Assembly: GCF_000495475.1 (NCBI RefSeq)
Contig: NZ_ASGZ01000053.1
Location: forward strand, 1 to 38,409
DNA: 38,409 bases
Reading direction: 5' to 3'
From: Candidatus Halobonum tyrrellensis G22
Lineage (GTDB): Archaea; Halobacteriota; Halobacteria; Halobacteriales; Haloferacaceae
Shown here piece after piece: positions 1 through 38,409 of the stretch. The notes under the pieces are model-generated. The model was not told the DNA's origin and made no database searches. It saw only the letters and a list, made by a program, of their open reading frames with translations. Within the stretch, counting starts at the first letter, position 1. The number at the start of each line of letters is the position of its first letter. The translations under genes were made by a program, and so were the position numbers.

Positions 1-1237
1 CGCGCGTCTCGCGCCACTGCGCCTCCGCCGAGAACGGGTCCGACTCCGCCCCCGACACCGCGTCGGTCGGCTCGCCGTCCCGCCGGGCGTACGAGCGGCG
101 GCCGTCCCGGTCCCGACCGTCGCTCGCGGGCGGGTCGGCTCCGTCGTCCGGGCCGGACGCCGAGCGGTCGTCGGGGTCGTCCCCGCCGGCGTCCACGTCG
201 GGGTCCGATTCCCGGTCGGCGCCGGCACCCGCGTTCCCGTCGTCGTCCCGCGGGCCGGCCGTCGGCGCCCCCTCGTCGTGGTCGGAACCCGGCCCGGCGT
301 CGGTGTCCGGCTTCGACTCCGTCTCCGGGTCCGACTCTGTGTCCGACTCCGACTCCGTGTTCGGGTCCGCGTCGAGCGCATCGGTCGGTGCCGGGTCGGC
401 CGTCGCGTCCGCGACCGGGTCCGAGTCGGCGGCTCTCTCGGCGTCGCCGTCAGTCGGGGAGTCGGCGTCGCCCGCTCGCCCCGCCCCCGCCGTCCCGTCG
501 TCCGCGTCGGTATCGGCACCGGTACCGGGGTCGATGGTGACGCCGCCGGGCGCGGCGCCGGCCGCGGGGTCGTCGGGCGCGGCGCCGGCCACGGGATCGT
601 CGGCCGACCGCTCGTCGTCGTCCGGCGCCCCCTCGGGGTCGGCCGGGTCCCCGCCGGTCCCCTCCGGGTCGTCGGTCGCGACGGCGCCCGACGGGTCGGG
701 CACGTCGACCACCGACACCGGCACCTCGTACACCTCGTAGATACCCACCTCGTCGTTCGCGCGCTCGAACGCCTCGTCGCCGGTGAGCGTCCGCCGGGCG
801 CTCCCGACGAACGCGCACGCCAGCGAGCGGCCGCCGTGGTACACCACGTAGTAGTCGCCCGAGAGGACGTTCTCGGAGAGTTCGACGTAGCCGGTGAAGT
901 TGCCCGCCGACAGCGTCGCGTCCACCTCCGACAGCGGCGTGTCGTTCGTGTAGTACCGCCCCCTGGTCTCCCCCTCGTCGCCCGCCTCGCGCATCGCGAA
1001 CAGAAGCGGGAGCGAGGGGTCGGGCGCGGCGTACGCCGTCCCGTCGGCGTCGGCGAACGACCCCACGTCGCCGTCCGCGACGCCGACGACGCGGCCGTTC
1101 AGGACGAACAGCCACGCCGTCCCGTCGGTGACCGCGCCCGTGAACTCCCGCGCCGCGAGTTCGTGGAGTCCCGCGTACCCCCCCTCGAAGGGCTCCGAAG
1201 CCCACCCGGTCACCGTCTCGACTGTCTCGCCGTCCAT
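1..1237 (-). CDS. DUF7527-type haloarchaeal protein, C-terminus cut by window edge
   Basis: The frame is open from an ATG at 1235-1237 to the left edge, so about 412 residues are visible and the C-terminus is missing. The first ~180 residues form a compact domain with YYTNDTPLSEVDATLS, FTGYVELSENVLSGDYYVVY and a GGRS loop, which I recognise from memory as the N-terminal domain of a conserved haloarchaeal family (DUF7527). It is followed by ~200 residues of Asp/Glu/Ser/Gly/Pro-rich linker with SESDTESDPETESKPD-like runs, probably disordered. The last visible residues (AEAQWRETR) look like the start of a helical region. A TATTT element on the minus strand at 1264-1268, about 29 nt upstream, supports this start and a leaderless transcript. 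The function is unknown; I see no catalytic motif. Confidence 0.8.
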   Translation of the reverse strand, partial: MDGETVETVTGWASEPFEGGYAGLHELAAREFTGAVTDGTAWLFVLNGRVVGVADGDVGSFADADGTAYAAPDPSLPLLFAMREAGDEGETRGRYYTNDTPLSEVDATLSAGNFTGYVELSENVLSGDYYVVYHGGRSLACAFVGSARRTLTGDEAFERANDEVGIYEVYEVPVSVVDVPDPSGAVATDDPEGTGGDPADPEGAPDDDERSADDPVAGAAPDDPAAGAAPGGVTIDPGTGADTDADDGTAGAGRAGDADSPTDGDAERAADSDPVADATADPAPTDALDADPNTESESDTESDPETESKPDTDAGPGSDHDEGAPTAGPRDDDGNAGAGADRESDPDVDAGGDDPDDRSASGPDDGADPPASDGRDRDGRRSYARRDGEPTDAVSGAESDPFSAEAQWRETR

Positions 1238-1263
1238 CGCCGGTAGTTCGCCGCGTACGAACC

Positions 1264-1268
1264 AAATA
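1264..1268 (-). promoter_or_regulatory. TATA-like element of the DUF7527 gene
   Basis: TATTT on the minus strand is centred 29 nt before the ATG at 1237, in otherwise GC-rich DNA. The spacing fits a leaderless haloarchaeal promoter. Confidence 0.5.
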
Positions 1269-1311
1269 CTTTCCGCCCGGTCGGACGGATGCAAGACGGA
1301 CGCCGGACGCG

Positions 1312-1818
1312 TTACGGCCGGTGCGGTCGCTCGCTCGGCGGCCGCCCGTCCGTCGGTTCCCCGTCGTCCCGGCGCCACCGACGGGCCGCCCCCGCGCCGG
1401 TGACGACCAGCGGAGCCAGCGCGTCGCTCCCGCTCGTCCCGGCGACGGCGTACAGCAGGAGGAAGCCGAAGTAGATGAGCACCAGTAGCCCGAGCGAGAC
1501 CAGCCGGAACCGCCGGAGGTCGGCGTGTTCGTCGGCGCTCGCGGCCGCGTACGCCTCCCGTTCCGTCTCGGTCAGGTCGTCGGCGTGCGCAAGCCCTCGG
1601 TGGAGGTCGAGGTGTCGCGCGCGGGGGAACCGCTCGTCGCACCGCTCGCAGGCGAACACATCGGCGTCCGCGGGGACGTCCAACTCCACGCCCGACCGGT
1701 CGACCAAGACGGGACCGCCCCCGGCGGACGAGTCCGGGGAGTCCGCTGCCGGGTCGCCGTCGCGGTTCCGCTCGCGGTCCGGGTCGGGGTCCGACGGGGG
1801 AGCGGGGGCGCCGCTCAT
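1312..1818 (-). CDS. C2H2 zinc-finger protein with one TM segment (DUF7410-like)
   Basis: This 168-residue protein has a disordered acidic N-terminus (residues 1-50), a classical zinc finger at 57-78 (C57-x2-C60-x12-H73-x4-H78), a charged helix (82-104), one transmembrane segment (about 106-126) and a basic C-terminal tail. The arrangement suggests a membrane-anchored zinc finger, which is known from haloarchaeal DUF7410 proteins. The ATG at 1816-1818 overlaps the TGA of the upstream membrane-protein gene by 4 nt (ATGA), so the two are translationally coupled. A longer upstream reading in this frame is arginine-rich and antisense-like, so I reject it. Whether the finger binds nucleic acid or protein cannot be told from the sequence. 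Confidence 0.8.
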   Translation of the reverse strand: MSGAPAPPSDPDPDRERNRDGDPAADSPDSSAGGGPVLVDRSGVELDVPADADVFACERCDERFPRARHLDLHRGLAHADDLTETEREAYAAASADEHADLRRFRLVSLGLLVLIYFGFLLLYAVAGTSGSDALAPLVVTGAGAARRWRRDDGEPTDGRPPSERPHRP

Positions 1819-3209
1819 ACGAAGGGGGGTGCACCCCCCGGTCGGGTGAGCACCCAGAGGCTCACCATCGTGTACGCCACCATGGCGACCGTGACGCCGT
1901 ACTGGCTGCGGATCGCCTGCAGGCGGTCGGGGAACAGGTCGTACGCCGTGGCGTGGGCCACCCAGACCGCGACGAGGTGGCCGGCGAGTATCGACGCGAC
2001 GGTGACGCCGCCGACCCACGCGGGCACCGACAGCGTCGGGAGGTCGACCGCCGCGGGCGGCGACAGCGGCGACGCGGCGACGACGGCCAGCGTCGGCGCG
2101 AGCGTCAGCGTCGTCGTCAGGTTGTGCGCGAGGTGGTAGCCCGCCGCGATGGCTAGAAGTGAAGGAGCGTACCGCCGGGCGAGCGTCACCGCCGAGACGA
2201 ACGTGTCGGCGTACCGTCGGGCCGCGCCCGCCGCCCCGAGGTAGGCGGCGTAGAACAGCCCGAACCCGAGGAGCATCCCGCCGAGGTACGCCGCGGGCGC
2301 CGGAACGCCCCCCGTCACGACCGGCGTGACGAGCGCCCCCCAGAGGTCGGTCCCGACGAACCCGTCGAACGTCGTGACGAACACGACACAGACGACGAAC
2401 CCCACGTCGCTCCGGTCGCGGACCCAGTCGGCGTCGGTCAGCCCCATCCCGGGCAGTCGGACCCGGACGCCGTCGGCGGTCCGCGCGACCGGCGCGACCC
2501 GGCCGTACGCCGCGAGCAGCCGCGAGACGGGGTCGGCCGTCGAGAACCACGTGTCGGCGCCGAAGACGACGCTCCCCGCCAGCGTGAGGACGCCGTAACA
2601 CGCGACGGTCGAGGCGAGCAGCCGCGGGTCGGAGGCGAGCGGCGTCACGACTTCGAGGTAGACGACCGCGAGTAACCCCCCGACCGCGGGCCACGAGCCG
2701 AGTCGCTCGGGGTACGGCCGGTCGAGCGACGGCAGCGGCGCCGCGAGCGTCCGGAACGGGTTGACGACCGGCCAGGTGTTGCCCACGAGGTACGTGCTCG
2801 TCACGTACGCACCCCACCAGCCCGCCCAGACTAAGAGCACCGCGGCGTTGCGCACGGCGGTGTTGGGACCGTCCGCCGGACCGGCGAACCCGGCGACGAA
2901 CACGAGCGCCAGCCCCGCCAGCCCGACCGCCCGCCCGGCGAGGACGGCGACCCGCCCCGGTTCGGGGAGCGCGTCGCCCCACGCGTCGACGCGGCGCACG
3001 AACGCGCGGTCGGTGACGAACGACGCGAGCAGGAACGACGCGCCGATGACGCCGCCGCCGGTGGCGAGAAACAGCCACGTCGGCACCGCCAGCGACTCCG
3101 AGGAGGCGCTCCGGATGCCGCCGGCGTGCGCGAGCGCGTCGCCCGCCAGCGCGACGAGGGCGACGAGCGTCGCGGCGGCCGCGGCGACGCGGACCCGGCG
3201 GCGGTTCAT
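1815..3209 (-). CDS. polytopic membrane protein, 'fenitrothion hydrolase FedB'-like
   Basis: The product has 464 residues. It starts with a signal-like segment (1-28, MNRRR then a hydrophobic core ending ALAHAGG) followed by about 10-11 hydrophobic segments. Conserved-looking pieces are WPVVNPFR, ADTWFSTADP, GYHLAHNLTT and ATAYDLFPDR, the last with His residues in membrane segments. Databases often label this haloarchaeal family after the organophosphate hydrolase subunit FedB. That name comes from homology only, and a membrane transport or metal-handling role next to respiratory genes is at least as likely. It overlaps the zinc-finger gene by 4 nt and is divergent from coxC. The upstream AT content near 3235 is weak, so its promoter is uncertain. 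Confidence 0.78.
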   Translation of the reverse strand: MNRRRVRVAAAAATLVALVALAGDALAHAGGIRSASSESLAVPTWLFLATGGGVIGASFLLASFVTDRAFVRRVDAWGDALPEPGRVAVLAGRAVGLAGLALVFVAGFAGPADGPNTAVRNAAVLLVWAGWWGAYVTSTYLVGNTWPVVNPFRTLAAPLPSLDRPYPERLGSWPAVGGLLAVVYLEVVTPLASDPRLLASTVACYGVLTLAGSVVFGADTWFSTADPVSRLLAAYGRVAPVARTADGVRVRLPGMGLTDADWVRDRSDVGFVVCVVFVTTFDGFVGTDLWGALVTPVVTGGVPAPAAYLGGMLLGFGLFYAAYLGAAGAARRYADTFVSAVTLARRYAPSLLAIAAGYHLAHNLTTTLTLAPTLAVVAASPLSPPAAVDLPTLSVPAWVGGVTVASILAGHLVAVWVAHATAYDLFPDRLQAIRSQYGVTVAMVAYTMVSLWVLTRPGGAPPFV

Positions 3210-3590
3210 TGGCCGGGGTTGGGTGGGGCCGCCCGAGTAGCTTGCGGAATCCGTCCCGACCGCCGTGGGGCGGGCGGGCGAGCGGGGACGGCACGGCCGT
3301 CGGGTCGCGCCACGGGTCGGCCGACAGCCGCCGCGGGGTCACGCGGAGGTGGGCCGTTACGGGCGTAGACGGGAACGAACGAGCGGGAGGAACGCGGACG
3401 GGAGCCGACGACAGAGGGCGGGAGTGCGAGCGGTGTGGACCGGGAGTGCGAGCGGTGTGGAACGGGCGGTCGCGGGCGCGCGGCTGGCGACGAACGGCGA
3501 GCGCGGCGTGAGAAGGCGTCGCGCCGGCGGCGAGAACGCCGCCGGGCGCGGGGACCGGCCGACGCGGCCGGCGGTCGACGACCGGTCGGC
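3210..3590. other. gene-free spacer with a short tandem repeat
   Basis: About 380 bases lie between the FedB-like gene and the small zinc-protein gene. The open frames here are arginine-rich and show no family resemblance. The only structure I see is a 21-base direct duplication at 3419-3461. No tRNA-like fold or AT-rich promoter is apparent apart from sequence near the two flanking starts. Confidence 0.5.
3419..3461. repeat. two perfect 21-bp direct repeats, period 22
   Basis: CGGGAGTGCGAGCGGTGTGGA occurs at 3419-3439 and again at 3441-3461, separated by one C. It lies in non-coding DNA. On the plus strand it could read as ECERCG, but no zinc-finger gene surrounds it. Confidence 0.85.
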
Positions 3591-3746
3591 TCAGACGCGC
3601 TTCGAGCGGGCTTCCCTGACGCCCGCGCCGTCGCGGACCATATCCTCACAGGACGGGCAGACGCGCACCTCCTCCATCCCCTCCGGTGCGAACACTCGAA
3701 CGTATCGTTCGGTAACGAAAGACCCGCAGTTCCTACACTCCGGCAT
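3591..3746 (-). CDS. 51-residue zinc-ribbon protein (DUF7563-like, CPxC type)
   Basis: ATG at 3744-3746 to TGA at 3591-3593. The product starts MPECRNCGSFVTERYVRVF, with pair C4/C7 and a second pair in VRVCPSCED, then a basic tail. Two CxxC knuckles in a ~50-residue protein match the small zinc-finger proteins common in haloarchaea (DUF7563 by recall). It is too short for ordinary gene finders and lies divergent to coxC, with the two starts 126 nt apart. Structural zinc binding is inferred from the four cysteines. The target is unknown; RNA or protein contacts are plausible. Confidence 0.8.
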   Translation of the reverse strand: MPECRNCGSFVTERYVRVFAPEGMEEVRVCPSCEDMVRDGAGVREARSKRV

Positions 3747-3840
3747 GCGAAACGAACTATCACGTCGTCCGTGGTAGTTCTATCGGCCAGCCGTCCGGCC
3801 GGCCCGCGGGTCGGCGCTGTCTGCCGTCGCGTATGGGGGG

Positions 3841-3846
3841 ATTTTT
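3841..3846 (+). promoter_or_regulatory. TATA-like element of coxC
   Basis: ATTTTT is centred 28 nt before the ATG at 3872, which sets the start inside a longer open frame and predicts a leaderless mRNA. Confidence 0.5.
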
Positions 3847-3871
3847 GGTTCCCGCCGGGCAACCGCTGGAT

Positions 3872-4741
3872 ATGGCTACCGAAACGGAAGACGCCCACGA
3901 CGAGGGCCACCACCTCCCCGCGGTCGAGGACTGGCCCCGCGGGTTCGGCGAGGCCTCGTGGTGGCCGTTCGTCACCGCGGCGGGGGCCGGCGGCATCTAC
4001 GTCGGGGTGGCGCTGTTCCTGATGGGGTTCGGCGACACGAACATCGTCCCCGTCGTCTACGGGCAGGCGACGCTCGTCGGCGCCGTCGGACTGTTCCTCG
4101 TCGGGCTGTACGGCTGGTTGTACCACGCGTTCGTCTCGCACTTCTGGCAGCGCGGGACCGACGAACACTCCGCGAGCAAGCTCCAGTGGGGGATGATCGC
4201 CTTCCTCGGGTCGGAGGTGGCGACGTTCAGCGGGGGCTTCGTCTACTTCTTCTTCATCCGGTCGGGTCCGTCGTGGCCGCCGGGCGAGCTTCCGCCGCTT
4301 CTCGGCTCGCTCGTGCTGATCAACACCGCGATCCTGATCGCCTCGTCGGTGACGCTCCACCTCGCACACGGCGCGATCCGGAAGAACAACCGCGGCCGGT
4401 TCATCGGCCTGCTCGGTCTCACGCTCCTGCTCGGTATCGTCTTCATCGGCGGGCAGGTGTACGAGTACTACGAGTTCATCGCACACGAGGGGTTCACCCT
4501 CACCACCGGCATCATCGGCTCGGCGTTCTACGGACTGACCGGTCTCCACGGGCTCCACGTCACGATGGGGGCGGTGCTGCTCGGCATCGTGTTCGTCCGG
4601 TCGCTGCTGGGGCAGTACTCCGCCGACCGGCACGTGTCGGTCACCACCGCGTCGATGTACTGGCACTTCGTCGACGCCGTCTGGATCCTCCTCGTCGTCG
4701 TGCTGTACGTCGGCGCCGAGATCGGCGGCGGCGCGGTGTAA
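3872..4741 (+). CDS. coxC: heme-copper (cytochrome c-type) oxidase subunit III
   Basis: A 289-residue membrane protein with seven hydrophobic segments, the size and topology of oxidase subunit III. Family landmarks are KLQWGMIAFLGSEVATFSGGF, the QVYEYYEFIAHEG loop, TGLHGLHVTMG and the C-terminal YWHFVDAVWILLVVVLY. Subunit III binds subunit I of the proton-pumping terminal oxidase in the cytoplasmic membrane and stabilises it; it carries no redox centre. The longer frame from 3833 was rejected because the AT element at 3841-3846 would then lie inside the gene and MATETEDAHDEGHH resembles a normal haloarchaeal N-terminus. Subunits I and II are not in this window, so the complex is completed from elsewhere. 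Confidence 0.93.
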   Translation: MATETEDAHDEGHHLPAVEDWPRGFGEASWWPFVTAAGAGGIYVGVALFLMGFGDTNIVPVVYGQATLVGAVGLFLVGLYGWLYHAFVSHFWQRGTDEHSASKLQWGMIAFLGSEVATFSGGFVYFFFIRSGPSWPPGELPPLLGSLVLINTAILIASSVTLHLAHGAIRKNNRGRFIGLLGLTLLLGIVFIGGQVYEYYEFIAHEGFTLTTGIIGSAFYGLTGLHGLHVTMGAVLLGIVFVRSLLGQYSADRHVSVTTASMYWHFVDAVWILLVVVLYVGAEIGGGAV

Positions 4742-4848
4742 GCCGGGACTCGCCCGCAGGACGGACCGGCGGGCGGCCCGTCGACCGTCCGCTCTCGGAC
4801 TGTCGTTCGTCCCCGAGACGACTCGCGCGCTCGCCGCCGAACGTGGCG

Positions 4849-5199
4849 TTACCCCTCCCGTCGCCCGCCGTCCCCGTGGCTCCGGCGGTCCTCGTCGTTC
4901 TCGTCGTCCTCGTCGTTCTCGTCGTTCTCGTCGTCCGGTTCCTCCCGGTAGCGTATCTCGGCGACTTCGCGGCGCTCGCCGTCGACGTACTTGTAGCGGC
5001 GGCCCGGCTCCTCGTCGGCGGTCGTGCGGTGGGAGCCGTCACAGAACGGGTAGTCGTCGCTCAGCCCGCACAGACAGACCGCGACGTCGCCCTTCTCCGG
5101 GTCGAGGTCGTCCTCGTCGAGTTTGAGCGGCCCGGTCGCCTCGTGGGTCACTTCGCGGCGCGGCGCCGCCGCGCCGTCGTCGCTCGCGTCGTCCGACAC
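4849..5199 (-). CDS. CDGSH iron-sulfur domain protein
   Basis: The 116-residue product carries a single CDGSH motif at about 42-57 (CLCGLSDDYPFCDGSH), giving the C-x-C-x2-S-x3-P-x-C-D-G-S-H signature whose three Cys and one His hold a [2Fe-2S] cluster. An N-terminal EVTHEATGPLKLDEDDLDPEKGD strand region precedes it. The C-terminus ends in an Asp/Glu/Asn-rich tail with DEND-type repeats, probably disordered and halo-adaptive. The start is 9 nt after the stop of the upstream membrane-protein gene. A TTTTA on the minus strand at 5225-5229, inside that gene's last codons, would give an additional promoter 28 nt upstream. Redox partner is unknown. Confidence 0.9.
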   Translation of the reverse strand: MSDDASDDGAAAPRREVTHEATGPLKLDEDDLDPEKGDVAVCLCGLSDDYPFCDGSHRTTADEEPGRRYKYVDGERREVAEIRYREEPDDENDENDEDDENDEDRRSHGDGGRREG

Positions 5200-5208
5200 G
5201 GGAGCGCT

Positions 5209-5604
5209 TCACGCCGCGTCGTCGTAAAACCACGACTCCGGCGGGGGGACGACCCCCCACTGGACGCCCGCGAGCAGGCAGAAGTACGCCACCAGCCCGC
5301 CGAGGAGGGCGGCGACGACGGCGGGTCCCGCGAGGAGCGCGAGCGCCGGGCCGCCCGCGGCGACGAGTAGCGTCCCCGTCCACCGGACCGACCGCCGCCC
5401 CCACAGCGCCCGCGCGCGGTCGGGAGCGAGCGCCATCGCGAGTTCGAGCGCCAGCGCGCCCGCCGCGCCGGCCGCGAGCGGCCGCGGGCTGGCGACCCGG
5501 TCGAGCGGGTAGTCGCGCGCCCGCGCGAACGCGATCAGTGCGGCCGTCGCGCCGGCCGCGAGCAGGCCGTCGCGTTCGCGCGGGTCGACGTCGAGCGAGT
5601 TCAC
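5209..5604 (-). CDS. small multi-pass membrane protein, unknown function
   Basis: 131 residues with a short hydrophilic start (MNSLDVDPRERDGLLAAG), hydrophobic stretches at about 13-30, 44-62 and 76-115, and a C-terminal GVVPPPESWFYDDAA. I do not recognise a family beyond a haloarchaea-type conserved hypothetical. It starts 57 nt from the divergent potassium-channel gene and shares the AT-rich block at 5631-5639 with it. It sits directly upstream of the CDGSH gene with a 9-nt gap, so the two probably form a transcription unit. Confidence 0.7.
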   Translation of the reverse strand: MNSLDVDPRERDGLLAAGATAALIAFARARDYPLDRVASPRPLAAGAAGALALELAMALAPDRARALWGRRSVRWTGTLLVAAGGPALALLAGPAVVAALLGGLVAYFCLLAGVQWGVVPPPESWFYDDAA

Positions 5605-5630
5605 GACCGACCGGACGGCTCGAAGGGAGG

Positions 5631-5639
5631 TAATTTATT
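5631..5639. promoter_or_regulatory. shared bidirectional TATA element
   Basis: TAATTTATT is the only AT-rich block between two divergent starts. Its centre lies 27 nt from the GTG at 5662 (plus) and about 31 nt from the ATG at 5604 (minus). One nearly symmetric element could seat TBP for both directions. Confidence 0.6.
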
Positions 5640-5661
5640 CGCGGCCGTCACACCGCTCGAC

Positions 5662-7296
5662 GTGTTATCCGTCTCGCAGGCCACCCGGCGCATCCTGGCG
5701 TATCTCGGCGGTGCGCTCGGCGTGATGGTCGCGCTCGCGTTCGTCTACCAGTGGGGGATGGCGACGTTCGAGGGGGCCGACGTGGAGTACGTCCACGCGC
5801 TGTACGTCGTCGTCGAGACGTTCACGACGACCGGGTTCGGACTCGACGCCGACCGGTGGACCAGCGACCGGATGCTGGGGCTGATGGTCGTGTTCCAACT
5901 CGTCGGCGTCGGACTCATCTTCCTCGCGTTGCCCGCCATCGTCATCCCGCTGGTGGGGGAGGCGCTGTCGTCGTCGCCGCCGGCGGGGTCGGAGCTGACC
6001 GACCACGTCGTGCTCTGTTCGTTCACGCCGCGCGGCGAGACGCTGGTGCGGGAACTCGACGCGCGCGACCAGCCGTACGTCGTGGTCGAACCCGACCGCG
6101 AGCGGGCGGGCGAACTCGCGGCCGACCACGACGTGGTCCACGGCGACCCCGAGGACGTGGAGACGCTCCGCGCCGCGAACGTGGGGGCGGCGCGGGGGCT
6201 GGTCGCCGACGCCGACGACGAGACCAACGCGAGCATCATCCTCTCCGCCCGGGAGGTGGCGGACGACGCTCTCCACGTCGTCAGTCTCGTCGAGGAGGAG
6301 TCGGTCGCCGACTACCACCGCTACGCGGGCGCCGACGAGGTGCTCTCGCCCCGGCGCATCCTCGGCGAGAGCCTGGGCGCGAAGGCGACGACGACGGTGG
6401 CGGACGAACTCGGCGAGGGGGTCGAGATCGGCGAGGACGTCCAGATCGCGGAACTGCTCGTCCACCACGGCAGCCCGCTGGTCGGCCGGACCGTCGCCGA
6501 GTGCCGGATCGGCGAGCGCACCGGCGCGAACATCATCGGGGCGTGGGTGAACGGCCGGTTCGAGTCGCCGCCCGCGCCCACCCGCGTGCTCGACGAACAC
6601 ACCGTCGTCCTGGTCGTCGGCCGGGAGCCGCAACTGGAGGCGCTCAAGCGGCTCACGCTCTCGGAGACCCGGCGACACCGCCGCGGCCCGGTGATCGTGG
6701 CGGGCTACGGCGTCGTGGGGCGGTCGGTGGCGGGCGAACTCGCCGCCAGCGAGGACACCGTCGTCGTCGACCTGACCGAGAAACCCGGCGTCGACGTGGT
6801 CGGCGACGCCACCGACCGGCGGACGCTGGAGGAGGCGGGCATCGACGAGGCGCGCACCGTCGTGCTCGCGCTCGGGTCGGACACGACCACCGTCTTCGCC
6901 ACGCTCGCGGTCCGGCAGGTCGCGCCCGACGTCGAGGTGATCGCGCGCGCCAACGACGACGAGACGGTGCCGAAGCTCTACCGCGCGGGCGCCGAGTACG
7001 TCCTCGCGCTCTCGACCGTCTCCGGCCGGATGCTCGCGTCCCGCTTGCTCGACGAGGAGGTGCTCCGCCCGGAGACGCAGATCGAACTCGTGCGGACGCG
7101 CGCGCCGAACCTCCGCGGCGAGACGCTCGCCGACGCCGACGTGCGCGCGCGCACCGGCTGTACCGTCATCGCGGTCGAACGGAACGGCGAGGTGGTGACG
7201 GACGTCGGTCCCGACACGACGGTCCGACCGGACGACACCCTGGTGGTCGCGGGCACCGACGGCGCCGTCGCGCGGTTCACCGAGCGGTTCACGTAG
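5662..7296 (+). CDS. 2TM potassium channel with duplicated RCK (TrkA-N/TrkA-C) domains
   Basis: The product has 544 residues. TM1 spans about 11-33, the pore helix and filter about 45-61 (TFTTTGFGLD in place of the textbook TVGYGD) and TM2 about 71-98. Then come TrkA-N (~114-230), TrkA-C (~255-325), a second TrkA-N (~343-455) and a second TrkA-C (~460-544). The second Rossmann fold has an intact GYGVVGRS nucleotide loop. The first reads CSFTPRGET and lacks the glycine pattern, so ligand binding is probably uneven between the two modules. This layout resembles calcium- or nucleotide-gated K+ channels (MthK/BK-like gating ring). Transport of K+ suits a salt-in halophile. The GTG start is set by the AT block 27 nt upstream. 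Confidence 0.88.
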   Translation: MLSVSQATRRILAYLGGALGVMVALAFVYQWGMATFEGADVEYVHALYVVVETFTTTGFGLDADRWTSDRMLGLMVVFQLVGVGLIFLALPAIVIPLVGEALSSSPPAGSELTDHVVLCSFTPRGETLVRELDARDQPYVVVEPDRERAGELAADHDVVHGDPEDVETLRAANVGAARGLVADADDETNASIILSAREVADDALHVVSLVEEESVADYHRYAGADEVLSPRRILGESLGAKATTTVADELGEGVEIGEDVQIAELLVHHGSPLVGRTVAECRIGERTGANIIGAWVNGRFESPPAPTRVLDEHTVVLVVGREPQLEALKRLTLSETRRHRRGPVIVAGYGVVGRSVAGELAASEDTVVVDLTEKPGVDVVGDATDRRTLEEAGIDEARTVVLALGSDTTTVFATLAVRQVAPDVEVIARANDDETVPKLYRAGAEYVLALSTVSGRMLASRLLDEEVLRPETQIELVRTRAPNLRGETLADADVRARTGCTVIAVERNGEVVTDVGPDTTVRPDDTLVVAGTDGAVARFTERFT

Positions 7297-7313
7297 CGCA
7301 CCGGGTCCTCGCC

Positions 7314-7916
7314 TCACCCGCGGTCGGACTCGCCCGTCCGGCTCTCCCCTCCGCCCGCGAGCGGCGCGACCGGCGAGAGCGCGAGCACCCACAGCGCGAG
7401 GACGGCCGCGCCGACGAACTCCGGCACCGCCAGCCCCGGGCCGACCCTGACCCCCGCGACCCACAGCGCCCACTGGCCGACGTGGAGCGCCGCGAACGCG
7501 AGCGACGCCCGCCCGGTCGCCGTCCCGTGCCGCGTCAGGCCGTCGGCGACGAGCGTCGCCGTCAGCCCGAGGTAGAAGCCGACGGCGGCGGGGAAGTGGT
7601 ACGGACTCCCCGACGGGAACGCGCCGACGCCGCCCAACAGGAGCAGCGTCGGCGCGAACAGCACCCCCGACGCTCGCGCCCACCCGGTCGCGTCGCGCCA
7701 CAGCGCCCACGCGTACGGCAGCCCCAGCGCCGCGGCGACGAGCAGCGTCCCGTTGAACAGCGCCGCGGTCCGCGGGGCGACGCCCAGGTCCGAGAGGGCG
7801 TTCGCGGGCCACGCGAACCACGGCGCGAGCAGGGTGACGAGCGGGATGCCGACCAGCGCGAGGACGACCGCGAGGCTGCCGGACACGACCGCGAGCCGAC
7901 GAGCGGTCCGAGGCAT
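7314..7916 (-). CDS. DUF998 family membrane protein
   Basis: 200 residues with six hydrophobic segments and the family hallmark FAWPANALSDLG near residue 35, followed by LFNGTLLVAAALGL and FPSGSPYHFPAAVGFY. DUF998 proteins are integral membrane proteins of unknown function. The ATG at 7914-7916 has TTTATC on the minus strand at 7939-7944, about 25 nt upstream. The open frame runs much further upstream but only as arginine-rich antisense sequence. It lies 53 nt downstream of the PHP hydrolase gene on the same strand and probably has its own promoter. Confidence 0.85.
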   Translation of the reverse strand: MPRTARRLAVVSGSLAVVLALVGIPLVTLLAPWFAWPANALSDLGVAPRTAALFNGTLLVAAALGLPYAWALWRDATGWARASGVLFAPTLLLLGGVGAFPSGSPYHFPAAVGFYLGLTATLVADGLTRHGTATGRASLAFAALHVGQWALWVAGVRVGPGLAVPEFVGAAVLALWVLALSPVAPLAGGGESRTGESDRG

Positions 7917-7969
7917 CGACCTGACCTCCGGCCCCGCGGATAAAGGGCTTGGGGATCCAAGCGGGGGTA

Positions 7970-8752
7970 CTACACGCCGTCCGGTTCGACCGGGTCGAGG
8001 CCGCGTTCGGCGAGAAAGTCGTCGAGGAACGCCGCCCGCTCGCGGAGTTCGTCGGGAACGTGGGCGTCGGTGCCGACCGTGACCGGCACGCCCTCCTCGC
8101 GGAGGGCGTCGAGGAACGCGGGCGCGGGGTGGACCACCCCGGACTCGGTCAGCGCGCGGCCCGCGTTGACTTCCGGTACCGTCCGCGAGTCGGCGAACGC
8201 GCGCGCGACCCGGCGGTACTGCTCGTCGGTCGCGCGGCCGCGGAGCGGGGGCGTCCGCTCGGGTAAGTCGACGTGGGCGGCGACGTCGAACAGGTCGGAG
8301 CGTATCAGTGCGAGGAGGCGCTCGAAGTAGCGGTCGACCACCGCGTCGCGGTCGGCGTCGTCCATCGACTCGAAGTTCGCCGCGACCTGGACGTTCGCCC
8401 CGTCGACCGCGTGGACGCTCCCCAGGCTGTAGTCGAACTCGGCGTCGGCGAGGAACGCCCGTATCTCGGTCTCGTCGCGCGGGTCGTAGTCCATCTCGAC
8501 CGCGTCGTACACCGCGACGCTCGCGTCCTCGCGGACCCGCCGTATCGCCCGGCGGCGGCGCTCGTGGGTCACGTCGAGGTTGAACCCGTAGCGCGCGGCG
8601 TACTCGCGCGCCTCCTCGCGGGCGGAGACGTTGCAGTGGTCGGCGAACCCGACGCCGTCGAGTCCCGCGTCCTCGGCGGCGGCCACCATCGCGTCGAGGA
8701 AGCGCCCGTCGGAGTAGTTCGAGTGTGCGTGGAAGTCGCGGAGTCGCTCCAT
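7970..8752 (-). CDS. PHP-domain metal-dependent hydrolase (histidinol-phosphatase-like)
   Basis: 260 residues beginning MERLRDFHAHSNYSDG. The PHP metal ligands are visible in order: HAH (residues 8-10), DHC (~40), E of EMDYDP (~90), H of GSVHAVDG (~115), H of VAAHVDLPE (~160) and the D-x-H of VGTDAHVPD near the C-terminus. These form the trinuclear metal site of the histidinol-phosphatase/PolX-type phosphoesterases. The substrate is not shown by the sequence, since no his genes are nearby and many haloarchaeal PHP proteins are unassigned. A longer N-terminus to 8998 was rejected because that part is low-complexity and runs through the divergent promoter region of the next gene. Confidence 0.87.
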   Translation of the reverse strand: MERLRDFHAHSNYSDGRFLDAMVAAAEDAGLDGVGFADHCNVSAREEAREYAARYGFNLDVTHERRRRAIRRVREDASVAVYDAVEMDYDPRDETEIRAFLADAEFDYSLGSVHAVDGANVQVAANFESMDDADRDAVVDRYFERLLALIRSDLFDVAAHVDLPERTPPLRGRATDEQYRRVARAFADSRTVPEVNAGRALTESGVVHPAPAFLDALREEGVPVTVGTDAHVPDELRERAAFLDDFLAERGLDPVEPDGV

Positions 8753-8857
8753 CGCCCGGCCCGACTCGGCCGAGCGGGTTAGCTGTTGTCCGGCGCGGGT
8801 CCGGGTCGCGTCTCCCCTCGTATCCCCTCTGGGGTCGACCCGAGTCGGCACACCCGG

Positions 8858-8898
8858 GTCGGTGGGTGCCGGCGCATCCACGTCGGTGGATGCCGGCG
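8858..8898. repeat. 17-bp direct repeat (period 24) with an 8-bp hairpin
   Basis: GTCGGTGGGTGCCGGCG at 8858-8874 recurs at 8882-8898 with one mismatch. Overlapping the pair, GCATCCAC-GTCG-GTGGATGC at 8874-8893 is a perfect 8-bp inverted repeat. The element lies in the divergent promoter region, 60-100 bp upstream of the aldo/keto reductase start. Confidence 0.8.
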
Positions 8899-8957
8899 TG
8901 CGCCGCCGGGGTTCCGGCTCCCGCACGCTTTTGCGCGGCTGCGACGAGGGTCGACCG

Positions 8958-9764
8958 ATGCGCACGAGCCTCGCGATGCCCGACATCGGCCTCGGCACCT
9001 CCGGACACGAGGGCGACGAGGGGACGAAGCGGTCGGTGACCGCGGCGCTCGACGTGGGCTACCGCCACGTCGACACCGCCCAGATGTACGGCAACGAGCG
9101 CGCGGTCGGTGAGGCGATAGCCGAGTCGCCCGTCGACCGCGACGACGTGGTGCTCGCGACGAAGATACACCCCGACAACCTGGGGTACGACGACGCCACG
9201 CGGACCGCCCGCGAGTCGCTCGACCGCCTCGGCGTCGACGCCGTCGACCTGCTGTACGTCCACTGGCCCCACTCGGCGTACGACCCCGAGGAGACGCTCC
9301 GCGCGATGGACGACCTCCGCGACGAGGGCGTGACCGACCACGTCGGCCTGTCGAACTTCACGCCCGACCTGCTCGCGGAGGCGCGCGACCTCCTGGAGTC
9401 GCCGGTCGCCGCCCACCAGGTGGAGTGTCACCCGCTGCTCCCGCAGGCGGAACTCCGCGCGGACGCCCGCGACCACGGCCACGCGCTCGTCGGCTACTCG
9501 CCGCTCGGCCGCGGGAAGGCGCTCGACGACCCGCTGCTCTCCGACATCGCGGAGAAACACGACACGACGACCGCGGCGGTCTGTCTCGCGTGGGCGTTCG
9601 ACCGGGAGGCGCTCGTCCCCATCCCGAAGGGGAGCGGCGACCACGTCCGCGCCAACTACGAGGCGCGGGAGCTACGACTCGACGACGAGGACCTCGACCG
9701 CATCGAGGCGTACGACCGGCGCGAACGGTTCATCGACCCCGACGCGGCGGCGTGGAACCGGTGA
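8958..9764 (+). CDS. aldo/keto reductase
   Basis: 268 residues forming an AKR (alpha/beta)8 barrel. The catalytic tetrad is present: Asp and Tyr in DTAQMYGNE, Lys in LATKIHPDN and His in LLYVHWPHS. The NADPH site IPKGSGDHVRANY lies near the C-terminus. It reduces carbonyls or oxidises sugars with NAD(P)H; the substrate cannot be assigned. The ATG at 8958 was preferred over the longer frame from 8862 because TTTT at 8929-8932 lies 28 nt upstream and MRTSLAMPDIGLGTSG is the normal AKR start. Divergent from the PHP gene, with a 205-bp spacer containing a repeat and hairpin. Confidence 0.92.
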   Translation: MRTSLAMPDIGLGTSGHEGDEGTKRSVTAALDVGYRHVDTAQMYGNERAVGEAIAESPVDRDDVVLATKIHPDNLGYDDATRTARESLDRLGVDAVDLLYVHWPHSAYDPEETLRAMDDLRDEGVTDHVGLSNFTPDLLAEARDLLESPVAAHQVECHPLLPQAELRADARDHGHALVGYSPLGRGKALDDPLLSDIAEKHDTTTAAVCLAWAFDREALVPIPKGSGDHVRANYEARELRLDDEDLDRIEAYDRRERFIDPDAAAWNR

Positions 9765-9785
9765 GGCGGCGGCCGAGGGGCGACG

Positions 9786-9914
9786 TTACCAGCCGGTGAC
9801 CCGTCCGAACGCGACCAACAGGAGGTAGCCCACCAGCCCGAACGCGAACACGATCACCGGGAGGACGAACGGCCCGAACGCCGACACCAGCGGGTCGAGC
9901 GGCCAGAGTGCCAT
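9786..9914 (-). CDS. 42-residue single-pass membrane protein
   Basis: ATG at 9912-9914 to TAA at 9786-9788. It reads MALWPLDPLVSAFGPFVLPV then a hydrophobic stretch (about 14-36) and ends FGRVTGW. The composition is that of a real tiny membrane protein rather than an arginine-rich shadow. TTAA on the minus strand at 9939-9942 lies 26 nt upstream, the standard leaderless spacing. It is convergent with the aldo/keto reductase (21-nt gap) and divergent from the GlpA-like gene. Its function is unknown; it could be a small subunit or stabiliser of a membrane complex. Confidence 0.72.
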   Translation of the reverse strand: MALWPLDPLVSAFGPFVLPVIVFAFGLVGYLLLVAFGRVTGW

Positions 9915-9938
9915 GACCGGACCAGGGGAGGCGGCCGC

Positions 9939-9942
9939 TTAA
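9939..9942 (-). promoter_or_regulatory. TATA-like element of the 42-residue protein gene
   Basis: TTAA within GTTAAGC on the minus strand, 26 nt before the ATG at 9914. It is the only AT cluster in that spacer on this side. Confidence 0.5.
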
Positions 9943-10084
9943 CGCTCTCGGGGACGGGCGGCGCCGCCCGCGGTCGGGTCGCACGGGTCGGCCGCGGCGC
10001 CGCCGGCGCGTCTCCGAGGGAACCGCCCGGGGACGCCGCCGCCGACGGCGACGCCGTAAAACGTCCGGCGGCCCTGGGTCGGGT

Positions 10085-11359
10085 ATGGAGACGAGCGACG
10101 ACACCGAGGTGCTCGTGGTCGGCGGCGGCGCGACCGGCGTCGGCGTCGCGCGCGACCTGGCCATGCGCGGCGTGGACGTGACGCTCACCGAACGGGGGGG
10201 TCTCTCGGCGGGCACGACCGGCCGCTCGCACGGCGTGCTCCACTCGGGGGCGCGCTACGCCGAGGCCGACCGCGCGGGCGCCGAGGAGTGTATCGCGGAG
10301 AACGAGACGCTCCGCGAGATAGCGGGCGTCTGCGTCGCCGATACGGGGGGGTACTTCGTCTCGCTGTCCGACGACGACGAGGCGTACTTCGAGCGGAAAC
10401 TCGCGGCCGCACGCGAGGTCGGCATCGACGCCGAGGAGGTGTCGGTCGAGGCGGCCCGCGAGGCGGTTCCGGGACTGACCGACGACGTGACGCGGGCGAT
10501 GCGCGTCCCCGACGGGGTCGTCTACCCCTCGCGGCTGGTCGCGGCCACCGCGGCCGACGCGCGCGAGCACGGTGCGGAGATCCGGACGCACGCGCCCGTC
10601 GAGGAGATCCACACGGCCGACGGCCGCGTGACCGGCGCGACGGTCGACGGCGACCGGGTCGACGCCGATGCCGTGGTCAACGCGACCGGCGCGTGGGCCG
10701 GCGAGTGCGCCGCGCTCGCGGGCGTCGACGTGGCGATGCGCCCGACGAAGGGCGCCATGGTCGGCGTCGACTACGAGGGGCTCGGTCCCGTCCTCAACCG
10801 GTGTCGCGACCCCGCCGACGGCGACATCGCCGTCCCCCACCGCGGACGGGCGGTGCTCGGGACGACGAGCGTCGTCGTCGACGACCCCGACGAGTACGAC
10901 GAGGAGTCGTGGGAGGTCGAGCGGGTGGTCGACGAGTGCGCCGAGATGGTGCCCGCGTTCGCCGACGCCGAGATCAGGTCGACCTACTGGGGCGTCCGCC
11001 CGCTGTACGAACCCGACGAGACGCACCGGGGAGCGGGGTCGCGGTCGGCCGACGACGCCGCGACCGGCGACGAGCGGGGCATCTCCCGCGAGTTCGCACT
11101 GTTGGACCACGACCCCGACGGCGTCGCGGGCTTCTACTCCATCGTCGGCGGGAAACTCACCACCCACCGCGTGATGGCGGAGGCGACCGCCGACCGGGTC
11201 TGTGAGCGACTGGGCGTCGACGCCGACTGCCGGACCGCCGACGCGCCGCTCGTCGGCGCGGACGACGCCGAGCGTGTCGACGGGTTCGTCGACGAGTTCG
11301 ACGCCCGCTCGCCCGCCGACGCCGACGTGGTCGGCGGCGAACCCGGCGACGGGGAGTAG
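10085..11359 (+). CDS. FAD-dependent oxidoreductase, short GlpA-type glycerol-3-phosphate dehydrogenase
   Basis: 424 residues. The N-terminal FAD Rossmann motif is VLVVGGGATGVGVARDL, followed by the GlpA signature GTTGRSHGVLHSGARYA (~45-61) and the C-terminal YSIVGGKLTTHRVMAE. GlpA oxidises glycerol-3-phosphate to dihydroxyacetone phosphate and passes electrons to the quinone pool. This copy stops about 100-150 residues earlier than full GlpA, so the C-terminal BFD-like [2Fe-2S] domain is absent. No glpB, glpC or glpK lies next to it. It may therefore be a paralogue with another 2-hydroxyacid or polyol-phosphate substrate. GTAAAA about 28 nt upstream (10056-10061) supports the start. A Ser/Asp-rich insertion sits near residues 318-337. 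Confidence 0.82.
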   Translation: METSDDTEVLVVGGGATGVGVARDLAMRGVDVTLTERGGLSAGTTGRSHGVLHSGARYAEADRAGAEECIAENETLREIAGVCVADTGGYFVSLSDDDEAYFERKLAAAREVGIDAEEVSVEAAREAVPGLTDDVTRAMRVPDGVVYPSRLVAATAADAREHGAEIRTHAPVEEIHTADGRVTGATVDGDRVDADAVVNATGAWAGECAALAGVDVAMRPTKGAMVGVDYEGLGPVLNRCRDPADGDIAVPHRGRAVLGTTSVVVDDPDEYDEESWEVERVVDECAEMVPAFADAEIRSTYWGVRPLYEPDETHRGAGSRSADDAATGDERGISREFALLDHDPDGVAGFYSIVGGKLTTHRVMAEATADRVCERLGVDADCRTADAPLVGADDAERVDGFVDEFDARSPADADVVGGEPGDGE

Positions 11360-11446
11360 CCGAACCGCGGCGCGGGCGAGCGACGGCGCCCGCCCCGTCA
11401 CCGCCACCGACGACGCTTTGCCGGAGCCGGGGGATCGGTCGAGCGA

Positions 11447-12223
11447 ATGCCAACTCCCGGTCCCGACACGGACGAGACGCCCGACGTTCTCGCCGACCTC
11501 GCGCGGACGGACGACGTCGCGTTCGCCGACCTCCCGGCGTCGCTCCCGCCGCTCGCGCTCGACATCGACGGCACGCTGACGACGCCGGTGGGCACCGTCG
11601 ACCCGCGCGTGTTCGCCGTGCTGCCGGCGTGGCCGTCGCCGGTCGCCGTCGCCACGGGGAAGTCGTTCCCGTACCCGGTCGCGCTGTGTCAGTTCGTCGG
11701 CATCCCCGAGCGGGTCATCGCGGAGAACGGCGGCGTCGTCTGCGCGGACGGCTACGTCCGGTTCGAGGGCGACCCCGACCTCGTGGCGGAGGCGGTGGCC
11801 GCCTTCGAGGCGCGCGGGGGCGACCTGGGGTGGGACGCCGCCGACACCGTCAACCGCTGGCGCGAGACGGAGGTGGCCGCGCGACTCACCGCCGACGAGG
11901 CGCTGCTCCGGGAGGTGGCCGACGAGTTCGACCTGGAGTTCCTCGACACCGGCTACGCCTACCACGTGAAGGCGCGCGGCGCGAGCAAGGGGTCGGCGCT
12001 CCGGGAGGTGGCCGACGTCGTCGACCGCGACCCCGACGAGTTCGTCGCGGTCGGCGACAGCGAGAACGACGCGTCGACGTTCGGCGTCGCGGGCGAGTCG
12101 TACGCGGTGGCGAACGCCGACGAGACCGCCAAGGCGGCCGCGGACACGGTGACCCAGGCGGGGTTCATGGACGGGACGATAGCGGCGCTCGCGGACGTGA
12201 TCGCGCGCGCCGAAGCCGAGTAG
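11447..12223 (+). CDS. archaeal phosphoglycolate phosphatase (HAD superfamily)
   Basis: 258 residues with all four HAD motifs: LALDIDGTLT (nucleophile Asp and acid/base Asp), VAVATGKS, the Lys of RGASKGSAL, and VGDSENDAS. The C2-type cap between motifs II and III, and sequences such as VIAENGGVVCADG, match the archaeal phosphoglycolate phosphatase family, which hydrolyses 2-phosphoglycolate. Related sugar-phosphate phosphatases cannot be excluded. Compared with typical members it has about 30 extra acidic N-terminal residues. I keep this start because CTTTG at 11416-11420 lies about 29 nt upstream. It follows the GlpA-like gene by 87 nt but appears to have its own promoter. Confidence 0.87.
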   Translation: MPTPGPDTDETPDVLADLARTDDVAFADLPASLPPLALDIDGTLTTPVGTVDPRVFAVLPAWPSPVAVATGKSFPYPVALCQFVGIPERVIAENGGVVCADGYVRFEGDPDLVAEAVAAFEARGGDLGWDAADTVNRWRETEVAARLTADEALLREVADEFDLEFLDTGYAYHVKARGASKGSALREVADVVDRDPDEFVAVGDSENDASTFGVAGESYAVANADETAKAAADTVTQAGFMDGTIAALADVIARAEAE

Positions 12224-12235
12224 CGCCGCCGTCGA

Positions 12236-12409
12236 TCAGAGTTTGTCCTCGAACGGGACGAACGAGCCGTTGATGTCCCACTCGTGGATGCAGTAGACGT
12301 CGCCCGCGGTGTCGGCGATGCGCCACGTCTCCCCCTCCGCGTCCCACCGCTCCTGGCGGCCGCACCGCTCGCAGGTCCGGGCCGTGGGTCGGCGTACCTG
12401 AACGGTCAT
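12236..12409 (-). CDS. 57-residue HEWD family protein
   Basis: ATG at 12407-12409 to TGA at 12236-12238. The product has CERCG near residue 13, a third cysteine at 40, and the signature HEWDINGSFVPFEDKL at its end. HEWD proteins are small haloarchaeal proteins of unknown function; the CxxC and the later Cys/His may hold zinc. TTTATC on the minus strand at 12434-12439 lies 28 nt upstream, supporting the start and expression as a leaderless message. It is convergent with the phosphoglycolate phosphatase, with a 12-nt gap. Confidence 0.88.
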   Translation of the reverse strand: MTVQVRRPTARTCERCGRQERWDAEGETWRIADTAGDVYCIHEWDINGSFVPFEDKL

Positions 12410-12433
12410 ACCCGCCGGGATGCACGTTCGGGG

Positions 12434-12439
12434 GATAAA
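12434..12439 (-). promoter_or_regulatory. TATA box of the HEWD gene
   Basis: TTTATC on the minus strand, centred 28 nt before the ATG. It is a near-consensus haloarchaeal TATA element. Confidence 0.6.
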
Positions 12440-12508
12440 CGCTCCGGCGTCCCCTCGCGGTGGCCGGACCCCGCTGTGCGGCCGGGTCGCCCCGGACGGG
12501 GTCAGGGG

Positions 12509-14629
12509 TCACCCTCCGTCGGGCACGTCCGCGGGCGAGACGCCGAGGAAGCCGGCGAGGAACGTCCACCGGTCGAGCTGTTCGTCGAGTTCCATCTCGA
12601 CCGACTTCCCGAGCCCGTGGCCGGTGTCGGTCTCCGTCCGGAGACAGAACGGGCCGCCGCGCGCCTCGTTCTGAAGGCGCGCGACCGTCTTCCGGGCGTG
12701 GCTCGGGTGGACCCGGGAGTCGCCGACCGCGGTCGTAAACAGCGTCGGCGGGTACTCGCGGTCCTCGACGTGCTGGTACGGGGAGTACTCGCGAAGCCAC
12801 TCGTACTCCGCTTCGACCTCGGGGTGGCCGTACTCGGGCGTCCACGACTCGCCCAACAGGAAGCGGTGAAACCGCAGCATGTCGAGCAGCGGCACCGCAC
12901 AGACCGCGGCGCCCCACCGCGTCGGGTCGCGCGTGAGCACCGCCCCGACCGTGAGTCCGCCGTTGCTCCCGCCCATCACGCCGAGGCGGTCGTGGGTGGT
13001 CACGCCCGCCTCGACCAGGTGGTCGGCGGCGGCTTCGACGTCCTCGAACGTCCGCCGTTTCTCCGCGCGCATCCCCGCCTCGTGCCACGGTTCGCCGAAC
13101 TCGCTGCCGCCGCGCGCACACGCCTGCGCGTACACCCCGCCCGCCGCGAGGAACGGGAGACGGAACCGCGAGAACGTCGGCGTGAGGTTGACCCGGAAGC
13201 CGCCGTACGCGTACAGCGCGGTCGGCGCGTCGCTCGGGTCGCGGTCGGCGCGGTGGGCGACGAACAGCGGCACCTCGGTCCCGTCGGCGGAGACGACGGT
13301 CCGCCGTTCGACCGCGAGGTCGAGGTCCAGATCCAGGTCGGGCTCCCGTAGCGTCCGCGTCCTCGCCGGGTCGGGCGGGCCGTCCGCCGCGCGCGCCCCA
13401 CCGGCCCGGTCGGCGTCGGGCGCGTCGTCGCCGTCCCTGCCGGTCCCGAGGTCGGCGTGGACGACCGACGCGGGCCGGTCGAACGACTCGACGACGTAGA
13501 AGCAGTCGTCGGCGTCCGGGTCGCCTTCGACGCCGTGGACCGTCGAGAGGCCGGGCAGGTCGACGTCGAACGCGTGCGTCCCGTCGAACGCGTGGGCGGC
13601 GAGGCGGCTCGCCGCCTCGCGGTGGCTGTGGACGACGAGGTGGGTCGCCGTGGTCGTGACCTCCCGAACGACGCCTTCGCCCTCGGGGACGACCGTCTCG
13701 GGGTCCGTCTCGCCGGCGAGGAACCCGGCGGCGTCCGCCCCGAGCACCCGTCCCCGGGGCGCGCCGGCGTCGGTCCGCAGGAACACCCGGTCGTCGGTGA
13801 GTTCGACGCTCACCTCCGCGTCGCCGCCGTCGAACAGCGTCTCGAACTCCTCGTCTCCGTCGCCGGTCTCACCCGCCCCGTCCTCGCCCCGCCACGCGGT
13901 CACGCGCGTCCCGCCGGACATCTCGCCGAACGAGACCACGAGCGTCCCCGTCGGCTCGTGGTAGTCGAGCGCCGGCCAGACGTGCTGGTCGTCGTGGGTC
14001 GCGAGCACGCGTTCGTCGCCGTCCGCGCGGTACCGGAACTCCTTGTCCATCTGCGCGCCGTCGCTGGGGTCGCCCGTCGCGACGTAGTAGAAGCCGTCGT
14101 CGGCCCACGCGAACATGCGCGCGCCGGTGCGGCCGACCGTCCCGCAGTCGGCGAGCAGGTCGCCGGCGTCGGTCCCGACCACGCGGAGGTCGTACTGCTC
14201 GTCGCCGCCGCGCGCGACGCCGTACGCCACGCGGTCGCCGCTGGGGTGGACCGCGAACCAGTCGACCGACGCCTCCCCCTCGAACTCGTCGGGCGCCGCG
14301 AGGGTGCGCGGCTCCCCGCCGGGCGTCTCGCGGACGAGGAGGCGGGCGCGGTCGGCGTCCGAGTCGCGGTTGAGCGAGACGTACCGGCCGCCGCGGGGCG
14401 TCACCGCCCCGTAGTCGGGCAGGTCCGCGACCCCCTCGAACGCGGGTTCGAACGCCGCCCGGAGGTCGTCGTCGACGACCGCGTCGGCGTACTCGTTCTG
14501 CCGGTCGGTCCAGTCGGCCACCTCCGGGTCGTCGGCGTCGGCCTCCAGCCAGCGGTACGGGTCGGTGTACTCGTCGCCGTGGAGCGTCTCCGTGACCGGG
14601 TCGGCGCGGGTGTCGGGCGGCGTGGGCAC
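12509..14629 (-). CDS. prolyl oligopeptidase family serine peptidase (S9)
   Basis: 706 residues from the GTG at 14627-14629. The N-terminal start PVTETLHGDEYTDPYRWLEA is typical of S9A enzymes. A beta-propeller fills about 60-430 and the alpha/beta hydrolase domain about 440-706. The triad is visible: nucleophile in MGGSNGGL (~S555), Asp in AVGDSRVHP (~D637) and His in TDTGHGLG (~H671). These cytosolic enzymes cleave after proline in short peptides. The propeller has acidic and glycine insertions (DGAGETGDGDEEFET and a linker near 400-425), a usual halophile trait. A TTG at 14656 would add nine poorly conserved residues. The GTG start lies inside a perfect 20-bp palindrome, so expression may be controlled there. 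Divergent from the methyltransferase. Confidence 0.92.
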   Translation of the reverse strand: MPTPPDTRADPVTETLHGDEYTDPYRWLEADADDPEVADWTDRQNEYADAVVDDDLRAAFEPAFEGVADLPDYGAVTPRGGRYVSLNRDSDADRARLLVRETPGGEPRTLAAPDEFEGEASVDWFAVHPSGDRVAYGVARGGDEQYDLRVVGTDAGDLLADCGTVGRTGARMFAWADDGFYYVATGDPSDGAQMDKEFRYRADGDERVLATHDDQHVWPALDYHEPTGTLVVSFGEMSGGTRVTAWRGEDGAGETGDGDEEFETLFDGGDAEVSVELTDDRVFLRTDAGAPRGRVLGADAAGFLAGETDPETVVPEGEGVVREVTTTATHLVVHSHREAASRLAAHAFDGTHAFDVDLPGLSTVHGVEGDPDADDCFYVVESFDRPASVVHADLGTGRDGDDAPDADRAGGARAADGPPDPARTRTLREPDLDLDLDLAVERRTVVSADGTEVPLFVAHRADRDPSDAPTALYAYGGFRVNLTPTFSRFRLPFLAAGGVYAQACARGGSEFGEPWHEAGMRAEKRRTFEDVEAAADHLVEAGVTTHDRLGVMGGSNGGLTVGAVLTRDPTRWGAAVCAVPLLDMLRFHRFLLGESWTPEYGHPEVEAEYEWLREYSPYQHVEDREYPPTLFTTAVGDSRVHPSHARKTVARLQNEARGGPFCLRTETDTGHGLGKSVEMELDEQLDRWTFLAGFLGVSPADVPDGG

Positions 14630-14639
14630 GTGCCCACGC
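14620..14639. promoter_or_regulatory. perfect 20-bp palindrome over the S9 peptidase start codon
   Basis: GCGTGGGCACGTGCCCACGC is fully self-complementary and contains the GTG (minus strand, 14627-14629) chosen as start. Within a divergent promoter region this resembles a dimeric repressor site, or a hairpin that would sequester the start codon in the mRNA. Which of the two cannot be decided from sequence. Confidence 0.7.
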
Positions 14640-14703
14640 GCGCGGCAGTCGACCAAGAGCGTTCGGATAGCCGAACCGCGAGCGGACCGGCCCGGACCCC
14701 GGC

Positions 14704-14709
14704 TTTATC
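14704..14709 (+). promoter_or_regulatory. TATA box of the methyltransferase gene
   Basis: TTTATC centred 27 nt before the GTG at 14733. This position selects the GTG start over the longer open frame and predicts a leaderless transcript. Confidence 0.65.
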
Positions 14710-14730
14710 GCGCCGGCCGCCCGACTCGCG

Positions 14731-14746
14731 GTGTGGGATTCCACAC
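14731..14746. repeat. inverted repeat over the methyltransferase start
   Basis: GTGTGG-GATT-CCACAC, two perfect 6-bp arms with a 4-base spacer, begins two bases before the GTG start codon. It would form either an operator half-site pair or a 5'-terminal hairpin on a leaderless mRNA. Confidence 0.7.
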
Positions 14747-15293
14747 GTACGACGTCGACCGGGCGGACGCGTTGGAGGACCCCGACCGCTTCCGCCGCTG
14801 TTCGGCGGAGGAGTTGGTCGCGGCGCTCGGGGTCGGCGGTGACGCCGACGCGACGGTCGCCGACCTCGGGTCGGGCACCGGCTTCTACACCGACGCCGTC
14901 GCGCCGCACGTCGACACCTGCTACGCGGTGGACGTGCAAGCCGAGATGCACGAGCGCTACCGCGAGAAGGGCGTCCCCGAGAACGTCGAGACGGTGACCG
15001 CGGGCGTCGCCGACCTCCCGTTCGCCGACGGCGCGGTGGACGCCGCGTTCTCGACGATGACGTACCACGAGTACGCGGGCGACGACGCGCTCGCGGAACT
15101 CGCGCGGGTCGTCCGCCCCGGCGGCCGGGTCGTCACCGTCGACTGGAGCGCCGCCGGGCCGGGAGAGGACGGCCCGCCGACCGACCAGCGGTTCGGCGTC
15201 GGCGACTGCGCCGCCGCGTTCGAGGCGGCGGGCTTCCGGGTCGACCGCGCGGAGACGCGCCACGAGACGTTCGTCTGCGTCGTCCGCCGCTGA
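14733..15293 (+). CDS. class I SAM-dependent methyltransferase (Methyltransf_11 type)
   Basis: 186 residues from GTG, reading VGFHTYDVDRADALEDPDRF. Motif I is VADLGSGTGFYTDAVAP (~43-59), the acidic end of strand 2 is in CYAVDVQAEM, and motif IV-like DAAFSTMTYHEY and the post-motif VRPGGRVVTVDW follow. It uses S-adenosylmethionine; the acceptor is not identifiable. The GFHTFDVxRAD start is shared by a family of short haloarchaeal methyltransferases. Upstream residues in the open frame were excluded because of the TATA at 14704-14709. The start codon is embedded in an inverted repeat, and the divergent neighbour is the S9 peptidase. Confidence 0.87.
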   Translation: MGFHTYDVDRADALEDPDRFRRCSAEELVAALGVGGDADATVADLGSGTGFYTDAVAPHVDTCYAVDVQAEMHERYREKGVPENVETVTAGVADLPFADGAVDAAFSTMTYHEYAGDDALAELARVVRPGGRVVTVDWSAAGPGEDGPPTDQRFGVGDCAAAFEAAGFRVDRAETRHETFVCVVRR

Positions 15294-15358
15294 CGCTGTC
15301 GCGGTCGTCGGATCCGTCACGTCAAGGGCGGCGACAAGAGCGGTGACGGGGTCGAACG

Positions 15359-17752
15359 CTACGCCTCGTGCTCGCTCCAGAACCGCTCCAGCCCGAAGCC
15401 GAGCATGTCCGCGCTCACGGGCTGGAACTCCTCGCGCTCCGACTCGGGGAGGTACTCGCGGACGCCGTTCCACGACTCGCGGGCGTAGCGGGCGTCGACG
15501 AACGCTCGCACGCCCACCTCCTCGGGACCGCGGATCACCCGGCCGAGCGCCTGCCGCGCCTTCCGCACCGCGGGCACGGTGAGCGCCGTCTCGAACCCCT
15601 CGCCGAACTCGCGGTCGTACGCCGTCTTCACCGCCCGCGTCCGCGGCGAGGAGGTGTTGACGATGGGGACGCCACAGACCACCGCGGCCGCGAGGCGGTC
15701 GCCGCGGTAGTCGACCCCCTCGGTGAGCGTCCCGCGGATGCTCGTCACCAGCACCTTCGCGCCGCCCGCGAAGAACTCCGCCTTCAACTCCTCGGTCGCG
15801 TCGTCCGCGCTCGACTCGTCGAGCAACACCGGCTTGTCGACGCCCGGCCGCTCGGAGAGGGCGCCGGCCATCCACTCCGCCTCGCCGTAGCTCGGCATCC
15901 CCACGAGCACGTTCCCCGGCGTCGTCCGCGCCACCTCGGCGACCGCGTCGGCGTGCGCCCGCCTGGTCGGGGTGTCCTCGTCCCGGCGGCCGCGGTTCTC
16001 GTAGGTGAACTTGGGCGCGTCGACCGCGAACGACGCGCGGTTCCCCGCGGGGAAGCTCAGCCCGTAGGTGCGCTCGACCACCGGGCGGTCCTCGGCGTCG
16101 AGGTAGTTCAGCCCGGTCACCTCGCGGAACACGTCCAGCGGCGCGAGCGTCGCCGACATCAGGACGCCGCCGCCGAACTCCCCGAGGCGTTCGCCGATGG
16201 CGTCGGCGGGCACGCAGTTGTGTAGCGCCAGCCGCGCGTTGTACGCCCGCCGCCACGACTCCGGGGACTCCGTCTCGTCCCACGTGCGTTCGAGTTCGAT
16301 CTCCCGGAAGTACGACTCGTGGCCGAGTCGGTGCCACGCGTTCAGCACGCGCGCCGCGGGGAGTATCGCCCGCTGTCTGTCCTCCTCTTCCGCCTCGTCG
16401 AGGATCCGGGAGACCACCGCGGCGACGTGTTCGGCGCGCGCCCACACCTTCCCGCCGTAGCCCGCGTCCGCCGCCCACAGGCTGATCTCGTCGTCGGCCG
16501 GTTCCTCGGGGTCGCGCAGCGGCAGTTCCGCGTCCGGGAGGTCGGTGAGGTCGGCGCGCCACCCGCGGTGTTCGCGGTCGAGGTGCGCCTCCACCCGGCG
16601 GTCGAGTTCCTCCCGCAGGTCGGCGACGAACTCCCGGGTCCGTTTCAGTTCGTCCAACCCGACCTCCGCGTCGGCGAGTTCCCCGCGCACGAGGTCCGCG
16701 TCGGTCGTCCCGGTCGCGCGCTTGCCCTCGTCTTCGAACTCGACGGGCTGGATCACCCGGGTCAGTTCGTTCTTGGCGTCCCGGAGGGTGGCGTCGCCGA
16801 CGGCGTCGCTCACCAGGTCGCGGACGCGGGGTTCGAGCATGTGCGCCTCGTCGCAGACGACGAACGTCGAGTCGTCGAGCAGCGGCGCGGTGAACGTCCC
16901 CGCGGTCACGGGGTCGAACGCGTGGTAGTAGTTGCCGACGACCACCTCCACCTCGCCGAGGAGCGCCCCCATCATCGAGTGGGGGCAGGTCCCGTTGCCC
17001 GCCGACAGCCGCACGAGTTCCTCGGTGTCGATGAGGCCGGCGTCCGCGAAGTCGAACGGCACCGCCTCGCTCGGCTCGCCCTCCTCGGGCAAATCGTCGA
17101 GGTACTGCGCGTAGAAGGGGCAGAACTCGGTGCCGCCGTCGGCGCCCGCGTTCGACCCGTGTTCGGGCATCTCGGGCAGGTACGGCGTCGGCTCGCCCGC
17201 GGTTTCGAGGTAGGAGACGCCCGCCTCGCCGGTGTCGGCGATGCCGGTCTGGGCCCGTCTGGCCTGCTCGACCAGCGCGCCCGCGGTGGCGTCGCCCCCC
17301 TCGCCCGTGAGGTTCCGGGTGCGCTCGCGCAGTCCCTCACAGCGCTCGTACACGTTGCGCTCGTCGACCCCGCCCGCGTTCTCGCGGGCGTACGGGCAGA
17401 CGTCGGCCTTCCCGACGAGCGTCAGCCCGGAGACGGGCCGCCAGTCGTCGGGCAGGTTCGCGTTCATCGTCTCGATGTCGGCCTCGAACTGGCGGAGCTG
17501 CTGTTTGACGCTGGTGAGCACGAGCACCCGCTCGAACTCCGAGTCGGGGTCGCGCACGAGGTGGACGCCCGCGGTGAGCGCGAGCATCGTCTTGCCCGTC
17601 CCGCAGGCGCCTTCCAACTGGAGGTAGCCCGACTCGCGGGCGGCCGCGACGGCCGCCTCGACGCCGTCCTCCTGTTCGGGGTAGGGGTGGTCGTGCCCGA
17701 ACACCTCCCGCCACTCGTCGGCCTCGGTCACAGCGTTGATGGGGTTCGACAC
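15359..17752 (-). CDS. Rad3/XPD-like superfamily 2 Fe-S DNA helicase
   Basis: 797 residues from GTG at 17750-17752 (VSNPINAVTEADEW). Walker A is EGACGTGKT (~48-55). The DEAH box is VVCDEAH (301-304). C-terminal motifs include GVLMSATLAPLD, VTSIRGTLTEGVDYRG and the arginine-finger region RKARQALGRVIRGPEE. Cysteines 119, 138, 211 and 256 lie between motifs Ia and II, where XPD/DinG helicases bind a [4Fe-4S] cluster. The gap between the second and third cysteine is large (~70 residues), a haloarchaeal insertion. The family unwinds DNA 5' to 3' in repair. GATAAA complementary sequence near 17784-17789 gives a TATA about 35 nt upstream, so a short leader is likely. It is downstream of the subtilase on the same strand. 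Confidence 0.92.
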   Translation of the reverse strand: MSNPINAVTEADEWREVFGHDHPYPEQEDGVEAAVAAARESGYLQLEGACGTGKTMLALTAGVHLVRDPDSEFERVLVLTSVKQQLRQFEADIETMNANLPDDWRPVSGLTLVGKADVCPYARENAGGVDERNVYERCEGLRERTRNLTGEGGDATAGALVEQARRAQTGIADTGEAGVSYLETAGEPTPYLPEMPEHGSNAGADGGTEFCPFYAQYLDDLPEEGEPSEAVPFDFADAGLIDTEELVRLSAGNGTCPHSMMGALLGEVEVVVGNYYHAFDPVTAGTFTAPLLDDSTFVVCDEAHMLEPRVRDLVSDAVGDATLRDAKNELTRVIQPVEFEDEGKRATGTTDADLVRGELADAEVGLDELKRTREFVADLREELDRRVEAHLDREHRGWRADLTDLPDAELPLRDPEEPADDEISLWAADAGYGGKVWARAEHVAAVVSRILDEAEEEDRQRAILPAARVLNAWHRLGHESYFREIELERTWDETESPESWRRAYNARLALHNCVPADAIGERLGEFGGGVLMSATLAPLDVFREVTGLNYLDAEDRPVVERTYGLSFPAGNRASFAVDAPKFTYENRGRRDEDTPTRRAHADAVAEVARTTPGNVLVGMPSYGEAEWMAGALSERPGVDKPVLLDESSADDATEELKAEFFAGGAKVLVTSIRGTLTEGVDYRGDRLAAAVVCGVPIVNTSSPRTRAVKTAYDREFGEGFETALTVPAVRKARQALGRVIRGPEEVGVRAFVDARYARESWNGVREYLPESEREEFQPVSADMLGFGLERFWSEHEA

Positions 17753-17842
17753 GGCTTCAGTCCGTCGATGGTCCCGCTCTCGGGGATAAACCCGCACCAC
17801 CTCCCGACCCGCGCCGGCGGGTCCGGTCGCCCCGTCGCCCGC

Positions 17843-19168
17843 CTACCGGCCCGAGCGCCCGCCGCCGGTCGTCACGTTGCCGACCGAGGCGATGGCGGCC
17901 CGCGGGTCGACCCGGCGCGACGCGCCGTCGGCCGTCTCGCGCAGGATGCGTTCGGCCTCCGCGGACGTCAGGTCGCCGTGGGCGTCCGACTCCGCCATCC
18001 GGATGACCGTCCCGGCGACCAGCGGCGCGGCCGCGGAGGTGCCGCTGAGCCGCCCGGCGGCGTCCGTCGACACGCCGCCGACGGCGTTGACGTCCGAGGC
18101 GGAGCTGTACGGTTCGAGCCGTCCGTCGGCGCCGACGGCGCCGACGGCGATCACCCCCTCGGCGGTGGCGGGTGCGACCGCACTCCCCTCGGTGCCGGTG
18201 TACTCCAGCGTGTGGCTCGCCGAGAACAGGTCGACCGCTCCCCGCCCGGGGTCGCGCGCGTAGACGGCGACGTAGTAGTCGCCCGCCGGGAGCGTCGTGT
18301 CGATGGCCTCCGCGTTGCCCGACTCGCGGGTCGACTTGCCGACCACCGGGTCGCTCCGCCCCGGCAGGTCGCGGTAGAGGTAGAGGTCGTAGTCGGCGTC
18401 GCCCTCCCAGTAGAGCCGGAGGGTGACCCGCCCGTCGGTCGACCCGTCGCCGAGGCGGTTCCCCTGCGCTCCGGTGTCGACCCCGCTCTCGCTCCCGTTC
18501 GCCCCGCCGGCGTCGGTCCGCTCGGCGGCGTCGAACGAGACCCAGCCGGCGCCGGCGGGCGTGCCGCGCCAGTGCCGCTCGGCGTAGTTGCCCGCCGAGG
18601 TGACGAACACCGCGCCGCTGTCGGCGGCGCGTTCGGCGGCGGTGGCGATGCGGGCCATCCCGCGCGCCGTCGACGGGAAGTAGCTCCCCGCGTCGACGAT
18701 GACGCTCACGTCGTTGTCGAGGAGCCACTCGACCGCCCGGTCGTACTCCCCGGGCGTCGGCCGGTGACCCACCGACGCGAGATACAGCCGCGCCGAGTCG
18801 CTCCGGTCGGCGATGACCTCCGCGACGGCCGCGTCGTGTTCGCCGCCACCCTCGACGGCGAGCAGTCGGTCGCCCACGCGGCGGTGGGCGTCGACCCGGC
18901 CGTCGAAGTAGGCGTGCGACCGGTCGAACGAACTCCCGATGACGCCGACGCGGACGCCCCCGTCGACCCGTTCCGGCTCGGCCGACCGCGCCGCCAGCCC
19001 GCTCGACTCGCTCGCGTTCGGCGGCGGGACGTCGTGGGTGGCGGGGACGGGCCGGACGCCGTCCGCGCCCGCGCCCCCGACGACCACGTCCGACGCGCCC
19101 CCCGGGGCGCTCGACAGCAGCAGCGCCACGAGCACCACCGCAACCAGCGGCGCGTACCGACGGCTCAC
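17843..19168 (-). CDS. secreted subtilase-like protein with degenerate active site
   Basis: 441 residues. Residues 1-25 are a signal peptide (MSRRYAPLVAVVLVALLLSS, possibly Tat because of the RR). The S8 fold follows. The oxyanion Asn (TSAGN, N194) and nucleophile (SGTSAAAP, S378) are intact, and a His sits at the right place (GEHDAAVAE, H111). The catalytic Asp strand reads VGVIGSSFD, with Gly78 where subtilases have Asp. A beta-rich insert at ~247-325 (LRLYWEGDADYDLYLY, LPAGDYYVAVYA) resembles a pre-peptidase C-terminal (PPC) domain placed inside the catalytic domain. It may be a weak protease or a binding protein. It lies 63 nt downstream of the membrane-anchored HTH regulator, probably in one operon. 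Confidence 0.85.
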   Translation of the reverse strand: MSRRYAPLVAVVLVALLLSSAPGGASDVVVGGAGADGVRPVPATHDVPPPNASESSGLAARSAEPERVDGGVRVGVIGSSFDRSHAYFDGRVDAHRRVGDRLLAVEGGGEHDAAVAEVIADRSDSARLYLASVGHRPTPGEYDRAVEWLLDNDVSVIVDAGSYFPSTARGMARIATAAERAADSGAVFVTSAGNYAERHWRGTPAGAGWVSFDAAERTDAGGANGSESGVDTGAQGNRLGDGSTDGRVTLRLYWEGDADYDLYLYRDLPGRSDPVVGKSTRESGNAEAIDTTLPAGDYYVAVYARDPGRGAVDLFSASHTLEYTGTEGSAVAPATAEGVIAVGAVGADGRLEPYSSASDVNAVGGVSTDAAGRLSGTSAAAPLVAGTVIRMAESDAHGDLTSAEAERILRETADGASRRVDPRAAIASVGNVTTGGGRSGR

Positions 19169-19231
19169 GGTCGGCCACCCCCGAACCCGGAGCGTGCTCG
19201 TGCCCCCCGACCGTCGCCGGCCATCGTCGGG

Positions 19232-19927
19232 TCAGTCGGCCCGCGCGTACTCGACCGCGAGCACCGCACCCAACACGAGCAGTCCGCCCGCGAGGAACGC
19301 GACCCCCGGCGGCACCAGCCCCAACAGGGGGGCGGCCGCGCCGCCGACGGAGTCGCCGACCCGCGGAGCGCCCGCCGGACCGCCCAGCCCGCCGCCGGAG
19401 CCGAACGCCCACTGGACCGCCAGGCTCCCCACCCCGAGCAGGGCGGCGACCCCGACCAGTCCCCGGAGCGAGTCGAGGAACGACGAGCGGTCGTCGTCGC
19501 TCCCGACGGCGACCACCAGCCGCTCGTTCGACGGCTCGTACACCGTCATCTCGCGGCCCTTCACCGAGTAGCGGGTGCCCGCGTCGGTCACCAGTCCCGC
19601 GTCGTCGAGGTTGCCCAGGTGGTGGCGGACGTTCTGGACGGAGGTGTCCAGTCGGTCGGCGAGTTCGGAGGCGGTGTGCGGCTCCTCGTGGAGGGCGGTC
19701 AGCAGCGACCGGGCGGTGTCCGACGAGAGCGACCCGATGAGCGCGTCCGCCTCCTCGTCGTCGAGCCAGCAGACGCGCGTGCTCTCGGCGCTCCCGTTCC
19801 CGTCGCTCTCGTCGTCACCCCCGGTCCGTTCGGTCCCGTCGAGTTCGTCGGGCGCCGCTGTGCCCGTCTCGGCGGCGTCGTAGTCGCCGTCGCGGGCGTC
19901 GGCGTCCGACGGGAGCAGGCCTGACAT
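19232..19927 (-). CDS. membrane-anchored winged-helix (ArsR-like) transcription regulator
   Basis: 231 residues. Acidic N-terminal tail (1-50), winged helix-turn-helix at ~55-140 (ALIGSLSSDTARSLLTALHE, SELADRLDTSVQNVRHHLGN, DAGTRYSVKGREMTVYEP), then two predicted transmembrane segments (~154-174 and 203-226) separated by a Gly/Pro/Ala-rich loop. The DNA-binding domain faces the cytosol and the loop the outside. Such TM-HTH proteins act as one-component sensors. The ATG at 19925-19927 was chosen over one 15 nt upstream because the element GTTTAGT (minus, ~19952-19958) is 28 nt away. An inverted repeat at 19938-19951 sits just downstream of that element. It precedes the subtilase gene, so it probably regulates or senses the product. 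Confidence 0.87.
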   Translation of the reverse strand: MSGLLPSDADARDGDYDAAETGTAAPDELDGTERTGGDDESDGNGSAESTRVCWLDDEEADALIGSLSSDTARSLLTALHEEPHTASELADRLDTSVQNVRHHLGNLDDAGLVTDAGTRYSVKGREMTVYEPSNERLVVAVGSDDDRSSFLDSLRGLVGVAALLGVGSLAVQWAFGSGGGLGGPAGAPRVGDSVGGAAAPLLGLVPPGVAFLAGGLLVLGAVLAVEYARAD

Positions 19928-19937
19928 ACGCTGTCCT

Positions 19938-19951
19938 TTCACACACGTGAA
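19938..19951. promoter_or_regulatory. operator-like inverted repeat TTCAC-ACAC-GTGAA
   Basis: Two perfect 5-bp arms with a 4-base spacer lie between the TATA-like GTTTAGT and the start of the HTH regulator gene. A site at this position would block initiation, the usual arrangement for autoregulation by archaeal wHTH repressors. The assignment is inference from position and symmetry. Confidence 0.45.
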
Positions 19952-20148
19952 CTAAACGTTTCCGTCCTCCGGGAGGGTTCGCGCGGGTGGACGCCCCGTC
20001 GGCCACCGGCGCGTCGGCGGCGCTCGACACCCGCGGGCGGGGTCCGGCGGCCGGCCGACCGGCGGCCGACTCGCGGTCGCCGAGCGGGGGGTCGCGGCCG
20101 TCGGGGCCGGCCGATTTACGGCGGTCCCCTCCGAACGCCGACGCACTC

Positions 20149-21594
20149 ATGATCACCACCGACCGGATGGCGATGGTGGACCGGAACGCCGCCGCGCTGG
20201 GCGTCCCGCGCAAGCAGTTGATGGAGTCGAGCGGCAACGCCGTCGCGCGCGCGGTCCGCGAGCGGGCGGAGGAGGGCGACCGCGTGACGCTGGTCTGCGG
20301 CCGCGGCAACAACGGCGGCGACGCGATGGTCGCCGCCCGCTTCCTCGAAGGGTTCGACCTCCGGGTGGTCCTGCTCGGCCGGCCCGAGACGATATCGACG
20401 CAGATCACCCGGGAGAACTGGGCGGCGCTCGGGGCGGCCGAGGTGCCGACCGAGACGGTGACCGACTCGCGGTCGTTCGACCTCGACGACCCCGACGTGG
20501 TCGTCGACGCGATGCTCGGCACCGGCGTGACCGGCGCGCTCAGGGAGCCCGAGGCGACCGTCGCGGAGGCGCTGAACGCCGCGGACGCGACGGTGGTCGC
20601 CGTCGACGTGCCGTCGGGCGTCGACGCCGACACCGGCGCGGCCGAGGGGGCCGCGGTCGACGCCGACGCGGTGGTCACGTTCCACGACACCAAGCCCGGC
20701 TTCGACGACTTCGACGCGGAGGTGGTCGTCGAGGACATCGGCATCCCCGACGCCGCCGAGACGTTCACCGGGCCGGGCGACCTGCTGTCGATCCGGCGGT
20801 CGCCCGGGGCGACGAAAGGCGACGCGGGCCGGGCGTTCGTGATCGGCGGCGGGCCGTACACCGGCGCGCCGGCGCTCGCCTCGCAGGCCGCGCTCCGGGC
20901 GGGCGTCGACCTCTCGTTCGTCGCGGTGCCCGAGTCGGTCAAGACGCCGATCCAGTCGTACGCCGAGGACCTGATCGTCCAGCCGTACGAGGGCGACCAC
21001 CTCGCGCCCGACCACGTCGACGACCTGGTCGACACCGCGGAGTCGCACGACGACGTGGTCGTGATCGGCCCGGGGCTGGGGAGCCACGACGAGACGGTCG
21101 AGGCCGCAGAGCGGTTCCTCTCGGAGTTCGAGGGACGGGCGGTGGTCGACGCCGACGCGCTCCCGGTGATCCCGGAGGTGGACACCGACGCGACGCTGGT
21201 GTTGACGCCCAATCGGAAGGAACTGGTCGAACTCGGCGGGCCGGACGTGGACGACTTGCGCGCGAACCAAGCGGCGATAGCGGACCTCTCCGCGGAGTTG
21301 GGCCACGTGGTCCTCGCGAAGGCGAAGGACGACGTGATCACCGACGGCGAGCGGACCCGGGTCTGTCGGGCCGGTACCCCCGGGATGACCGTCGGCGGCA
21401 CCGGCGACACGCTCGCGGGTATCACCGCCGCGATGCTCGCGACCCACGACCCGTTCGAGGCGGCGTGTATGGCGCCCCAGATCAACGGGAGTGCGGCCGA
21501 GGCCATCGCGGGCGAGGTGGGCGACGGTCTGCTCGCGTCGGACCTGCTCGACGCCATCCCGCGGGCGGTCTGGGGCGACGAGAGCGATGAGTGA
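20149..21594 (+). CDS. nnr: bifunctional NAD(P)H-hydrate epimerase / ADP-dependent dehydratase
   Basis: 481 residues. The YjeF-N epimerase domain (~1-210) has LVCGRGNNGGDAMVAAR and DAMLGTGVTGAL. The ribokinase-like dehydratase domain (~215-481) has GDAGRAFVIGGG, VIGPGLGS, LTPNRKE and the GGTGDTLAG anion-hole motif with the catalytic Asp. The enzyme repairs hydrated NADH/NADPH: the epimerase interconverts R and S forms, and the dehydratase restores the cofactor using ADP. MITTDRMAMVDRNA is the normal archaeal start. An ATTTA at 20114-20118 lies ~33 nt upstream, so a leader of a few bases is expected. It overlaps moaC by 8 nt, forming a two-gene operon. Confidence 0.95.
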   Translation: MITTDRMAMVDRNAAALGVPRKQLMESSGNAVARAVRERAEEGDRVTLVCGRGNNGGDAMVAARFLEGFDLRVVLLGRPETISTQITRENWAALGAAEVPTETVTDSRSFDLDDPDVVVDAMLGTGVTGALREPEATVAEALNAADATVVAVDVPSGVDADTGAAEGAAVDADAVVTFHDTKPGFDDFDAEVVVEDIGIPDAAETFTGPGDLLSIRRSPGATKGDAGRAFVIGGGPYTGAPALASQAALRAGVDLSFVAVPESVKTPIQSYAEDLIVQPYEGDHLAPDHVDDLVDTAESHDDVVVIGPGLGSHDETVEAAERFLSEFEGRAVVDADALPVIPEVDTDATLVLTPNRKELVELGGPDVDDLRANQAAIADLSAELGHVVLAKAKDDVITDGERTRVCRAGTPGMTVGGTGDTLAGITAAMLATHDPFEAACMAPQINGSAAEAIAGEVGDGLLASDLLDAIPRAVWGDESDE

Positions 21595-22120
21595 ACGCGA
21601 CGAGGAGGGTTCGCCGGCCGCCGGTAGCGGGGAGGCGGGGTCGGACGCGGACCTGACCCACACCGACGAGTCGGGCGACGCCCGGATGGTCGACGTGGGG
21701 GAGAAGCCCGACACCGCCCGGCGGGCGGTCGCGCGCGGGACGATCCGCCTCCGCGAGTCCACCGCGAGGGCGGTCCGCGACGACGAGGTGGGGAAGGGGA
21801 ACGTGCTCGCGACCGCCCGGGTGGGCGCCGTCCAGGCGGTCAAACACACCTGGGAGACGATCCCGCTGTGTCACCAGATCCCGGTCACGAACGTCGACAC
21901 CGAGTTCGCGGTGGGCGACGACCGTATCACCCTGACGGTCGCCGTCGAGACCACCGGGAAGACGGGCTGCGAGATGGAGGCGCTCGAAGGCGTCACGACC
22001 GGGCTGAACGTCGTCTGGGACATGGTGAAGGCCGCCGAGAAGGACGACGACGGCGGGTACCCGGGGACGCGGATCGAGGGCGTCGAGGTCGTCTCCAAGG
22101 AGAAGCGCGCGCTCGAGTGA
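21587..22120 (+). CDS. moaC: cyclic pyranopterin monophosphate synthase MoaC
   Basis: 177 residues. After a ~30-residue acidic, disordered N-terminus come the MoaC landmarks ARMVDVGEKPDTARRAVA, IPLCHQIPVTNV, GKTGCEMEALEGVTTG and LNVVWDMVKAAEK, with the conserved Lys and Asp of the active site. MoaC converts the MoaA product to cyclic pyranopterin monophosphate in molybdenum-cofactor synthesis. The ATG lies inside the nnr stop region (8-nt overlap), so it is translationally coupled. Linkage of nnr with moaC is also seen in other haloarchaea by recall; no direct functional link is known to me. Confidence 0.95.
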   Translation: MSERDEEGSPAAGSGEAGSDADLTHTDESGDARMVDVGEKPDTARRAVARGTIRLRESTARAVRDDEVGKGNVLATARVGAVQAVKHTWETIPLCHQIPVTNVDTEFAVGDDRITLTVAVETTGKTGCEMEALEGVTTGLNVVWDMVKAAEKDDDGGYPGTRIEGVEVVSKEKRALE

Positions 22121-22201
22121 CTCCCCGGTCCCGGCGCTCGACCACGGACGAGCGTCGCGCCCGCTCGGTACCGCGCGAGGTCGGCGCGGGGTCGACGAGC
22201 C

Positions 22202-22266
22202 ACTCGAAGGCGACGAACGCGCCCACGGTGGTTCCGCCCCGCCCACCGGGAGTGGGCGCTTCGAGT
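22202..22266. repeat. long nested imperfect hairpin in the moaC-SBDS spacer
   Basis: Outer arms ACTCGAAG (22202-22209) and CTTCGAGT (22259-22266), middle arms GCGCCCAC (22219-22226) and GTGGGCGC (22252-22259), and inner arms GGTGG (22227-22231) and CCACC (22243-22247) nest around an 11-base loop, with bulges of 9 and 4 bases. It lies 82 nt after the moaC stop and ends before the SBDS TATA element. It could be a terminator-like or structured 3' end. Confidence 0.7.
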
Positions 22267-22319
22267 CCCGCGCCGTCGTTCCCTTTCGGCCGTCGTCGCG
22301 CGGTCGGCGGGGGGATACC

Positions 22320-22324
22320 TTTTA
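22320..22324 (+). promoter_or_regulatory. TATA-like element of the SBDS gene
   Basis: TTTTA within CCTTTTACC, centred 27 nt before the ATG at 22349; predicts a leaderless transcript separate from nnr-moaC. Confidence 0.55.
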
Positions 22325-22348
22325 CCCCCGGCCGCGGTATCGGTATCC

Positions 22349-23077
22349 ATGATCTCACTCGACGAGGCCGTGACCGCGCGGCTGGAGTCGCACGGCGCCC
22401 GCTTCGAGGTACTGATCGACCCCGACGCCGCGCTGGCGATCAAGCGCGGCGAGTTCGACGGCGAGTTGGAGGACGTGATCGCCGCCGAAGACGTGTTCGA
22501 GAACGCCTCCCGCGGCGACCGACCCGCCGAGGAGGACGTCGAGGAGGTGTTCGGGACGACCGACCCGCTGGAGATCATCCCCGAGGTGGTCAAGCGCGGC
22601 GACATCCAGGTCACCGCCGAACAGCGCCGGGAGATGCAAGAGCAGAAGCGGAAACAGCTGATCAACACGATCACCCGGAACGCGGTCAACCCGCAGATGG
22701 ACGACGCCCCCCACCCGCCCGAGCGGATCGAACGGGCGCTCGAGGAGGCGGGGTTCCAGATCGACCCGATGGAGACCGTCGAGTCGCAGGTCGACGACGC
22801 CCTCGACGCGCTCCGACCGGTGATCCCGATCCGGTTCGACGAGGTGACGATCGCGGTCCAACTCCCCGCCGACTACGCGGGCAGCGGGCAGGCGAAGATC
22901 CGGGAGTTCGGCGACCTCGAACGCGAGGAGTGGCAGAGCGACGGCTCGTGGGTCGGCGTCGTGACGTTCCCCGCGGGGATGCAAAACGAGTTCTACGACC
23001 TCGCGAACGAGGTGTCGAGCGGCGAGGCGGAGACGCGGGTCGTCAAGGACGAGGACGACCTCAACACCACGCGGTAG
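22349..23077 (+). CDS. ribosome maturation protein SBDS (Sdo1 homologue)
   Basis: 242 residues, normal length for archaeal SBDS. The N-terminal FYSH domain (~1-88) contains [19 protein letters not shown] and [11 protein letters not shown]. The helical domain II holds [18 protein letters not shown] and [10 protein letters not shown]. The C-terminal ferredoxin-like domain III has [19 protein letters not shown] and [11 protein letters not shown]. In eukaryotes SBDS with EFL1 releases eIF6 from the large ribosomal subunit; in archaea it binds the large subunit and aIF6. The start is supported by the TATA at 22320-22324. Confidence 0.95.
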
Positions 23078-23150
23078 CCGCCCTCTTCCCGAACTGTCGG
23101 TTTCTCGACGCGACACAAGGGCTATAGCTTCCCCGACCGCGTCCCCGTAC

Positions 23151-23570
23151 GTGGACCGCTCTACCGCGCGCCTCCTCGCCTCCCTCGCCGGCGTCGCCGT
23201 CGGCGGCGGGACGTACTACTGGCTGGTCGCCGACCCGGTGTTCGCGGCCACCGTCGGCCTGTTCTGGGCGGTCGGGGTCGGACTCTCGGTCCGCCACCGC
23301 GAGTGGCTGTTCGCGTCGTCGGACGACTGGGACCGACGGCGCTGGTCGGGCGCGTTCGGCGGACTCGTCACGCTCGCGGTGCTGTTCGGCGTCGGCCCGT
23401 CGCTCCCGCTGTCGAACGACCTCCGGTTCGGGCTGGGGCTGTTGGTGTCGGGGGTCGCCCTGACGGCGACGAACCTCGGTATCGGGCTGGTGCTCGACGC
23501 CGACGACGGGACGGAGAGGGGGGAAGGAGCGGCGGCCGGCGGCGACGCGGCCGAGACCGAGGCCGCCTGA
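23151..23570 (+). CDS. four-TM haloarchaeal membrane protein, unknown function
   Basis: 139 residues from GTG. Hydrophobic pairs lie at about 8-30, 31-48, 67-84 and 91-115, and the C-terminus is an acidic, Gly/Ala-rich tail (DADDGTERGEGAAAGG). CTATAGC at 23122-23128 lies ~26 nt upstream. I do not recognise the family. It is convergent with the FUN14 gene (34-nt gap) and follows SBDS by 73 nt with its own promoter. Confidence 0.75.
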   Translation: MDRSTARLLASLAGVAVGGGTYYWLVADPVFAATVGLFWAVGVGLSVRHREWLFASSDDWDRRRWSGAFGGLVTLAVLFGVGPSLPLSNDLRFGLGLLVSGVALTATNLGIGLVLDADDGTERGEGAAAGGDAAETEAA

Positions 23571-23604
23571 CCGGCGGTCGCGTCCGTTCGCGTTCGCGTG
23601 CTCG

Positions 23605-23943
23605 CTATCCCCGCTTGAACCCGAGGAGGAAGCCGCCGGTGAACCCCGCGGAGACGGAGAGCGTCGACAGCAGCGTCTCGACCCACGAGGGGGGCGTGCC
23701 CGCGGCGGCGTCCTCGCTGGCGCTCACGAACCCGGCCGTGAGCTTCTCCCAGTCGACGGTGAGGATCTCGCGGGATTCGAGGAACTTGAACAGCGCGAGT
23801 TCCAGCCCCACGAGCACCGCGATCAGTTTCGCCACCTTCTTCGCCGCGAACCCGACGATCCCCCCCACGACCGCCCCCGACCCGAACTCCAACCCCAACT
23901 GCCTCGGGTCGATACTTATCTGGAGCGTTGCGACGTCCAACAT
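23605..23943 (-). CDS. FUN14 family membrane protein
   Basis: 112 residues. The FUN14 pattern is visible in the glycine-rich first segment (GSGAVVGGIVGFAAKKVAKL), the central LIAVLVGLELALFKFLES and the C-terminal SAGFTGGFLLGFKRG. Eukaryotic FUN14/FUNDC1 proteins are mitochondrial outer-membrane proteins; archaeal members have no known role. The ATG at 23941-23943 has TTAAC on the minus strand ~25 nt upstream. It is divergent from the hflX transcription unit. Confidence 0.85.
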   Translation of the reverse strand: MLDVATLQISIDPRQLGLEFGSGAVVGGIVGFAAKKVAKLIAVLVGLELALFKFLESREILTVDWEKLTAGFVSASEDAAAGTPPSWVETLLSTLSVSAGFTGGFLLGFKRG

Positions 23944-24038
23944 ACCCGCCTATTACCGGCTACGGTTAAGTCGTTTGTGGGTCCCTACCCGGTCGCGTCG
24001 GCGGGAGCTTCAAGACGCCGGACCGCGTAGTCGCGCGT

Positions 24039-24110
24039 ATGCGACACACGGAACTCGAAGCGTCCGAGCGGCGTGCGGCCGAACGCGAGGTGGCGGGCGC
24101 CCGTCCCTGA
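24039..24110 (+). CDS. 23-codon upstream ORF before hflX
   Basis: ATG at 24039 to TGA at 24108-24110, reading MRHTELEASERRAAEREV and then AGARP. It ends 4 nt before the GTG start of hflX and is in another frame (+1 relation). The only AT-leaning element upstream (GCTTCAAG, centre ~24010) is 28-29 nt from this ATG, so the mRNA probably begins with this ORF, and hflX would be translated by coupling. Either a regulatory leader peptide or an old N-terminal extension separated by a frameshift would explain it. Confidence 0.45.
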   Translation: MRHTELEASERRAAEREVAGARP

Positions 24111-24114
24111 GGGC

Positions 24115-25428
24115 GTGCCGGCCGTCGTCGCGAAGCGGGTCGACCGCGGGAGCGCCAGCCTCGGCGAGATAACCGACCTCGCGGCGGCGGCGGGTTACGA
24201 GGTGGTCGGCACGCTGACGCAGACCCGCGAGGAGGATGCCGCCTACCACTTCGGCGAGGGGAAGGCGGACGAACTCGCCCGACTCGTCGTCGAGACGCGC
24301 GCGGAGGCGGTCATCGTCGACAACGAAGTCGGTCCCTACCAGACGTTCAACCTGGGACGGAAGCTCCCGGAGGACGTCGAGGTGATCGACCGGTTCACGC
24401 TGATACTCGACATCTTCGGCCAGCGGGCGAACACCCGGAAGGCACAGTTACAGGTCGAACTCGCGGAGTTGCGCTACGAACTCCCGCGCGCGGAGGTGAA
24501 GGCGAGCCTCGCCAAGCGCGACGAGCGCCCCGGGTTCATGGGGCTGGGCGAGTACGACGAGTCGCGCGAGCGCGACATCAAGTCGCAGATATCGCGGATC
24601 GACGACGAACTCGCCGACATCGCCGACAAGGAGGAGGAGCGCCGCGCCCGCCGGCGGGAGTCGGGGTTCGACCTCGTGGCGCTGGCGGGGTACACCAACG
24701 CGGGCAAGTCGACGCTGATGCGGCGGCTGGCCGCGGAACTCGACGTCGACGAGAACGACGACCGCCACCCGGACCTCGAGGAGACGGCGGAGTCGGAGGA
24801 CATGCTGTTCACCACGCTCGGCACCACCACCCGCCGCGCCGACACCGGGAAACGGGACGTCCTCTTGACCGACACGGTGGGGTTCATCTCCGACCTGCCC
24901 CACTGGCTGGTCGAGTCGTTCCGGTCGACGCTCGACTCGGTGTACCACGCGGACCTCGTCCTCCTGGTGGTCGACGGGAGCGAACCCGTCCCGGAGATGC
25001 GCGAGAAGTTGGTCACCTCCCACGACACGCTGTACGAGCGGAACGAGGCGCCGATCGTGACGGTGTTCAACAAGACCGACCGGCTGAGCGAGGAGGAACT
25101 CGGCGAGAAGCGCGAGGCGCTGTCGGCGCTCGCGCCCGACCCGGTCACCGTCTCGGGGTTGACCGGCGCGAACGTGGGCGACCTCCGCGAGCGCATCGAG
25201 TCGGAACTCCCCGACTGGAAGCGCGAGCGCCTGCTGCTCCCGCTGACCGACGACGCGATGAGTCTGGTGTCGTGGGTCCACGACAACGGCCACGTCGAAC
25301 GCGAGGAGTACGGCGACGAGGGCGACCACGTCACCCTGGAGTTCGAGGCTCGGCGGTCGGTGGTCGAACGGGCGCGCGCCCGTGCGGCCGAACTCGGTTC
25401 CCCCGAGGCGGGCGCGGAGTCGGCGTAG
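24115..25428 (+). CDS. hflX: GTPase HflX
   Basis: 437 residues from GTG (VPAVVAKRVD). The HflX N-terminal domain has DNEVGPYQTFNLGRKLP and FGQRANTRKAQLQVELAELR, then a coiled linker (~145-183) and the G domain: G1 GYTNAGKST (~192-200), G2 TTLGTTTR, G3 LTDTVGFISDLP, G4 FNKTD, G5 VSGLTG. HflX binds the large ribosomal subunit and in bacteria splits stalled ribosomes; archaeal HflX also binds it. The open frame extends to 24073, but the 14 extra residues are unlike the family and the spacer contains a short upstream ORF. No TATA lies 25-30 nt before 24115, so translation relies on a leader. Confidence 0.92.
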   Translation: MPAVVAKRVDRGSASLGEITDLAAAAGYEVVGTLTQTREEDAAYHFGEGKADELARLVVETRAEAVIVDNEVGPYQTFNLGRKLPEDVEVIDRFTLILDIFGQRANTRKAQLQVELAELRYELPRAEVKASLAKRDERPGFMGLGEYDESRERDIKSQISRIDDELADIADKEEERRARRRESGFDLVALAGYTNAGKSTLMRRLAAELDVDENDDRHPDLEETAESEDMLFTTLGTTTRRADTGKRDVLLTDTVGFISDLPHWLVESFRSTLDSVYHADLVLLVVDGSEPVPEMREKLVTSHDTLYERNEAPIVTVFNKTDRLSEEELGEKREALSALAPDPVTVSGLTGANVGDLRERIESELPDWKRERLLLPLTDDAMSLVSWVHDNGHVEREEYGDEGDHVTLEFEARRSVVERARARAAELGSPEAGAESA

Positions 25429-25477
25429 CGCCGCCCGCGGCGGCCGCGCCGCGGGTGCCGGTGCCGTAGCGCCGCCC
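25425..25477. repeat. 12-bp direct repeat after hflX
   Basis: GTAGCGCCGCCC occurs at 25425-25436, spanning the hflX stop, and at 25466-25477. In between is a very GC-rich, self-complementary stretch. It may be a 3'-end structure. Confidence 0.6.
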
Positions 25478-25564
25478 TACGCCGCCCGGCGGCGGGGGCG
25501 ACGCCCGCGTAACGGCGCCCTACGCCCGACGAAGGGACCGCCGAGCCGTCGGGAACGGGGGGCG

Positions 25565-25572
25565 TAACTAAT
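25565..25572 (+). promoter_or_regulatory. TATA-like element of the 47-residue protein gene
   Basis: TAACTAAT centred 27-28 nt before the ATG at 25596, a clear AT island in GC-rich DNA. Confidence 0.6.
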
Positions 25573-25595
25573 CCCGTCGCTCGGCAGGTGCGAGT

Positions 25596-25739
25596 ATGTC
25601 GATCGAAGGCGTGTTCCACGTCGTGTGTCACGACTGCCCAACCGAATCGCTCCGGTACACGGAGTCGGACGCCGAGAACACCGCGGCGGCGCACACCGAC
25701 TCCACCGACCACCACGTCTCCGTCGGGCGGCTTGAGTAG
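25596..25739 (+). CDS. 47-residue conserved haloarchaeal protein
   Basis: ATG at 25596 to TAG at 25737-25739. It reads MSIEGVFHVVCHDCPTESL, a CHDC knuckle at about 11-14, then an acidic/His-rich helix (AENTAAAHTDSTDHH) and VSVGRLE. The promoter spacing is ideal. The pattern (a single CxxC plus several His) suggests metal binding and matches a small haloarchaeal family I recall without a named function. Confidence 0.8.
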   Translation: MSIEGVFHVVCHDCPTESLRYTESDAENTAAAHTDSTDHHVSVGRLE

Positions 25740-25827
25740 TCGGGACGGGGACCCAGCCGAACCGTCCCCCGTCGCCACCGGCGTCGGGACCACACCACGT
25801 ATACGGCCGGCCGTCCGTGGTCGCCGT

Positions 25828-26640
25828 ATGTCGCCCGACGCCGCCGCGGACGTTTCCGACCGCCTCGAAGCCTGCCGAACCGCCGCCGAGCGCGGCGGCC
25901 GCCTCGCACTCGACTCGTTCCGGACCGATCTGACCGTCGAGACGAAGGCCGACCCGATGGACGCGGTGACGGAGGTGGACCGCGCGGTCCAGCGGGAGGT
26001 CATCGACTACCTCGACGAGCGCTACCCCGACGAGCCGGTGGTCGGCGAGGAGGAGGACGCGCTGAAGGAGGTGCCCGCCGAGGGACCCGCCTGGGTGGTC
26101 GACCCCATCGACGGGACGAGCAACTACGTCGCGGGCAACCGCAACTGGGTGACCAGCGTCGCGTTCGTCCGCGACGGCGAGGGGGTCGTCGCCGTCAACG
26201 CCATGCCCGCGACCGGCGACACGTACGCCGCGGGCGCCGACGGGACGACCCGCGACGGCGACCCCGCGACGACCAGCGACCGGACCGACCCCGCGTCGTT
26301 CCTCGTCCACCCCATCTTCGGGCGCTCGCGGACCGAGCGACGGGAACTCGTCGCGGCCGTCGAGACGGCGATGGAGGAGTTCGGCGACGCCCGCCGGGTC
26401 GGCGCCGCGCAGGCGGCGCTGTCGGGGGTGGCGTGCGGCGAACTCGAAGCCGCGGTGTCGACGGTGACGCTCAACGACTGGGACACGGTCGCGGGCGTCC
26501 ACCTGGTCCGGCGGGCGGGCGGAACCGTCACCGACGCGCGCGGCGACCGGTGGACGCCCGGCGCCGACGGGCTACTCGCGTCGAACGGCGAGGCGCACGG
26601 ACGGCTGGTCGAGGCGTTCGACCCGGCCGACGGCGCGTGA
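25828..26640 (+). CDS. inositol monophosphatase family phosphatase
   Basis: 270 residues. The metal-binding motifs are GEEED (~75-79), WVVDPIDGTSNYV (~90-102) and NDWDTVAGVHLVRRAGG (~212-228). Archaeal members often act on inositol-1-phosphate and/or fructose-1,6-bisphosphate, and the sequence does not decide between them. GTATA at 25799-25803 lies 27 nt upstream of the ATG at 25828. The frame is open back to 25588 only as a shadow of the preceding small gene. A short disordered loop (TTRDGDPATTSDRTDP) lies mid-protein. Confidence 0.9.
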   Translation: MSPDAAADVSDRLEACRTAAERGGRLALDSFRTDLTVETKADPMDAVTEVDRAVQREVIDYLDERYPDEPVVGEEEDALKEVPAEGPAWVVDPIDGTSNYVAGNRNWVTSVAFVRDGEGVVAVNAMPATGDTYAAGADGTTRDGDPATTSDRTDPASFLVHPIFGRSRTERRELVAAVETAMEEFGDARRVGAAQAALSGVACGELEAAVSTVTLNDWDTVAGVHLVRRAGGTVTDARGDRWTPGADGLLASNGEAHGRLVEAFDPADGA

Positions 26641-26721
26641 GAGGGCGGGCGCGCGGACGCGGAGAACGAGCGGAGCGCGCGACCGACGGTCGTAGCCCAG
26701 CGGGCGATGTCGACTCCCGAG

Positions 26722-27057
26722 TTACCGCAGCGACTCGACCACGTCGAGTAGGTCCTCCTTCTCCTGGACGCCGACGAGGCGTTCGGCCTCCTCGCCGTCG
26801 GCGTAGAACTGGAGCGCGGGGATGCCGCGGACGCCCGCCTCCTGTGCGAGCGCCTGGTGTTCGTCGACGTCGACTTTCAGCACGGTGAGGTCGTCGACCT
26901 CCGCGGCGAGTTCCTCGACGGTGGGCGCGAGCATCTGACACGGGCCACACCAGTCGGCGTGGTAGTCGACGAGGACGATGCCCTCGGACGTGAGTTCCTC
27001 GAACTGCTCGGTGCTCTCGACGTGAACCGGTTCGGAACGCGAAGTCTGGCTGCTCAC
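26722..27057 (-). CDS. trxA: thioredoxin
   Basis: 111 residues from GTG at 27055-27057 (VSSQTSRSEPVHVES). The active site ADWCGPCQMLAP (~31-42) has both redox cysteines, and the cis-Pro loop is GIPALQFY. Classical thioredoxin fold and length, reducing protein disulfides. An alternative GTG at 27072 was rejected because the TATA element at 27081-27085 is only ~11 nt away from it but 26 nt from 27057. Convergent with the inositol-phosphatase gene (81-nt gap). Confidence 0.94.
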   Translation of the reverse strand: MSSQTSRSEPVHVESTEQFEELTSEGIVLVDYHADWCGPCQMLAPTVEELAAEVDDLTVLKVDVDEHQALAQEAGVRGIPALQFYADGEEAERLVGVQEKEDLLDVVESLR

Positions 27058-27080
27058 GCACTGAGTTCGCACGGTCGGGG

Positions 27081-27085
27081 TATAA
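27081..27085 (-). promoter_or_regulatory. TATA box of the thioredoxin gene
   Basis: TTATA on the minus strand, 26 nt before the GTG at 27057. It decides the start codon and predicts a leaderless mRNA beginning with GTG. Confidence 0.65.
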
Positions 27086-27152
27086 CGGTTCCACGTGCGT
27101 GCCGGGCGAGCGCACGACCGTCGCGCGGTCTGACCGCCCCCCGGAGCCGGGG

Positions 27153-27929
27153 TCAGACCCGATACGAGAGCAGCACGCCGTCGTCCAGCCGTTCGACCTC
27201 GACGAGTTCCAGGTCGGCGAACCCGTCGACGAACCCCTCGCCGTCGGCGAGCGTCGGCGCGTCGCGGCCGCCGACCAGCAGCGACCCGACGTACAGCGTG
27301 AGTTCGTCGACCAGCCCGGCCGCGAACAGCGAGAAGATGAGCTCGCCGCCGCCCTCGACCATGAGGCGGTCGACCCCGCGGTCGCCGAGTTCCGCGAGCG
27401 CCGCCGACAGGTCGACGCGCCCGCTCGCGCCGTCGCCCCCATCCGCGTCCCTGCCCGCGCTGTCGTTCCCGCTCGCATCCCCGTCCCCGCTCGCGCCGTC
27501 GTCGGCGCCCGCTCGCCCGTCCTCGGGGTCCCTCCCGTCGGCGCCGACCACGACCACCTCCGCGCCCGCGTCGTCGAGCGCGTCAACCGCGTCGGGGTCG
27601 GCGCGGTCGGTCACGAGCACGTACGTCTCGGCGGCGTCGTCGAGGACGCGCGCGTCGGGCGGCGTCCGGGCGCGGGAGTCGGCGACCACCCGCGCGGGGT
27701 TGCCCGGCCGGCCGTTACGGAGGCGGTGGACCCGGCGGTCCTCCTCGTCGACCGTGAGCTGCGGGTCGTCCGCGAGCACCGTCCCGACGCCGACCATGAC
27801 CGCGTCGGCGGCGGCGCGGATCCGGTCGACCCGGTCGAAGTCGGCGGCGCCGCTGATGGCGACCTGGTCGCGCCGGCGCGAGGAGAGTTTGCCGTCGGCC
27901 GAGACGGCGGCGTTGACGTGGACGTACAC
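27153..27929 (-). CDS. RibD-C type reductase, likely archaeal riboflavin-pathway pyrimidine reductase
   Basis: 258 residues from GTG (VYVHVNAAVSADGKLSS). The RibD C-terminal reductase landmarks are VNAAVSADGK, MVGVGTVLADDPQL, ARVVADSRARTP, and RLMVEGGGELIFSLFAAG followed by LVGGRDAPT. Archaeal homologues reduce 2,5-diamino-6-ribosylamino-pyrimidinone phosphate with NADPH in riboflavin and F420 synthesis. A ~40-residue Gly/Asp/Ser/Ala insertion (~130-172) is unusually long and low-complexity. The gene lies 28 nt downstream of the uS10-like gene with no AT element in between, so it is probably co-transcribed. Confidence 0.88.
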   Translation of the reverse strand: MYVHVNAAVSADGKLSSRRRDQVAISGAADFDRVDRIRAAADAVMVGVGTVLADDPQLTVDEEDRRVHRLRNGRPGNPARVVADSRARTPPDARVLDDAAETYVLVTDRADPDAVDALDDAGAEVVVVGADGRDPEDGRAGADDGASGDGDASGNDSAGRDADGGDGASGRVDLSAALAELGDRGVDRLMVEGGGELIFSLFAAGLVDELTLYVGSLLVGGRDAPTLADGEGFVDGFADLELVEVERLDDGVLLSYRV

Positions 27930-27957
27930 GGGTACGGTGTGGCGGGTCGCTCGGCGG

Positions 27958-28287
27958 CTACGCCCTGTAGCCGACGGCCCGCTTCTGGTCGACCTCTATC
28001 TCGACGTGGACCGAGTCGGGGAACTCCATGTGGCCCACCTCGCGGGCGATGTGGTCGTTGCCGTGGATCTCCAGGCGGCGGGCGAACACCTCGTACCCCC
28101 ACGACCCGAGTTCGGCGCCGGGGGCGAGCCGGTCGTACAGCGGGACGCGCACCCGTTCGGACGGCTCGGTGTGCGGGCCTTTACACTCGGCGCCCTTGCG
28201 TTCGAGCATCTCGCGGAGGCTGTCGACGGTGTCGTCGAGAGCGTCCCGGTCGCCGCTCTGGAACCGGAGTTTCGTGACGAAAGGCAT
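27958..28287 (-). CDS. uS10-like protein (uS10/mL48 family paralogue)
   Basis: 109 residues: MPFVTKLRFQSGDRDALDDT, then KGAECKGPHTEPSERVRVP, the WGYEVFARRLEIHGND strand pair and FPDSVHVEIEVDQKRAV. The spacing of KGPH, RVPxY and the final FPDxVHVEIEV matches the small-subunit uS10 fold, but differs from the main haloarchaeal uS10 (about 102 residues, different N-terminus by recall). It is therefore probably a paralogue of unknown role. The ATG at 28285-28287 starts the family; a longer frame to 28506 is arginine-rich and rejected. TTTTAG on the minus strand at about 28321-28326 gives a TATA ~37 nt upstream, so a leader of ~10 nt is likely. It is first in an operon with the RibD-type reductase. 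Confidence 0.75.
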   Translation of the reverse strand: MPFVTKLRFQSGDRDALDDTVDSLREMLERKGAECKGPHTEPSERVRVPLYDRLAPGAELGSWGYEVFARRLEIHGNDHIAREVGHMEFPDSVHVEIEVDQKRAVGYRA

Positions 28288-28483
28288 GGTTGGGTCTAAA
28301 GGCACGTAGGAACGCCGACGCCTAAAAGCGCACCTACCTCCGTCCGTCGCGCCCGCGACGCGGGCGACGGCTGGGCGGGCGAGTGGTGGGAGCGTGGACG
28401 TCCGCGACGGGGGTCGAGCGCGCCGTGACCGGCGGTCCCGGCCGGGAAACTCGGCCAGCCACGGTCGTAGCTCCGATATTCTC

Positions 28484-28487
28484 TTAT
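28484..28487 (+). promoter_or_regulatory. TATA-like element of the Nudix gene
   Basis: TTAT within ATTCTCTTATG, centred 26 nt before the ATG at 28512, so the start is set there and not at the earlier in-frame ATG at 28383. Confidence 0.5.
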
Positions 28488-28511
28488 GACGGGGTCGCTT
28501 ATCCACCCGTA

Positions 28512-28970
28512 ATGCCGGTCGAAGCGACCAGTGCTGGAGCCATCCTCTTCCGCGACACCCGCGACCGCAGGGAGTACCTACTCCTGAAGAGCCGACCCGG
28601 GGACTGGGAGTTCCCGAAAGGGGGCGTCGAGGGGGAAGAGGAGCTTCAGCAGACGGCGATCAGGGAAGTACAGGAAGAAGCCGGAATAGCCGAGTTCAGA
28701 CTCATCGACGGGTTCCGCGAGGAGTACAACTACGTGTTCGAGGCCGGGGGGAACACCATCCACAAGACGGTCCACCTGTTCATCGCCCACTCGTTCGAGG
28801 CGAGCGCGGAGCTGTCGAACGAGCACCGCGACCTCCAGTGGCGCGACTACGAGCAGGCGCTCAACACCATCACCCAGGACGGCCCGCGCGACATCCTCCG
28901 GGAGGCGCACGACTACCTCGACGCGTTGGACGCCGACGAGAACTACCTCCTCGGCCAGCAGTCGGGCTGA
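28512..28970 (+). CDS. Nudix hydrolase, diadenosine-tetraphosphatase-like
   Basis: 152 residues. The Nudix box fits G-x5-E-x7-REV-x-EE-x-GI exactly, beginning with the first Gly of PKGGVEGEE (~35) and ending EEAGIAE. It is preceded by YLLLKSRPGDWEFPKG, typical of Ap4A hydrolases, and followed by INxEHRDLQW-like SNEHRDLQWRDYEQA. These enzymes hydrolyse nucleoside diphosphates linked to other groups, often alarmone-like Ap4A, using Mg2+. Base usage in the first half is less GC-rich than in the surroundings. A strong hairpin follows 39 nt after the stop. Confidence 0.92.
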   Translation: MPVEATSAGAILFRDTRDRREYLLLKSRPGDWEFPKGGVEGEEELQQTAIREVQEEAGIAEFRLIDGFREEYNYVFEAGGNTIHKTVHLFIAHSFEASAELSNEHRDLQWRDYEQALNTITQDGPRDILREAHDYLDALDADENYLLGQQSG

Positions 28971-29009
28971 GCTGTCGCGGCGGTAGCCGGCCGACGCGCG
29001 AGCGGCCGG

Positions 29010-29033
29010 CCGGCGGGGCCGATGCCCCGCCGG
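29010..29033. terminator. 10-bp perfect hairpin after the Nudix gene (possible terminator)
   Basis: CCGGCGGGGC-CGAT-GCCCCGCCGG forms a 10-bp stem with a 4-base loop, starting 39 nt after the Nudix stop and ending ~75 nt before the promoter of the next gene. There is no T-tract after it, so it is not a classical archaeal terminator. It may protect the 3' end or halt polymerase. Confidence 0.5.
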
Positions 29034-29138
29034 AGCGGTAGCCACGGCCGTCGGCGGAGGCCCCGCACGCCGGCCCGGGTTCGCGGCCGCGACGGGTCCA
29101 CCGAAACCGCTATCGGAGCGTCCGCCCGACGGTGTGGC

Positions 29139-30176
29139 GTGTACTCGGGCGCGGGCGACAGCGAGTTCTCGTTCGAGCTGTCGGTGTGTCGGTGGGCCGA
29201 ACTCGCGTGGCACCCCGTCGCGGGCGACCGGCCGGCCGTCGTCGCGCGCCAACTCGGCACGCGCGAGCGCCGCTGGGACACGGTGGTGCTGGAGGTCGAC
29301 CCCGGCGCGTTCGCCGCCCGTCGCCGCCTCGGCGAGCGGGGACTCGACCGCGACCTCCTGCGGGTGGTCCGCGGCGCGCCCGCCGACTACGAGTGGTACC
29401 GCGACGCGCTCGACGATCCGGGGTTCCCGTGGCGGTACGTCCGCGAGGCGGTCCACCGCGCCGCCGACCGCGGGCTGGTCGAGACGCGGACGGGCGCGAA
29501 CGGCCGCGTCGAGTTCCGCCGGCAGCCCGAGGACCCGCCGTACCCCGACTGGGTCGAACGGGTCGTCGTCGTCGAGAACAAACCCGACCTCGACGCGAGC
29601 GCCGCGAGCGCGCTCGCGGGCCAGTTGCGCCACGACGTCGACGCGGGGTTCGCCGACGAGGTGTGGCTGGCGACCGGCGCGACGGGGCGGCGGGTGTCGC
29701 CCGCGCTCTTGGAAGACACGCCGGTCGAGGCGGGCGTACTGGAGTTCGACTTCTCCGCGGGCGTCGACGCGGGCGCCGCGGAGGTGGTGTGGGGCCCGGC
29801 GCGACTCGACGCCGACGCCGACCCGGACCGACGGCTCGAACTCGCCGAGCGGGCGTACGGGACGGGCTGGCGCGACTTCCGGGAGACGATGCGCCCCGAC
29901 TGCCGGTCGTTCTCGCTCCGGCGGGCGGGGCGGGCGCTACTCCCCCACTGCGGGGCGAAGGGGCGTCACCAGACCGCCGCGGAGTGTTCCGGCTCCTGTC
30001 GGCAGTTCGCGCCCGAGCCGCCGGGCTGGCGGGTCGGCGGGTGGCCCGTCGAGGGGGGACCGGGGAAGGGGGTCCGGGCGCTGTTGGCGCGGCGGCGCGA
30101 GCGCGAGCGTGACCGCGCCGCCGCGGACGGAGGTGCGGGCGACGCCGGGGAGTCGGCCGCGGGGCGGTCGGACTGA
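29139..30176 (+). CDS. DUF5787 protein, candidate Fe-S PD-(D/E)XK nuclease
   Basis: 345 residues from GTG (VYSGAGDSEFSFELSVCRWAEL). Family by recall: DUF5787, function unknown. Several features fit a restriction-endonuclease-like nuclease: an N-terminal helix with Glu and Cys17, a strand WDTVVLEVD (46-54), YPDWVERVVVVENK with Pro136-Asp137 and E146-x-K148, then a helix with Gln162 (GQLRHD) and strand DEVWLATG. Cys255, 271, 283 and 287 cluster near the C-terminus (PDCRSF, PHCGAK, AECSGSC). One N-terminal plus several C-terminal cysteines is the Cas4/AddB-type Fe-S layout. The C-terminus ends in an Arg/Glu-rich, then Gly/Asp-rich tail. GCTATC at 29110-29115 lies 27 nt upstream, supporting a leaderless GTG start. 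The nuclease idea is my inference. Confidence 0.8.
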   Translation: MYSGAGDSEFSFELSVCRWAELAWHPVAGDRPAVVARQLGTRERRWDTVVLEVDPGAFAARRRLGERGLDRDLLRVVRGAPADYEWYRDALDDPGFPWRYVREAVHRAADRGLVETRTGANGRVEFRRQPEDPPYPDWVERVVVVENKPDLDASAASALAGQLRHDVDAGFADEVWLATGATGRRVSPALLEDTPVEAGVLEFDFSAGVDAGAAEVVWGPARLDADADPDRRLELAERAYGTGWRDFRETMRPDCRSFSLRRAGRALLPHCGAKGRHQTAAECSGSCRQFAPEPPGWRVGGWPVEGGPGKGVRALLARRRERERDRAAADGGAGDAGESAAGRSD

Positions 30177-30203
30177 GCCGTCGGCGGGCGCACTCCGGGT
30201 CCG

Positions 30204-30707
30204 CTACTCGCTGACTTCCACGTCGACGGCGTCGCGGTCGACCGACAGCCGGAACGTCGGGACGGTGCGGTACTCCACCTCGACGACGCCCTTCCGGCGG
30301 AGGCTCTGGAGCGCCTGCCGGACGTCCTCGGCCTCGGGGTCGGCGCCGAACCGGTCGCGCACCTTGTGGAGCACCGACACCACGGACTCGGAGCGCTCGT
30401 CGGGACCGGGCGCGACGGCGAACACCTGCGCGTGGAGTTCGGGCACCCGGATCCGGTCGGGGACGCCGCCCCCGTCGCCGTCGTCCTCGACGCCGGGGTC
30501 GACGCCCGTGCGGTCCGCCGCCTCGCTCGTCGCGCGGATGAGGCTGTTGTCGTCGCGGTAGTAGTAGTCCGAGAGGTGGGTCTCGAGGTACTGGTGGACC
30601 TCGCTCCCGCCCTCCATCCCCCACCGCTCTTGGAGTTCGGAGTTCTTGGTCGGCTGGAGGCGGACGACGTCCGCGAGGCGGTCCAACTCCTCGTCGGTGA
30701 GGCTCAT
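30204..30707 (-). CDS. DUF5797 family protein (helix-turn-helix-like)
   Basis: 167 residues. MSLTDEELDRLADVVRLQPTK starts a conserved N-terminal segment followed by NSELQERWGM, VHQYLETHLSDYYYRDDNSL and IRATSEAA, a pattern resembling a winged helix. The second half (SVLHKVRDRFGADP, DVRQALQSLRRKGVVEVEYRT) looks like a second helical/wing unit. Family by recall is haloarchaeal DUF5797; DNA binding is a reasonable guess, not shown. A TATTT-like AT element at 30730-30736 lies ~26 nt upstream of the ATG. Convergent with the DUF5787 gene (27-nt gap). Confidence 0.8.
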   Translation of the reverse strand: MSLTDEELDRLADVVRLQPTKNSELQERWGMEGGSEVHQYLETHLSDYYYRDDNSLIRATSEAADRTGVDPGVEDDGDGGGVPDRIRVPELHAQVFAVAPGPDERSESVVSVLHKVRDRFGADPEAEDVRQALQSLRRKGVVEVEYRTVPTFRLSVDRDAVDVEVSE

Positions 30708-30952
30708 CGCCGGGGCGTTCCGCCCGGGAGTATTTGGTCCCCCCGGTTCCGCGCGGTTCCGGCGCGGTTCCCCGTTCGTGCGGTCACCGCCCCGTGCGGT
30801 CGCCCCGCGGGGTCGAGGACGGAGGACCGGGTCGGACGCCGCTCCCCGTCGCCCGGTCGGGTCGGCGGACGCCCCCGGACGAGCGGCACCGTCGCGCGGT
30901 CGGGCCGCGCCGACCCTGTACGGTTTAGTCGCCGCCAGTCGACTCGACGGGT

Positions 30953-31729
30953 ATGAGTGACACGGAGGCGCTCCGCGTCGACACCACCGGCGACGTGGCG
31001 ACGATCACAGTCGACCGCCCGAGGAAACACAACGCGCTGAACTACCGGACGCTGGAGGCGCTCGTGGCCGCCGTCGACGAGGCCGAGGCGGCGGACGCGC
31101 GGGTGCTGGTCCTGACGGGCGCGGGCGAGGAGGCGTTCGTCGCGGGCGCCGACATCGCGGCGATGGCGGAGTTCTCGACGCCCGAGGCGCAGGCGTACGC
31201 CGAACTCGGCCACCGCGCGGCCCGCAAACTGGAGACGTTCCCCGCGCCGACGGTCGCGGCGGTGAACGGCTACGCGTTCGGCGGCGGGATGGAACTCGCG
31301 CTCGCCTGCGACCTCCGGGTCGCCGCCCAGAACGCCGTCTTCGGCCAGACCGAACTCGACCTCGGCATCATCCCGGGGTGGGGCGGGACCCAGCGACTCC
31401 CCCGGCTGGTCGGCGACGAGGTGGCGCGCCGGCTGATATTCTTCGGCGAGCGGATCGACGCGACCGACGCCCACGAGTACGGGCTGGTCGGCGAGGTGGT
31501 CGCCGGCGACCAGTTGGACGACCGGGTCGAGACGCTGTCCGCGGAACTGGCGGCCCAGCCGCGGTTCGCGCTCCGGGCGGCGAAGGAGGCGCTCAACGCG
31601 GCCAACGAGGGGTCGGCGTCGGCCGGGCTGGCCCACGAGCGGCGGGCGTTCTCGGGGCTGTTCGGGACGCACGACCAGCGCGAGGGGATGGAGGCGTTCG
31701 TCGAGAAGCGCGACCCCGAGTTCGAGTAA
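30953..31729 (+). CDS. enoyl-CoA hydratase/isomerase family protein
   Basis: 258 residues, crotonase fold. The CoA/oxyanion region is GEEAFVAGADIAAM and NGYAFGGGMELALACDLR, with the first catalytic Glu in GGMELA. The second catalytic Glu is in FGQTELDLGIIPGWGGTQRL. Both glutamates are present, so true hydratase activity (trans-2-enoyl-CoA to 3-hydroxyacyl-CoA) is expected in beta-oxidation or related acyl-CoA metabolism. TTTAG at 30924-30928 lies 27 nt upstream of the ATG. No other fatty-acid genes are adjacent. Confidence 0.93.
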   Translation: MSDTEALRVDTTGDVATITVDRPRKHNALNYRTLEALVAAVDEAEAADARVLVLTGAGEEAFVAGADIAAMAEFSTPEAQAYAELGHRAARKLETFPAPTVAAVNGYAFGGGMELALACDLRVAAQNAVFGQTELDLGIIPGWGGTQRLPRLVGDEVARRLIFFGERIDATDAHEYGLVGEVVAGDQLDDRVETLSAELAAQPRFALRAAKEALNAANEGSASAGLAHERRAFSGLFGTHDQREGMEAFVEKRDPEFE

Positions 31730-31732
31730 AGC

Positions 31733-31776
31733 GTCGCCGAGCGAGCAACCGGAGGGAGCGAGCGAGGCGACGGAAC
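31733..31776. repeat. 7-bp inverted repeat in the convergent spacer
   Basis: CGTCGCC shortly after the hydratase stop pairs with GGCGACG about 25 bases later, around purine-rich GAGCGAG/GGGAGCGAGCGAG sequence. It lies between two convergent genes and is a weak terminator candidate. A similar GGAGGGAGCGAAGCGA stretch recurs at about 31831. Confidence 0.35.
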
Positions 31777-31891
31777 TACGTCGGCGCAGCCCGAGGACCG
31801 CGCCGCCCACAGAATGGGCATCGTCGACGGAGGGAGCGAAGCGACCGACCGAGACGACGGGAGCGGGCGGTCCGCTCACAGGAGACCGCGT

Positions 31892-33193
31892 TCAGTCGCC
31901 GAGTCCCGGAACGACGCTCGTCTCCTCTACGTCCACCGTCTCGTCCACCTGCGTGACCACGAGCACGAGCGTGACCACCGCCAGCGCCGCGCCGACGACG
32001 AACGGGGTGGCGAATCCGAACGTCCCGCCGACGAGGTAGCCCGACGCGAGCGGACCGACGGCGACGCCCAGCCCGAACGCCATCGTGAGCACGGAGAGGG
32101 TGGTGCCGGAGCCGCCCTCCTTCGCCAGGTCGCCCGCGAGCGCGAGCGACGGCGCGAACACCATCGCGACGCCGACCCCCTGGACGAACCGCGCGAGAAC
32201 CATCGCGGCGGGGGCGGCCAGTCCCGCGCCGACGAGTTCCGCCGAGACGAACCCCTGCGCGAGCGTCGACGGGACGAGGAGGACGGCGCCGGCGACGAGG
32301 AACGGTTTGCGGCCGTAGCGGTCGCTCCCGCGGCCGACCGGGATCTGAAAGAGGACGTTCGCGAGTGTGACCGCGCCGAACTCCAGACCGAACAGCAGCG
32401 GGTTCTGGCCGAGGCGGGCGTTGATGCTCTCTTGGAGCGTGGCGAACAGCGAGATGCCGACCGCCATACAGACGGTGGCGACGCCGAGGGTGAACACCGG
32501 GTCGAGCAGGTGGCGTCCCTCGGGGTCGAACACCGCGACAGAGAGGTCGTCGCCCGCGCTCGCGTCCGTCCGCTCGGGGTCGGAGACGAACGCGGCGACG
32601 AGCGCGAACGACACCGCGGCGCCCGCGACGGCGACGGCGAACGCGGCGTCGAAACTGTACGTCTCGACGACGACGCCCGCGACGATGGGACCGAGTCCGA
32701 ATCCGATGAGCCGGAACGTGTTGAACACGCCGAAGTTCCCCCCGCGCTCGTCGCCCGCCGCCACCTCGTTGACGAGCGCGACGGTCGCGGGGATGGTACA
32801 CGCCGCGCCGACGCCCTGTACCATCCGGAGGACGACGACGGTCAGGTAGTTCGTCGCGAACAGCAGCGCGCCGCTGGCGGCGCCCAGCAGAACCAGCCCC
32901 CCGAGCACGAACGCCCGCCGCCTGCCGGTCCGGTCGGAGAGCCGGCCGGTGAGCGGTTGGGTGAACGAGTTGAGGAAGCCGAACAGCGACAGCGCGAAGC
33001 CGATGAGTAACGGCTTGGTCACGTCAAGCGTCACCCCGGCGAGGGCGTAGCTCCCGATCAGCGCGTCGAGCGGCACCTGCTGGCTCCCGACGAACAGCGG
33101 CAGGACGACGATGAGAAACGAGTTGCCGATGGAGTCGGCCATCCGCGCGAACCCGAGCGCGAGCACGCGGCGGTCGGTGTCGAGAATACCCAT
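31892..33193 (-). CDS. MFS transporter, drug/metabolite efflux type
   Basis: 433 residues with 12 predicted transmembrane segments. Signature A of MFS exporters is present between TM2 and TM3 (GRLSDRTGRRRAF) and repeated in the second half (GRGSDRYGRKPF). The central cytosolic loop is near 205-235 (DPERTDASAGDDLSVAVFDPEG). The substrate is not recognisable. GTTTTCC on the minus strand at ~33216-33221 lies about 26 nt upstream of the ATG. It is convergent with the hydratase gene across a 160-nt spacer. Confidence 0.88.
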   Translation of the reverse strand: MGILDTDRRVLALGFARMADSIGNSFLIVVLPLFVGSQQVPLDALIGSYALAGVTLDVTKPLLIGFALSLFGFLNSFTQPLTGRLSDRTGRRRAFVLGGLVLLGAASGALLFATNYLTVVVLRMVQGVGAACTIPATVALVNEVAAGDERGGNFGVFNTFRLIGFGLGPIVAGVVVETYSFDAAFAVAVAGAAVSFALVAAFVSDPERTDASAGDDLSVAVFDPEGRHLLDPVFTLGVATVCMAVGISLFATLQESINARLGQNPLLFGLEFGAVTLANVLFQIPVGRGSDRYGRKPFLVAGAVLLVPSTLAQGFVSAELVGAGLAAPAAMVLARFVQGVGVAMVFAPSLALAGDLAKEGGSGTTLSVLTMAFGLGVAVGPLASGYLVGGTFGFATPFVVGAALAVVTLVLVVTQVDETVDVEETSVVPGLGD

Positions 33194-33467
33194 CGACCCG
33201 TCGGTAGCGGGCCGACGGAAAACCGGTTCCGACCGCCGACGCGGATTGCCGGCTGTCGCCGCCGGCGCGGGGTGCTGGCTGTCGCCGGCGCGTCCGTCGC
33301 ATCACGACTCTCACGCCCGTCGCACCGCGTCCTCGCGCCCGTCGCGGCCGAACCGGCCCGAGCGGGTTCGGCGCCGTCGATCGGTTCCATGCCTGCGGTC
33401 TCCGCCGCGGACGACGAGCGACCGTCGTGGCGGCAGGTTTACGCCGCGAGCCGACGATACGTGATCC

Positions 33468-33722
33468 ATGTCACGCGTCAAACTCTCGCGAGTCGAATCG
33501 CTGTTCGAGGAGCTGTCGTACCCCATCGCGCGCGAACGGGCCGCCGACGAGTTCGTGGACACGACGGTCACGTACGCCGACGGCGAGGGGAACCTGGGGG
33601 AACTCGTCTCGCAGTGTCCGAGCGCGGAGTTCGCGGGGTCGGACGAACTGCTCGCCGACCTCAACAACGTGTTACCGGTCGAGGCGGTGGGCGAACCCGG
33701 CCAGTCGGAAGGCGACGCGTAG
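33468..33722 (+). CDS. DUF5789 family small protein
   Basis: 84 residues: MSRVKLSRVESLFEELSYPI, ADEFVDTTVTYADGEGNLGE, then SELADLNN-type LLADLNNVLPVEAVG and an acidic tail. The Ser-Tyr-Pro motif followed by a strand with YADG and NLGE is the haloarchaeal DUF5789 pattern; function unknown. GTTTAC at 33437-33442 lies ~28 nt upstream. It precedes the TFS gene by 74 nt on the same strand, but TFS has its own strong TATA. Confidence 0.85.
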   Translation: MSRVKLSRVESLFEELSYPIARERAADEFVDTTVTYADGEGNLGELVSQCPSAEFAGSDELLADLNNVLPVEAVGEPGQSEGDA

Positions 33723-33766
33723 CGGCGCGGAGCGGCGGCTACACCCCCGGAGCGCAACCCCGTCAG

Positions 33767-33774
33767 TTAAATAT
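33767..33774 (+). promoter_or_regulatory. strong TATA box of the TFS gene
   Basis: TTAAATAT is the best TATA match in the window, centred 27 nt before the ATG at 33797, and selects that start inside a long open frame. Confidence 0.75.
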
Positions 33775-33796
33775 CGGGACCGACGACAGGCCGGGT

Positions 33797-34120
33797 ATGG
33801 AGTTCTGCGACGAGTGCGGTTCGATGATGAAAACGGACGGGGACAAGTGGGTCTGTCCGAACGGCCACGAGAAACTCCGCGACGAGGCGAAGGAGGCGGC
33901 GATGACGACGACCGAGGGGCAGGAGTCGGGGGAAGTCGTGGACGTCTCCGACGTCGACGACTCCGAGATCGGGCCGACGGTCGAACAGAAGTGCCCCGAG
34001 TGCGACGAGGTTCGAACCGTGCGCTACGAGATGAAACAGATCCGCTCGGCCGACGAGTCCGAGACCCGATTCTTCACGTGTACGGTCTGCGGGCACAAGT
34101 GGCGCGAGGACGACCACTGA
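33797..34120 (+). CDS. tfs: transcription elongation/cleavage factor TFS
   Basis: 107 residues, standard length. N-terminal zinc ribbon: C4/C7 in EFCDECG and C20 with a later His in WVCPNGHEK. Linker 28-60 is acidic. The C-terminal TFIIS-type ribbon has KCPECDEVRTVRYEMKQ, the acidic hairpin IRSADESET carrying the Asp-Glu pair that reaches the polymerase active site, and FFTCTVCGHKWRED. With the DE pair intact it should stimulate RNA cleavage by backtracked RNA polymerase, like TFIIS. Start fixed by the TATA at 33767-33774. Convergent with trm56. Confidence 0.96.
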   Translation: MEFCDECGSMMKTDGDKWVCPNGHEKLRDEAKEAAMTTTEGQESGEVVDVSDVDDSEIGPTVEQKCPECDEVRTVRYEMKQIRSADESETRFFTCTVCGHKWREDDH

Positions 34121-34210
34121 GCCGCGGGCGGTGACGGATGCGGCCGTGGCGGTCCGGCGAGTGGTCGGTCCGACGGACCGACGCGGTCGACGACCCCGAG
34201 CGGCCCCGCG

Positions 34211-34765
34211 TCACTCCGCGCCGCCGTCGGCGTCGTCGGGGTCGACCACCCGCTTGCCCGTCTCCTGCGGGACCACCCGGCGCTCGGCGTCGGCCCACTC
34301 CCGTTCCAACTCGCGCCCCTCGAACAGTCGGTCGAGGAACACCGCCAGCCCCGCCACCTCCGAGTGGGGCTGGTTGGTGACGCCGACGTTGAAGTCGGCG
34401 TGCTCGTAGAAGTCGAACGGCACCTTCTCGCCGCCGACTACCACGAGGAGCGGCCCCTCGGCGTGCGCCTCCCGAACCTCCCGCTCTACGTCTTGGACCC
34501 GCTCGCCGTACATCGTGAGGTGGACGACCGGTCCCTCCCAGTCGCGGGTGAACGCGCGCTGGTCGTCGCGGAGTTCCACCTCGAACGGCCCGCCGAAGCG
34601 GTCGGTCACCCCCCGGACGGTGTCCGCGGCCTGGCCGGCGTTGTCGGGGAACACCACCCGGTCGGCTCCGAGCGCCCGCGCGGTGAGCCCGACGTGGGTC
34701 GTCATCCGGTCGTCCCGGCCCGGCCGGTGGCCGTAGCGGAGGACGGTGACGCGGCTGTCGTCCAT
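34211..34765 (-). CDS. trm56: tRNA (cytidine-56-2'-O)-methyltransferase Trm56
   Basis: 184 residues. Archaeal Trm56 landmarks are VLRYGHRPGRDDRMTTHVGL at the start, HLTMYGERVQD, the SPOUT knot LLVVVGGEKVPFDFYEHADF and NVGVTNQPHSEVAGLAVFLD. It is an archaea-specific SPOUT enzyme that methylates the ribose of C56 in the T-loop with SAM. CCTTACC on the minus strand at ~34788-34794 is a modest promoter 26 nt upstream. It is divergent from the short-chain dehydrogenase. Confidence 0.95.
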   Translation of the reverse strand: MDDSRVTVLRYGHRPGRDDRMTTHVGLTARALGADRVVFPDNAGQAADTVRGVTDRFGGPFEVELRDDQRAFTRDWEGPVVHLTMYGERVQDVEREVREAHAEGPLLVVVGGEKVPFDFYEHADFNVGVTNQPHSEVAGLAVFLDRLFEGRELEREWADAERRVVPQETGKRVVDPDDADGGAE

Positions 34766-34852
34766 GCGGGGTGGACAGCCCGCGCCGGTAAGGGCGGTTC
34801 GCTTCGCCGCCGGGCCGAGTCACGTTTGTCCGTCCGGTCCCGAGGGCCGTCG

Positions 34853-35752
34853 ATGACGGACCGACCCGAAGCGCTCGCGGGCGTCGACGGCGTCGACCGC
34901 TCCGGGCGGACGGCGCTCGTCACCGGGTCCACCTCGGGGGTGGGCCGGGAGACGGCGCTCGCGCTGGCCCGCCTCGGCGCGGACGTGGTCGTCCACAGGC
35001 GCGACCGGGCGGCCGGCGAGCGGGTCGTCCGCGCCGCCGAGCGCGCGGGCGGCGAGGCGACGTTCCACCGCGCGGAGTTCGCCGACCCAGACGCGGTGGA
35101 CGCGCTCGCGCGCCGGGTTCGCGCCGACGTCGACCCGCTCGACCTCGTGGTCCACGCCGCGGGCGCACACTTCCCGGAGGGGACGCTGGTCGACGCGGGC
35201 GCCGCCCGCGTCGAGCGGACGTTCGCGGTGAACCACCTCGCGCCGTTCCGGCTGACGACACGGCTCCGCGACCGCCTCGCGCCCGACGTCCGGGTGGTCG
35301 TCGTCGCCTCGCGGCTCCACTCGCGCGCCGACGGCGCGTTCGACGTTCGGTCGGTCGACGGCTACGACGGGCTGGCGGCGTACGCCCGGTCGAAACTCGC
35401 GAACGTGCTGTTCGCGCGCGGGCTCGCCGACCGCCTCGACGGGTCGGTCGCGACCGCCTGCCACCCGGGGTTCGTCCCCGACAGCGGGCTGTGGCGGAAC
35501 GCGTCGCTCCCGGTGTCGCTCGGCGTGCGCGCGCTCTCGCGGCTCCCCAGGCGGCTCGTCCCGTTCGTCGACACGGCCGCGGAGGCGGCCGCGACGCCGA
35601 CGTACCTCGCGGCCGCGCCCCGACCCCCGGACTCGGGTGCGTACGTCGTCGACTGCGAGCGGGCGGAGCCGGCGCCCGCCGCGACCCGACCGGGCGCGGC
35701 CGACGACCTGTGGGCGCACAGCGAGGACCTGACCGGGCTGACGTGGGCGTAG
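34853..35752 (+). CDS. short-chain dehydrogenase/reductase (retinol-dehydrogenase-like)
   Basis: 299 residues. Cofactor loop TGSTSGVG (~24-31), NAG-equivalent VHAAGAH, NHLAPFRLT, catalytic Ser in VVVVASRLHSRA and Y-x3-K in AYARSKLANVLF, followed by CHPGFVPDSGL. The pattern matches WWOX/retinol-dehydrogenase-like SDRs using NADP(H) or NAD(H); substrate unknown. The ATG at 34853 has CGTTTG at 34823-34828, ~27 nt upstream. A longer open frame to 34364 is an antisense shadow of trm56. Confidence 0.9.
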   Translation: MTDRPEALAGVDGVDRSGRTALVTGSTSGVGRETALALARLGADVVVHRRDRAAGERVVRAAERAGGEATFHRAEFADPDAVDALARRVRADVDPLDLVVHAAGAHFPEGTLVDAGAARVERTFAVNHLAPFRLTTRLRDRLAPDVRVVVVASRLHSRADGAFDVRSVDGYDGLAAYARSKLANVLFARGLADRLDGSVATACHPGFVPDSGLWRNASLPVSLGVRALSRLPRRLVPFVDTAAEAAATPTYLAAAPRPPDSGAYVVDCERAEPAPAATRPGAADDLWAHSEDLTGLTWA

Positions 35753-35842
35753 CGTCGCCGCCAGACGGCGGCGCCCGACGCGCACACGGCGGACGTGTCG
35801 ACTCACCGGAAGACACTTGGGTCGACCGGGGGACCGACGGGC

Positions 35843-36772
35843 ATGGAGCTTTCGGGCAAGACGGTACTCGTCACGGGCGGCGCCGGCCTCATCGGATCGC
35901 ACCTCGCGGTCGAACTCGACGCCGACAACGAGGTCCGGGTCGCGGACGACCTCTCGACGGGGAAGCGCGAGCGCCTCCCCGACTCGGTCGACTTCCGCGA
36001 GTGTGACCTGCTCGACGAGGACGCCGTCGACGCCGTCGTCACCGACGACCTCGACGTCGTGTTCCACCTCGCGGCCCACCCGTCGGTCAACGACGACCAG
36101 CCGCGGACGCAGGTCGAGGAGAACGCCGACATGACGTACAACCTCCTCGAAGCCATGGCGGACGCGGGCGTCACGAACGCCGCGTTCACCTCCTCGTCGG
36201 TGGTGTACGGCGAGGCGCCGCGGCCCACCCCCGAGGACTACGCGCCGCTCGAACCGATCAGCGAGTACGGCGCGTCGAAACTCGCAGACGAGAGCCTCCT
36301 CTCCGTGTACGCCCACAAGTACGACTTCACGGTGTGGACCTACCGGTTCGCCAACATCGTCGGACCCGGCGCGCGCGGCAGCGTCGTCCCCGACTTCATC
36401 GAGAAACTCCGCGCGGACCCCGAGTCGCTCACCATCCTCGGCGACGGCCGCCAGGAGAAGTCGTACATGCACGTCGACGACTGCGTCGACGCGATGTGTC
36501 ACGTGGTCGAACACGCCGACGGAGCCGTCAACACGTACAACCTCGGGACGCGCACCACCACCTCCGTGACCCGGATCGCCGACATCGTGAGCGACGTAGT
36601 CGGGGTCGACCCCGACTACGAGTACACCGGCGGCGAACGCGGCTGGGCGGGCGACGTCCCGCGGATGCGCCTCTCCATCGAGAAGCTCTCCGCGCTCGGC
36701 TACGAGCCGCCGGGGTCGAGCGACGAGGCGGTCCGGCGGGCGGCCGAGGACCTCGCCGATGAGATCCGCTGA
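35843..36772 (+). CDS. NAD-dependent epimerase/dehydratase (GalE-like)
   Basis: 309 residues of the extended SDR family. NAD loop TGGAGLIGSHLA (~11-22), DDLSTGKRERL, FHLAAHPSVNDDQ, SSSVVYGEAPRPTPE with the catalytic Ser/Thr, YGASKLADE (Tyr and Lys), and FANIVGPGARG. It probably interconverts UDP-hexoses (UDP-glucose 4-epimerase type) for surface polysaccharide or N-glycan synthesis; the exact sugar nucleotide is undetermined. ACACTT at 35814-35819, 27 nt upstream, supports the ATG at 35843. Its 3' end merges into 10-bp tandem repeats. Confidence 0.92.
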   Translation: MELSGKTVLVTGGAGLIGSHLAVELDADNEVRVADDLSTGKRERLPDSVDFRECDLLDEDAVDAVVTDDLDVVFHLAAHPSVNDDQPRTQVEENADMTYNLLEAMADAGVTNAAFTSSSVVYGEAPRPTPEDYAPLEPISEYGASKLADESLLSVYAHKYDFTVWTYRFANIVGPGARGSVVPDFIEKLRADPESLTILGDGRQEKSYMHVDDCVDAMCHVVEHADGAVNTYNLGTRTTTSVTRIADIVSDVVGVDPDYEYTGGERGWAGDVPRMRLSIEKLSALGYEPPGSSDEAVRRAAEDLADEIR

Positions 36773-36820
36773 GATCCGTTGAAACTCGCTGAGCCCCGCT
36801 GAGCGCCCCCGAGTGTCCGC
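36761..36820. repeat. degenerate 10-bp tandem repeats at the epimerase 3' end
   Basis: Six consecutive 10-base units start with GA: GAGATCCGCT, GAGATCCGTT, GAAACTCGCT, GAGCCCCGCT, GAGCGCCCCC, GAGTGTCCGC. The first two include the last epimerase codons and its TGA (36770-36772); similarity fades downstream. The array lies in the spacer between convergent genes. Confidence 0.8.
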
Positions 36821-36882
36821 TCAGCGGCCGTCGAGTCGTCCGGTGAGCGCTCGGCTGCGGCCGATCAGTCCGCGCCCGCCGA

Positions 36883-38262
36883 TCAGTCGGCGCCCGCACC
36901 GGTCGCGTCGCCGTACGCGCCGTTCTCGCCGGGCGTCACCGCCCGTTCCAGCCCCGCGAGTCCGACGACGAGCAGGAGACAGACCGCGACCAGCGCCGGC
37001 CACAGCAGGTGCGAGACGCCGTAGTCGAAGAACAGCCCGCCCGCGAACGAGCCCAGTCCGATGCCGAGCCGTTTCGCGGTTTCGAGCACCGACAGCTGCG
37101 TGCCGCGCTCGGCGGTCGTCCCCAAGTCCGACATCAGCGCCGACGCGAGCGGCGCGTGGAGTATCTCGCCGAGCGTCCGCACGACGAGGTGGCCGCCGAC
37201 CAGCCCGACCCCGAGGAGGACGAGCGGCACCGTCAGCCCCGCGCCCGCCGGCACCGCGAGCGCGTCCGCGCCCCACGCCGACAGCATCGACGCCGCCCAC
37301 AGACACGCCGACACCATCAGCCCGCGGGTGCGCCGCCAGCCGTCGACGGCGCTCACGAGCGGGATCTGGAGCGCGACGATGGTCAGCGGGTTGAGCACGT
37401 ACAGCGTCCCCAACTGGGAGGCGGTGAGACCCAGCCCCTGCTTGGCGACGACGGGGACCGTCGTCTGCATCTGCGCGTACATCAGCGCGAACCCGAGGTT
37501 CAGCGCCGCGAGCGCGAGCACGCGCGGCCGGGTCGCCGCGCGCCACCACGCCGCGAGGCCGGACGCCGACCGTCCGTCCGAACCGGCCGACCCGGTCGTC
37601 TCGGCGCCGGCGTCGGCCGCGTTCTCACCCGCGACCCGCGGCACGAACAGCAGGAGGAGCACGGCGACGACGCCGGAGGTCAGCCCGTCGCCGACGAACA
37701 CGGCGACCGACGCGACCGAGTAGAGGACGCCCCCGACGACGAACCCGGCGCCGAACCCCGTGTTGTTCGCCACCTTCAGGAGTGCGTACCCCCGGTCGCG
37801 CTCGCCGTCGTCGGTGAGGTCCGCGGTCATCGCGGAGGCGGCGGGGGTGTACAGTCCGCCCACCAGTCCCGAGACGACGCAGACGCCGACGAACGCCAGC
37901 CCCAGCGGGGAGACGCCGACGGCGCCCGCGACCCCGGCGGGGAGGGCGGCGGCGAGGCCGGGCACGACCGCGAACGCGGCGAGTGCGATCGCCGACAGCG
38001 CCATCGAGGCGACCATCACCGGCTTGCGGCCCACCGCGTCCGCGAGGTAGCCGCCGACGACCGTCCCCACGGCCGTGGTGACGCTCTTGGCGCCGAGCCC
38101 CAGTCCGACCACCGCGAGCGCGATACCGACCCGGAAGTGGAAGTGGACCGTGGCGAACGGGTAGACCAGCCCGGCGCCGAACACGTTGACCAACTGCCCG
38201 AGCGCGACCACGTACACCGCGCGGTCGAACCCCCGGACGGCGTCGAGCGACGGGCGTCTCAC
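36883..38262 (-). CDS. MFS transporter
   Basis: 459 residues from GTG at 38260-38262 (VRRPSLDAVRGFDRAVY). About 12 transmembrane segments; MFS signature A is in GGYLADAVGRKPVM after TM2. A hydrophilic central loop (~ENAADAGAETTGSAGSDGR, near 215-235) separates the halves. The C-terminus is acidic/glycine-rich. Substrate unknown; similar proteins are generic exporters. A TTG at 38292 would add 10 residues and is less likely. Promoter AT content is weak (GGTTGAG ~27 nt upstream). It is convergent with the epimerase gene. The last ~147 bases of the window beyond it hold no gene I can support. Confidence 0.85.
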   Translation of the reverse strand: MRRPSLDAVRGFDRAVYVVALGQLVNVFGAGLVYPFATVHFHFRVGIALAVVGLGLGAKSVTTAVGTVVGGYLADAVGRKPVMVASMALSAIALAAFAVVPGLAAALPAGVAGAVGVSPLGLAFVGVCVVSGLVGGLYTPAASAMTADLTDDGERDRGYALLKVANNTGFGAGFVVGGVLYSVASVAVFVGDGLTSGVVAVLLLLFVPRVAGENAADAGAETTGSAGSDGRSASGLAAWWRAATRPRVLALAALNLGFALMYAQMQTTVPVVAKQGLGLTASQLGTLYVLNPLTIVALQIPLVSAVDGWRRTRGLMVSACLWAASMLSAWGADALAVPAGAGLTVPLVLLGVGLVGGHLVVRTLGEILHAPLASALMSDLGTTAERGTQLSVLETAKRLGIGLGSFAGGLFFDYGVSHLLWPALVAVCLLLVVGLAGLERAVTPGENGAYGDATGAGAD

Positions 38263-38409
38263 GGTGCCGGGTCGGGGTCCGACCCACCTCAACCGACCGG
38301 TTCCGGCGCGGACCGCCGGGTCGCGCCGACCCGTCCGTGGTCCGGCGCGACCGCCCCGCGCCGGCCGGGCGCGCCGCCGGCCGTCCCGGGTCAGGCGCGC
38401 ACCGACGCG

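Follow-up and report, generated by a model that had tools for sequence, protein, structure and literature searches.

BsaWI, PaqCI and EndoMS are nucleases of the PD-(D/E)XK superfamily. SfsA, XisH and DUF1052 (pfam06319, the MmcB family) belong to the same superfamily, within which sequence similarity is very low (PMC1189080). Cas4 binds a 4Fe-4S cluster through one N-terminal and three C-terminal cysteines, and in a related nuclease zinc can stand in for the Fe-S cluster (PMC3466216). An earlier note on the contig analysed here (the window, 38,409 nucleotides from Candidatus Halobonum tyrrellensis G22) proposed that a DUF5787 protein encoded on it is a nuclease of the Cas4/AddB/Dna2 Fe-S group. 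By computation, the nuclease part of this idea is well supported through the predicted fold and residue conservation, whereas membership of the Fe-S group is not. We consider DUF5787 a nuclease of the PD-(D/E)XK superfamily and, most likely, a chromosomal, Mg2+/Mn2+-dependent DNase in housekeeping genome maintenance, with a probability of roughly 0.7. Computation directly established the gene, its family, the predicted fold order, the residue invariance, the distribution and the two ancient paralogues; catalysis, the metals, a DNA substrate and a role in repair are what we infer.

The product of the gene (Table 1) matched PF19100 (DUF5787) with a score of 323 bits, and in a Pfam search up to an E-value of 1 no other family was matched, including the MmcB-like family PF06319. 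Pfam labels PF19100 as a family of unknown function, and our literature search found no paper naming DUF5787. The GTG start is supported by homologues, 43 of 46 of which give their best alignment when started from a GTG at the corresponding point; this sharing of GTG is unusually consistent. The protein has cysteines at positions 17, 255, 271, 283 and 287 and nowhere else. These residues, along with D47, E52, D54, P136, D137, E146, N147, K148, Q162, D173 and E174, are all located where the earlier note had placed them.

Table 1. Positions in the window of the DUF5787 gene, its predicted structural elements and its neighbours.
Feature	Position	Strand	Basis
NUDIX hydrolase, directly upstream of DUF5787 A on the same strand	28500..28970	+	PF00293, E 1.2e-17; neighbour in 48/64 A loci
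DUF5787 protein, paralogue A, 345 aa, GTG start	29139..30176	+	Translation (open frame); PF19100, E 2.5e-96; homologue starts agree
First helix (alpha-A), residues 9-23, with invariant E9, E13 and E21 and near-invariant C17	29163..29207	+	Model, conservation
Second strand, residues 45-53, with putative catalytic D47 (codon 29277-29279); invariant R44 just before	29271..29297	+	Model, conservation
Predicted inserted winged-helix domain, residues 65-136	29331..29546	+	Winged-helix structural matches, model
Third strand, residues 139-148, ending in E146-N-K148 (codons 29574-29582)	29553..29582	+	Model, conservation
Helix alpha-B, residues 153-169, with invariant Q162 and D166	29595..29645	+	Model, both paralogues
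Fourth strand, residues 174-180 (EVWLATG), closing the predicted core	29658..29678	+	Model
Candidate four-Cys metal site, residues 255-287 (C255-x15-C271-x11-C283-x3-C287)	29901..29999	+	Cys invariance (128/128), spacing
DUF5797 protein, convergent downstream neighbour	30204..30707	-	PF19110, E 3.7e-81; family seen in 33/64 A loci

An AlphaFold2 model of the protein (mean pLDDT 83, pTM 0.75), built on an alignment of 47 sequences from one clade, contains the α-β-β-β-α-β order that the earlier note had named as a check on its proposal. Helix 9-23 and two strands (33-40, 45-53) precede an insert, behind which strand 139-147, helix 153-169 and strand 174-180 complete the α-β-β-[insert]-β-α-β order of PD-(D/E)XK nucleases. 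In this model the second strand carries D47 and the third ends in E146-x-K148. The insert, which comprises helices 71-78, 87-90 and 98-110 and a hairpin (114-118/124-128), aligned to many winged-helix PDB chains with Z scores of 7-8.6 and is placed between D47 and E146, hence between the second and third core strands. This domain, like the second paralogue, was missing from the earlier note. Apart from winged-helix chains, the structural matches of the model were mostly PD-(D/E)XK superfamily members (Z 6.9-11.9). The matches covering the core were 3dnx (Z 11.9), PaqCI (11.0 and 10.2), XisH (9.1 and 9.0), AF2093 (8.5), SfsA (8.0), BsaWI (7.2) and EndoMS (6.9). The best of them, 3dnx, which we take to be a DUF1052/MmcB-like (PF06319) protein, aligned over 144 residues with an rmsd of 4.6, and MmcB-type proteins also matched the model in a viral structure library, with weak E-values from Foldseek itself. 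Because the Foldseek E-values against the PDB were likewise weak (best 0.024), the case for a nuclease rests on how the order of the fold, several independent structural matches and the invariant residues agree, and no single score carries it. Sequence and profile searches of solved structures with DUF5787 returned chance matches only and no solved nuclease. In hhalign comparisons with profiles of Cas4, Hjc, NucS and SfsA, with or without the winged-helix insert, the probability stayed below 1% and did not exceed that of unrelated controls, a null result that is common in the PD-(D/E)XK superfamily, with its very low sequence similarity.

We analysed residue conservation in a joint alignment of 128 proteins, 96 of the window type (A) and 32 of the paralogue type (B). 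Of 261 columns that could be compared, 40 show no variation in either type: in the N-terminal part E9, E13, E21, R37, Q38, R44, D47 and R61; in the middle Y135, P136, W138, E146-N-K148-P-D-L, Q162, D166 and D173; and in the C-terminal part E237-R238, G243-W-R245, C255, C271, C283, C287 and R298. D47 is kept in all 94 A proteins covering that position and in all 32 B proteins, E146 in 128/128 and K148 in 127/128, the exception being one B protein with K148N. For the 40 invariant columns to include D47, E146, K148 and every one of the four C-terminal cysteines, the hypergeometric P is about 1e-6 (P < 1e-5 when three candidate aspartates are allowed for); judged from the aligned sequences, the invariance of these residues is more than chance. 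Other residues singled out in the earlier note did not hold up: D54 is glycine in 31/32 B proteins, E52 is not kept in B, D137 varies (D/E/G/A) and C17 is near-invariant rather than invariant. Since D137 varies and sits outside the second strand, the 'PD' at 136-137, which that note had pointed out ahead of E146-N-K148, is rejected as catalytic, and the candidate catalytic aspartate is D47, together with E146-x-K148. The fold order, the superfamily matches and the retention of D47, E146 and K148 across two ancient paralogues argue for a PD-(D/E)XK nuclease core, as the earlier note had predicted.

DUF5787 was matched in 193 of 194 Halobacteria genomes, including Haloferax volcanii, and nearly all of them carry two copies. 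The sole genome without it belongs to the same order as the window's genome, is 1.9 Mb long and 98% complete; among the samples searched, it also lacks NucS and contains Hjc. In a wider sample of the phylum, no genome outside Halobacteria exceeded the family cut-off. The only match from such a genome, located inside a methionyl-tRNA synthetase and below the cut-off, was rejected as DUF5787. The genome of the window carries copy A in the window and copy B on another contig (our locus L081, C60:1900-12700, positions 4896-5885, minus strand), with 105 of 291 aligned residues identical (36%). In a tree of 127 proteins, rooted at its midpoint, A and B form two cleanly separated halves, and this division is fully supported. 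Because the split is clean and each half spans many haloarchaeal families, the duplication appears most simply to predate the diversification of Halobacteria. The viral contigs searched contained no relative, PADLOC and PHROG gave no match, and the plasmid collection contained the family in one record alone, an 828-kb Natronorubrum replicon. Given the lack of viral relatives and this single plasmid record, the DUF5787 family is essentially chromosomal.

A gap of 168 bp separates the NUDIX gene from the DUF5787 gene downstream, and the two may form an operon. DUF5797 is a further family of unknown function, whose match to a TrmB-type helix-turn-helix is weak and below threshold. At A loci, a uS10-like gene and DUF5797 lie nearby on the opposite strand, and in other genomes the B loci lie near genes for eIF2-gamma, Rpb7 and a PIN-domain protein (PIN_9), with the conserved neighbours again mostly on the opposite strand. 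Neither the A neighbourhood (NUDIX, uS10-like, DUF5797) nor the B neighbourhood (eIF2-gamma, Rpb7, PIN) names repair or any other pathway.

The C-terminal cysteines are each present in 128/128 proteins, mostly spaced x12-16, x11-12 and x3, and the model shows a hairpin between the first two. They fit a self-contained candidate metal site for zinc or Fe-S. In one reading they bind Zn(Cys)4 in a structural or nucleic-acid-binding finger that is independent of C17. This is our preferred explanation with the metal named, with which its likelihood overlaps, and we hold it at slightly less than even odds. It draws on the presence of exactly four invariant cysteines in a short stretch around that hairpin, and the DUF5787 profile cross-matched the Cys-rich, normally zinc-binding stretch of methionyl-tRNA synthetase; on the other hand, single-Cys and Cx3C spacing is no usual zinc-ribbon pattern, and the domain modelled alone matched no solved structure at a Z score of 2 or more, although that model is weak (pLDDT 62) and for this reason supports no conclusion. 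We regard as unlikely a Cas4/AddB/Dna2-like arrangement, in which a 4Fe-4S cluster would staple C17 to the C-terminal cysteines. The place of C17 in the first helix, where by sequence the N-terminal cysteine of haloarchaeal Cas4 also appears to lie, its presence in 121/128 proteins, the invariant C-terminal cysteines and the division of cysteines in Cas4 itself would suit such a staple. However, C17 is replaced by serine in five proteins and by alanine in a sixth (a further seeming serine comes from a truncated, misaligned row), at no fewer than five separate places on the tree, which speaks against its role as a Cas4-type ligand. The motif CxxCx5C, present in 20/20 haloarchaeal Cas4 proteins, occurs in 0/128 DUF5787 proteins, and the C-terminal cysteines number four instead of three, enough by themselves for a metal site; zinc, moreover, can take the place of Fe-S in a related nuclease. 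The profile comparison likewise gave haloarchaeal Cas4 no better result than the negative controls; Cas4, AddB and Dna2 were also absent from the list of structural matches, an absence that does not exclude them. Because CxxCx5C is lacking, the four cysteines are differently spaced and C17 can be lost, a Cas4-type Fe-S staple through C17 is not supported, and neither is the group membership suggested in the earlier note.

The fold could also have been kept in a non-catalytic protein that binds DNA or has a regulatory role, given that the winged helix could suffice for DNA binding, that no activity is known and that one B protein carries K148N. We think this improbable: residues of a catalytic triad normally drift once catalysis is lost, but here virtually all 128 proteins, from paralogues only 36% identical in the window's genome, retain the complete triad. 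Less probable still is an enzyme that cuts RNA or acts in restriction-type defence. The type IIS enzyme PaqCI is among the top structural matches and the B copies have translation genes in their vicinity, but the conserved neighbours of B are mostly on the opposite strand, no methylase partner occurs among the conserved neighbours, and the distribution is not patchy and without a PADLOC match. In the nuclease reading that we prefer, D47 and E146 would be the ligands of the catalytic metal and K148 the residue activating the attacking water, with E13 and Q162 as the remaining members of the active site. The winged helix, set between strands two and three, would clamp onto double-stranded DNA, and C255, C271, C283 and C287 would bind the metal about which the C-terminal domain folds.

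More tentatively, and at somewhat less than an even chance, DUF5787 may found a separate, Halobacteria-specific PD-(D/E)XK family that has a winged helix inside its core, is completed by a C-terminal Cys4 metal site and was duplicated before the class diversified, with both copies being core genome-maintenance enzymes. If the proteins are active, nearly every sampled haloarchaeon would have two uncharacterised nucleases of one family, both strictly conserved. The proposal, if true, would bring to light a nuclease whose core contains a DNA-binding module, and would account for a clade-wide family of unknown function. As Haloferax volcanii has the family and good genetics, its role is directly testable.

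Among known systems, MmcB-like/DUF1052 proteins (PF06319) share the PD-(D/E)XK core and, with 3dnx taken as one of them, supply the best structural match. In contrast to DUF5787, they are about 160 residues long and occur almost exclusively in Proteobacteria, and we detected no sequence similarity between the two; to our knowledge, they have neither an inserted winged helix nor a Cys4 domain. A phage protein annotated as 'MmcB family' did not match PF06319. Cas4 (PF01930), AddB and Dna2 resemble DUF5787 in superfamily, in the cysteine on the first helix and in a C-terminal cysteine cluster; DUF5787 departs from Cas4 in its motif, in the number of C-terminal cysteines, in a dispensable N-terminal cysteine and in profile. 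XisH (the fdxN excision controlling factor) and SfsA have the same core, and we know of no winged helix between the second and third strands in either; their distribution also differs, SfsA being found in 1/15 Halobacteria. PaqCI, a type IIS restriction endonuclease, has a nuclease core that aligns over 153 residues at Z 11.0, but its chains of 491-506 residues include a target-recognition part, whereas DUF5787 comes without a methylase partner and without a mobile distribution.
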